Positions 1-43,239 of a DNA stretch of 43,239 nucleotides are shown piece by piece; within the stretch, counting starts at the first letter, position 1, and every line of letters starts with the position of its first letter. The notes below the pieces were generated by a model, which searched no databases, was not told the DNA's origin, and saw only the letters and a program-made list of their open reading frames with translations. The DNA is taken from positions 1-43,239 of the forward strand of contig JAHJCM010000136.1 of assembly GCA_018812945.1 (NCBI GenBank), read 5' to 3'. The translations under genes were made by a program, and so were the position numbers. Source of the stretch: Gammaproteobacteria bacterium (GTDB taxonomy: Bacteria; Pseudomonadota; Gammaproteobacteria; Burkholderiales; Burkholderiaceae_B).

Positions 1-171
1 CGAGCAGGGCCGGTGTTGCCCAGCATGGGCGACAGAGAACGGACCCGACCCGTAGTTTAGGAGGGTCGTTCTCAGGCATCGCAAGGCTCAGCAAGGGAGA
101 AACAGGTTTTCTGGCGAGAGATCGAAACCCAAGCCGAGTGGGCAGTTAACGAACAGTCGAGGAAGCTTAGT

Positions 172-2319
172 TTATCCCAACCGCCAGGCATGGTACTTGC
201 CCAACCACAGCAGCACTTTCTCCGGCGCATGCGCCCGCTTCCACTCACCCGCAGCGTATTTGTTGGCCTCAGCCAATGTGGGGTAGGTGTGAATGGTGCC
301 CAGAATTTTGTTCAAACCCAAACCATGTTTCATGGCCAACACAAATTCAGCCAACAAGTCGCCTGCATGCACGCCAGCAATGGTCACGCCCAGAATTTTG
401 TCCTTGCCCGGCGCGGTCAAGACCTTCACCACACCGTGTGCATCGCTGTCGGCAATGGCGCGGTCCAGATCGTCAATGCCATAGCGTGTTACCTCGTAGG
501 CAACGCCCTGCTCCTTGGCATCCTGTTCATTCAAACCCACACGAGCTACTTCAGGATCAGTAAAAGTGGTCCAGGGAATGACTGAATAATCGGCCTTGAA
601 TTTTTTAAGATGGCCGAACAATGCATTCACAGAGGCATACCACGCTTGGTGCGCAGCCACGTGGGTGAATTGATAAGGACCTGCCACATCGCCTGCTGCA
701 AAAATATTGGGGTACAGGGTTTCAAGGTATTCGTTGGTGACCACGGTTCGGTTGGTTTCAATGCCCAGTTTTTCAAGGCCATAACCGGTTAGGCGTGCTT
801 TGCGACCCACTGCGCAAATCACATCGTCAAATTCAATTTCAACGGTGTTGCCTTGGTGTTCGGTGACCAAAACTTTTTGATCGCCTCTGCGCTCAAACCG
901 AACGGCTTTGTGTTGGGTCAAAATATTCACGCCATCGGCGCGCATGCTGTCCATGGCCATGGCAGAAATTTCCGGATCCTCGCGCACCATGATTCGATCG
1001 CCCAGTTCAACCTGGGTTACTTGTGAGCCCAAACGTGCAAAGGCCTGGGCCAATTCGCTGCCAATGGGGCCACCGCCTAGTACGACCAAACGTTTGGGCA
1101 GGTCGTCGCGTTTTGCGAATTCGTCCCACAAAGTGTCGCTGGTCAGGTAACCACTGGTTTCAATGCCGGGCAAAGGTGGCACCACCGGTTGGGCGCCAGC
1201 AGCAATCACAATGCTGCGGGTGGTCAAGCGGCTGGTTTCACCGCTGTTGTGTTTGATTTCAACTGTCCAGGGATCGACAATGGTTGCATAGCCCTGAATC
1301 ACATCCACTCCAAGGCCGGTGTAGCGTTCTACGCTGTCGTGCGGCTCAATGGCTTTGATGATGTCGTGCACACGGGCCATGACCGCCTTGAAGCTGAAGC
1401 TGGGCGTGGCTGCATGCAAACCATATTTGTCGGCATGGCGCATTTGGTGAGCCAGCTTTGCACTTTTAATGATGGCCTTGGAAGGCACGCAACCAAAGTT
1501 CAGGCAATCGCCGCCCATTTTGTGGGCTTCAACCAGGGTCACTTTAGCCTTCACTGCGGCAGCAATGTAAGAGCTCACCAAACCCGCCGCACCCGCCCCG
1601 ATCACCACCATGTTGCGATCAAATTTCACAGGCTTGGTCCATTGGGCATACACCTTCCGAGCCTTGATTTTGTCGGTCACTTTTTTTGCGATCAACGGGA
1701 ATATGCCCAGCAACACGAATGAAAGAATAAGGCCAGGTGAAAGAATGCCGGCAAGGCTGTCAATTTTTGCAAGTTCGGTACCGGCATTCACGTACACCAC
1801 GGTGCCTGCAAACATGCCAAGCTGGCTGACCCAGAAGAAGGTGAAAGCCTTCATGCTGGTCAAGCCCATGAGCAAATTGATCAGAAAAAACGGGAACACT
1901 GGCACCAGGCGCAGCGTGAACAGGTAGAAAGCGCCCTCTCTGTCAACGCCTTCGTTAATCGCTTTAAGGCGGTTACCAAACTTGGCTTGCACGGAATCGC
2001 GCAGCAGGTAACGCGCACCAATAAAGGCGAGCGTGGCACCAATGGTGGATGCAAACGACACCAGAATCAACCCTTGCAGCAAACCAAACAAGGCACCTGC
2101 GGCCAAGGTCATGACTGCAGCACCTGGAATTGAAAACGCGGTGACCAACACATAGGCTGCGAAGAATACGCCGGCGACCAGCCAAGGCGATTCGGTTTGA
2201 AATTCGCGGAACTGCTCAAGGCGACTTTTCAGGCTGTCGAGTGTCAGCAAACTGTGAAGGTCGAAAGCAAATACCGCCACAACAGCTGCAACAATAAGCA
2301 GCAGAACAATTTTCTTCAT
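172..2319 (-). CDS. TVP38/TMEM64 (SNARE-associated/DedA-like) membrane domain fused to an FAD-dependent pyridine nucleotide-disulfide oxidoreductase (mercuric reductase/dihydrolipoamide dehydrogenase-like)
   Basis: 715-aa ORF; N-terminal TM region with SIPGAAVMTLAAGALFG; C-terminal GAGAAGLVSSY, GGDCLNFGCVPSKA redox-active CxxxxC, and HTYPTLAEA near the C-terminus. Confidence 0.92.
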   Translation of the reverse strand: MKKIVLLLIVAAVVAVFAFDLHSLLTLDSLKSRLEQFREFQTESPWLVAGVFFAAYVLVTAFSIPGAAVMTLAAGALFGLLQGLILVSFASTIGATLAFIGARYLLRDSVQAKFGNRLKAINEGVDREGAFYLFTLRLVPVFPFFLINLLMGLTSMKAFTFFWVSQLGMFAGTVVYVNAGTELAKIDSLAGILSPGLILSFVLLGIFPLIAKKVTDKIKARKVYAQWTKPVKFDRNMVVIGAGAAGLVSSYIAAAVKAKVTLVEAHKMGGDCLNFGCVPSKAIIKSAKLAHQMRHADKYGLHAATPSFSFKAVMARVHDIIKAIEPHDSVERYTGLGVDVIQGYATIVDPWTVEIKHNSGETSRLTTRSIVIAAGAQPVVPPLPGIETSGYLTSDTLWDEFAKRDDLPKRLVVLGGGPIGSELAQAFARLGSQVTQVELGDRIMVREDPEISAMAMDSMRADGVNILTQHKAVRFERRGDQKVLVTEHQGNTVEIEFDDVICAVGRKARLTGYGLEKLGIETNRTVVTNEYLETLYPNIFAAGDVAGPYQFTHVAAHQAWYASVNALFGHLKKFKADYSVIPWTTFTDPEVARVGLNEQDAKEQGVAYEVTRYGIDDLDRAIADSDAHGVVKVLTAPGKDKILGVTIAGVHAGDLLAEFVLAMKHGLGLNKILGTIHTYPTLAEANKYAAGEWKRAHAPEKVLLWLGKYHAWRLG

Positions 2320-2476
2320 TTCAATTCCTTGGTTTTTCTACGCAGTGTGTTGCCAATCATGCATGGTCTGGGCAAGTTGTACAGATAGTTTCGACGAGTC
2401 ATACAAAAAAGTTACCTCGATCTTGAAAGATAGTCGCGTTAATCTAGGTCAACACGATGACAGCTGCACTTCGACC

Positions 2477-3292
2477 ATGAGCACAACCATTCATTCAATT
2501 TTTATCAGCCACGGCGCACCCACTTATGCACTGGAACCCGGCCTGCCCGGCCAAGCCCTGGAAACCCTGGGACAACAACTGCTTGCCCAAGGTACGCGCG
2601 GACTGATTGTTCTAAGCCCTCATTGGCGTAGCGCCAAGCTGGCGGTGACCAGCCACGAAGCGCCCGTGATTGTTCACGACTTTTATGGTTTTCCAAAACC
2701 GCTGTACGAACTGAAACCGGAAATTTGCGGTGCGCCTGAACTGGCATCGCAACTTGCAACACATTTGGCCGAACACGGTTTAAGCGCCGAATTGCGCCCA
2801 CAACAAGGTTTTGATCATGGGGCTTGGGTGCCCTACATTCACCTGTTTCCAAATGGTGGACCACCCATGTTGCAACTCAGCATGCCTGCGGACTGGAATG
2901 GCGAAACTGCATTGAATATTGGTGCCTTGGTGGGTGAATTTGCCCGCAACAAGAAAGCGGTGGTGATTGGAAGTGGCAGCTTGACGCACAATTTTGATGA
3001 CATGGACATAGGCGCCGCCAAGGCAGGAAGTGATGCGCAGGCGCAAAACCTGCCTTATGTGCACGAATTCAATACATGGGTTCAGGAACGTTTACAGGCG
3101 TGCGACAGCAAGGCGATTGCGCGCGCAGAATTTGAAGCGCCACACTTTGCACGGGCCCACCCTGACGACGACCACTACCTGCCCCTGCCTTTTGCCATGG
3201 GTGCAGCGGCGAACAACTTCAAGGTCAATGTGCTGCCCGAGGATGTGCGTTACAAAGCCCTGTCGATGCAAAGCTTTGCATTCACCGCTTAA
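2477..3292 (+). CDS. DODA-type (class III) extradiol ring-cleavage dioxygenase, YgiD-like
   Basis: FISHGAPTYALEPG..., LSPHW, DHGAWVPYIHLFP, GSGSLTHN motifs. The ORF opens at 2345 but the natural start is likely ATG 2477. Confidence 0.88.
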   Translation: MSTTIHSIFISHGAPTYALEPGLPGQALETLGQQLLAQGTRGLIVLSPHWRSAKLAVTSHEAPVIVHDFYGFPKPLYELKPEICGAPELASQLATHLAEHGLSAELRPQQGFDHGAWVPYIHLFPNGGPPMLQLSMPADWNGETALNIGALVGEFARNKKAVVIGSGSLTHNFDDMDIGAAKAGSDAQAQNLPYVHEFNTWVQERLQACDSKAIARAEFEAPHFARAHPDDDHYLPLPFAMGAAANNFKVNVLPEDVRYKALSMQSFAFTA

Positions 3293-3307
3293 ATTGGTCG
3301 GCTAATA

Positions 3308-3898
3308 TCAAGACAGTTGAGTGGCACTGCAGTTGATGGTCTCTGGCAGCACACCGTCTTGCAAGGCTTTTTTCAGCGACTCAACACCCCGACCCCACAA
3401 AGGTACCTGCGTGGGCTGGCCCTGCACGGTGGGCACAGTGGGTGGATCTTGCCCGGCTTCGCTGTATTGATTAATGGCGCGCACCAGATCAAGGTGACGC
3501 ACCCACACCCACTGACTGCGTTCTATGTCCACACACTGGCGGGTTTGAGCGATGTCATCGACGGATTTGAAAGGCACCTGCGCTATGTACAGATGAAAAG
3601 GCACACCGGGCGAGATGGAAGGGCCCTTGAGCTGACCGATGTCGATGTCAGCACTGCTGTATACGCAATTGGATTCTTCGGTGAACTCTCGAACAGCAGT
3701 TTGTGCGGACGATTCGCCTTTCTGCGCGCTGCCGCCCAAGGTGGCCCAAGCGCGGCGCGTGGGGTGCGGATCAAATGCCATTAAATGCACAGCCTCGCCA
3801 GCGACACAACTGTAGGCGATCAGCCCGGCGGGCGGCGCGTTGCTCGATGAGCAGGCAACTAGCGTAAACAACAGCGGCACTACAAACAACAAACGCAT
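3308..3898 (-). CDS. NUDIX hydrolase-domain putative lipoprotein
   Basis: Nudix-box-like GGSAQKGESSAQTAVREFTEESN preceded by a lipoprotein-type signal MRLLFVVPLLFTLVAC. Confidence 0.75.
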   Translation of the reverse strand: MRLLFVVPLLFTLVACSSSNAPPAGLIAYSCVAGEAVHLMAFDPHPTRRAWATLGGSAQKGESSAQTAVREFTEESNCVYSSADIDIGQLKGPSISPGVPFHLYIAQVPFKSVDDIAQTRQCVDIERSQWVWVRHLDLVRAINQYSEAGQDPPTVPTVQGQPTQVPLWGRGVESLKKALQDGVLPETINCSATQLS

Positions 3899-3960
3899 GG
3901 TGAAAGCAATCCTGAATGTGGAGTGCTCATTATTACCTGCTTACATGACACCTTGCGAGA

Positions 3961-4893
3961 TCAGGCACCCATCCAACCCAATGCGATGGCAGTAAGCACA
4001 GTGGATACACCGGCCGTGTAAATTGTTTTCAGTTTTCCAGTCATTTTGATGCTCTCCGGAATCATTTCATTGCAAACCACAAATGCCATGGCACCCGCGG
4101 CGAAAGCCATTGAAGCGGGCGTACCCATGGCCCATGAATCGGCCGTGATAACCCCCAAACCAGCGCCCAGTGGTTCAACCAACCCTGTGGCCAATGCAGC
4201 CAGCGCAGCAAGCGCTTTGTGCACGCCAATGCTCCACAAGGCTGTGGCCACGATCAAGCCTTCGGGAATGTTTTGCAAACCGATCGAGAATGCCGCGCCG
4301 GAGGCACCGTTCAGGTTGCCTGCACTGGCACCCACTGCAAAACCTTCCGGTACGTTGTGCAAAGCAATTGCAATTGTCATCAGCAAGGCCATGCGCAGGC
4401 GTTGATTGCCCGCCATTTCCGGGCCTGCCACGGGGTGTTCATGCGGCAGGGTTTGGTCAAGCACTGTCATCACACCGTAGCCTGCTGCTGTGGCCGCCAG
4501 CACCACCATCAAAGCGCCTTCCGTTTGAATGGCAGGGATAAACAGGGACATCACCGCTGCGGCGGCCATCATGCCGCCTGCGATCGCGATGAACAAACCC
4601 AAGCCTTTGTCATCAATTTTTTTCATGACCAGCAACGCCATGCCGCCAAGGCCGGTGGCCGCACCCGCAATGGCCGAGAACTCGACTGCCTGAAGCTTGG
4701 AGGGGCTCGCCGCAATGTACTGAACCGCAGCCCAGGCCGCAGGTGCGCCTTGTGTGACGATGAGGTACAAACCCAGCGCAACAATCAGAATGCCGAGCAC
4801 GCCACGCACAGCGCGAAACGCACGAACCGCGTCCAGCCCAGCGTGGTCAGCGATGTTCAGACCCACAATTTTGGTCATTTGATGAAAACTCAT
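3961..4893 (-). CDS. ZIP family metal transporter (ZupT-like)
   Basis: ALHNVPEGFAVGASAG and IGLQNIPEGLIVA are hallmark ZIP TM4/TM5 motifs. Confidence 0.88.
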   Translation of the reverse strand: MSFHQMTKIVGLNIADHAGLDAVRAFRAVRGVLGILIVALGLYLIVTQGAPAAWAAVQYIAASPSKLQAVEFSAIAGAATGLGGMALLVMKKIDDKGLGLFIAIAGGMMAAAAVMSLFIPAIQTEGALMVVLAATAAGYGVMTVLDQTLPHEHPVAGPEMAGNQRLRMALLMTIAIALHNVPEGFAVGASAGNLNGASGAAFSIGLQNIPEGLIVATALWSIGVHKALAALAALATGLVEPLGAGLGVITADSWAMGTPASMAFAAGAMAFVVCNEMIPESIKMTGKLKTIYTAGVSTVLTAIALGWMGA

Positions 4894-4979
4894 GGCGGGC
4901 TCCTGTGCTTCAAAGGCTTGAATACACGTTCAGTTTGCCCCAGAGCATATTATTCGTCTAACGGATAATTTCTTTGAAG

Positions 4980-6206
4980 TTAATCGTTTTTACCGATTAA
5001 TGCACAGGTTCTGAAGCCGGACAACACGTCTTGCCGGTCCGGTTGAAAATAGTTGCGGTATTTGGGGTGAACCATTTCGGCAGAAGTGGCCCAACTTGCA
5101 CCCTTCAGTACCTTTCGATCATGAAACCAGGGTTTGGAGTAATCGACGTAAGGGTGCATTTTGAACCCGTCGAAGGGAAGGAAGGTATTGGCAGTCCATT
5201 CCCACACCTGCCCCCACTGCATATTGGCTTGTGTGTGTGCGGCGTATTCCCATTCAGCCTCAGTGGGCAACCTGCGGCCCGCCCACTGGCAATACGCCTG
5301 GGCATCCAGCCAACTGATGTTCTCGGCCGGCGCACTCAGCTTGAGCGGTGTTTTCTGACCATAACCCAGGTTAATCCAGCCACCGTTTTCAAATGCAACA
5401 AAGGCAGGCACAGGGTGTTGGGTGGCCTGGACAAATTCAAGATACTGCGCCCAGCTGACCGGACGTGAATCGATGGTGAATGCCTGTATCTGAACCACAC
5501 AGGCGGGTACCTCATTGTCAAATGCGAAACCCTCGCCTTGCCAGCCCAGAGTCCACCGGCTGCCTGGCAGCTCGAGCTGAACCAAGTCGCCGCACTCCTG
5601 AATGCCGGGCCTGCAGGCGTTGTGGGGGCGCAGCCGGATGTTCAGCAACTTGGCCATGAAAACCGCGGCTTCGTTGTGCATTTGTTCATGCAACACACAC
5701 AGGCGGAAAAAATAAAGGTACTGGCCGGCATTGCCGGGGTCGCTGGCACACAGCGCATCAGCCTGCTCCAGCAACTTCAATGTGTCGCGCAACGAGGCGG
5801 CCAGATACTCACGGGTGCCCTGCAAATCGGGCAAACCGATTTCCCAGCGGGTGTCATGCGCGATGGTGCTTGAATTCAGACGCGCATCGGCATTGAACAG
5901 ACGAGACTCCAGTTTGGGTGCATCGGGATTGCACTGCACACCCAAGACCCAGTCAGGGTTGCGGGCCAGCCACCAGTCTTGAAACCAGGCCACATGACAC
6001 AATTCCCAGAGCGGCGGGTTTAACTCGGGGCGGCATGGCACTGTGCACTCATGTCCCAGAGCATTCACGTAGTCCTCGAGCAAGCCCAAGGTGCGCTCGC
6101 GCGTGCGCAACAAAGCGTCGCGAAGAAAGGCGGCGTTTGCTGTTCGGGCCAACTGGGCTGGATTGATGCGGCTGTTCACAAAGGTACTGCAGTAGTGTGG
6201 ATACAC
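4980..6206 (-). CDS. EgtB/SenA-like sulfoxide (selenoneine or ergothioneine) synthase: DinB-like N-terminus plus FGE-sulfatase domain
   Basis: NPPLWELCHVAWFQDWWLARNP, HEQMHNEA (metal-binding), and FGE domain WAGRRLPTEAEWEYAA...SGFRTC. Start may be GTG 6179 rather than GTG 6206. Confidence 0.8.
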   Translation of the reverse strand: MYPHYCSTFVNSRINPAQLARTANAAFLRDALLRTRERTLGLLEDYVNALGHECTVPCRPELNPPLWELCHVAWFQDWWLARNPDWVLGVQCNPDAPKLESRLFNADARLNSSTIAHDTRWEIGLPDLQGTREYLAASLRDTLKLLEQADALCASDPGNAGQYLYFFRLCVLHEQMHNEAAVFMAKLLNIRLRPHNACRPGIQECGDLVQLELPGSRWTLGWQGEGFAFDNEVPACVVQIQAFTIDSRPVSWAQYLEFVQATQHPVPAFVAFENGGWINLGYGQKTPLKLSAPAENISWLDAQAYCQWAGRRLPTEAEWEYAAHTQANMQWGQVWEWTANTFLPFDGFKMHPYVDYSKPWFHDRKVLKGASWATSAEMVHPKYRNYFQPDRQDVLSGFRTCALIGKND

Positions 6207-6214
6207 TAAGTGTA
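6202..6214. promoter_or_regulatory. Perfect 13-nt palindrome TACACT-A-AGTGTA (T-N11-A), candidate LysR-type operator
   Basis: Read directly; lies between the divergent EgtB/SenA-like and OxyR-like genes. Confidence 0.5.
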
Positions 6215-6229
6215 CGACAAGTGGCTACA

Positions 6230-7198
6230 ATGAAAGCAATCGGAAATGTCGATCAAGCAGGAATGAACCCACTGAACACCCAAGCCAGCTCCCTTTCATT
6301 GAAGCAACTGAGCTATTTGCTGGCCGTTGCTGAAACGCTCAACTTCACCCGGGCGGCCGAGCGGTGTTTTGTGACGCAATCGACTTTATCGGGTGGCATT
6401 GCAGAACTTGAGCGCACATTGGGTGTGCAATTGGTAGAACGAGACCGCCAGCGAGTTGCGTTAACGCCCGTGGGTGTAGAAGTGGTGGCGCGCGGACAAA
6501 GTATTTTGTCGGCCAGCCGCGACCTGGTGGCGCGCGCGCAATTGGCGGCCGACCCCGCCAGCGGAGAATTCAGGCTGGGCATCATACCGACCATCGCGCC
6601 CTTTTTGCTCGGTGCAATTTTAAGCAAAACCAGAACCGGCTTTCCAGATTTGGTACTTCGCCTGCGCGAAAACCAAACCGCAGCCTTGCTTCAAGAACTG
6701 GAACTCGGGGAACTGGATGCAGCGCTGGTTGCCCTGCCCATCGATTTGGGCAAACTAAGGGCCTTTCCCTTGTTTGAAGAACCCTTGCGATTGGTCGCCC
6801 ACAGGAACGATGCCCTATGTAAAACCGCAGGTGTACGCCTGCGAGAGGTGGACACTCGCCGCCTGCTGTTGCTTGAGAAAGGCCATTGCCTGCGTGACCA
6901 CACCGTATCGGCTTGCAGTGCCAAACAACGGGAAGCGAATAACAACGACAGCAATCCGGTTGAGGCCAGCAGCTTGGCCACCATGGTTCAATTGGTCAAC
7001 TCTGGCCTGGGCTGTGCCTTGTTGCCTGATATGGCCATACAGGCCGGTTTGCTGCACAAAACCGAAGTAAAACAGATTGAACTGGCTGCGCCTTTGCCCA
7101 GCCGGGAAATTGCCTTGGTGACCCGTAACAGCCACCCCAAACTGCACTTTATTGATACTGCACTTTGCCCATTGTTAAAGGCTTGTCAGCCGGGGTAA
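6230..7198 (+). CDS. LysR-family regulator, OxyR-like
   Basis: N-terminal HTH LNFTRAAERCFVTQSTLSGGIAELE; GHCLRDHTVSAC has the OxyR-type Cys pair 9 residues apart. ATG 6230 preferred over GTG 6197. Confidence 0.85.
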   Translation: MKAIGNVDQAGMNPLNTQASSLSLKQLSYLLAVAETLNFTRAAERCFVTQSTLSGGIAELERTLGVQLVERDRQRVALTPVGVEVVARGQSILSASRDLVARAQLAADPASGEFRLGIIPTIAPFLLGAILSKTRTGFPDLVLRLRENQTAALLQELELGELDAALVALPIDLGKLRAFPLFEEPLRLVAHRNDALCKTAGVRLREVDTRRLLLLEKGHCLRDHTVSACSAKQREANNNDSNPVEASSLATMVQLVNSGLGCALLPDMAIQAGLLHKTEVKQIELAAPLPSREIALVTRNSHPKLHFIDTALCPLLKACQPG

Positions 7199-7234
7199 AC
7201 GGCAAACCACTTCCACTTGCACCACTTGAAACTT

Positions 7235-7251
7235 AACTGGTATGATCAGTT
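7235..7251. promoter_or_regulatory. Candidate FadR-type operator AACTGGTATGATCAGTT, followed by a second half-site GACCAGTT
   Basis: AACTGGTnnGATCAGTT resembles the E. coli FadR box AACTGGTCNGACCAGTT; about 40 nt upstream of the regulator start. Confidence 0.6.
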
Positions 7252-7290
7252 GACCAGTTAAAAAATCATTGCAGCCTAGTTCTATAAACC

Positions 7291-7998
7291 ATGGAAAATA
7301 TTCAGAAAATTTCTATCTCTGAGCAGGTTTACACCCAGCTTCGCGATCGAATCCTCAAAAAGGTATTACCAGTTGGAGCAGAACTGCCTTCCGAACGGGA
7401 ACTGTCTGAAACGCTGGGAGTTAACCGGGGTGCTGTGCGTGAAGCGATTAAACGCTTGCAACAGGCCCGACTGGTTCGGGTACGCCATGGCGGGGCGACA
7501 CAGGTTGAGAACTTTGAAGCCGAGGGAGGCCTTGAACTGCTGCCAAGCCTGATAGTCAATGCACAGGGGCAAGTCAACCTCGAAGTGGCCCGAGGGATCG
7601 TAGCCTTGCGCAAAGCACTGGCGCCGGTGGTGGCTGGGCAAGCAGCAGTCCATGGCGGCAAGGCACTTGCCGATGCACTGAAGCCGGTGATTGCCAGCAT
7701 GCAAAATACCAGCGAACTGCCAAAACTTCAGCAACTGGCCTTTGATTTTTGGGCCCTGGTGGTGCAAGGCAGCGGCAATGTGGTGTTCAAGCTGGCTTTC
7801 AATTCCATGAATCAAACCTACCCTGCGGCCTGGAATACGCTGACCCTGGTGATGCAGGACGAGTTTCGCGATGTAGACACGCTAACCCAGCTTATGCAGG
7901 CCATTGAAGCTGGAGAACAACGGCGTTGCGAGGTGCTGGCCCGGCAACATGTGGAACTGGGCAGCCGTGCATTGAACGCTGCGCTTGGTACCGCTTAA
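7291..7998 (+). CDS. GntR-family (FadR subfamily, FCD domain) transcriptional regulator
   Basis: N-terminal wHTH LPSERELSETLGVNRGAVREAIKRLQQARLVRVRHGG. Confidence 0.88.
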   Translation: MENIQKISISEQVYTQLRDRILKKVLPVGAELPSERELSETLGVNRGAVREAIKRLQQARLVRVRHGGATQVENFEAEGGLELLPSLIVNAQGQVNLEVARGIVALRKALAPVVAGQAAVHGGKALADALKPVIASMQNTSELPKLQQLAFDFWALVVQGSGNVVFKLAFNSMNQTYPAAWNTLTLVMQDEFRDVDTLTQLMQAIEAGEQRRCEVLARQHVELGSRALNAALGTA

Positions 7999-8023
7999 CA
8001 ATTGGTTAATTACGGAGACACAC

Positions 8024-8605
8024 ATGTTGGGAATTCCTTTGGGTCTGTTGACCGCCAATGCTGTGGAATGGGGCATGCACAAATACGTGCTGCACGGCAT
8101 GGGGAAAAAACGGGGTACATTCTGGGCTTTTCACTTTCACGAGCACCATAGGGAAGTGCGTGAACATGGCTATTACGACCCGAACTATGAGCGCTTTCCG
8201 CTCGGGATGCATGCACAGGGCAAAGAGGCCTGGGCACTGATTGCCAGCGCGGTGGCAGTGACACCGCTGTTTCCGGTGGCACCCTTTTTTGTGGGCACAC
8301 TTTGGTACAGCAGCCTGAATTACTATCGGGTTCACAAGAAAAGCCACATGAACCCAGCTTGGGGGGAACAACGCGTACCCTGGCACTTCGACCACCACAT
8401 GGGCAACAACCCAGGCGCCAACTGGTGCGTCACCCGCCCGTGGTTTGATTACATCATGGGCACCCGCGTATTTACCGAAGATGGGGTGCGCGAAAACAAC
8501 GTGCTGGGGTTAAAACGAATTCCGACCTGGCTTGAACGTTTGCTGCCCAAGCCCGAATCGCTGGGTACCTTCGCACCAAAACCGGCAGTACGGCGCGCAG
8601 CGTAA
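8024..8605 (+). CDS. Fatty acid hydroxylase / sterol desaturase superfamily protein
   Basis: His clusters HKYVLH, HFHEHH, HKKSH, HFDHH. ATG 8024 preferred. Confidence 0.8.
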   Translation: MLGIPLGLLTANAVEWGMHKYVLHGMGKKRGTFWAFHFHEHHREVREHGYYDPNYERFPLGMHAQGKEAWALIASAVAVTPLFPVAPFFVGTLWYSSLNYYRVHKKSHMNPAWGEQRVPWHFDHHMGNNPGANWCVTRPWFDYIMGTRVFTEDGVRENNVLGLKRIPTWLERLLPKPESLGTFAPKPAVRRAA

Positions 8606-8645
8606 GCCTGTGACATAATCGGTTCACTACAAAAAGGAGAACTGA

Positions 8646-9233
8646 ATGGGCTTGTTGATATTGGTCGCCGGGTTGGCGCTTTTTCTGGGCATGCACGCGA
8701 CTCGAATTCCAGACGACCAACGCCGGTCGGGCATGATTGCAAGGCTTGGCAAAGGGAAGTACCGCGGCATTTACACAGCCGTTTCTATCGTGGGCTTGGT
8801 GCTGATTGTCTACGGATACGGCCAGGCCCGGCTTGACCCTGTTTTTGTGTGGAACCCGCCCGCGGCAATGCGCCACATTGCGGCACTTCTCATGCTGGTT
8901 TCATTCATCATGCTCGCGGCGTGCTATGTGCCCACCAACCACATCAAAGCCAAATTACAGCACCCCATGACCTTGTCTGTGAAAGTATGGGCGCTGGCAC
9001 ATTTGATTGCCAACGGCACCCTGGCCGATATCATTTTGTTTGGATCATTTTTGGTGTGGGCTGTATTGCTGTTTAAAACAGCACGCAGGCGCGCCATTCC
9101 CATGGGTTTTGCGGGCGACGGTCCCACCAAAGTGGGCACACTGATGACCGTGGTGGTGGGTGTACTGGCTTGGCTGGTTTTTGCGGCCTGGCTGCATGTT
9201 CACTTGATCGGTATCAGCCCATTTAGCCGATAA
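8646..9233 (+). CDS. NnrU family protein
   Basis: Multi-TM protein with HATRIPDDQR, GLVLIVYGYGQAR, HLIANG and KARR-type motifs typical of NnrU/MAPEG-like proteins. Confidence 0.8.
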   Translation: MGLLILVAGLALFLGMHATRIPDDQRRSGMIARLGKGKYRGIYTAVSIVGLVLIVYGYGQARLDPVFVWNPPAAMRHIAALLMLVSFIMLAACYVPTNHIKAKLQHPMTLSVKVWALAHLIANGTLADIILFGSFLVWAVLLFKTARRRAIPMGFAGDGPTKVGTLMTVVVGVLAWLVFAAWLHVHLIGISPFSR

Positions 9234-9244
9234 GTAACTGGTGT

Positions 9245-9285
9245 TAAAAAAAGCCCCTGTGTGTTTCGCACAGGGGCTTTTTTAT
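9245..9285. terminator. Bidirectional Rho-independent terminator
   Basis: AAAAAAAGCCCCTGTG-TGTTTCG-CACAGGGGCTTTTTT between convergent genes. Confidence 0.92.
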
Positions 9286-9300
9286 TGAAACCTGACTGGT

Positions 9301-10575
9301 TTAGAGATACCAGAAGCAAAGTGCTGCGACCGCTGTGGGCCCGAGGGCCCCGGCAAGCAAACCTCCAGCTGACACGGCTTCGTCAGGGAATTGGCGCTTG
9401 AGCAACGACAAACCCGCCGGGTTGGGCGCATTGGCAATCACTGTAAGGCCACCGCCCGCCACTGCACCAGCGACCAAGGCGTAGCGGAAACTTTCTGAAG
9501 TGCCTTCAATCAGCGACCCCAAATAAGTGAGCGCGGCATTGTCGGTAATTGCCGTGAGGGCCATAGCAGCCATAAACAAAACCCCATCGTCCAGGTCGCT
9601 AACCGCAGGCTGCAGCCACCATTGCTGCATGCCGCCCAACACCACCAAGCCAGCCAGGAAGAATGCCACCAGCAAGCCTTCCTTCAGCAACAAACGAGAC
9701 TGGAAGGTATTGTACGCCGCGGTGAAACCAAGGAAAAACAGGAAGATACCCAAGAATACGGCGGGATGATGCGCAAACAAAACCACCGCGCCCAAAAAGG
9801 CCAAGTGAACCACCATGGCCCACCAGGGCACCGGCGCCAAGGGCTGACCATCTTCACCCAAAGCCTCCGGGGTTTTAACTTCCGCACCCAAATGCTTGGC
9901 TGCGAAAAAGATGAATACTGTGGCATTGATGAACACGCCAATGGCCGCCTTCCAGCCAAAGTTGGCCAACATGAACGGTGTATCCCAACCCCAGGTGCCT
10001 GCGACCATCAACACGGGCGGGGCAGCAAACGATGTCAGCACCCCACCAATCGAGATATTCACGAACAGCACGCCCAAGCCCCAATAACGAATAAAGTTTG
10101 GAACAGATTTTGAAAACAAGACATCACGTAACAACAAGGCAGCCAGGGTCATGGCGGCAGGCTCGGTGATAAAGCTGCCCAAGAGGGGCACCATGAACAA
10201 GCCGAGCCAAGTGAATGCAACGCCTTTGTTCACGGGCATCAAACGGGCCAGGCTCTCAACCAGCAGACGGGAGGCATCCAGCACCGGGCGGCTTGCTGCC
10301 ACCACCATGATCACGAATACGAACAAGGGTTCGGTGTAATGGCGGGGATCCACATACTCCACGGCTGAATCGAGGTTGACTGAAAAAGCCATGGCGATGA
10401 CCAAAAACAGGGCCCAAATGCCAAATACGGCTTCAACTTCGCCAAGCAGGTGAAACAAGCCACTGTGGTGTTTGCTGTGGTGAGCCAAGCGTTCAAAGTA
10501 GCTGGCCGAAAAAGTGTGAATAAGCGCGCCGGCAAAAAGAAAGGCGGCAATCCATTGAATGGTGGTTGCTGTCAT
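9301..10575 (-). CDS. Putative Na+/H+ antiporter (DUF1504-like membrane protein)
   Basis: 424-aa multi-TM protein; conserved ITDNAALTYLGSLI, NAPNPAGLSLLK, FITEPAAMTLAALLL. Confidence 0.72.
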   Translation of the reverse strand: MTATTIQWIAAFLFAGALIHTFSASYFERLAHHSKHHSGLFHLLGEVEAVFGIWALFLVIAMAFSVNLDSAVEYVDPRHYTEPLFVFVIMVVAASRPVLDASRLLVESLARLMPVNKGVAFTWLGLFMVPLLGSFITEPAAMTLAALLLRDVLFSKSVPNFIRYWGLGVLFVNISIGGVLTSFAAPPVLMVAGTWGWDTPFMLANFGWKAAIGVFINATVFIFFAAKHLGAEVKTPEALGEDGQPLAPVPWWAMVVHLAFLGAVVLFAHHPAVFLGIFLFFLGFTAAYNTFQSRLLLKEGLLVAFFLAGLVVLGGMQQWWLQPAVSDLDDGVLFMAAMALTAITDNAALTYLGSLIEGTSESFRYALVAGAVAGGGLTVIANAPNPAGLSLLKRQFPDEAVSAGGLLAGALGPTAVAALCFWYL

Positions 10576-10742
10576 GTCGGTGTCTATTGTTGTGAAGGTT
10601 AATCAAGCGATGCCATAGAGGGAGCCTATCACGCCATTAAAGTTCCCCGTATTGCGAATATTTTCGGGAAAAGTTCACTTGGGAGTTGCACCGTACGGTT
10701 CGTCGAATGTCGAGACTCGTAAAGACCCTGCAACCGATACGC

Positions 10743-11318
10743 TCACCGCCCCACAGGCCGCTTTGCCAGCTTGCGCTGCAAAGTTCGCCTGTGCATGTTC
10801 AACGCACGCGCCGTGGCCGATACATTGCCTTCGTGTTCGTTGAGCACCCGCTGAATATGCTCCCACTCCAAGCGGGAAACCGACATCGGTTGAAAGTCAG
10901 AAGCTTCGTCGTCATTTGAGGCCACACTGCCTGAATCATCGTCCAAAGCCCGCAACACCGCCGAACTGTCCGCGGGCTTGGCCAAATAATTGTCAGCACC
11001 CAGCTTGATGGCCTGTACGGTGGTGGCAATGCTGGCGTAGCCGGTTAGTATCAAGATATTGGCACTGGGCTGCAAACCACGAAGCTGGGTGATCAACTGC
11101 AAACCCGATTGCTCACCCAAATTCAAATCAAGCGTAATGTCGGTGAATTGCTGTTGCCGGGCAGCAAGCAGGGCCTGCTCCTTGTTGAATGCCACATCGG
11201 TCTTGAAACCCTTGCGTTCAAACGACAAAGCAAGTGTATTTGCAAACACCTCATCATCGTCGACAATCAAAATCGAGCGCGTCATTGCGAGAGCACCGGC
11301 AGGCTCAAACTGGCGCAA
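10743..11318 (-). CDS. Response regulator of the RegA/PrrA/ActR (RoxR) family
   Basis: Receiver ILIVDDDEVF...DLNLGEQSGLQLI...LTGYASIATTVQAIKLGADNYLAKP; Fis-type HTH GNVSATARALNMHRRTLQRKLAKR. Confidence 0.88.
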   Translation of the reverse strand: MRQFEPAGALAMTRSILIVDDDEVFANTLALSFERKGFKTDVAFNKEQALLAARQQQFTDITLDLNLGEQSGLQLITQLRGLQPSANILILTGYASIATTVQAIKLGADNYLAKPADSSAVLRALDDDSGSVASNDDEASDFQPMSVSRLEWEHIQRVLNEHEGNVSATARALNMHRRTLQRKLAKRPVGR

Positions 11319-12607
11319 ACACCAGGGTTCAGGTTGCGAAGGCTCAGCTTTCCGCCTTCACGTTCCAAGAGGTTGGCCAGTAAAAAAAGGCCCATGCCTT
11401 GCCCATTGGCTTGAAACAACTGTTGCCCAATTTTCGGCAACAACTCAGCATCAATACCGCCGCCCGCATCATTCACAAAAAGGGTCAGGCTTTCGTGATC
11501 ACATTGCATGCCCACCTGGAGAGGTTCTCTCACCGAGGCGCGCTGCTGGCTTTGTGCGGCATTGTCCAAGAGTGTAATCAAACCCAATTCAAGCAACTCT
11601 TTGCGTACTTTGAATTCGCCTGCAATAGAGGCAATGCTGGGCATCAAGCGCACTTCATGTTGTGGGTTGCGAGTTCGCCAAATACCCAATGTGGTCTGAA
11701 GCCATTCGCTGGGTTTGATCATTTGCGCATCAGCATTGTGGCGTGGGTTGACCTCGATTTGATCCCGGAGCTGGCCCAGGGTGTCGGTGATGGATTGAAC
11801 CTGGGCACTGAGAATATTCATTTCCCGCACTTGCGTCTGCATGGCGGGGTCGTTTTTCCAGTCTGAAACAATGGTGGCAATGGTCGACACTGGCGTGCCC
11901 AACTGGTGTGCAATGGAAGCAGCCTGGTTGCCCAGTGCTGCCAAACGGGACTCGCTGGCCAAACGTTGCTGCGCGCGCCCCAAGGCTTGGTCCCTGTTGC
12001 GAATCGACGAACTTAAACGCGCCACAAAACCCACCAAAATCAACACACTGACCAAAAAATTCAACCACATGCCCACCAGGTGAAAGTGCACGCCATCGTC
12101 GGGATTGGCCAACACCAGGGGAATGTAATTGCCCATCAACACCGTGTAAGCCACCACGCTGAACAAGGCAAGCACAGCAACTTGCGCCCAAGGCAGCAGT
12201 GCCGCAGCCAGGCCCAGTAGCGGCAAATAAAGTGACACGAAAGGATTGGTCACGCCACCCGTGAAATAAAGCACAAAGGTGAAGGCGGCCAGATCGGCAA
12301 ACAACTGGGCAGCCACTTCAAAGCTGCCCACCGAATGCCCCTGCCGCAGGCGGATAAAGGTGATGGCGTTGAGCAAAACCAGCGCACCCAAAATGACTGT
12401 CAATACCGGCCAGGGAAGACTGACGTGCAACAGCAAGCCGACCACCGCCAAGAGCAAAACCTGAGCGGCCAGCGCAAGCGTACGCATCCACATCACTGTC
12501 ACCATTTGCTGGCGGCGAACGGACAAATCGCTTTGGTCCATCAAGCCTTCAGTCCAAAGGTGCATGAAGGGACGGTGCTCGGGAAACAGGCTTGTTTTCA
12601 TGCTCAC
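11282..12607 (-). CDS. Sensor histidine kinase of the RegB/PrrB/ActS (RoxS) family
   Basis: FTGGVTNPFVSLYLPL (RegB-type quinone-site GGxxNPF), H-box SIAHQLGTPVSTIA, C-terminal ATPase GQGMGLFLLANLLEREGG; overlaps the response regulator gene. Confidence 0.88.
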   Translation of the reverse strand: MSMKTSLFPEHRPFMHLWTEGLMDQSDLSVRRQQMVTVMWMRTLALAAQVLLLAVVGLLLHVSLPWPVLTVILGALVLLNAITFIRLRQGHSVGSFEVAAQLFADLAAFTFVLYFTGGVTNPFVSLYLPLLGLAAALLPWAQVAVLALFSVVAYTVLMGNYIPLVLANPDDGVHFHLVGMWLNFLVSVLILVGFVARLSSSIRNRDQALGRAQQRLASESRLAALGNQAASIAHQLGTPVSTIATIVSDWKNDPAMQTQVREMNILSAQVQSITDTLGQLRDQIEVNPRHNADAQMIKPSEWLQTTLGIWRTRNPQHEVRLMPSIASIAGEFKVRKELLELGLITLLDNAAQSQQRASVREPLQVGMQCDHESLTLFVNDAGGGIDAELLPKIGQQLFQANGQGMGLFLLANLLEREGGKLSLRNLNPGVCASLSLPVLSQ

Positions 12608-12736
12608 ATTCTAAGTGGCTTCTCGCTTCACTGCCTTGAAATTGTGAGGTGTGCGGCCTGGCTGCGACAATATGCCGCATTTTCCCGAAGCCAGGCATGG
12701 CGTATAAACCGGGCTGGTTGATCTTGCCCGGACTAT

Positions 12737-14800
12737 GTGATGCGCGTTCATGCTTCTTTCAAAATGACTACTTTGTCCACAGGTCTGCTGTTGGCTTTTG
12801 CACCACCGGCTCAACCGGTGTTTGCAAACCCCGCACTCAGCAGCGTGGAAGTTCAGGCCCAACGCGAGGCGCTGAGCGCAGCCAGTGTGCAAGTGGCCAA
12901 AGAAAAGTTGAACCAGACTGCGGGTGGTACCGCCGTGGTCGAGGCAGAAAGTTTTGAAGCAGGCAAAGCAGTGACCATCAAAGACATGCTGGACTTTACG
13001 CCTGGTGTATTTGCGCAAAGCCGGGTGAATGAAGAAGCACGGCTGAGCATTCGAGGCTCGGGCCTGTCGCGCACCTTTCACATGCGTGGCATACGCCTGT
13101 TGCAAGACGGCATACCCATCAACCTGGCCGACGGTGGCTCGGATTTTCAGGACATCGACCCATTGGCCCTGCAACACGTCGAAGTGTACAAAGGAGCCAA
13201 TGCCTTGCAGTACGGTGCGGCCAACCTGGGCGGGGCCATCAACTTCGTCACGCCCACCGGCTACACCACACCCAACAGCCTGTTGCGCCTGGATGCTGGC
13301 AGCCATGAATTTGCGCGCGCGCAATTTAAAACCGGCGATGTGCTGGGCAATTGGGATTATTTTGCATCGCTCTCGCAATTGCGTTCTGACGGGTTTCGGC
13401 AATTCAGTGGACAAAAAAACACCCGGTTGAATGCCAATGCAGGTTTGAAAATTTCGCCTCAACTGGAAACCCGTTTTTATGTGATTCACGGCGACATGAA
13501 TCAAGAACTGCCCGGCAACTTGACCAAAGCGCAGTTGCAAAGCAACCCCACACAGGCCAATGCCGCATCGGCCGCTGCCAATTCGCAGCGCGACTTTCTG
13601 ATTACCCGCCTTGCCAACAAAACCACCTGGATTTCGCCAACAGGCGTCGAGTACAACGCCGGGGTGTATGCAGTGGACAAAAACCTTTACCACCCACTGA
13701 GTTTTGGTTTGATTGACCAGCAAACCCGCGATGTGGGCACCTTTGGCAATCGAATTGTGCAAGGTGAATTGTGGGGTTTGCGGCACGACACCACCTTGGG
13801 TTACAACCTGGTGCACGGCATCACCGAGGCGCGCATATTCAACCATGTTCGCGGCGATCGAATCAGCCTTCGAAGCTATGAAGACCAGAAAGCCCACAAC
13901 ATGGAGCTGTACGGAGAAAGCCGCCTGCACCTGACTGATACCTTGCAATGGATCAACGGCCTGCAATGGACCCACGCCAAACGCACGGCAGACGATCAGT
14001 TTTTAAGCGATGGCGATGGAAGCTACCAACGCCGCTACGCGCAGTTCAGCCCGAAAACCGGCTTGCTTTGGCAGGCCAGCGAAGCTGTACAGGTGTACGG
14101 CAATTTGAGCCGTGCGTTCGAGCCACCCACATTCTCTGAAACAAGCCCCACGCGTGCGCTGGAGGCACAGGAATCGACGACGTTCGAATTGGGTACCCGC
14201 GCAGTAACCCAACAAATTCGCTGGGACATCAGCGCTTATTACAGTCAGTTGAACAAGGAATTTGTGAGCTACCAACTCAACCCGCTAGTGCCGGGCCTGA
14301 GCGCAATTCTGAATGCAGACAACACTGTGCATCAAGGTGTGGAAATTGGGCTCGCCGGGCCTTTCACGCGTGATTTACTCAGGGCTGGCGATACTTTGAA
14401 CTGGCAACTGGCTTACACCTTTGGCCGATTCCGTTTTGACAATGACCGCGTGTACGGCAACGCCGCCATACCGGGAATTCCGGAGCAGTATGTGCGGGCC
14501 AAACTGGACTACGCCAATACCTTGCGCTGGACCTTGTCACCCAACATTGAATACGTGCCGCAAGGCTACTTTGTGGATTTGGCCAACACCTTGTCGACAG
14601 ATCCTTACTTGTTACTTGGCTTGAATGCATCGTACAAATTCAGCGACACACTGCGCGTGTTTGTGGACGCCCGCAATTTGACGGACAAAGTGTATGCCGC
14701 CACCACGGGTGTGATTGTGAATGCCAATGGGGCTGATTCAGCACAGTTTGCGCCGGGTGAAGGCAGAAGCGTTTATGCGGGTGTTGAGGTGAAGTGGTGA
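12737..14800 (+). CDS. TonB-dependent outer-membrane receptor (siderophore type)
   Basis: Plug domain TIKDMLDFTPGVFAQ...LSIRGSGLSRTFHMRGIRLLQDGIPINLADGG...VEVYKGANALQYGAANLGGAINFVT; ends in aromatic residue (GVEVKW). Confidence 0.93.
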   Translation: MMRVHASFKMTTLSTGLLLAFAPPAQPVFANPALSSVEVQAQREALSAASVQVAKEKLNQTAGGTAVVEAESFEAGKAVTIKDMLDFTPGVFAQSRVNEEARLSIRGSGLSRTFHMRGIRLLQDGIPINLADGGSDFQDIDPLALQHVEVYKGANALQYGAANLGGAINFVTPTGYTTPNSLLRLDAGSHEFARAQFKTGDVLGNWDYFASLSQLRSDGFRQFSGQKNTRLNANAGLKISPQLETRFYVIHGDMNQELPGNLTKAQLQSNPTQANAASAAANSQRDFLITRLANKTTWISPTGVEYNAGVYAVDKNLYHPLSFGLIDQQTRDVGTFGNRIVQGELWGLRHDTTLGYNLVHGITEARIFNHVRGDRISLRSYEDQKAHNMELYGESRLHLTDTLQWINGLQWTHAKRTADDQFLSDGDGSYQRRYAQFSPKTGLLWQASEAVQVYGNLSRAFEPPTFSETSPTRALEAQESTTFELGTRAVTQQIRWDISAYYSQLNKEFVSYQLNPLVPGLSAILNADNTVHQGVEIGLAGPFTRDLLRAGDTLNWQLAYTFGRFRFDNDRVYGNAAIPGIPEQYVRAKLDYANTLRWTLSPNIEYVPQGYFVDLANTLSTDPYLLLGLNASYKFSDTLRVFVDARNLTDKVYAATTGVIVNANGADSAQFAPGEGRSVYAGVEVKW

Positions 14801-14820
14801 GGTGAGTTAAGCAGTGTGGT

Positions 14821-14884
14821 TTGGATCTGCTGTTGCCATGCCTAAGCAAGTCTTCTTGGTCCGGCTTGGCAACAGCAGATCCAA
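14821..14884. repeat. Long imperfect inverted repeat, 22-nt arms (one mismatch), 20-nt loop
   Basis: TTGGATCTGCTGTTGCCATGCC (14821-14842) versus GGCTTGGCAACAGCAGATCCAA (14863-14884); lies between the convergent TonB receptor and PepSY genes. Confidence 0.85.
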
Positions 14885-14913
14885 CCCCCATCCATTCATG
14901 GCACACGATCACC

Positions 14914-16374
14914 TCAACAGCGCCGACTCCGCAGCCCAAACCCGGCCATCATCACCATGGCCAGCACAATCACCACGCACATCACGATGTTTTGAACGTT
15001 GCGGCCCAAACCACCCAAGAAGCTCCATTTGTGAAGCATGCTGAAACTCCAGATCTCGGGTTTCGCTGAATTCAGGGTCATGTCAGCCAGCACACCTGTG
15101 GCTGTGTCCACAAAAACGCTGGCATTCAAGGGTGCGCCGTACTCAAACTTCCACACCGGCAAGCGCTTGTTTCGAAAGTCGTAATCGCCGCCAAAACGGG
15201 TGACCAAACTCGCTTTCAGAACAGCCTCGCGCGGAAGGCCCGTGTGCAGCTGCGCAAGTTGATGGGCCATTTCACGATCGCCGTCTTGCCACAACAAACC
15301 AGTGTTCGCATTCAGATAAATGGCCGGGCCTGTTGGCTGAACACCGTCAAATCGTGCGGTGCGAATGGCCTGGGCATTGTCGGGCAGGCTGTGCTTTGGA
15401 AGCGGCAAACCAAGGCGATACAACAGCTCGCCATTCTGGTTTGCAACCAGCGACAAACCTGTCAGCGGTAAATCTCGAGTCAATTCAGCCCAGTTGGAAT
15501 GAAGCGGGAAGTGCAATTTTTGCAGGTCAATCGCTGGGCGCATGGTCAACTTCGATTGCTCCTCAGGCCAACCATGCTGCACCACGTGGTACACACCGCT
15601 GAATGAAAACATCAACACGGGCACCACCAACACATAGCCCGCCATGCGATGCCAACCTTTGGCCCCTGCTGCACGCACCTTTCGTCGAATCAACACCAGC
15701 ATGGCCAAACCACTACAAGCCATCGTGAACAGCACACCTACCAGCACAGCGATCAACCATACACGGGGTGTCTCGGCCACACTGGGCATCCAGCTCCAGG
15801 TGTGAAGCCACTGAAACACCGTTTGAACCCGGTGCTTGGTGTTGTCGGAAACAGCCGCCAAAGAAGCAGTTTCTGTGTACACATAGGCGTTCAGGCCATC
15901 GGCCTGATCAAATTGCACCCGGTACACCGGTAACAAGCGGTTTACCGCTGGATAGTCATTGGAGAATTTCTCAATGCGCTCCACCTTGGCGATTTCTGCA
16001 TAAGGTGCATTCAAATAGTGACGGGCCAAAAAAACTGCATAAACCGGATCGTGATTGGGCAACTCCAGCCCGGTGTTCAAGTCGAAATAGCGCCTGGGTG
16101 CAAATTGCGATTCAGTGATTTGTAACAGGTTGGCCGATTCCGCCACCACCAACCGAACAGACTGAGCCTGTTCAACCCCAGCCTTTTTAAGGATTTGTTC
16201 CAAAGGCAATGTATCGTGCAGATTCAATGCACGTTGGGGTGGCACAAACACCGCCTGTTGCACGCCAAAGGTAGTCAGCCAAGGGTGCAACAAACCCGAT
16301 GTGCCCCACAGCAACATGGTGGCAAAGCCGAACAACGCCAATGCTCGGTGCAGTTTCAATAACTTGATTTTCAT
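14914..16374 (-). CDS. PepSY domain-containing membrane protein (PiuB-like, iron-uptake associated)
   Basis: TM segments; LLWGTSGLLHPW; PepSY-like repeats; neighbour of a TonB receptor. Confidence 0.8.
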   Translation of the reverse strand: MKIKLLKLHRALALFGFATMLLWGTSGLLHPWLTTFGVQQAVFVPPQRALNLHDTLPLEQILKKAGVEQAQSVRLVVAESANLLQITESQFAPRRYFDLNTGLELPNHDPVYAVFLARHYLNAPYAEIAKVERIEKFSNDYPAVNRLLPVYRVQFDQADGLNAYVYTETASLAAVSDNTKHRVQTVFQWLHTWSWMPSVAETPRVWLIAVLVGVLFTMACSGLAMLVLIRRKVRAAGAKGWHRMAGYVLVVPVLMFSFSGVYHVVQHGWPEEQSKLTMRPAIDLQKLHFPLHSNWAELTRDLPLTGLSLVANQNGELLYRLGLPLPKHSLPDNAQAIRTARFDGVQPTGPAIYLNANTGLLWQDGDREMAHQLAQLHTGLPREAVLKASLVTRFGGDYDFRNKRLPVWKFEYGAPLNASVFVDTATGVLADMTLNSAKPEIWSFSMLHKWSFLGGLGRNVQNIVMCVVIVLAMVMMAGFGLRSRRC

Positions 16375-16523
16375 GGTGGCACTTCATGCTTGATCAAACA
16401 AGCTCGAATTATCCGGCAGTGCCTGCCACACCAGCTGCGACATTTCGTCGCAGGAGTTGATCCAATCTGAGGCAAACCACGCGTAGAATCAAAGCCTTCT
16501 TTCAAGGTTACCGCAGTGCGCCC

Positions 16524-18452
16524 ATGTTCAACTTTACCCTTCTCGCCACCACTACGCTGCTCGCCCTCACCGTATCGGGCTGCGCCATGGTCAGCGTGGG
16601 GTCGGTCAGCTCGGAAGACTACTTGTCAGCTCGCCGGGGCGATGTGCTTACCACCGGTCAACTCAGCGCATCCGCGCGCACGGCACTTCAAGTAGTCGGC
16701 ACAGATGAAAAACGCTGCAACGCCAAAATTTCAGAATGCAGAAAATTGCTGATTGCTTCCATTGGCTTAAGCGATGAACAACGCCTGTCGACCATTTCCG
16801 AACTGTGGCTGCAGGAAGCCCTGCAAAACGAAGAAGCCCAAAAGCTTGAGCCCGCCAACGACGCCTTGAAGGCCGCTACATTGTCGGCCTACCTTGAAAG
16901 TGCAAAGCACGCCTACGCTTACCTGTTTTTCACCAGCAGAACGCCCGACCTACGCGCGCTGGAAGATCGACAAGCCCAAGTGCGTGACTACTACAATTTT
17001 TCAACCCAGCAGGCTGTGGTGGGTTTGTTCAACCGCTACCGCGATCAACTTGAGCAATCGGTTTCTCAGGAAAAAACCTACCTGCTGCAGTTCGACCCGT
17101 GGAAAGTCAGCGGCAGCACTGCGGGCCTGAGCCTTAGCCACAAGGGTCAACTTCCCAATGAATTGGTTGCTGCGTCTTCACTGACTTTCAAAGGCCTGCG
17201 CAACCAATACCGGCGAGACGGCCTCGGTGCTGAATTGGTGGCCGTGTTTGCGGACAGCGTGGTGAAACGGGAAGACGAGAACAAACCTTGGAGCGAAACA
17301 CCCTTTCCCTCCGTCACAGTGATGCTGCACTTTCCCGGCAACAGCATTGAGTCTGTTCTCGACGGCAGGCAGGTAGAACTGCAAGGTTTTGATCCTCACC
17401 GAAATTCGAGTGTGGATGTTCGCGGTATTCGAGTACCACTGGCCGCCAACTTCACATCGGGTTATGGCTTGTGGCTGGCCCGCTCAGGTTTTGCGCAAGA
17501 AAGCTTGTTGTCGCTGATTGGTCGCAGTGAAACGCTGGACAAACCCCGCATTTATTTGATGCAACCCTTCGACCCCAACCGCCGGGTTATTCTCATGCTG
17601 CATGGTTTGGCCAGCAGCCCGGAGGCCTGGGTGAACGTGGCCAATGAAGTGTTGGGTGACGAAGAACTTCGCCAGAATTTTCAGATTTGGCAGGTGTACT
17701 ACCCCACCAATTTGCCACTGCCATTCAACAACCGCGCGATTCGCGAAGCTGTGAATGCCACGTTAAAAAACTTTGATCCGCAAGGCAAGCGAAGGGCCTC
17801 CACGGAAATGGTGTTGATTGGCCACAGCATGGGTGGCGTGTTGGCACGGCTGATGGTGTCGAATTCGGGCGACCAATTGTGGGAATCGGTGCTGGACCGC
17901 TACAACATTTCAGAACAACGGGAAAAAAGACTGCGTCAGAAAATTGAGCCCTTCGTGATATTCGATGCCATGCCGCAACCCACGCGCGCCATTTTCATTG
18001 CAGCTCCGCACCGCGGAACCCCCTATGCAGAAAATCGATTTGCACGTTTTGTGTCGGGGCTTATTCGCTTGCCCGCCACCGTACTAAGCCGCGTCACTGA
18101 AATTGGTCAGCTGCTGGTCAATCCCGATGAAGCATCGAATGAACCCCTGGTGGACTCTTTCAACAGCATCAAGAACCTCAGTGACCAAGACCCGTTCGTG
18201 CGGGAGTCTTCCAAATTACCGATCTCGAGCAAGGTGACCTACCACTCCATCATGGGCAACGATACACCCGGCGTTATTCTTGAGGCCAGCAGCGATGGTG
18301 TGGTGCCCTATGCCAGCGCAAAACTGGAGGGTGCAGCCTCAGAACTGGTGGTGAACTCCTGGCACAGCGTGCAGGAAACGCCCGAGGCCATTGTTGAAGT
18401 GCGCCGAATTCTTCACGAGCACTTGAACCGGCTACAAGAAAGCCAACGTTAA
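16524..18452 (+). CDS. Alpha/beta hydrolase (lipase/esterase) putative lipoprotein
   Basis: Lipobox LTVSGC; oxyanion region MLHGLASSPEAW; nucleophile elbow GHSMGG; late SDGVVPYASA and WHSVQETP. Confidence 0.85.
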   Translation: MFNFTLLATTTLLALTVSGCAMVSVGSVSSEDYLSARRGDVLTTGQLSASARTALQVVGTDEKRCNAKISECRKLLIASIGLSDEQRLSTISELWLQEALQNEEAQKLEPANDALKAATLSAYLESAKHAYAYLFFTSRTPDLRALEDRQAQVRDYYNFSTQQAVVGLFNRYRDQLEQSVSQEKTYLLQFDPWKVSGSTAGLSLSHKGQLPNELVAASSLTFKGLRNQYRRDGLGAELVAVFADSVVKREDENKPWSETPFPSVTVMLHFPGNSIESVLDGRQVELQGFDPHRNSSVDVRGIRVPLAANFTSGYGLWLARSGFAQESLLSLIGRSETLDKPRIYLMQPFDPNRRVILMLHGLASSPEAWVNVANEVLGDEELRQNFQIWQVYYPTNLPLPFNNRAIREAVNATLKNFDPQGKRRASTEMVLIGHSMGGVLARLMVSNSGDQLWESVLDRYNISEQREKRLRQKIEPFVIFDAMPQPTRAIFIAAPHRGTPYAENRFARFVSGLIRLPATVLSRVTEIGQLLVNPDEASNEPLVDSFNSIKNLSDQDPFVRESSKLPISSKVTYHSIMGNDTPGVILEASSDGVVPYASAKLEGAASELVVNSWHSVQETPEAIVEVRRILHEHLNRLQESQR

Positions 18453-19489
18453 TGCGTGGCTGCTTTCACTGGTAGCCAACGACCGTCTTGCAACACCACC
18501 TCGTAACGCGCCCAGCGCTTGAAGGCCTCGACATTGCTCAAACCGGTTTCATACAAATCGGCACCGGCCACATTTTTGTAAATCACTTGTTGCCCGGCCT
18601 CGCCCTTGTAAGGCGTGGTTAATGACATGTCCAGCAACTCGCGCACGCACCAGCGATAACCCACTTGGCCGTTGCTGTAGAAAGCGCCCACGGTCAGGGT
18701 TTGGGGGTGAGTGCTTTGCTCATCGGCATGCTTGGTGGCATATTCGAACAGCTCGGCCAACACATCTGCACTCACGTCCACATAGGAATCCATGCGGGCA
18801 ATTGCAGCTGCAAAATCCTCGTGGGTCAGGCTGGCTCCGGTTTCGGACAAGGCCTCCACGGGCTTTTTCTGTTTGCGTGCAAAATGATTGGGGTAGCGCC
18901 GCCAGGCAAACAGTGCATTAAAACTGACCGCTACAAACAGAATAGCCAGGGTGTTTAACAACACCGGGTTGATCATGTACCAATAACCCAGGTTTGAAAT
19001 GGATTCACCGCCCAACACGGCGGTGAGCGCCGTAGCCCCGCCCGGCGGGTGAATGCAATTGGCCCAGTACATCACGCCCACCGCCAAACCCACTGCAAAA
19101 GCCGCAGCCAAATAAGTGTGCGGAATGTAACGCGCACAGGTAACGCCAATGAGTGCCGATACAAAATGCCCACCCATCAGCGCCCAAGGCTGCGACAAGG
19201 TGCCGTGCGGCACAGCAAACAACAAAACCGCTGTAGCACCCATAGACGCCACCACCATAATTGCATCAGTGCCCTGCACCACAAAACTGGACACCCAACA
19301 CACCATCAAAATTCCCAAAAAGGCACCCAAGCCAGAAATGGCTTTCTCGCGGGGGCTGGTGGAATTGGATTCGAAGCCAAGAATCGACCTGGTCACGGAC
19401 AAGGCGCGCAAAGCCCGGATGGAGAGTTTCATGTTTGGAATCAACAGGTTTGTGTGCAACAAGCCCATGATGATACGCCTGTAAAACAC
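18449..19489 (-). CDS. HPP family membrane protein
   Basis: Hallmark CIHPPGGATALTAVLGG in a multi-TM N-terminal domain. Likely start ATG at 19431. Confidence 0.85.
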   Translation of the reverse strand: MFYRRIIMGLLHTNLLIPNMKLSIRALRALSVTRSILGFESNSTSPREKAISGLGAFLGILMVCWVSSFVVQGTDAIMVVASMGATAVLLFAVPHGTLSQPWALMGGHFVSALIGVTCARYIPHTYLAAAFAVGLAVGVMYWANCIHPPGGATALTAVLGGESISNLGYWYMINPVLLNTLAILFVAVSFNALFAWRRYPNHFARKQKKPVEALSETGASLTHEDFAAAIARMDSYVDVSADVLAELFEYATKHADEQSTHPQTLTVGAFYSNGQVGYRWCVRELLDMSLTTPYKGEAGQQVIYKNVAGADLYETGLSNVEAFKRWARYEVVLQDGRWLPVKAATH

Positions 19490-19570
19490 TGGGTGGCACC
19501 AAGTTGGTGCAGTTCAGGCCAATCCATTTCAAGCCACATGTACTGAAGCAACTCGCCTTATACTTCGCAC

Positions 19571-20614
19571 TTGCCCATTCCTTCTGCCTGTCCTGTGCGC
19601 AATTCCACCATCGACCTGCTGAAAGCCCTGGCATCACAAATCATCGTGATTCATCACCTGTTGCTTTACACACCCATGTCACCTGCTCTGCAAGCAAATT
19701 GGCCAGGCGTGCTTGGCTTCATTGCCGATGAAGGCCGCTACGTAGTACAAATTTTTCTGGTGATCGGTGGATTTCTAGCTGCGCAGTCGCTGTTGGGCAT
19801 GCTCGAGAAGGCACGTCATGTTGCTATTTGGCCGCTGTTCAAAAAACGCTTCTTGCGCCTGGCAAAACCTTTCTGGATTGCCATTGCTGTGGCTGTGTTG
19901 TTGAGCTGGCTGGGCGGCAAAGTTGCGATGCATGAGGAAGTAGCTGATTTGCCTAGCTTTACCCAACTACTGGCCCATGCATTGTTGCTGCACGACATTG
20001 TCGAAGTGGAGGCGTTGTCGGCCGGGGTTTGGTATGTGGCGATCGACCTGCAGCTTTACGCGGTGCTGGTGTTGATGGCGTGGGCGAGCCAAAAAACCGG
20101 CGGGCTGAAATTGCTTGAACCCCAGCAGGGATTGTTGCTGCTGGCTATTGCCATGACCCTCGCCTCTTTGTTGGTATGGAACAGAAATGCTGAACACGAC
20201 GAATGGGCTTGGTATTTTTTCGGTGCCTACGGCTTGGGCGTTGCCGCCCATTGGGCTCAACGTGAAGGCAAAGTGGCTTGGGTCAGCTTGCTAGTTGCGG
20301 GCCTGCTGGGCATTGCACTGTGGGTTGAATGGCGCGAGCGCTTGTTGCTAACGGGTGTAACAGCTTTGCTGTTGATGAACAGTGCGCGTATTGAAAGCTT
20401 GGTCAGTGTGATTGTTCAAGGCCCAGTGCGCTGGCTGGGCGATATTTCGTACTCGGTTTTTTTGATTCACTACGGCATTGCCGTGTTTGCAAGTTCAGTG
20501 GTGATTGCCTTGGGCTTGAGCAGCTTTGCAGAGATGTTGGTCGCGTTTTTGTTGACCTGGGTGGTCAGTGTTGCAGCGGGGTGGGTGTTGTATTGGGGGG
20601 TTGAGAGAGGGTGA
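19571..20614 (+). CDS. Acyltransferase 3 family membrane protein
   Basis: STIDLLKALASQIIVIHHLLL... and VRWLGDISYSVFLIHY are typical of acyltransferase 3. Confidence 0.82.
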   Translation: MPIPSACPVRNSTIDLLKALASQIIVIHHLLLYTPMSPALQANWPGVLGFIADEGRYVVQIFLVIGGFLAAQSLLGMLEKARHVAIWPLFKKRFLRLAKPFWIAIAVAVLLSWLGGKVAMHEEVADLPSFTQLLAHALLLHDIVEVEALSAGVWYVAIDLQLYAVLVLMAWASQKTGGLKLLEPQQGLLLLAIAMTLASLLVWNRNAEHDEWAWYFFGAYGLGVAAHWAQREGKVAWVSLLVAGLLGIALWVEWRERLLLTGVTALLLMNSARIESLVSVIVQGPVRWLGDISYSVFLIHYGIAVFASSVVIALGLSSFAEMLVAFLLTWVVSVAAGWVLYWGVERG

Positions 20615-20673
20615 TTGAGCCACGTGGTTCGGTACGTGGGACATTCGTACCTTTCACGAGGGATAGTTCGGTG

Positions 20674-20689
20674 ATAACATATTTGTTAT
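20674..20689. promoter_or_regulatory. Inverted repeat ATAACA-TATT-TGTTAT, candidate HigA-type operator
   Basis: Perfect 6-bp arms ending about 10 nt upstream of the toxin start. Confidence 0.5.
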
Positions 20690-20699
20690 TATTGTGCAG

Positions 20700-21032
20700 A
20701 TGGACTACACAATCACTTACTACAGCGAATCAGTCGCAGATGAAATTTTTGCGCTCCCCGATACATTGGCCGCTCGATACATCGTTCTTACACGAAGAAT
20801 GGTAGCGTTAGGTCCAAATCTCGGGGAACCCCACACAAAGGCCTTTGGCGAAGGTTTATATGAGCTTCGGCTTAAGGGTGCAGAAGGGATTGCAAGAGTT
20901 TTCTTTTGCACTCTGGTAGGAAAGCGCATTGTCATGCTGCATAGCTTTGTAAAAAAGTCGACCAAAACCCCGGTGGCAGAAAAGACTGTAGCCCTGTCCA
21001 GAATGAAGGAGATTAAACATGCCAACACATGA
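20700..21032 (+). CDS. Type II toxin, RelE/HigB (phage Gp49-like) family
   Basis: GEGLYELRLKGAEGIARVFFCTLVGKRIVMLHSFVKKSTKTP is typical of HigB/Gp49-like toxins; overlaps the XRE antitoxin gene. Confidence 0.85.
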   Translation: MDYTITYYSESVADEIFALPDTLAARYIVLTRRMVALGPNLGEPHTKAFGEGLYELRLKGAEGIARVFFCTLVGKRIVMLHSFVKKSTKTPVAEKTVALSRMKEIKHANT

Positions 21033-21306
21033 CGAACTTGTTGAGAAATTAATGCAACGGCCTGGCGTACTTGCTGAAGTTGAACGGATTGAACGTGATG
21101 AGTCTTTGCTTCTTGATGCATTGTTAAAAGCGCGGCAGGAAGCAGGTCTTTCCCAAGCACAAGTGGCTGAACGTATGGGAACTCAGGCACCAGCGGTGGC
21201 AAGGCTTGAGCGATCCCTTGCAACAGGGAAACACTCGCCTTCTGTAGCAACACTGCGCAAGTATGTTCAAGCCTGCGGCAAACGTTTAATTTTGCAGGTT
21301 GCATGA
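21019..21306 (+). CDS. XRE-family antitoxin (HigA-like)
   Basis: HTH ARQEAGLSQAQVAERMGTQAPAVARLERSLATGKHSPSVATLRKYVQACGKRL; 14-nt overlap with the toxin. Confidence 0.87.
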   Translation: MPTHDELVEKLMQRPGVLAEVERIERDESLLLDALLKARQEAGLSQAQVAERMGTQAPAVARLERSLATGKHSPSVATLRKYVQACGKRLILQVA

Positions 21307-21331
21307 GTAGACTTACCTTGGGTTGTAAGTC

Positions 21332-22567
21332 CTAGATCGGCCTCTGCACTTTCAACATGGCCTGCTGCGCCCGCCCAGCCATTTCCGTGCTGAACTGAGC
21401 AAGAATCCAGTGCAGGGTTTGAATGGTGAGCGCTGTGCCGCTGATCGGTGCACGCCCCAGAAAATCAAGCATGGAATTCACAATGGTGAACACATCCTCA
21501 ACCAACAACTTGCTGGCGTTTGCGGCTTTCACCAACACTTCTGAAAGCAGATCTGCCGCTGTAACGGCAAGGCTTAATCCACCCTGTACTGTGACCAGGT
21601 AGGCGTATCCCATTGAGCGCAACACCTGCTCGGTCAGTTTGCCCACCAGGTCGAGCAGCTTGGCATTGAACATGCCACCGCCACCCAGTTTCGCAAACTC
21701 TCGGGACAAATCGGTGTACTGCGACAAGCCATGCGGCATGGGGGAAAAATCGCTCCAACTGCTGCTGTAAGCCATTTTGGAATAACCGCTGTGCAACAGG
21801 TGCGCATCAATACCCACCTTCTCGCCATGCCGTGTCAATAATTCAGAAGACCCGCGCGAGGCGTGCATGTAAGGAAACAAAGGCACCATGGGCACTGGGT
21901 CGCAGGGGTTGGCGATGCGCCGAATTTGGCCGGGTGCAATTTGCTTGGTGATGTCCTGCGCATAGCTAACAATACCCACACGTGGCGCGCCAATGGTGTA
22001 AAGGCAGACATTGAAACCCGCGTCGCGCAACATACAAGCATTTAAATTGGCCAAGGCACCGCCCAGGCTGTGGCCCATGCAGTGAATGGTACTTGGCCGC
22101 TTGGCACCACCTTGCGATACAAAATTCACCAACTGGCTTTGGTAGCTTTTAAAGGTTTTTAGAAACCCACGGTGAACCACATTGCCGCGCGGGCCGATGC
22201 CGTAGCCGATGTTTGCGTTGGTTGCCAAATCGAACTTGTTGTGCTGGAAGTTGGTGCCGCGTGTAACAAGAACCAGCTCGTTTGCGCGGCTGCCAGTACC
22301 GTGTGCGACGAAGCCGAAACCGCTGAGGAGGTCGATGTTGAAGATGCCGGATCGGCCAGAAATCATTGTGACTTGCTTACCGTATACCTCATCGACATCC
22401 AAAAGTTCTTTACCGAGCCTGGCCGCAGCCATATTCCTAACGCTTGCAATAGACGCAGTCGGATTCATTTTTCTTGTGTCGCGAAATAAAAAATCTGCCC
22501 GGTACACGACATCTGACAAACTGTGAACCAGACTAGGTGGCAATAGGAGTTGATTGTGCTGACTCAT
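21332..22567 (-). CDS. Class 3 lipase-family protein without evident signal peptide (candidate secreted or T6SS-type lipase effector)
   Basis: Nucleophile elbow CMGHSLGGALANLNA; LVTRGT; Asp in NPCDPVP; candidate His in HLLHSGY; hydrophobic C-terminal segments. Confidence 0.82.
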   Translation of the reverse strand: MSQHNQLLLPPSLVHSLSDVVYRADFLFRDTRKMNPTASIASVRNMAAARLGKELLDVDEVYGKQVTMISGRSGIFNIDLLSGFGFVAHGTGSRANELVLVTRGTNFQHNKFDLATNANIGYGIGPRGNVVHRGFLKTFKSYQSQLVNFVSQGGAKRPSTIHCMGHSLGGALANLNACMLRDAGFNVCLYTIGAPRVGIVSYAQDITKQIAPGQIRRIANPCDPVPMVPLFPYMHASRGSSELLTRHGEKVGIDAHLLHSGYSKMAYSSSWSDFSPMPHGLSQYTDLSREFAKLGGGGMFNAKLLDLVGKLTEQVLRSMGYAYLVTVQGGLSLAVTAADLLSEVLVKAANASKLLVEDVFTIVNSMLDFLGRAPISGTALTIQTLHWILAQFSTEMAGRAQQAMLKVQRPI

Positions 22568-22571
22568 TTAT

Positions 22572-23075
22572 TCAGTTGCCCCCACGCTTCATCTTTCTAA
22601 CCTTGCAATCCAAACTTGGCAGCACCCCATTGATAAGCTCTCGCGACGAAAGGTCGCAACTAAACTGAATTTCATCGTAACCAGTTTCAAATTTAGGCTC
22701 GTATGAACTTCGGGTCTTCGAATACAAAATAATTTCTTCGTTTGCTTGGATCAAATAAATCTCTTGGGAAATAACAGGCACATGAAAAAGCTTGGCTAGA
22801 AACCCAAACTCTACTGCACCGCGCACCTCTGGAAACTGAAACTTGCCGTCCGCCTTCGTGGTGGTTATTTCTGTTCGAGCCTCTTGCTCCATATTCCAGT
22901 GAAGAACTCTTTTCACTTTCACTCCAGCCAAAGGTTTACCGTGATCAAGTAATTGACCCTCTACCGCAGAGGACAGAACGAGGTTGTCTTGCCACACGGC
23001 ATGAGCTCCTTGAGAGAAAGAGAGAAGAAAGATGGCGTAGGCGGAAAACAGCCATCTACCGAGGTTTGGTCGCAT
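22572..23075 (-). CDS. Putative periplasmic protein, Ig/transthyretin-like fold (possibly DUF6795-like); candidate immunity B
   Basis: Start ATG 23075 gives signal peptide MRPNLGRWLFSAYAIFLLSFSQGAHA; strongly similar to the adjacent ORF; 4-nt gap to the lipase start. Confidence 0.72.
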   Translation of the reverse strand: MRPNLGRWLFSAYAIFLLSFSQGAHAVWQDNLVLSSAVEGQLLDHGKPLAGVKVKRVLHWNMEQEARTEITTTKADGKFQFPEVRGAVEFGFLAKLFHVPVISQEIYLIQANEEIILYSKTRSSYEPKFETGYDEIQFSCDLSSRELINGVLPSLDCKVRKMKRGGN

Positions 23076-23207
23076 AGAGTTGTGATGCGTTTTGATGGAA
23101 AGCGAACACACTATCAGACCTGTAAAGCCACTCAAAAAATCACTTATTCGGGTAGCTCTAATTGATTAGGTTGTTCAGCGTTGCAACTGATACATGCGAA
23201 AAATGAC

Positions 23208-23732
23208 CTAGTCATACTTTCTGTTTTTTATCTCTTCAGTCAACTCAACCTCACACTCACCTACAGGCAGCAATTCATCCTCAACAGAACGACTTTTTAA
23301 ATCGCACGAGATCTGAATTTGGGGGAAACCTGTTTCCCCGTGGCCCTGGTAAGAACTGCGCCCATTGGCGTAGAACAAATAATCCACGCCATCCACAGGC
23401 ACATAGATTCGGATGGATATGGTGGGCACATGGAAAAGCTTCGCCAAAAATCCAAATTCAGCAGCGCCCCTTACTTCGGGAAATTGAAAATGACCGCGTT
23501 CACTCGTAAAAGTAATTTCAGTGCGTAGCTCGGCGTCCATATTCCAAAAGAGCACCCGCACCACTTTTGCCCCGACTACAGGCTTTCCTTGGTCAAGCAA
23601 TTGACCACTAACCGCCGAGGACAACAACAGGTTGTCCTGTCGAACAGTTTGAAACAGGCTCAAATCCCAAGTTGTCAGAATTAAGTAGGGAACAGAGAGA
23701 AATCCCAGAAGTACAAAGTAACGTAAACGCAT
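23208..23732 (-). CDS. Putative secreted or periplasmic paralogue of the preceding protein; candidate immunity A
   Basis: Start ATG 23732 gives MRLRYFVLLGFLSVPYLILTTW; shared QDNLxLSSAVxGQLLDxGKP...FQFPEVRGAxEFGFLAKLFHVP block. Confidence 0.72.
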   Translation of the reverse strand: MRLRYFVLLGFLSVPYLILTTWDLSLFQTVRQDNLLLSSAVSGQLLDQGKPVVGAKVVRVLFWNMDAELRTEITFTSERGHFQFPEVRGAAEFGFLAKLFHVPTISIRIYVPVDGVDYLFYANGRSSYQGHGETGFPQIQISCDLKSRSVEDELLPVGECEVELTEEIKNRKYD

Positions 23733-23873
23733 GTGCGGGTTATCTTCCAAGGCAAGGACCCAACACTAGCAGAGGCGATTGGATGCTCAAAAAAGTGGCT
23801 TACTCAAGTCACTCACAGGGGGTAGAACCAATGCCTTAATCCAAAATTCACTTCTTATGCCTAAAAAACCAGG

Positions 23874-23947
23874 TTTTTTTAACATGAAACCACTATCATG
23901 TTAAAAAAATCGAATATTTTTAACACGTTGCAGGTGTCATGTTAAAA
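23874..23947. promoter_or_regulatory. Array of four TTTTTAACATGA/TCATGTTAAAAA half-sites upstream of, and overlapping, the fic start codon
   Basis: Perfect 14-nt arms TTTTTTTAACATGA (23874-23887) and TCATGTTAAAAAAA (23896-23909), then TTTTTAACACG (23917-23927) and TCATGTTAAAA (23937-23947). Confidence 0.75.
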
Positions 23948-25027
23948 GCAAGCTACAACATTCCCCCAATGCCGCCCCCTGAGTTTAATCAGGACGATCC
24001 CGCCATTTTGAAAGCCTTGGCTGCAGCGCACAGGCATCTTGCAGAGCTAAAGGGCTGTGCCAAAAGCATTCCCAATCAAGCAATCCTGATTGACACCTTG
24101 ACACTCCAGGAAGCTAAAGCCAGCTCTGAAATTGAAAGTTACGTTACCACGCAAGACGAACTCTTTCAGGCTGATTTGCAACTTGCTGACTGGGTATCGC
24201 CAGCCAGCAAGGAGGTATCGCGTTATCGGGAAGCCTTGAAATATGGTTTTGCGAAAATGCAAGCCAATCAAGGCCTACTTACCAACAGCACATTAATCGC
24301 GCTATTTCAATTATTAAAGAATAGCGCTGACGGTTTTCGTCACATGCCGGGCACTGTGCTTAAAAACGATCGAACAGGTAACACGGTTTTTGTTCCGCCG
24401 CAGAGTGCCAATGAAATTCAGCAACACATGGACCATCTGGAGCGCTTTATCAATACGCCAGAAGATGTTGATCCTCTGATTAAAATGGCGCTTATTCACC
24501 ATCAGTTCGAGAGTATTCACCCATTTAGTGATGGCAACGGGCGAATCGGCAGAATATTGTGCGTGCTGTATCTGACGCAAACAAGCTTGCTGGATATCCC
24601 GATTCTTTATCTTTCCAGATACATCAATCAGAACAAATCCGATTACTACCGACTTCTTCAAATTGTAAGAGACCAAGGTCAATGGCATGAGTGGGTGTTA
24701 TTCATGCTGCAAGCAGTAGCGGTGACAGCTAGAAGCACTGTGGACTTGGTAGAAGGTATGCGTGTGTTGATGGCAATTACCAAACAGAAAATGAGAAAAG
24801 AACTTCCGAATCTTTATTCGCAAGACTTGCTCAACAACCTTTTCAGGCACCCGTATACCCGAATCGAATTTGTGCAAAACGACCTGGGTGTTTCACGTCA
24901 AACAGCAGCGAAGTATTTACGCGAACTTGTTAGCAAGGGAATTGTTCTGGAACACGCGCAAGGTAAGCATGTTTATTTCATCAATCAGCCACTTGTGAGT
25001 TTGCTGAGTCAGGACGAAATTCAATAG
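23939..25027 (+). CDS. Fic family protein (class II-like, N-terminal inhibitory helix) with C-terminal winged HTH
   Basis: HPFSDGNGRIGR Fic motif; inhibitory helix-like EAKASSEIES; C-terminal NDLGVSRQTAAKYLRELVSKGIV. Confidence 0.93.
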   Translation: MLKASYNIPPMPPPEFNQDDPAILKALAAAHRHLAELKGCAKSIPNQAILIDTLTLQEAKASSEIESYVTTQDELFQADLQLADWVSPASKEVSRYREALKYGFAKMQANQGLLTNSTLIALFQLLKNSADGFRHMPGTVLKNDRTGNTVFVPPQSANEIQQHMDHLERFINTPEDVDPLIKMALIHHQFESIHPFSDGNGRIGRILCVLYLTQTSLLDIPILYLSRYINQNKSDYYRLLQIVRDQGQWHEWVLFMLQAVAVTARSTVDLVEGMRVLMAITKQKMRKELPNLYSQDLLNNLFRHPYTRIEFVQNDLGVSRQTAAKYLRELVSKGIVLEHAQGKHVYFINQPLVSLLSQDEIQ

Positions 25028-25265
25028 GAAAGGCTCGGGCAAACTAGCTTCAATAGACCGAGATGACGTGATGCAAAAGAATCGACCGAAGCGGATAGTA
25101 GGACCGACGGCGGGAATGTGTGACAAATAACCAGGGTTTATTTTTCATCCCGTTCATGCAATGCTTAGCAACTATTTGAAATAGCTAAGTTAAAGAAATA
25201 ATTTGCGATGTTCGGATAAATGGATATCGCCGTTATTGTTCGATAAATCAAGTTAGAGTGAAAAT

Positions 25266-26045
25266 ATGGATAGTGCATACTTAAAAGTAAAACGTGCAGA
25301 AAAACATCTTACTGAACTTAGTCAGATATTTAAGAGAAGTAACCCATTTGGCTATTATTTAGAAACTAATTGCAAAACTGGTGAAAGAGCAACATTCGCA
25401 AAGAGAGACGCGGAAGTTGCTAATGAAGCAGCCATTATAATTGGTGATGTTCTTCATAACTTAAGATCAGCCATTGATCACGCATATTGGAACTGTACCG
25501 AGAAGCACGCAAAGTCGGACGGAGAAAGAAGAAACATTCAATTTCCCATTACTTCGACAGAAACTGCACTCAGAGATTCCGTTTTACCTGGCCTACCATC
25601 AAGAGTTTCTCAAGATTTCGCAAATGCACTTGCAAGCCTTAAGCCATACAGGGATGGTGGAAACTTGCTTATTTGCGCCATCCATGACTTGGATGTAATG
25701 GACAAACATAAGCTATTAGTCCCAACTGGAAATTTTACAAAAATCAATAGTGCAATGATTCAGAGGTTGGTTCCTGATTTCCCTTCTGGGCTAATTGATT
25801 GTGGCGCAGGTAACTGCTATCGGGATGTGGTGTGGAGGGTACAACCCATGACATGGACGCAAAGGAGAAAAGCCAAAATACCTCCGTCAAATATAATTGA
25901 GCAGGAACTCGATGTACCAGTTGAAATCGTTATTAGTGACATAGATCCAACAAAGCCAGCAATTCAAACTCTTCAAGAGCTAATCGATTTAACAAAATGT
26001 GCAATACAAACCCTTTACTTGGGTGCTGGTATAAATTTTGATTGA
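25266..26045 (+). CDS. Gene-cassette-borne protein of unknown function
   Basis: 259-aa ORF with GDVLHNLRSAIDHAYWNC; stop codon 3 nt before an attC-like site; AT-rich relative to flanks. Confidence 0.7.
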   Translation: MDSAYLKVKRAEKHLTELSQIFKRSNPFGYYLETNCKTGERATFAKRDAEVANEAAIIIGDVLHNLRSAIDHAYWNCTEKHAKSDGERRNIQFPITSTETALRDSVLPGLPSRVSQDFANALASLKPYRDGGNLLICAIHDLDVMDKHKLLVPTGNFTKINSAMIQRLVPDFPSGLIDCGAGNCYRDVVWRVQPMTWTQRRKAKIPPSNIIEQELDVPVEIVISDIDPTKPAIQTLQELIDLTKCAIQTLYLGAGINFD

Positions 26046-26048
26046 GCA

Positions 26049-26117
26049 CTCTAACAAACAGCTGCAGCGGATCAATTTACGCTGCGCTCCAATTGCCTGC
26101 TGAGCTGGGCGTTAGGC
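26049..26117 (+). repeat. attC-like recombination site 1 (69 nt)
   Basis: CTCTAAC...GTTAGGC ends; internal imperfect complementarity CAGCTGCAGC / GCTGAGCTG with one unpaired extra base; directly follows a stop codon and precedes the next start. Confidence 0.82.
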
Positions 26118-26122
26118 ACTAC

Positions 26123-26929
26123 ATGAAACCAAAGCAACTTAGCGGAAGCGCTCAAATGGGAACAATTGGAGCCATGGACGGAGACGGCAATATTGCAGAT
26201 CTAAGCCATGTTGTTTTTCCTATATTGCGGCAAACCTCCGATTTGAATTTTCATCTTGTTGGAACTGGGTTTTTTGTCGCCGATAACGGGATCTTTGTTA
26301 CGGCCAAACACGTCCTTATGGATGTGTTTGATCAATCTGGGAATCAAACTCATCCAATTGTTCTAATTCAGTTCCTTGGCGGCAAATATTTCATTAGAAA
26401 TATTCTTCGGTGCACCAGCCATGAAACTGCGGATATAAGCGTTGGTATCGCGGCCCAGATGAAGCACAACACGACAGGTGCGCCACTAACCAACAAAATA
26501 CTACGTCTTAGTCAACGCATCCCTCCCATCAAAGAACAAGTCTGCACTTACGCTTACCCCAAGACAGTCATCAAACACGACGTCAGGCAAGAACTGCACT
26601 TTTACCCTGATTTTTTTGAAGGAACTATTGAGGAGCATTATCTTCAAGGCCGAGATTCCGTACTCATGCCTGGGCCATGTATGCAAACAAGCATGTACAT
26701 TCATGGCGGCGCCAGTGGTGGGCCCGTTTTTGATAGCGCCGGCAAAGTTTGCGGCATAAACAGCACGGGTTTCGAAAACTCAAATCTCTCTTTTGTTACG
26801 CCAATCAGTACAATAGAAAATCTTCTGCTTTCTGAAATATTTATTCCCAGCAATAAATCGGGGCAGGTACGAGTTAGCGAGTTGATTGATGGTTCATTTG
26901 TCAGCTATGAAAAGCATCCTGGGGCTTAG
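26123..26929 (+). CDS. Trypsin-like serine protease (S1 family) in a gene cassette
   Basis: GTGFFVADNGIFVTAKHVL (His), ETADISVG (Asp), HGGASGGPVFD (Ser). Start at ATG 26123 because the longer ORF from 26042 reads through attC 1. Confidence 0.85.
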   Translation: MKPKQLSGSAQMGTIGAMDGDGNIADLSHVVFPILRQTSDLNFHLVGTGFFVADNGIFVTAKHVLMDVFDQSGNQTHPIVLIQFLGGKYFIRNILRCTSHETADISVGIAAQMKHNTTGAPLTNKILRLSQRIPPIKEQVCTYAYPKTVIKHDVRQELHFYPDFFEGTIEEHYLQGRDSVLMPGPCMQTSMYIHGGASGGPVFDSAGKVCGINSTGFENSNLSFVTPISTIENLLLSEIFIPSNKSGQVRVSELIDGSFVSYEKHPGA

Positions 26930-26941
26930 CCTAACTGGGCG
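26929..26941 (+). repeat. Possible attC remnant GCCTAACTGGGCG
   Basis: GCCTAAC fits the attC 5' core RYYYAAC and TGGGCG matches the tail of attC 1 (CTGGGCG-TTAGGC), but the central arms are absent. Confidence 0.45.
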
Positions 26942-26944
26942 ATC

Positions 26945-27334
26945 ATGCCACCCGTGAACCCTGACGAATATGGTCGTGCGCTCATGGAGCGCGCTGGAGA
27001 GGCACAGCGGCTATTGCGTGCCGAGGTCAGAGCGCCTGACTGGGAACCACAGCCCAACAGGTGCCATGAGAACGTCACGATCTGGTGTGAATCGAACCAA
27101 GGATACGTGCCTGTCCGAGGTTGGTTGTTCTTTGATCTCCCGGGATTACCGCACGCGCGCTTCGTCGCGCATTCGGCCGTGAGAACTCCTGACGGGCAGC
27201 TTTACGACATAACTCCTTCGAACGCCATGCAAGAGTATCCGTTCTTGGAAGCGCAGTTAAGCGAGGAAGACTTTGCAGACCTGGTGGAAGGGCAGGGTCG
27301 CGGCCAACTCGACCCGCGCAAGCCTTATGCATAA
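26945..27334 (+). CDS. Cassette-borne small protein with putative Cys/His/Asp residues
   Basis: RCHENVTIWCE...FVAHSAVRTPDGQLYDITPSNAMQEYP; stop codon inside the 5' core of attC 2. Confidence 0.65.
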   Translation: MPPVNPDEYGRALMERAGEAQRLLRAEVRAPDWEPQPNRCHENVTIWCESNQGYVPVRGWLFFDLPGLPHARFVAHSAVRTPDGQLYDITPSNAMQEYPFLEAQLSEEDFADLVEGQGRGQLDPRKPYA

Positions 27335-27409
27335 CATGGCAATCGACACGGACATCCTATCGGCCGGCTTTCGTCAGCCTACTGTCCGCCGGTCATTTCT
27401 ACGTTATGC
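27329..27409 (+). repeat. attC-like recombination site 2 (81 nt)
   Basis: Complementary ends GCATAAC (27329-27335) and GTTATGC (27403-27409); internal GGACA...TGTCC and GGC...GCC pairing. Confidence 0.82.
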
Positions 27410-27446
27410 ATCAGTAAGCCTTTCCACGGATTAAAACAGAGTGAGT

Positions 27447-28061
27447 ATGCGATTTTTATATGTCATGGATCCTATGTGTGCCTGGTGTTATGGGTTTCAG
27501 CCGGAGTTGGATCGGTTCCTGGAACAATATCCTTCAGCCGAGGTGGACTGGATAATGGGAGGGTTAGCGCCTGATACCAAAGAACCCATGAGCGAAAACC
27601 TGAAAGAGGCGATCTCTTCCTATTGGCATCAAATAGAAAAGGTTTCCCAAGTAACGTTTAATCACAGTTATTGGGAACGGAACACACCTTATCGTTCAAC
27701 ATACCAAGCTTGTAGAGCAGTGATAGCAGCTGAGAAGTTAGCTGCAAAAAGCTCACCAAATATGGCAAAAGCGATTCAATCTGCTTATTACCGTGAGGCC
27801 AGGAACCCGTCTTTAGATGAAACGCTGATTGATTGCGCTGGCACAATAGGGTTGTGCGAGGAGCAGTTTTTAGCTGTCCTTCACGCCAAAGAAACTGAAC
27901 TTGAGTTTCAAAAACATTTGGCAATTACAAATCATCTTCACGTTAGTGGGTTTCCCGCCCTCTTATACATCAACAAAGAGAATCAGGCTTACCCTCTAAC
28001 TCACGGTTTTTGCAAAGCTGAAGCACTTTTTGAACGTTTCAGTGCAATCGCAGAAGATTAA
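27447..28061 (+). CDS. DsbA/FrnE-like thioredoxin-fold protein (CAWC motif)
   Basis: FLYVMDPMCAWCYGFQPELDRF; late cis-Pro region HVSGFPALLYIN; located right after attC 2. Confidence 0.85.
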   Translation: MRFLYVMDPMCAWCYGFQPELDRFLEQYPSAEVDWIMGGLAPDTKEPMSENLKEAISSYWHQIEKVSQVTFNHSYWERNTPYRSTYQACRAVIAAEKLAAKSSPNMAKAIQSAYYREARNPSLDETLIDCAGTIGLCEEQFLAVLHAKETELEFQKHLAITNHLHVSGFPALLYINKENQAYPLTHGFCKAEALFERFSAIAED

Positions 28062-28063
28062 GC

Positions 28064-28086
28064 ACATAACAAGGCGTTTGAGAGCT
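28064..28086 (+). repeat. attC 5' half (truncated or degenerate): ACATAACAAGGCGTTTGAGAGC
   Basis: RYYYAAC core followed by the common attC L''-type AAGGCGTTTGAG, 2 nt after the DsbA-like stop; no convincing 3' partner. Confidence 0.55.
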
Positions 28087-28224
28087 ACTCAATAAAGCGG
28101 AGTAACATTAAACCGGCTCAACTCCACTTTGGAGACACTCGAAGCCTGATGAATTACATCCAGAATTGAACCGCCCTTCCACAAAATCCACTAAGTTATA
28201 GCAGCGCATTCGACTATTAATGCG

Positions 28225-28243
28225 TGTTGCGCAATACGCAACA
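28225..28243. promoter_or_regulatory. Inverted repeat TGTTGCG-CAATA-CGCAACA, candidate HigA operator
   Basis: Perfect 7-bp arms, 7 nt upstream of the toxin ATG. Confidence 0.55.
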
Positions 28244-28250
28244 TTCCACT

Positions 28251-28529
28251 ATGATCCTATCTTTCAAACACAAAGGGCTTCGCAAGTTCTTTGAAATTGG
28301 CAGCACCGCTGGCATTCAGGCAAATCATGCTAAACGCCTTCGCTTACAACTGGCCGCTCTGGATACCGCTGAGACCATCAACGATATGGACATTCCAGGC
28401 TTTTCACTTCATCCGCTCAAGGGCGAAATGCGTGGAAGGTGGTCTATATCAGTGAATGGTAACTGGCGCTTAACTTTTGAATTTCGTGATGGCAACGTCC
28501 ACGTGCTGGACTATGAGGATTATCACTAA
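28251..28529 (+). CDS. higB: Type II toxin, RelE/HigB family
   Basis: MILSFKHKGLRKFFEIGSTAGI...HPLKGEMRGRWSISVNGNWRLTFEF...VLDYEDYH is the canonical HigB signature. Confidence 0.93.
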   Translation: MILSFKHKGLRKFFEIGSTAGIQANHAKRLRLQLAALDTAETINDMDIPGFSLHPLKGEMRGRWSISVNGNWRLTFEFRDGNVHVLDYEDYH

Positions 28530-28822
28530 TGAACATGCACAACCCACCCCACCCTGGTGAATTCATCACGGGCGTTTACCTTGAGCCACATGGAATCAGC
28601 GGGCGAGAACTTGCAGAGAAACTGGACGTAGCGCCCTCTACACTCAGCCGTATTCTCAACGGTAGCAGCCGGGTAACACCGGAAATGGCGCTTCGGCTTT
28701 CCAAGGCGATCGGGCGATCACCCGAAAGTTGGCTCGCCATGCAAGACGCTCACGATTTGTGGATAGCACGGAAGAATGTGGATCTACGCCGTGTAGGCAA
28801 GCTTCGACTAGCAAATGTCTGA
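28529..28822 (+). CDS. higA: HigA-family antitoxin
   Basis: NPPHPGEFITGVYLEPHGISGRELAEKLDVAPSTLSRILNGSSRVTPEMALRLSKAIGRSPESWLAMQ; TAATG overlap with the toxin. Confidence 0.94.
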   Translation: MNMHNPPHPGEFITGVYLEPHGISGRELAEKLDVAPSTLSRILNGSSRVTPEMALRLSKAIGRSPESWLAMQDAHDLWIARKNVDLRRVGKLRLANV

Positions 28823-28834
28823 TTAAGCAATTAA

Positions 28835-29374
28835 TCAATTCGCCTTCCAGAACCGGTACTCCGCCTTGTAACTTACCTCGGCTTTTTCACCATCATTGTC
28901 AGCTGAACACTTTTTGGCTGGCGCCACACCGCCTTGTGTATTCACACGCTGCACATAACTGACTCCGGTCAAGGCGCCCTGCCCGCCGGCCACATCGGCT
29001 TTCACCAGTTGAAGGGGAATGTTTTTGCTGCCGTTGGGCGACACAGCCACTTGCGAACCAGTGACAAACGAGCCGTCTTTGTGGCTCCAACGGGCGGGCG
29101 GGCCCGAGTAATCGCCCACTGTCTCACCACCTTCGTCGGTCAGTTCGGCTTTCGGACCGACCATGCTCCACTTGTAAGTGGTCAGCGGGTCTTTGTCTTT
29201 GCTGCACAGGTATTCAATGGTTCCGCTGGCTTTGGTCTCAAGCACCAAGGTGTTGGCAGTGGCCACCTGAATCAGGGCGGGTAAACCTTTTTGGGCAGAA
29301 TCAGTTTGTGCAAAAGCCGCAGGTTGCACGCAAAGCGCGACCAATCCACACATCAACAAACCGGTTTTTTTCAT
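28835..29374 (-). CDS. DUF3455-type periplasmic protein
   Basis: Signal peptide MKKTGLLMCGLVALCVQPAAFAQ; VLETKASGTIEYLCS...RWSHKDGSFVTG...YVQRVNTQGGVAP. Confidence 0.78.
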   Translation of the reverse strand: MKKTGLLMCGLVALCVQPAAFAQTDSAQKGLPALIQVATANTLVLETKASGTIEYLCSKDKDPLTTYKWSMVGPKAELTDEGGETVGDYSGPPARWSHKDGSFVTGSQVAVSPNGSKNIPLQLVKADVAGGQGALTGVSYVQRVNTQGGVAPAKKCSADNDGEKAEVSYKAEYRFWKAN

Positions 29375-29449
29375 GGGTATTGCCTCGTACTGCTTTGTTT
29401 CATCAACTAAAGCTAACGTGGGCAAACGCACGTGCGTTTACAAAGGTGC

Positions 29450-30286
29450 CTAAAACACACCCCGCATCATGTTCACCGCAATGCCAAACACAACCGCCGC
29501 AAACACTTTTCGAAGCAGGGGTGCAGGCAGAATATGAGCCGCCTGTGCCCCCCATGGAGCAAGCAACACACTGGCCACCACGGTGAACAACAAGGCGGGT
29601 ACGTAAACAAAACCAAGGCTTCCTGAAGGCAGGCCCGGTGCAGTCCAGCCATTGAATATGAAGCCGATGGTTCCGCCCAAGGCAATTGGAAAACCCATGG
29701 CCGATGCGGTGCCAATGGCATTTTTAATCGATACATTGCACCACACCAAAAACGGCACGGTGAGTGCGCCGCCACCCACAGCCACCAACGAAGACGCAGT
29801 ACCAATAAAAGTGGCCACACCCATTTGCCCGTTGCGCCCGGGCAGTACACGCCCCGGTTTTGGCTTGTATTCAAAGAACATTTGAAAAGAAGCCAGCCCC
29901 ATGAACAAAGCAAAGAACACAATCAGGAAGGTGGTGGACACATGCCGCGCCAGAAACGTACCGAACAGAGTACCCAACAGAATACCGGGAATGAAATTTT
30001 TCACGACATCCCAGCGCACCGCGCCGTGAAGGTGGTGGGATCGCACACTGGAAACCGATGTGAACAAGATGGTGGCCATCGACGTACCCAGCGCCAAACG
30101 AAAGGTCCATTGCCCTGGCAACGCGGCCAGCTTGAAGGCCCACACCAATGCAGGCACCAGAACACTGCCACCGCCAACACCCAAAAGGCCCGCAAGAAAA
30201 CCGGCAACAATGCCGATTGCAATGTATGCAGCAACTGCCTGCACCGTGAAAATTTCAGCAAACAGTGCTGCGTTCAGCTCAACCAA
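29450..30286 (-). CDS. Sulfite exporter TauE/SafE family permease
   Basis: GIVAGFLAGLLGVGGGSVLVPAL and SSLVAVGGGALTVPFL repeats; TTG start overlaps the mdcH 3' end. Confidence 0.88.
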   Translation of the reverse strand: MVELNAALFAEIFTVQAVAAYIAIGIVAGFLAGLLGVGGGSVLVPALVWAFKLAALPGQWTFRLALGTSMATILFTSVSSVRSHHLHGAVRWDVVKNFIPGILLGTLFGTFLARHVSTTFLIVFFALFMGLASFQMFFEYKPKPGRVLPGRNGQMGVATFIGTASSLVAVGGGALTVPFLVWCNVSIKNAIGTASAMGFPIALGGTIGFIFNGWTAPGLPSGSLGFVYVPALLFTVVASVLLAPWGAQAAHILPAPLLRKVFAAVVFGIAVNMMRGVF

Positions 30287-31179
30287 TTCAATGCGCCTTC
30301 AAAGGTTTGAAACTCGGACAAGGAACGCGCTTTCACATTTGGAAATCGCTCGCGAACCATGCGGGTTAGCGTATTGCCAGGCCCCACTTCGAAGTAAACC
30401 GTGGCGCCCATTTCAGAGGCCAAGTCCAAAGTACGCGCCCACTGAAGGGGTTCAGAAATTTGACGCGCAAGGCAATCGATTGCGCCATCGCGATTCTCTA
30501 CAGGGCTTCCGTCCAGCGCGCTGAGCACCGGGCAATCGAATCTGCGCCAACTGGCCGCATCCAGTGCATTTTTGAATTGCACACTTGCATCCCTTAACCA
30601 CACGGTGTGCGAAGGCACTTGCACATTCAAGTGCACCACATGCGCGCCCAGTTCGCGTTCCATGCCTTTGCAAATCGATTTCATCACCGCTGTGGGGCCA
30701 GCGAGTACGGCATGCTGTTCATCATTTACAATCGCCACGGCCAAGCCATGCTCATGTGCAATGGCTTGCAGCTTTTCAAGCCGTACACCTTTCACGGCCA
30801 TCATGCCGTGGGCTGCAGGTGCAGCGTGGTCCATGCACCGTGCGCGCTTCACCGCCAAACCCACTGCGTCCAACGCCTGCAAACTGCCGGCCACCACATG
30901 CGCGGTCAGTTCACCGATGCTGTAACCCGCGCTTAGATCAATTCGAATACCCTGTGCTTTCAAGGCCTGCGCAACTGCGGTGCCTGCGGCCACAATCAAG
31001 GGCTGGGCATGCGCGTTGGCGAAACACAATTCGGAATTCTGCGACACCGCCATGGCATCAAAAGGCATGGCATCCAACAAAGGTTCCAAGTGTGGAGCAA
31101 TCAATGGCTCAGCCAGCAAACGTGGAAGCATGTCGACGGTTTGGCTACCCTGCCCCGGGCACAAAATGCACAAATTCAT
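30274..31179 (-). CDS. mdcH: Malonate decarboxylase subunit epsilon (malonyl-CoA:ACP transacylase)
   Basis: LCPGQGSQTVDMLPRL, AGYSIGELTAHVVAG (GxSxG), EVGPGNTLTRM; position in mdc operon. Start ATG 31179. Confidence 0.9.
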   Translation of the reverse strand: MNLCILCPGQGSQTVDMLPRLLAEPLIAPHLEPLLDAMPFDAMAVSQNSELCFANAHAQPLIVAAGTAVAQALKAQGIRIDLSAGYSIGELTAHVVAGSLQALDAVGLAVKRARCMDHAAPAAHGMMAVKGVRLEKLQAIAHEHGLAVAIVNDEQHAVLAGPTAVMKSICKGMERELGAHVVHLNVQVPSHTVWLRDASVQFKNALDAASWRRFDCPVLSALDGSPVENRDGAIDCLARQISEPLQWARTLDLASEMGATVYFEVGPGNTLTRMVRERFPNVKARSLSEFQTFEGALNWLS

Positions 31180-32054
31180 GAGCGTGCAACCATGAAGTTG
31201 GGCAACTCGGAATTGACTTGCACCAGGGCCTGCACAAACAGCGCGGCAGACAACAAATCGGCACTTCCCCCCGGGCTTAACCACTGCGATTCAAATTGCG
31301 CACACAGGTGCTGTGCCCTGCTTTTCCAGCCGGGCGCAAACACGCCACCCTCGGCCAGAAACTGGTCCACTCTGCCCTGGGCCCAATTCAAGCCCTTTAA
31401 GCCACCGCGATGGGCAAGGTTGGTGTCGGGCAGTTTGCCGATGGTACACACCAAGGCATGTAACTGCGCTTGCTCTTGCGAAAGCCCTTCAGACAAAGCC
31501 CAACGAAGTTGTGGGACCGTGGTCCAGAACAGCACCGGAAAACCTTCGGCTGCCTGCTCGCGCGCGCCGGGCAAACCAAAGGCGTCTTTCACTCGGCGCC
31601 CATGCGTTGGCGTATCACGGTGCCGAACCTGGTCTTGCACCCCTGCCAACAATATATTCACGCCCCATTTGGCGGCCACCAATCTGCCCAGGCCAATCGG
31701 CTCGAAACACCCATGTTCACGAAACTGGGCACCTGCTGCACCGGCGAGCAAGCCCATTAAAAAAATAGCGCCTTTGTGGGTGTTTATACCTTCAGTGGCC
31801 TTGAACATGGCTTGCTCGGCGGCCAGCCCATACGCCTGCAGTGTTCTGAATTCTGCACCCTCAATTCCAGCTGCAAAGCATTGTCCAAAGTAACCACGCA
31901 ACGCTTCAATGCTGCTGTAAAAGGTGTTGCAGTCCATGTCTGCATGGCTACCATTTCGATTCGGGCAAACCAGTCCGGGCTTGTAATCCAGATCAACTTC
32001 CTGTCGAAGTGCGTCGCAGGCTGCGGCATCAATTCGCTTCACCAGTTCTTTCAT
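31176..32054 (-). CDS. mdcB: Triphosphoribosyl-dephospho-CoA synthase
   Basis: CitG-like THKGAIFLMGLLAGAAG and synteny with mdcG/mdcH; 4-nt overlaps. Confidence 0.85.
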   Translation of the reverse strand: MKELVKRIDAAACDALRQEVDLDYKPGLVCPNRNGSHADMDCNTFYSSIEALRGYFGQCFAAGIEGAEFRTLQAYGLAAEQAMFKATEGINTHKGAIFLMGLLAGAAGAQFREHGCFEPIGLGRLVAAKWGVNILLAGVQDQVRHRDTPTHGRRVKDAFGLPGAREQAAEGFPVLFWTTVPQLRWALSEGLSQEQAQLHALVCTIGKLPDTNLAHRGGLKGLNWAQGRVDQFLAEGGVFAPGWKSRAQHLCAQFESQWLSPGGSADLLSAALFVQALVQVNSELPNFMVARS

Positions 32055-32749
32055 GCTGCACTCCCAAGCGTGCAGATGAAACCAGACCGATAACTTTCCA
32101 AACCAACAAGTTCTACATCGCGATCGGTTTTTACCAACAGTTTCAAATTTGAATCTGAAAAGCTTAGAAGCAATTCACGCCACTGCACGGCATGGCCGCT
32201 TGGGCTGAGCACTTCACCATCCACCTTGAATTCGGGGTATTGATTTTGAAGTGCATGCAGAAAAAGGCACAGCTTTTCTGCATCAGCCCAACTCGATGGC
32301 TTGAACAACACATCGAGATCAGAACTTTCAGTGATACACGGCAAACCCGTGAGCACCTGAACTGCACTGGAGCCATACACATGAGCGGCAATACTGTGCT
32401 TGGCCAGAAAGGACTGCAATTCGCCCCCACCCAGCTGCCAATGTTGTGGCAACTGTGGCAACACCAAGGCCAGCAAAGGGCCCTGCTGGTGCTTTTCAAC
32501 ACCTTGCTCATTCACCAAAAACGACAAACGCCGCTTGCCCCACGATGCGGGCTCAGCAAGCCCAAGTCGCAAGAAGCCCTCTGGTACATCGGCCTGACGC
32601 GCCACGATCAGCGGGTAGTCACCCAGCACCCAGCGGTGCAACAGCGACAAGGCACTGACGGGCTCCATGGGTGCAGGCCCAACGTACTCAGCATGCTTCA
32701 CGGCATCCAGTTTCAACCACACCAGGTCATGGCGACTAAATGCACTCAT
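32051..32749 (-). CDS. mdcG: Malonate decarboxylase holo-ACP synthase (phosphoribosyl-dephospho-CoA transferase)
   Basis: VYGSSAVQVLTGLPCITESSDLDVLF nucleotidyltransferase motif; operon context. Confidence 0.88.
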   Translation of the reverse strand: MSAFSRHDLVWLKLDAVKHAEYVGPAPMEPVSALSLLHRWVLGDYPLIVARQADVPEGFLRLGLAEPASWGKRRLSFLVNEQGVEKHQQGPLLALVLPQLPQHWQLGGGELQSFLAKHSIAAHVYGSSAVQVLTGLPCITESSDLDVLFKPSSWADAEKLCLFLHALQNQYPEFKVDGEVLSPSGHAVQWRELLLSFSDSNLKLLVKTDRDVELVGLESYRSGFICTLGSAA

Positions 32750-32770
32750 TGGGCGCTCACAGGCTTCTCA

Positions 32771-33493
32771 TCACTTGGCCAATACACGCTCAAGCACCAC
32801 ACCGGCTGCTGTTCTGCCGCCGCGTTCAATGCCACGTTCAATGCGAAGGTCTTTGCCAATTTCCTCGCGCGATTTAGCCCGCAAACTGGCAATGGATGCA
32901 GCCAGTTGCGCCGCATAATTGCCTTCCCACACAGCATCCAGGTGACCCATGCTCAAATAATTTTCCACACCGGGTGAAAATACTGGCGACTGCTTGGCCA
33001 GCGCTTGCAAATGATCCAAAGGTATTTTCGTAATGCGCGACATGGCAGGCAAATTCATTACCTTGATTTCCGCATCGGCCAAGGCATAGCAGGCGTCGGC
33101 CATCATGCCAGTGCTAATGTAGCCACCGCTCACTGCTTCGCCGTACACCACACTCACAATCACATGGCCACGCTGACGTGCCAGCTCCACCGCTTTGGCC
33201 AGGTGCGCCATGTAACCATTCAAACCCATGAGTTCATCCCGGCGGCGAAGGCGTTGGCCCTGCGTATCCAGCAAAAATACAATCGGTTCGCCAGGGCGCT
33301 GCTTGATGGTTTCAATCACCACACGTGCCATGGTCAGGGCCATGTCTGCACCCACTTCGGCTTTCTCGGCAGTGCCAATCACAGTCACCTGCTGGTTGCC
33401 GACAGTTGCGCGGCCATAAAAATGATCCGCCTCGAGGCAATCCGCTTTCCAGAGATCGGCAAACAAGGCGTCCAATACTTGATCCCGGTTCAT
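32771..33493 (-). CDS. mdcE: Biotin-independent malonate decarboxylase subunit gamma
   Basis: Carboxyltransferase-like fold; FLLDTQGQRLRRRDELMGLNGYMAHLAKAVELARQRGHVIVSVVYGEAVSGGYI. Confidence 0.9.
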   Translation of the reverse strand: MNRDQVLDALFADLWKADCLEADHFYGRATVGNQQVTVIGTAEKAEVGADMALTMARVVIETIKQRPGEPIVFLLDTQGQRLRRRDELMGLNGYMAHLAKAVELARQRGHVIVSVVYGEAVSGGYISTGMMADACYALADAEIKVMNLPAMSRITKIPLDHLQALAKQSPVFSPGVENYLSMGHLDAVWEGNYAAQLAASIASLRAKSREEIGKDLRIERGIERGGRTAAGVVLERVLAK

Positions 33494-34389
33494 TGCGCAC
33501 CCCTTGCCACATCACGTGCAACGCTCGTTGCGCGTACAAATTCATCTGCAGGCATCAACGCCAGTTCTTCGGCGCTGGGTAGCCCCAGGCGTTGCCAAAT
33601 TTCCTTCGCATCCCGGCAGTCACCAAACTGCTTAAGCCGTTGCGTCAACATGGCGTGCTCTGTTTCCAAATTCTCTAGGTCAAAACCCACCTTACCGGAA
33701 TCAAGTGCAGCCAAAGCGGCGTTGCGAAACGCATTCACTTCATCGGCCACCAGGGCTTGAATGTCGCCCATCACATAGCGGTGCTTGCCACCGCTGACCC
33801 GCCACACCAGTGCACGATCGCGTGAATCAAATTCCTCCACGCCATACACGGTTTCAATTACTTCCGGGCCCGACATGGCCAAGCGCCCTTCTTCCGACAT
33901 GATCAGCACATCGCAGCAACGGGCGATCAAGCCAGTACCGCCGAAGCAACCTGCCGCACCGCCAATCAAACCAATGAATTGGATGCCTTGTGCGCGCGCT
34001 GCACACACAGCACGCATAATTTCCGACACCGCAATCAAGCCGGCGTTGGCCTCGTGCAAACGCACACCGCCGCTTTCAAAAATCAGCAGTACTGCGCGGG
34101 GTTTTTCCTTCACCGCTTTGGCAATGAGCGCGGTCATTTTTGCGCCATGCACTTCGCCAATGGCACCGCCCAGAAACTCACCTTCCTGGGCGGCCACCAG
34201 CACAGGTGCGCCACCCAAAGTGGCTCGCCCAATGACCACGCCATCATCAAATGCAACCGGTTGTTCAAGCAGCGCCATGTGGGGGCTGCTGATGCGATCA
34301 GACGGTTTCAGGATTTCCTGAAAACTACCCTCGTCGCACACAGCCTGCACACGCTCGCGTGCACTGGCTTCCAGAAAACTATTGGCCAT
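33490..34389 (-). CDS. mdcD: Biotin-independent malonate decarboxylase subunit beta
   Basis: LLIFESGGVRLHEANAGLIAVSEIMRA...IGLIGGAAGCFGGTGLIA; operon context. Confidence 0.9.
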   Translation of the reverse strand: MANSFLEASARERVQAVCDEGSFQEILKPSDRISSPHMALLEQPVAFDDGVVIGRATLGGAPVLVAAQEGEFLGGAIGEVHGAKMTALIAKAVKEKPRAVLLIFESGGVRLHEANAGLIAVSEIMRAVCAARAQGIQFIGLIGGAAGCFGGTGLIARCCDVLIMSEEGRLAMSGPEVIETVYGVEEFDSRDRALVWRVSGGKHRYVMGDIQALVADEVNAFRNAALAALDSGKVGFDLENLETEHAMLTQRLKQFGDCRDAKEIWQRLGLPSAEELALMPADEFVRATSVARDVARGAQ

Positions 34390-34702
34390 GCTGGTTCTCC
34401 CATGCCTCTATGGCTTGATCCAGGCGCAGACTGACCACAGCGGGTGTTGCGCCCACATCGTGAATTTCAATTTTCAAGCCACCCGCATTTTTGCGTTCTG
34501 CAAAATCGTTCAACACAGCCTGCCAAATTTGGCCAAATCCGCGTGCTGAAGTTTGAATGTCCACTGAACAATGGGCAGTATCTTCACCTTTCTCCAGCAG
34601 CACTTCGCAGTTGCCGCTGGCAGTGACGCCCACCAGCACCGCGTCGCGGTTTGTTTGCTGAATCTTGCTGGGCAAGTTGTATTTCAGTTGTTCCATGCTC
34701 AT
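34379..34702 (-). CDS. mdcC: Malonate decarboxylase acyl carrier protein (delta)
   Basis: Small ORF between mdcA and mdcD; AHCSVDIQTSARGFGQIWQAVLNDFAER...LEIHDVGATPAVVSLRLDQAIE. Confidence 0.88.
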   Translation of the reverse strand: MSMEQLKYNLPSKIQQTNRDAVLVGVTASGNCEVLLEKGEDTAHCSVDIQTSARGFGQIWQAVLNDFAERKNAGGLKIEIHDVGATPAVVSLRLDQAIEAWENQHGQ

Positions 34703-34714
34703 GATGAAAGCCCC

Positions 34715-36379
34715 TTACCAGTTGCGGAAACGGCTGGGCGGGTTGTACAAACCACCCGAAGCACGCACCAAGTCTTTCACGGTTTTTGCGGCCAGCAAAT
34801 CGCGCGTGGCATCGCGTCGGGCAATGCCCAAATCTTCAGCGCGTTTAATCACGCCTCGGGCACGCAGTTCTTCAACTTTCTTTTTGTCGCGGGCCATGCC
34901 CACTTCGGTGTAACCAGCCACGCCACGAATGGCTTGTTCACGCTCCTCTTCACTGCGGCATAACAACAAATTTGCAATGCCTTCTTCGGTCACGATGTGG
35001 GTGACATCATCACCGAAAATCATCACGGGCGGGTTGTTCAAACCCATGCTGTCGGCCAGGTCCCAGGCATCGAGACGTTCAACAAATGCTGGTGCCATGT
35101 GCTCGCGGAATGTTTCCACCATTTGCACCACCAGCTTTCTGCCGCGCGGCATGTGCTTGGGGTTGGCTTGCGCTTCTCGTCCTGCCTTCACCCAGGCTTC
35201 GCTTTCATGCCTGCGGCCCCGCGCATCGGCACCCATATTGGGTGCGCCACCAAAGCCCGCAATTCGGCCTTTCGTGGCTGTACTGCTATTGCCGTAGGTG
35301 TCAATTTGTAAGGTTGAACCAATAAACAGGTCGCAGGCGTAATGCCCAGCGGCTTGGCAAAACGCGCGGTTGCTGCGCATGCTGCCATCGTTGCCTGTGA
35401 AAAAAACATCGGGCCGCGCCGCAATGTATTTCTCCATACCCAGTTCACTGCCGAAGCTGTGCACGCTTTGCACAAAACCGGCTTCAATAGCGGGTATCAA
35501 TGCCGGGTGTGGATTCAGTGCCCAGTTGGTACAAATTTTTCCCTTCAAGCCCAGTTGCTCGCCATAGGTAGGCAACAGCAACTCAATGGCTGCGGTATCA
35601 AAGCCAATGCCATGGTTCAATCGCTTTACGCCGTACTCTGCGTAAATGCCTTTGATCACCATCATGGCCATCAACACCTGTATTTCCGAGATTTGTGCGG
35701 GGTCACGCGTAAACAACGGTTCAATGTAATTGGGGCGCGGCGCATGAATGACAAAATCCACCCAATCCGCGGGCACATCTACACGGGGCAGTGTGTCGCG
35801 TATTTCATTGACCTGCACAATCACAATGCCATTCTTGAATGCAGCTGCTTCCACAATGGCCGGTGTGTCTTCGGTGTTCGGGCCGGTGTACAGGTTGCCC
35901 TGTGCATCGGCAGCCTCTGCAGCGATCAGGGCCACATTGGGCGTCAAGTCCACAAAGTAACGGCCAAACAATTCAAGATAAGTGTGAATCGCATTGATCT
36001 TGATTTTTCCAGCGGCTACCAGGTTGGCCAGCCGCGCACCTTGCGGACCGGAAAAAGAAAAATCAATTTCCTTTGCAATGCCTTTGTCAAACAAAGCCGT
36101 GTGTTCAGGTAAAGCCACCACCGATTGCAACAAGTGCAAATCATGCACCTGTTGCGGGTTCACTTTGGCCAAACACTGCGCCAAAAAGTCAGCCTGTTTC
36201 TGGTTGTTGCCTTCCAGGCAAACCCGGTCGCCAGGCTGAATCACACTTTCAAGCAAAGCCACTGTTTGCTCAGCTTTCACCACCTTGCCGGAATTTCCGC
36301 CAACCAGGTGTGATGCGCGGCCCAACCGGGCCGCCTTGGATTGTTGCCCTTGGCGCCACGCAGTGTTGGTCATGCTCAT
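34715..36379 (-). CDS. mdcA: Malonate decarboxylase subunit alpha (acetyl-S-ACP:malonate ACP transferase)
   Basis: KVVKAEQTVALLESVIQPGDRVCLEGNNQKQADFLA...GGAPNMGADARGRRHESEAWVKAG; first gene of the mdc block. Confidence 0.92.
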   Translation of the reverse strand: MSMTNTAWRQGQQSKAARLGRASHLVGGNSGKVVKAEQTVALLESVIQPGDRVCLEGNNQKQADFLAQCLAKVNPQQVHDLHLLQSVVALPEHTALFDKGIAKEIDFSFSGPQGARLANLVAAGKIKINAIHTYLELFGRYFVDLTPNVALIAAEAADAQGNLYTGPNTEDTPAIVEAAAFKNGIVIVQVNEIRDTLPRVDVPADWVDFVIHAPRPNYIEPLFTRDPAQISEIQVLMAMMVIKGIYAEYGVKRLNHGIGFDTAAIELLLPTYGEQLGLKGKICTNWALNPHPALIPAIEAGFVQSVHSFGSELGMEKYIAARPDVFFTGNDGSMRSNRAFCQAAGHYACDLFIGSTLQIDTYGNSSTATKGRIAGFGGAPNMGADARGRRHESEAWVKAGREAQANPKHMPRGRKLVVQMVETFREHMAPAFVERLDAWDLADSMGLNNPPVMIFGDDVTHIVTEEGIANLLLCRSEEEREQAIRGVAGYTEVGMARDKKKVEELRARGVIKRAEDLGIARRDATRDLLAAKTVKDLVRASGGLYNPPSRFRNW

Positions 36380-36393
36380 TGTTTTTTTCCTGC

Positions 36394-37770
36394 TTAGTAG
36401 TCGTAGAACATGTCGGGCAAGAACATCACGATGTCCGGGAACGCCGACAACAAAGCGATGTAGCCCGCAATGATCAGAATGAACGGAACAATGCCGCGGA
36501 AAATTTCACCAAACTTGATGTCGGGTGCAATACCGTTGATCACGAACAGATTCAAGCCCACCGGTGGTGTAATCAGCCCAAGTTCCATGTTGATGGTCAG
36601 GATAATGCCGAACCAGATTGGGTCGAAACCCGCAGCCAGAATGGGTGGCAAAATAACCGGTGTGATCATCAGGATAATGGCCACAGGTGGCAGGAAGAAA
36701 CCCAGCACCAGCAACAACATGTTCACCCAGAACAACAAGGCCCACTTCGACATTTCCAGTGCCACCAGCCATTCCGCCATGCTCTGGCTGATACGCAAAT
36801 AGCTCATCACATAAGTGAACAGGAATGACATGGCAATGATCATCATCACCATACAGCTTTCTTTTGCAGTGCCCGTGAAAATGGCGCGAAGGTCATTCCA
36901 CTGATAGCACTTGTACAGTGCAATCACCAGAATCAACGCGGCCACTGCACCCACACCCGCCACTTCAGAAGGCGTACCAAAGCCGCCGTACATGGCACCC
37001 ATGATCAAGCCAATCAGCAAGAGGAAAGGCAGCAGTCGTGGCAACGACTCCATTTTTTCCTTCCAGGTGAAATGTTCCTTTTGGGCTACCTTTGCGATTT
37101 CTTCGGGGCTCGCCGTTTTCATCCATTCATGACGATCACGAATGAATTTGAAAACAACCCAAACAGAGAACAACACGGCCAGCAAAATGCCTGGCACGAT
37201 ACCGGCAATGAACAACTTGCCAATCGATTGCTCAGCCATCACGCCATAAATAATCAAGGTGATGCTGGGCGGAATCAGAATACCCAACGTGCCGCCCGCA
37301 GCAATCAAGCCCGAGGCCAAAGCACCGCTGTAACCACGTTTGCGCATTTCCGGAATACCCATGCCGCCGATGGCTGCACAGGTGGCGGGGCTTGAACCAC
37401 ACAAGGCTGCAAAAATGGTACAACCAGCCACGTTCGCCACGCCCAGGCTACCCGGCATGCGATACAACCAGCGGTACGCCGATTCATACAAATCAACCGC
37501 TGCCCTGGTTTTACCAATGGCCGCACCCATCAAAATGAACAGCGGAATGGTGAGCAAGGTGAAGTTTTCAAGTTCACCGAAAATGGTTTCTGCAATCAAA
37601 TGGATATTGGTTGCAGGCATGAAAAAATGCATGATGATCACTGCCGAGGAACCCAGAGCAAACGCAATGGGCATGCCCGAGAACAGCAACACCAAGGTGA
37701 GGGCCGTGTAGATCAGGCCGATTTCGACGACGCCCATATTAGCCCCCTTGTCCGCTGGTTGTGGTTGCAT
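36394..37770 (-). CDS. dctM: TRAP transporter large permease (DctM)
   Basis: GMPIAFALGSSAVI...GCTIFAALCGSSPATCAAIGGMGIPEMRKRGYSGALASGLIAAGGTLGILIPPSI. Confidence 0.93.
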   Translation of the reverse strand: MQPQPADKGANMGVVEIGLIYTALTLVLLFSGMPIAFALGSSAVIIMHFFMPATNIHLIAETIFGELENFTLLTIPLFILMGAAIGKTRAAVDLYESAYRWLYRMPGSLGVANVAGCTIFAALCGSSPATCAAIGGMGIPEMRKRGYSGALASGLIAAGGTLGILIPPSITLIIYGVMAEQSIGKLFIAGIVPGILLAVLFSVWVVFKFIRDRHEWMKTASPEEIAKVAQKEHFTWKEKMESLPRLLPFLLLIGLIMGAMYGGFGTPSEVAGVGAVAALILVIALYKCYQWNDLRAIFTGTAKESCMVMMIIAMSFLFTYVMSYLRISQSMAEWLVALEMSKWALLFWVNMLLLVLGFFLPPVAIILMITPVILPPILAAGFDPIWFGIILTINMELGLITPPVGLNLFVINGIAPDIKFGEIFRGIVPFILIIAGYIALLSAFPDIVMFLPDMFYDY

Positions 37771-38290
37771 GCCCGTGCTTTGGCAGCTCAGGCGCCTTGC
37801 CCATCAAGCCTTCAACAATTTGCACAACGAATTGCAGTGTCAGCAACAACATGCCGAACGCCATAAAGAAATAAGGAATCCACAGCTTTGGACCCCAGGT
37901 TGAACTGGTGGTCCAGCCCTGATCCCAAGCTTCGTGGCAATACACCGCCGACAAATAGGCCACCAAGCCACAAAACAGCATCGAGAGAATATCGCCCAGC
38001 AACAGACGAATCCGGCTAGCGCGCTTGGACATGACTTCGTCCAGAATTTCAATGCCTACATGGCCGCGTTCGCGTTGAGTGTGTGCGGCGGCCAGAAAAG
38101 TGGCTGCGATCAACATGAAAATGCTGAGCTCAATGACCCAGTCATTTGAAATATTCAGAATGTAGCGCGTGACCACTTCGTACACCAGTACGAGTGAACA
38201 CACGAGAATCAGTAATGCTGACAGGTACGCCATGGCCTGGTTGATGCCGCGCACGATGCCGCTGAACAGTTGCCACAATGGGTTGTTCAT
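37739..38290 (-). CDS. dctQ: TRAP transporter small permease (DctQ)
   Basis: NISNDWVIELSIFMLIAATFLAAAHTQRERGHVGIEILDEVMSKRA; adjacent to dctM and dctP. Confidence 0.88.
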   Translation of the reverse strand: MNNPLWQLFSGIVRGINQAMAYLSALLILVCSLVLVYEVVTRYILNISNDWVIELSIFMLIAATFLAAAHTQRERGHVGIEILDEVMSKRASRIRLLLGDILSMLFCGLVAYLSAVYCHEAWDQGWTTSSTWGPKLWIPYFFMAFGMLLLTLQFVVQIVEGLMGKAPELPKHGHATTTSGQGG

Positions 38291-38357
38291 AATCGTCTCC
38301 GAGTGGAACTTGAACACCAAACCCTCACCAGTGGAAAGGGTTTGGTGCGCTTTTTCT

Positions 38358-39377
38358 TTACTTAACAGCGGTGGCCATGTCCAACCACTTTTGGCCGTCT
38401 TTCACTTCTTCGGCGAAATCCTTCCAAGCGGTTTTTTCGGCAACAGCTCGCCACTTGGCAAACGTTGCATCGTCCATGGCGTAGGCTTTCTTGCCAGCTT
38501 TCTTCCACACTTCAGCAGCCATCTGGTCGTCTTTCTTGGACTCTTCGATGGAGAACTTCTCAAGGCTTGCACCCACTTCCATCACTGCTTTCTGCTGTGC
38601 TGGTGTCAGGCGGTCAAAAGTAGACTTGGCCATCAAGAGGGGTTCGAACATGAACCAGAATGAGTTCTGGCTCGCGTCTGTCAAGTGATCGCCCACTTCT
38701 TCCAGACGGAAAGAAATGATGGACGTGCTGGATGTGACAGCAGCGTCCAACACGCCAGTTTGCATGGCGCTGTAAACTTCGTTCGATGGCACGTTGGTGA
38801 TTGAACCGCCTGCGCCCTTCAACATCAAATCCATGTGCTTGGACGCACCACGAATTTTCACACCCTTGACATCATCAGGCATCAATACTTTTTTCTTGGA
38901 AGCGATACCACCCGCCTGCCAAATCCATGTCACTACTTTCACACCCTTGCTTTCCAACAGCTTTTCCAATTCATTGCCGATGGGCTGGCCTTTCCAGCGG
39001 TGGCCTTGTTCGTAGCTGGTAATCATGCCTGGCATCAAGGTGATGTTCACCTGTGGGATCTTGCCGCCTTCATAGGCCAGTGGGTACAAAGTCATGTCCA
39101 CTGAACCGTTTTGCAAGGCGCCGAACTGCGCGAAAGTTTTCACCAGCGAGCTGCCTGGGTAAATTTCAAACTTCAGGCTGCCATTCGTTTTTTCAGCCAC
39201 TTCGCGCGCGAACTTGCGCACCAGGCGATCACGGAAGTCGCCCTTTTCTTCGGTACCACCTGGAAACTGGTGGGACACCTTGATGGTGGTGGTTTGTGCC
39301 GACGCGGTGTTGGCAAAACCAAAGGTAATTGCTGCTGCAGCCATGCCGGCCACCAGGGGTTTGATCATGAACTTCAT
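38358..39377 (-). CDS. dctP: TRAP transporter substrate-binding protein (DctP)
   Basis: Signal peptide ending SAQ; KFAREVAEKTNGSLKFEIYPGSSLVKT...VKGVKIRGASKHMDLMLKGAGGSITNVPSNEVYSAMQTGVLDAAVTS. Confidence 0.92.
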   Translation of the reverse strand: MKFMIKPLVAGMAAAAITFGFANTASAQTTTIKVSHQFPGGTEEKGDFRDRLVRKFAREVAEKTNGSLKFEIYPGSSLVKTFAQFGALQNGSVDMTLYPLAYEGGKIPQVNITLMPGMITSYEQGHRWKGQPIGNELEKLLESKGVKVVTWIWQAGGIASKKKVLMPDDVKGVKIRGASKHMDLMLKGAGGSITNVPSNEVYSAMQTGVLDAAVTSSTSIISFRLEEVGDHLTDASQNSFWFMFEPLLMAKSTFDRLTPAQQKAVMEVGASLEKFSIEESKKDDQMAAEVWKKAGKKAYAMDDATFAKWRAVAEKTAWKDFAEEVKDGQKWLDMATAVK

Positions 39378-39473
39378 GAGTAAGTCTCCTCTCTTGCTTC
39401 TAATTGAACGCTGTTGAATCAGGCGAGTGATTCGCAAACGCTTTCCACATCCGAACGAAATTTCTGGGTTCGT

Positions 39474-40226
39474 TCAATATTTCCCGGACAACAGCGAGCC
39501 GAAGCCCGGGGCATAGGTCTTCAGACCCAATTTCTTTAGCATCATGTAAGTCGTTGCAACGGAAGAAGACAATACGGGCATACCCGCGCGGTCTTCGATC
39601 TGCTGAATGGAGGCCAGCGACGGCATTTGCACACAGGCCGACGCAACAATGGCGTCCACATTGGCTGTATTCAGTTTCTTGGTGTGCTCAACCGGGGCCA
39701 ACGGGTTCAACAAACCGACTTCCAGGTTGTTCGACACTTCCAGCGAAATGCTGTCCAGAACCTCAATGCCTTCGTGCTCGATGTAATCCACCACCAGTTG
39801 CGTCAGCGGTTTCATGTAGGGGGTGAGAATGGCCACTTTCTTTGCACCAATCGCCTTCAAGCCATCGACCAGCGCACCTGCGCTGGTCACCACCGGCGCA
39901 GGGCCACCCGCTTCCACCGTGCGGCCGTGCAAGCGTACTTCCGATTTTTTGTGATAACCCAAACCCATGCTCATAATGGCCACCAGGCAGGCATAACCGA
40001 GCACATCCACGCGGGCATCGGCCAGTTCAAGCGCGCAGCGATCGGAATCGGCGTCCATCTTGGCCAACTCTTCCTTGGTCACATGCTGCATGCGCATGCG
40101 ACTGGAGTGAAAGGTGAATCGTTCGGCTTCTACCGCTTCACGTGCCCGCAGAATTGCAGGAATCTCGGTTTCCATGGTGGTGTTTGAACTTGGCACAATC
40201 TGGCCAATTCGGTAAATCTTGTTCAT
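39474..40226 (-). CDS. Maleate cis-trans isomerase-like protein (Asp/Glu racemase superfamily)
   Basis: VPSSNTTMETEIPAIL, GYACLVAIMSMG and SACVQMPSL: two candidate catalytic Cys as in maleate isomerase. Confidence 0.82.
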   Translation of the reverse strand: MNKIYRIGQIVPSSNTTMETEIPAILRAREAVEAERFTFHSSRMRMQHVTKEELAKMDADSDRCALELADARVDVLGYACLVAIMSMGLGYHKKSEVRLHGRTVEAGGPAPVVTSAGALVDGLKAIGAKKVAILTPYMKPLTQLVVDYIEHEGIEVLDSISLEVSNNLEVGLLNPLAPVEHTKKLNTANVDAIVASACVQMPSLASIQQIEDRAGMPVLSSSVATTYMMLKKLGLKTYAPGFGSLLSGKY

Positions 40227-40248
40227 TGCATACTCCGTGTATGTGGGC

Positions 40249-40968
40249 TTAGGTGGCCAACTGGCGAGCCAAGTCCACAAAGTCTTGTGCTACAAAATCG
40301 AACTCGCCTGCTTCCACTTTGGGCAAGGGCACGTGTTCACCAAATTCAAAAGGCCGCATCACATACGCGGTGCGCATTCCCTGCGCTTTGGCTGCACGCA
40401 AGTCGCTGGGGTGACTGGCACACAGCATTACTTGCTCAATCGGCAAATTCAGCAAGCCAGCCACGCCGTGGTAGGTCTCAGGGTCGGGCTTGTAATGCTT
40501 GAACAACTCGGCCGACACAATGCAGTCCCACGGCAAACCTGCATTTTTCGCCATGGCTGTGAGCAGCGAAAAATTGCCGTTGGAAAGGGTGGTGATCGTG
40601 AATTGTTTTTTCAGGGCATGAAGGCCTGCAACAGTGTCGGGCCAGGGTGTAAGGCGATGCCACGCTTTATTCAGGTTTTCGCGCTGTTCATCGTTCAATT
40701 TGCCCAGGCCAAACTGCTCAACAATTGAATCCAGAATCATGCGGTGCAGGCTGTCAATGTGCATCCAGGGCAACTCACCCTTGCGAACACGGTCCATGGC
40801 TGGTGCGTAACCAGCGCGCCAGGCATCGGCAAATGCGAGGGCATCGACCGGGATGTTCAGATGCCTGGCAATGACTGCAACTTCCCGCGCCACACTGCCG
40901 CGCCAGTCAACCACTGTGCCAAAAACATCAAATGCAAGCGCCTTGACCGCGCTGGCTGCGTGATTCAT
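40249..40968 (-). CDS. Haloacid dehalogenase type II (HAD superfamily)
   Basis: ALAFDVFGTVVDWRGSVAREV, TTLSNGNFSLL, KPDPETYHGVAGLLNLP, CASHPSDLRAAKAQGMRTAYV. Confidence 0.88.
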   Translation of the reverse strand: MNHAASAVKALAFDVFGTVVDWRGSVAREVAVIARHLNIPVDALAFADAWRAGYAPAMDRVRKGELPWMHIDSLHRMILDSIVEQFGLGKLNDEQRENLNKAWHRLTPWPDTVAGLHALKKQFTITTLSNGNFSLLTAMAKNAGLPWDCIVSAELFKHYKPDPETYHGVAGLLNLPIEQVMLCASHPSDLRAAKAQGMRTAYVMRPFEFGEHVPLPKVEAGEFDFVAQDFVDLARQLAT

Positions 40969-41068
40969 TGCTGTCTCCTCGAGGGTTTGCCGAAACTGAT
41001 TGTGTTTGGGCGGGTGCTCTCTTATGATTGTATGTAGAGCATCGCATTTTGCATGCGTTATTTGATTT

Positions 41069-41080
41069 CTTGTATACAAG
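41069..41080. promoter_or_regulatory. Perfect palindrome CTTGTATACAAG with a related site GTCGTATACATT (41091-41102); candidate GntR operator pair
   Basis: Read directly in the divergent promoter between the HAD/malonate side and the GntR gene. Confidence 0.65.
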
Positions 41081-41136
41081 ACTAATGGCGGTCGTATACA
41101 TTGTCAATAACGCTGATTCATTTTTTTTATCACCCC

Positions 41137-41808
41137 ATGAAGAAAAAACTGTCAGAAGACGTACGGGACCAAATTGAAGAACTGATCGCTTTTGGCAAAC
41201 TGCCGCCTGGCGACCATCTGGACGAAACCGAACTGGCGGATCGCTTTGGTGTGTCCCGAACCCCGATTCGAGAGGCTTTGAACCAACTGGCCACCGCCGG
41301 TTTGGTTGAACTGCGCGCGCGCCGCGGCGCTGTGGTGGCGCAGTTCAGCGCCCAGCAACTGGTTGAGATGTTTGAGGTGATGGGCGAATTCGAAGGCATG
41401 TGCGGCCGCCTTGCGGCCCGCAGGCTAACCGATGACGAACAAAAGGAGCTAGTGGCAACACACGAAGAATGCAAAGCTGCGATGGAACAAGGCGGTGACC
41501 CCGATGAGTACTACAAGCTCAACGACAAATTCCACGGTGTAATTTACCGTGGCAGCCACAATGAGTTTTTGATGGAGCAGGCCTGGGGCCTGCGAAGAAG
41601 GCTGCGACCTTATCGGCGCTTGCAGCTGCGGGTGCGTGGTCGCATTCCGACCTCACTGGATGAACACGACGCAATCGTGAAAGCGATTCTTGCCGGTGAT
41701 GGCGACACCGCGAATGAATTGTTACGTAGCCATGTGATGGTGCAAGGCCAGCGATTCGCTGATTTGGTGGCTTCGCTGCCTTTGTTGAAGGCAAGGTCAG
41801 CTGCCTGA
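41137..41808 (+). CDS. GntR-family regulator with FCD domain, likely regulator of the malonate/maleate cluster
   Basis: LPPGDHLDETELADRFGVSRTPIREALNQLATAGLVELRARRGAVV; divergent from the cluster. Confidence 0.88.
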   Translation: MKKKLSEDVRDQIEELIAFGKLPPGDHLDETELADRFGVSRTPIREALNQLATAGLVELRARRGAVVAQFSAQQLVEMFEVMGEFEGMCGRLAARRLTDDEQKELVATHEECKAAMEQGGDPDEYYKLNDKFHGVIYRGSHNEFLMEQAWGLRRRLRPYRRLQLRVRGRIPTSLDEHDAIVKAILAGDGDTANELLRSHVMVQGQRFADLVASLPLLKARSAA

Positions 41809-41832
41809 ATCTTTTCGGCGCCGCTCAGTGAT

Positions 41833-42441
41833 CTACACTTTCGGCCTGGCCAAATCAAAATTGCCGCGGGTGGTGCAATAGCCATCGCCCGCCAGTTTTC
41901 CTACAGCATCCAGCAAGTCATTGGCGATTCGACCTTCCCGCATTGCAGTGTCGTTCACTTCCACGCCCAGCACATCCAGCAACATCATCGAGCCGCCCAT
42001 GGGGCCCTCACCCACAAGTTTCACTTCCCGCAAATTGCATTCGAAACGCACCAGTGCATCCTCTACGCCAGGAGCGGCCACCGCTTTGCTGAGCGATTTT
42101 TTCAAACCCGCTTTCTCGAATTCATCCACCTCGGGCGGGTAGTCGCCGCAACTGGTGTTCATCGCATCCACCAGCACATGGCTCACAATATTCACCACGC
42201 ATTCCTTTGTGGTTTGCAAATTGGTCAGGGTGTCTTTCTCGCTGCGGTCGCGTGGGTTCACCTGCACCACACACAGCACGGGTGGCTTGCAACTGGCAAC
42301 TGTAAAGAATGAATAAGGTGCCAAATTGGCAATGCCTTGTTCACTCAGCGTGCTAACCCAGGCAATGGGACGCGGCACCACTGCACCTGTCAACAACTGA
42401 TAGTTTTCACGAGGGCTGATTTCCGAGGTGTTGAAGTACAT
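41833..42441 (-). CDS. Flavin reductase-like (FMN-binding) family protein
   Basis: YQLLTGAVVPRPIAWVSTLSEQGIANLAPYSFFTVASCKPPVLCV. Confidence 0.88.
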   Translation of the reverse strand: MYFNTSEISPRENYQLLTGAVVPRPIAWVSTLSEQGIANLAPYSFFTVASCKPPVLCVVQVNPRDRSEKDTLTNLQTTKECVVNIVSHVLVDAMNTSCGDYPPEVDEFEKAGLKKSLSKAVAAPGVEDALVRFECNLREVKLVGEGPMGGSMMLLDVLGVEVNDTAMREGRIANDLLDAVGKLAGDGYCTTRGNFDLARPKV

Positions 42442-42456
42442 GCAGTGATGACCTCC

Positions 42457-43014
42457 CTAAACGATTGCGCTCTTCAGCGTAACAGGCTGCACCGCAGCCT
42501 CCCCTAGGTACACCGTGCCTTCCTGAATGGTGCAGGCCAAGTTCATGTTGCGCTGGGCCAGCCCAGCGAGCGTTGCGCCATCTTCCACACTCAGTTGAAG
42601 TACTTGCACCTTGTCCAGTTTGTTCAACCAGTCCTGGTTTTGTTTCCACCACACCTCTGCAGAGCGGGTGTAGCAGTAAATCACCACGCGCTCGGAACGG
42701 CCACAGGCTTTTTTAATTCGGCTCTCATCGGGTTGGCCCACATCGATCCACACCTTGATTTGACCCGTGGGGTCCACTTCCCACACAGCAGCTTCGTCTT
42801 CAGCCGACAAACCTTTCCCGAACTGAACGTCTTGCCCGGCGTGCATGGCAAAGGCCAGCAGGCGAACCATCATTCGCTCTTCAGTTTCAGAAGGGTGCAG
42901 TGCAAGCGTGAGTGAGTATTGGGCGAAGTGGTTGCGGTCCAGGTCGGACACATCCAGTTGAACTTTGTAAACGGTGGCTCGAAGGGCCATGGGGCGACTC
43001 GCGGTTTGAAACAT
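42457..43014 (-). CDS. yaeQ: YaeQ family protein
   Basis: MALRATVYKVQLDVSDLDRNHFAQYSLTLALHPSETEERMMVRLLAFA is the YaeQ signature. Confidence 0.92.
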   Translation of the reverse strand: MFQTASRPMALRATVYKVQLDVSDLDRNHFAQYSLTLALHPSETEERMMVRLLAFAMHAGQDVQFGKGLSAEDEAAVWEVDPTGQIKVWIDVGQPDESRIKKACGRSERVVIYCYTRSAEVWWKQNQDWLNKLDKVQVLQLSVEDGATLAGLAQRNMNLACTIQEGTVYLGEAAVQPVTLKSAIV

Positions 43015-43046
43015 TCAAACCGCGATTATCGCTGATTACTGCAGGA

Positions 43047-43239
43047 TTAACGACCCATGCGGCGCAGGGCAGCCGTGGAGAAGTCAGCAGGCGAGTACTT
43101 CTTGCCAAACTCGGCAAACTTTTCTTCGTTGGTCAAACCACCCACCAGGTAGCGGCGCGACTGCAAGTCGTAAATAACCTCGCCGGAGGATGCAAACGCG
43201 GGAGCATGGTAAGCCTGCGTACCGAACACCTCACGAACG
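43047..43239 (-). CDS. C-terminal fragment of a protein continuing past the window edge (possibly DUF1329-like)
   Basis: Frame open to the window end; tail SSGEVIYDLQSRRYLVGGLTNEEKFAEFGKKYSPADFSTAALRRMGR. Confidence 0.4.
   Translation of the reverse strand, partial: VREVFGTQAYHAPAFASSGEVIYDLQSRRYLVGGLTNEEKFAEFGKKYSPADFSTAALRRMGR

Follow-up and report, generated by a model that had tools for sequence, protein, structure and literature searches.

An array of five half-sites, alternating in orientation, runs up to and over the start codon of a fic gene in the window, the whole stretch of 43,239 nucleotides of Limnobacter DNA analysed here. The array is probably (we put the probability at about 0.85) the operator of a self-regulating anti-phage Fic toxin of the SoFic type, which would bind it through its own C-terminal winged helix-turn-helix (wHTH) and thereby repress fic.

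Judged by its sequence, the gene in this Limnobacter is a SoFic-type fic, and Sofic is a single-gene anti-phage system (PMC12249575). The domains Fic_N, Fic and SoFic-like_C follow each other in the 362-aa product, all three above the Pfam gathering score; the PADLOC SoFic model was matched over residues 9-358 (1e-116), and the protein is 41-42% identical to SoFic. Its AlphaFold2 model (mean pLDDT 90) gave TM scores of 0.88-0.91 to SoFic crystal structures. The winged-HTH-like C-terminus proposed in a preliminary description of this DNA was confirmed by the Pfam SoFic-like_C domain and by helices 295-303, 309-316 and 320-332 and wing strands 337-341 and 344-348 of the model; from its position, the third helix (320-332) is predicted to be the recognition helix. 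The following features were assigned to the gene:

23939..25027, + strand: fic gene, SoFic-type protein adenylyltransferase with C-terminal winged helix-turn-helix, 362 aa (Pfam, PADLOC, structure model)
24122..24139, + strand: class II inhibitory motif region SSEIES, residues 62-67 (alignment; E66 invariant)
24518..24553, + strand: FIC catalytic motif HPFSDGNGRIGR, residues 194-205 (alignment; fits HPFx[D/E]GN[G/K]RxxR)
24896..24934, + strand: predicted recognition helix, residues 320-332, Q321 codon at 24899-24901 (AlphaFold2; residue 321 has the strongest half-site covariation)
24947..24982, + strand: wing strands, residues 337-348 (AlphaFold2 model)

Compared with the inhibitory motif (S/T)xxxE(G/N), SSEIES has the glutamate (E66) and ends in Ser, where most relatives have Asn. 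The same fic locus is present in the same-genus genome G005 and in Limnobacter litoralis (L003, L034). Only a 20-aa + strand ORF lies between fic and the next gene, hence no candidate for a small downstream antitoxin like AS1 of EcSofic was found there. It was observed that the - strand stretch adjoining fic (21332-23750) encodes a Lipase_3 protein and, after it, a related pair of DUF6795 proteins, a layout that resembles an effector with immunity-like genes, and that the flanks are rich in toxin-antitoxin genes (a Gp49-like toxin/HTH antitoxin pair at 20694-21306, a HigB-like toxin gene at 28224-28529).

A scan with the half-site model placed the array at 23856-23950, in a strict 18/23-bp register with a 41-bp period. 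Counted from the fic ATG, the first positions of the 13-mers are -83 (+), -65 (-), -42 (+), -24 (-) and -1 (+), that is, with offsets of 18/23/18/23:

23856..23868, + strand: half-site 1, degenerate, TATGCCTAAAAAA (exactly in register, 18 bp ahead of half-site 2; shared with orthologue L002, which is 92% identical)
23874..23886, - strand: half-site 2, CATGTTAAAAAAA as read on the - strand
23897..23909, + strand: half-site 3, CATGTTAAAAAAA
23915..23927, - strand: half-site 4, CGTGTTAAAAATA as read on the - strand
23938..23950, + strand: half-site 5, CATGTTAAAAGCA, whose ATG is the fic start codon (L002 is arranged likewise)
23856..23886, no strand: tail-to-tail unit A (half-sites 1 and 2), 31 bp (start offset 18 or 19 in 129 pairs of relatives)
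23897..23927, no strand: tail-to-tail unit B (half-sites 3 and 4), 31 bp, 41 bp from unit A

The preliminary description had counted four half-sites. All four are in place: the perfect 14-bp inverted repeat TTTTTTTAACATGA (23874-23887), N8, TCATGTTAAAAAAA (23896-23909) is exact in letters and coordinates, the second pair TTTTTAACACG (23917-23927), N9, TCATGTTAAAA (23937-23947) is present as written, and the fic ATG (23939-23941) does lie inside the last half-site. The count fell one short, as the degenerate half-site 23856-23868 is also in register.

In an array test that looked for four mutually matching alternating 11-mers with a 40-42-bp period, the fic array scored 60 out of 66, compared with a maximum of 42 in 1000 dinucleotide-preserving shuffles and with 39 for the second-best position in the 43-kb window, of which it is the only such array. 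In the 3.09-Mb host genome (assembly about 92% complete), the dyad TTAACATGA-N8-TCATGTTAA was found only as the two fic dyads and at one place with three mismatches, and a reversed control pattern gave as many matches as this single place. A wider Fic regulon was therefore rejected within this assembly. A consensus promoter scan of the array region found no sigma-70-like promoter on the + strand; its two matches, both on the - strand, did not exceed the number found in shuffles. About 100 bp separate the array from the gene upstream of it, which is divergent. Elsewhere in the window, a perfect 14-bp inverted repeat with a short spacer occurs once (AAAAAAGCCCCTGT..., 9247-9283), and is probably a terminator.

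Homologous fic genes were checked for the motif, as the preliminary description had advised. We gathered 214 loci and kept the 198 with non-redundant upstream DNA, and the array proved to be conserved in orthologues. Among 177 non-redundant relatives, 116 had an array only 5' of fic, 27 only 3', 3 on both sides and 31 on neither side (none detected), which gives 119 with an array 5' of fic and 30 with one just 3'. By their record titles, the carriers belong to Proteobacteria, Bacteroidota, Chlamydiota, Verrucomicrobiota and others. For SoFic-type fic genes, arrays of at least four alternating half-sites are normal, and not unusually elaborate for a fic gene as had been thought.

In the branch of the window (n=144), the top upstream direct repeat had a 40-42-bp period in 74 loci, where about 5 were expected, and the alternating-half-site test gave z >4 upstream in 87/144 loci and in 0/144 mid-gene controls. 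The SoFic/EcSofic branch (n=37) has upstream periods of 30, 40 and 70 bp, and the 30/40/70 version of the same test detected 31/37 loci (control, 3/37). Among more distant Fic-HTH proteins (n=17), 31 bp was the commonest upstream period; L014-L023, L031 and L032 (Fic-HTH, about 30-37% identical) show this period of about 31 bp, and their half-sites, of the kind CATTAAAGAA, may represent a third type of operator. Half-site pairs of relatives are 18-19 bp apart when tail-to-tail (129 cases) and 22-23 bp when head-to-head (92 cases); half-sites therefore recur in alternating orientation about every 20.5 bp, which is two helical turns, with a consensus unit of roughly YATGTWWARAAAAT-N3-ATTTTYTWWACATR. 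The letters of the half-sites vary between loci, but the period remains 40-42 bp (in the SoFic/EcSofic branch, 30/40/70). As in the window, the array of the EcSofic gene is upstream and runs to the ATG: it is a long series of ATGTCGAT and TGTTTA half-sites (L216, taken as EcSofic because a stretch of its protein, compared by eye, agreed with the 9VJC chain). In E. coli S10 (L215, 2532-3607), the annotation gives fic as frameshifted; the array upstream of it seems undamaged, and the next gene is another member of the Fic family. A Vibrio vulnificus plasmid (L213, 920-1030 and 1880-1985) has long 8-bp tandem repeats (ATTGAGTA) just in front of parA and in front of a small ORF; these are simple repeats that mimic array scores and are unrelated to Fic sites.

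The half-site letters are shared within a locus and change between loci. A code relating them to the recognition helix, V-S-R-X-T-A with X corresponding to residue 321 in the window, the second residue of that helix, was derived from the 116 loci that have at least three in-register half-sites. Gln at X went with TTA or TTC (19/21 loci), Leu, Ile, Val or Met with TAT (TATA; 37/51), Pro with TAA (TAAA; 7/9) and Lys with GGT (GGTA; 2/2); HRN (His-Arg-Asn) went with CAC (CACA) in 5/5 loci and H.Q with TCG in 2/3. In the SoFic branch (.RQ), TCG was found in 19/24 loci, as TCGA when the next residue is Thr and mostly as TCGC when it is Ala. Fisher tests gave p values of 6e-11 for Gln with TT and 8e-12 for Leu/Ile/Val/Met with TAT, and when every residue of helix and wing was compared, unsupervised, with half-site positions 5-9, residue 321 ranked first, with z values of 16, 11 and 10 for positions 7, 6 and 5 (near the top for position 5), all these values being inflated by relatedness. 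In tree-independent pairs that differ, all changes had the same direction (about 4.6:0, 4.5:0 and 5:0, none against). The wHTH columns had been left out of the tree used for this, and none of the tests can reach 0.05 singly (they stop at p 0.06).

The rule was fixed before being applied to 59 unused loci, nearly all from Bacteroidota and partly related to each other. Arrays were present in 45/59, and the class was predicted correctly in 28/41, compared with a mean of 11 and a maximum of 20 in 5000 permutations; errors were mostly confusions of TATA with TAAA. Viral contigs, tried as an independent test set, provided only 7/80 SoFic-like matches. Q321 and the TTA half-sites of the window fit the rule. 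Conservation of the array in orthologues, together with the covariation between half-site letters and helix, makes it very probable that Fic binds these sites and that its own C-terminal wHTH reads the letters.

In type II toxin-antitoxin systems such as Phd/Doc, the toxin locus is repressed by its own product at multi-site operators, and the antitoxin carries the DNA-binding domain; here, in contrast, toxin and DNA-binding domain are in one protein. CccR of Yersinia pseudotuberculosis is, like the window protein, a Fic enzyme with a C-terminal HTH, and the promoter of its gene likewise contains inverted repeats; these were footprinted, and through them CccR represses that promoter (PMC9755527). 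It has a single pair of 10-bp repeats (inner ends ATCAT...ATGAT) 26 bp apart, in contrast to the five phased half-sites with 18/23 offsets in the window, and its identity to SoFic is low (29% over 45%; PMC9755527). CccR is secreted by type VI secretion, whereas no core T6SS domain was found among the neighbour genes Pfam-scanned in the 10-28 kb part of the window. CbFic2 of Coxiella burnetii also combines Fic with a wHTH, binds DNA and dimerises on it (PMC10628234); it differs in having no known specific site (random DNA was used), a distant sequence and a reported action on histone H3. SoFic (Shewanella) and EcSofic (E. coli; PDB 3EQX, 3ZCN, 9VJC) share domain order and fold with the window protein, and form a sister branch with half-site ATGTCGA/C and periods of 30/40/70 bp instead of 41; no operator for them is reported in PMC12249575 or in the 2023 paper compared.

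From the array, its register, its conservation and its covariation, all of them read in sequence, we infer physical binding, cooperativity, repression and a purpose as follows. The C-terminal winged helix of Fic would read CATGTTAAAAA as its half-site, TTA being specified by Q321, at the start of the recognition helix; Fic dimers would fill the half-sites, one about every 20.5 bp between about -83 and the start codon, and once on the array would repress fic transcription, so that the toxic AMP-transferase is kept scarce. A spacing of two helical turns puts all half-sites on one face of the DNA, which suggests cooperative filling. Because the array extends from -83 to the start codon and CccR represses itself (PMC9755527), autorepression of fic is the most likely outcome. 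Tight control would make sense, as cloning of wild-type EcSofic proved impossible with a single lac operator (PMC12249575). The preliminary description had proposed cooperative autorepression that also blocks initiation. Conservation and covariation support the part of this proposal that concerns binding by the protein's own wHTH; a separate block of initiation was not upheld. A half-site overlaps the start codon in a minority of relatives, so that a separate translation block is neither needed nor claimed, and a special role of the overlap was rejected, only 8 loci having the offset of the window.

The 27 relatives with a 3'-only array and the 31 without a detected array are counterpoints to an operator of fic, and an operator of fic alone leaves the 3' arrays unexplained. 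Such arrays lie directly behind the fic stop codon in L194/L220 (from about 10430 in L220), L063, L064, L065, L076, L101, L127, L128, L179 and L212; they and the 5' arrays are almost mutually exclusive, L223 having both (7456-7600 and 8805-8920), and in some of these loci the next gene is convergent. The fic gene abuts the upstream gene in 12/27 loci with a 3'-only array and in 9/118 others (p 2e-5). Part of this association is trivial, since there must be room for a 5' array, and abutment was rejected as an explanation, 15 loci being left over. Another arrangement that would place arrays on either side of fic, rarely on both and sometimes before a convergent gene, is one in which Fic dimers bound to the array are kept inactive or de-AMPylating, the DNA acting as 'antitoxin' besides or instead of repression, until the bound state is lost, for example by phage attack on the DNA, and active toxin is freed. 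The distant CbFic2 lends it some support, since it dimerises on DNA with raised de-AMPylation (PMC10628234). We consider it unlikely: most arrays are exactly in the promoter region, the regulatory and toxic activities of CccR are reported to be independent (PMC9755527), and one array per cell would hold few molecules.

It is more doubtful still that the Fic-read array mainly regulates the adjoining gene, such as a restriction gene, with autoregulation secondary. The type I restriction locus of L220 (6482-12001, with L194) has the order hsdM-hsdS-fic-array-hsdR, which suggests Fic control of hsdR at that locus, and hsd genes adjoin fic in 35/181 loci. In the window, however, the genes downstream of fic (from 25266) are not restriction genes and the upstream gene is the divergent one; moreover, hsd was detectable in 6/28 loci with 3' arrays and in 20/121 with 5' arrays, no higher a proportion, and type I restriction operons were rejected as a general cause of 3' arrays. 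Use of the array by another host-encoded DNA-binding protein is very improbable, given that the letters track the recognition helix of Fic in different phyla as well as in held-out genomes and that the sites occur only at fic in the host genome. Just as improbable is an action as RNA after the manner of type III toxin-antitoxin systems, with tandem hairpins as inhibitors of the toxin. Tandem palindromic repeats do precede a toxin gene, and the pairs could fold as RNA hairpins, one of them flagged as terminator-like; yet near-whole-turn spacings (20/21 and 41; 30/40/70; 31) and wHTH covariation suit duplex DNA, 3' arrays exist, and, unlike the repeat upstream of a ToxN-type nuclease, these repeats track a wHTH helix and the toxin is a Fic enzyme. 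The array region is AT-rich, which speaks for a chance origin, but chance was rejected outright, with 0/1000 dinucleotide shuffles reaching the score and a register common to relatives.

Self-repression by a Fic-HTH protein is already known from CccR. In the open-access literature, which was the scope of the search, neither operator arrays nor a recognition code were found described for SoFic-type proteins; an earlier report elsewhere is possible. According to the 2023 paper, DNA binding by SoFic was yet to be demonstrated, and the point is not taken up in the 2025 EcSofic paper. The control of Sofic toxicity is called an open question in the literature (PMC12249575). A proposed operator found family-wide, with a simple code, makes this control directly testable, as it names a binding site and a contact residue, and it suggests an enzyme that acts as repressor of its own gene. 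On a broader and rather speculative view, the SoFic-type family would combine an evolvable code, set mostly by one residue, with helically phased arrays that serve both as gene switch and as a DNA 'antitoxin' holding the enzyme inactive; if true, this double role would account for arrays on either side of fic. The family offers a natural data set in which a winged helix has repeatedly switched its DNA target together with its sites, with dozens of natural variants of predicted specificity.

Follow-up and report, generated by a model that had tools for sequence, protein, structure and literature searches.

An integron cassette array without integrase gene in Limnobacter, headed by an attI site that lies in a dispersed repeat

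The 43,239-nt stretch of DNA analysed here (the window) is the entire contig C8 of an assembly of 3.09 Mb (253 contigs, ~92% complete) from a member of the genus Limnobacter (Burkholderiales), the closest genomes being G404, G400 and G403. It carries a genuine integron cassette array without an integrase gene, the features of which are listed in Table 1. The original prediction, made from the sequence alone, had labelled this region a CALIN, i.e. a cluster of attC sites lacking integrase. The label holds in so far as two attC sites lie on one strand, 1.2 kb apart, and neither the contig nor the assembly contains intI, but it misses the attI site at the head of the array (25207-25256). Since this attI lies within a dispersed repeat of ~268 bp, the locus is a solo-attI platform, more than attC debris.

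Table 1. Positions in the window of the attI repeat, the cassettes and the attC sites
Feature	Position	Strand	Description
Solo-attI repeat, 'long' type	25079..25256	+	both ends kept, ~90 bp missing between 25119 and 25120
attI core	25207..25256	+	crossover between G25252 and T25253; 94-96% identical to intI-adjacent attI
Cassette 1	25253..26111	+	ORF 25266-26045, 259 aa, no known family
attC of cassette 1	26049-26117	+	R1 25.1 bits, E 4.7e-4, model positions 1-68/68; final 6 bases are part of cassette 2
Cassette 2	26112..26941	+	trypsin-like protease ORF 26123-26929; Pfam Trypsin_2, E 6.7e-12
Cassette 3	26942..27403	+	ORF 26945-27334, 129 aa, no known family; R'' GCATAAC at 27329
attC of cassette 3	27329-27409	+	R1 33.6 bits, E 4e-6, model positions 1-68/68; final 6 bases are part of cassette 4
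Cassette 4	27404..28131	+	DsbA-like ORF 27441-28061; Pfam Thioredoxin_5 / DSBA; right end approximate, set by eye

The attC sites were assessed with a covariance model, R1, built from 26 attC sites adjoining intI in other Burkholderiales families, with no Limnobacter sequence in the training set. In the training sites both helices covary and 94% of the cells are paired, a level reached by none of 500 shuffles (slid controls gave 18-48%). When the window was scanned with R1 without filters, the two best matches, both above chance and both on the + strand, were precisely the two sites that had been singled out as clear attC sites; the third-best match in the window reached only 11.9 bits (E 0.74). 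Folding gave -14.2 kcal/mol for the bottom strand of 27329-27409 against -9.3 for the top strand (z versus shuffles of -2.4), and -12.7 against -12.1 kcal/mol for 26049-26117 (z of -1.5). Both bottom strands form an attC hairpin whose L arm contains unpaired bases. The predicted layout, with R''/R' and L''/L' pairing, an extrahelical base and a bottom-strand fold, is thus borne out by R1 and folding together, the z value being weak at 26049-26117, a site for which folding by itself is weak support. Nothing in the window was matched in an Rfam scan, and a regular-expression scan for attC over the genome gave no match in the window; the covariance model was used instead.

Cassette limits were read from the expectation that the first bases of a cassette are complementary to its own R'' box. 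Cassette 1 starts with GTTAGAG at 25252, which pairs in 7 of 7 positions with its R'' CTCTAAC at 26049. For cassette 2 the same reasoning changes the status of the motif at 26929, which had been taken for a scar: GCCTAAC (26929-26935) is complementary, 7 of 7, to the start of the same cassette, GTTAGGC at 26111, and is therefore the R'' box of the protease cassette. Only this box and a few bases are left of its attC; the hairpin is lost and there is no R1 score. Cassette 3 has an eroded left boundary. Cassette 4 starts with GTTATGC at 27403, complementary in 6 of 7 positions to R'' ACATAAC at 28064. The partial site proposed at 28064 has this R'' box, but its other half gives no R1 score and relatives differ in the sequence downstream of it. 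As a full attC it was rejected, since R1 gave no score in the window, nor in relatives when the limit was relaxed. It is a decayed attC that has kept its R'' box, and this last attC of the array differs between relatives.

The first three cassettes are rare, with 0 or 1 homologue per cassette among 397 other Burkholderiales genomes (E-value limit of 1e-30 for the protease): none for cassette 1, whose ORF has no Pfam or NCBIfam match, and a single weak one for cassette 3. The protease of cassette 2 (26123-26929) is similar to the protease portion of PADLOC RT-Protease_XI (E 7e-12), the reverse transcriptase portion being absent. The DsbA cassette is also present in five other Limnobacter-group species, where homology begins at CGTTATG following unrelated sequence. 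Relatives of the DsbA-like protein (27441-28061) that are 54-77% identical occur in Photobacterium, Vibrio, Alteromonas and Pseudoalteromonas; no R1 attC match was found near these genes, whose attC type R1 may miss.

It had been proposed that cassette boundaries explain the odd set of co-oriented genes in this region. They do so for four genes; the Fic gene (23939-25027) is outside the array and the status of higBA (28224-28822) as a cassette is unsupported. The Fic protein, of SoFic type, is encoded just left of the array, and further left a Gp49/RelE-type toxin is paired with an Xre antitoxin (20694-21306): the left flank is a toxin-rich variable locus. The array is immediately followed by the HigB/HigA toxin-antitoxin pair, of which several Limnobacter species have copies, complete or truncated, at this locus.

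The statement that the window contains no tyrosine recombinase agrees with a TIGR02249 search of the whole assembly. The matches listed were only on C82 and C103; they are fragments of two other tyrosine recombinases, below cut-off, that we take to be XerC/XerD-like from their length and score. A tblastn search of the window with Limnobacter IntI yielded no meaningful match. As no intI was detected in the assembly, the array is classed as a CALIN, with the reservation that, at 92% completeness, intI could be absent from the assembly though present in the genome. In IntegronFinder 2.0, a CALIN is defined by attC sites and the absence of intI, and attI is sought only in class 1 integrons (PMC9024848). 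As there, the array has at least two close attC sites on one strand (26049-26117 and 27329-27409, as found with R1) and no neighbouring integron integrase; unlike there, its head is an attI within a dispersed repeat, a feature outside the definition. A complete integron would bring intI, attI and attC together; here attI and attC are present and intI is absent.

The attI site was recognized from a DNA search of the cassette region across the genus, in which the sequence left of cassette 1 turned out to be a repeated element. The intI-adjacent attI to which its core is so close (Table 1) is, in G412, G400 and G409, the stretch that separates intI from the first cassette, so that these homologues have the position, and the G/TT crossover (the slash marking the break), expected of an attI. 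The window core stands in the same position to cassette 1, with no intI beside it. When ~48 attI copies were aligned, conservation stopped abruptly at AAG/TTAG and the sequence beyond differed almost always, the exception being three orthologous copies that were identical throughout. This abrupt stop is the integron crossover, hence cassette 1 sits in attI.

In full copies, attI forms the right end of the ~268-bp repeat. Two classes of copies were distinguished. Short copies share only the core with the window copy; long copies add a left part of ~220 bp that ends sharply on its left (consensus TTTTCGGCCGAAGCGGACATTAGGACTGACGGC), beyond which the flanks are not conserved. The long class numbers 30 copies in 20 left-flank clusters (~20 loci), several per genome; none has intI, and there is no LexA box near the long copies checked. 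The window copy belongs to this class: positions 25120-25256 are 80-91% identical to most of the dispersed Limnobacter copies, and its left end (25079-25119) matches the consensus at 31 of 41 positions (controls, at most 23). In the short class, five members have intI or its remains, and some of the others retain a LexA box. In G412 and G400, intI is divergent and a LexA box (CTGT-N8-ACAG) lies between it and the attI core. The short copy of our own genome, on C190, has kept attI and the LexA box CTGTTTATTTGTACAG without intI; beside them, in the place expected for intI, is a HipBA-like gene pair, named by eye (L134:14025-15652, L202:1902-2029). No consensus sigma-70 promoter was seen in the window repeat, and the best matches across copies are not at a shared position. 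The repeat was not found in plasmids or phages and the order sample outside Limnobacter yielded one 24-bp match only, which so far confines it, as judged from these searches, to Limnobacter.

Around 41 attI copies, up to ~5 kb downstream and ~1.7 kb upstream of each were scanned for attC: all 72 matches were downstream of attI and on the same strand, and neither the upstream side nor the opposite strand gave any. Downstream attC sites were present for 14 of the 27 long copies scanned (22 sites; the other 13 had none) and for 12 of 14 short copies (50 sites); two G411 copies without the attI core had no attC match. In G412, assembled as a single contig, an intact intI coexists with three solo attI, with 4, 1 and 0 attC matches downstream, so that assembly breaks do not explain the pattern. 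Our own genome contains at least four other attC arrays without intI, on C75 (L132:4971-13743), C105 (L133:11180-13974), C190 (L134:16882-19758) and C189 (L135:10085), a lower bound because the genome-wide R1 search scored 150 of 1006 candidates and did not list the window sites. The C190 array is headed by the canonical short attI and the C189 array by a second long-type solo attI. Beside the latter array, two adjacent genes (L135:10193-11849) each code for a CAP12/Pycsar-type TIR domain (Pfam E 1e-24 and 3e-35), possibly a phage defence cargo.

The locus of the window, between DUF6795 genes and lipoprotein-like/TauE genes, has a solo attI in our genome and in G402, G403, G404 and G407. It is also present at this locus in G400, where its left end coincides with the contig end, and a G401 copy groups with these by its left flank. 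The cassettes between attI and DsbA vary among species. G403 and G404 have one common cassette beside DsbA, for which homology of 98.6% begins exactly at the R' of the attC predicted by R1, and their upstream cassettes differ. Intergenic sequences fixed in relatives without cassette turnover, which would have spoken against an array, were looked for; instead, the cassettes turn over and, in the sequences compared, the exchanges are bounded by G/TT. Part of this turnover could be due to transfer of the whole locus by homologous recombination. Cassettes are also shared between intI-type and solo-attI arrays: the DsbA cassette occurs in the intI-deleted array of G409; in G409, too, one solo attI is directly followed by a cassette known from the intI array of G412 (88%); and over 272 bp our C190 array is 98.5% identical to the solo locus of G400.

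Among 17 Limnobacter genomes, intI was found above cut-off in three. G412 and G400 have a full-length gene, G407 and G399 a partial one. On C106 of G409 (L139:5798-6327) intI is a fossil, in which residues 1-158 are joined to the last 19, still beside attI and an attC array. At the level of sequence, repeated loss or decay of intI within Limnobacter is thus evident. The closest relatives G403 and G404 are likewise without intI, which means that recent turnover there requires an IntI lost later or supplied from outside.

The reading that we consider probable is that the dispersed solo attI sites were loaded in trans by one chromosomal IntI, since lost repeatedly. IntI would be produced at the canonical integron under the control of the LexA box and would excise cassettes as circles; the attC of a circle would then be recombined with a solo attI elsewhere in the chromosome, the first cassette being inserted at the right end of the ~268-bp repeat, and a single integrase could in this way feed several arrays. 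Subsequent loss of intI from our genome would have left the array frozen. Points that speak against this reading are the 13 long copies with no attC match downstream, the share that whole-locus transfer could have in the turnover, the incompleteness of the assembly and the lack of intI in G403 and G404. One alternative is an ordinary CALIN formed by loss in cis, a complete integron having once stood here and intI and its promoter having been deleted, with attI and a few cassettes left behind. Decay of intI is known in the genus, by internal deletion in G409 and as partial genes in G407 and G399, and our C190 is a case of attI without intI. However, all 30 long copies share the same sharp-ended left part, which is not the intI promoter region and contains neither LexA box nor intI remnant, and independent events at 20 loci would not leave an identical left part. 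Loss in cis is already disfavoured on these grounds and we regard it as unlikely.

The 268-bp unit could also be viewed as a cassette-like element ending in attI, circularised and inserted by IntI, which would thereby spread docking sites. Its right end is exactly the crossover, and mobile integrons contain recombining delta-attI cassettes, i.e. cassettes with a terminal partial attI (PMC12901181). But no conserved flank is found to its left among non-orthologous copies, the left end TTTTCGGCCGAAGCGG shows no obvious G/TT site, and the copies head arrays, none having been seen inside one; the order expected of such a cassette, an ORF followed by attI with a recombination site at the left, is not what is observed. 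A transfer of this sort appears quite improbable. Least credible, with hardly any likelihood left to it, is off-target insertion at ordinary chromosomal sites of the attG type, the sequence left of cassette 1 being merely attI-like. Insertion by IntI at non-classical sites is documented in work cited in PMC12901181 and PMC12444791, and attG sites, as far as those citations describe them, resemble the present case in having cassettes outside the canonical integron. They diverge from attI by definition, whereas the insertion site here is an attI homologue that matches the intI-adjacent attI at 94-96% over 50 bp and is repeated genus-wide; such homology, on sequence grounds, contradicts an attG origin.

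Loading in trans can be set beside two known situations. In the sedentary chromosomal integrons of Xanthomonas, intI is frequently lost; CALINs in that genus occupy conserved loci away from intI and are stated to be mobilisable in trans (PMC12444791); their positions are unexplained there, whereas in Limnobacter a common attI repeat marks them. The nearest precedent for an attI apart from intI comes from the delta-attI cassettes of class 1 and class 2 integrons, whose attI is used by IntI (PMC12901181). In those cassettes a partial attI stands in for attC behind a gene within an array, whereas in Limnobacter a near-complete attI heads separate chromosomal arrays. In the open-access literature, to which the search was confined (subscription papers lay outside it), we found no report of orphan, dispersed or duplicated attI and no paper on Limnobacter integrons.

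In genome surveys, CALINs roughly equal complete integrons in number (PMC9024848); they are usually attributed to loss of the integrase or to off-target insertion. A third, testable route would be offered by a dispersed attI repeat, by way of docking sites loaded in trans; present tools cannot see it, since they look for attI only in class 1. If true, this route would account for CALINs at fixed loci common to species, and one integrase could place cassettes in several chromosomal contexts. We lean, by a modest preference, towards seeing Limnobacter as having a multi-locus integron, with one SOS-controlled integrase and several docking sites, in which attI, as part of a ~268-bp repeat, would have spread independently of intI and the CALINs would be outposts, not ruins.
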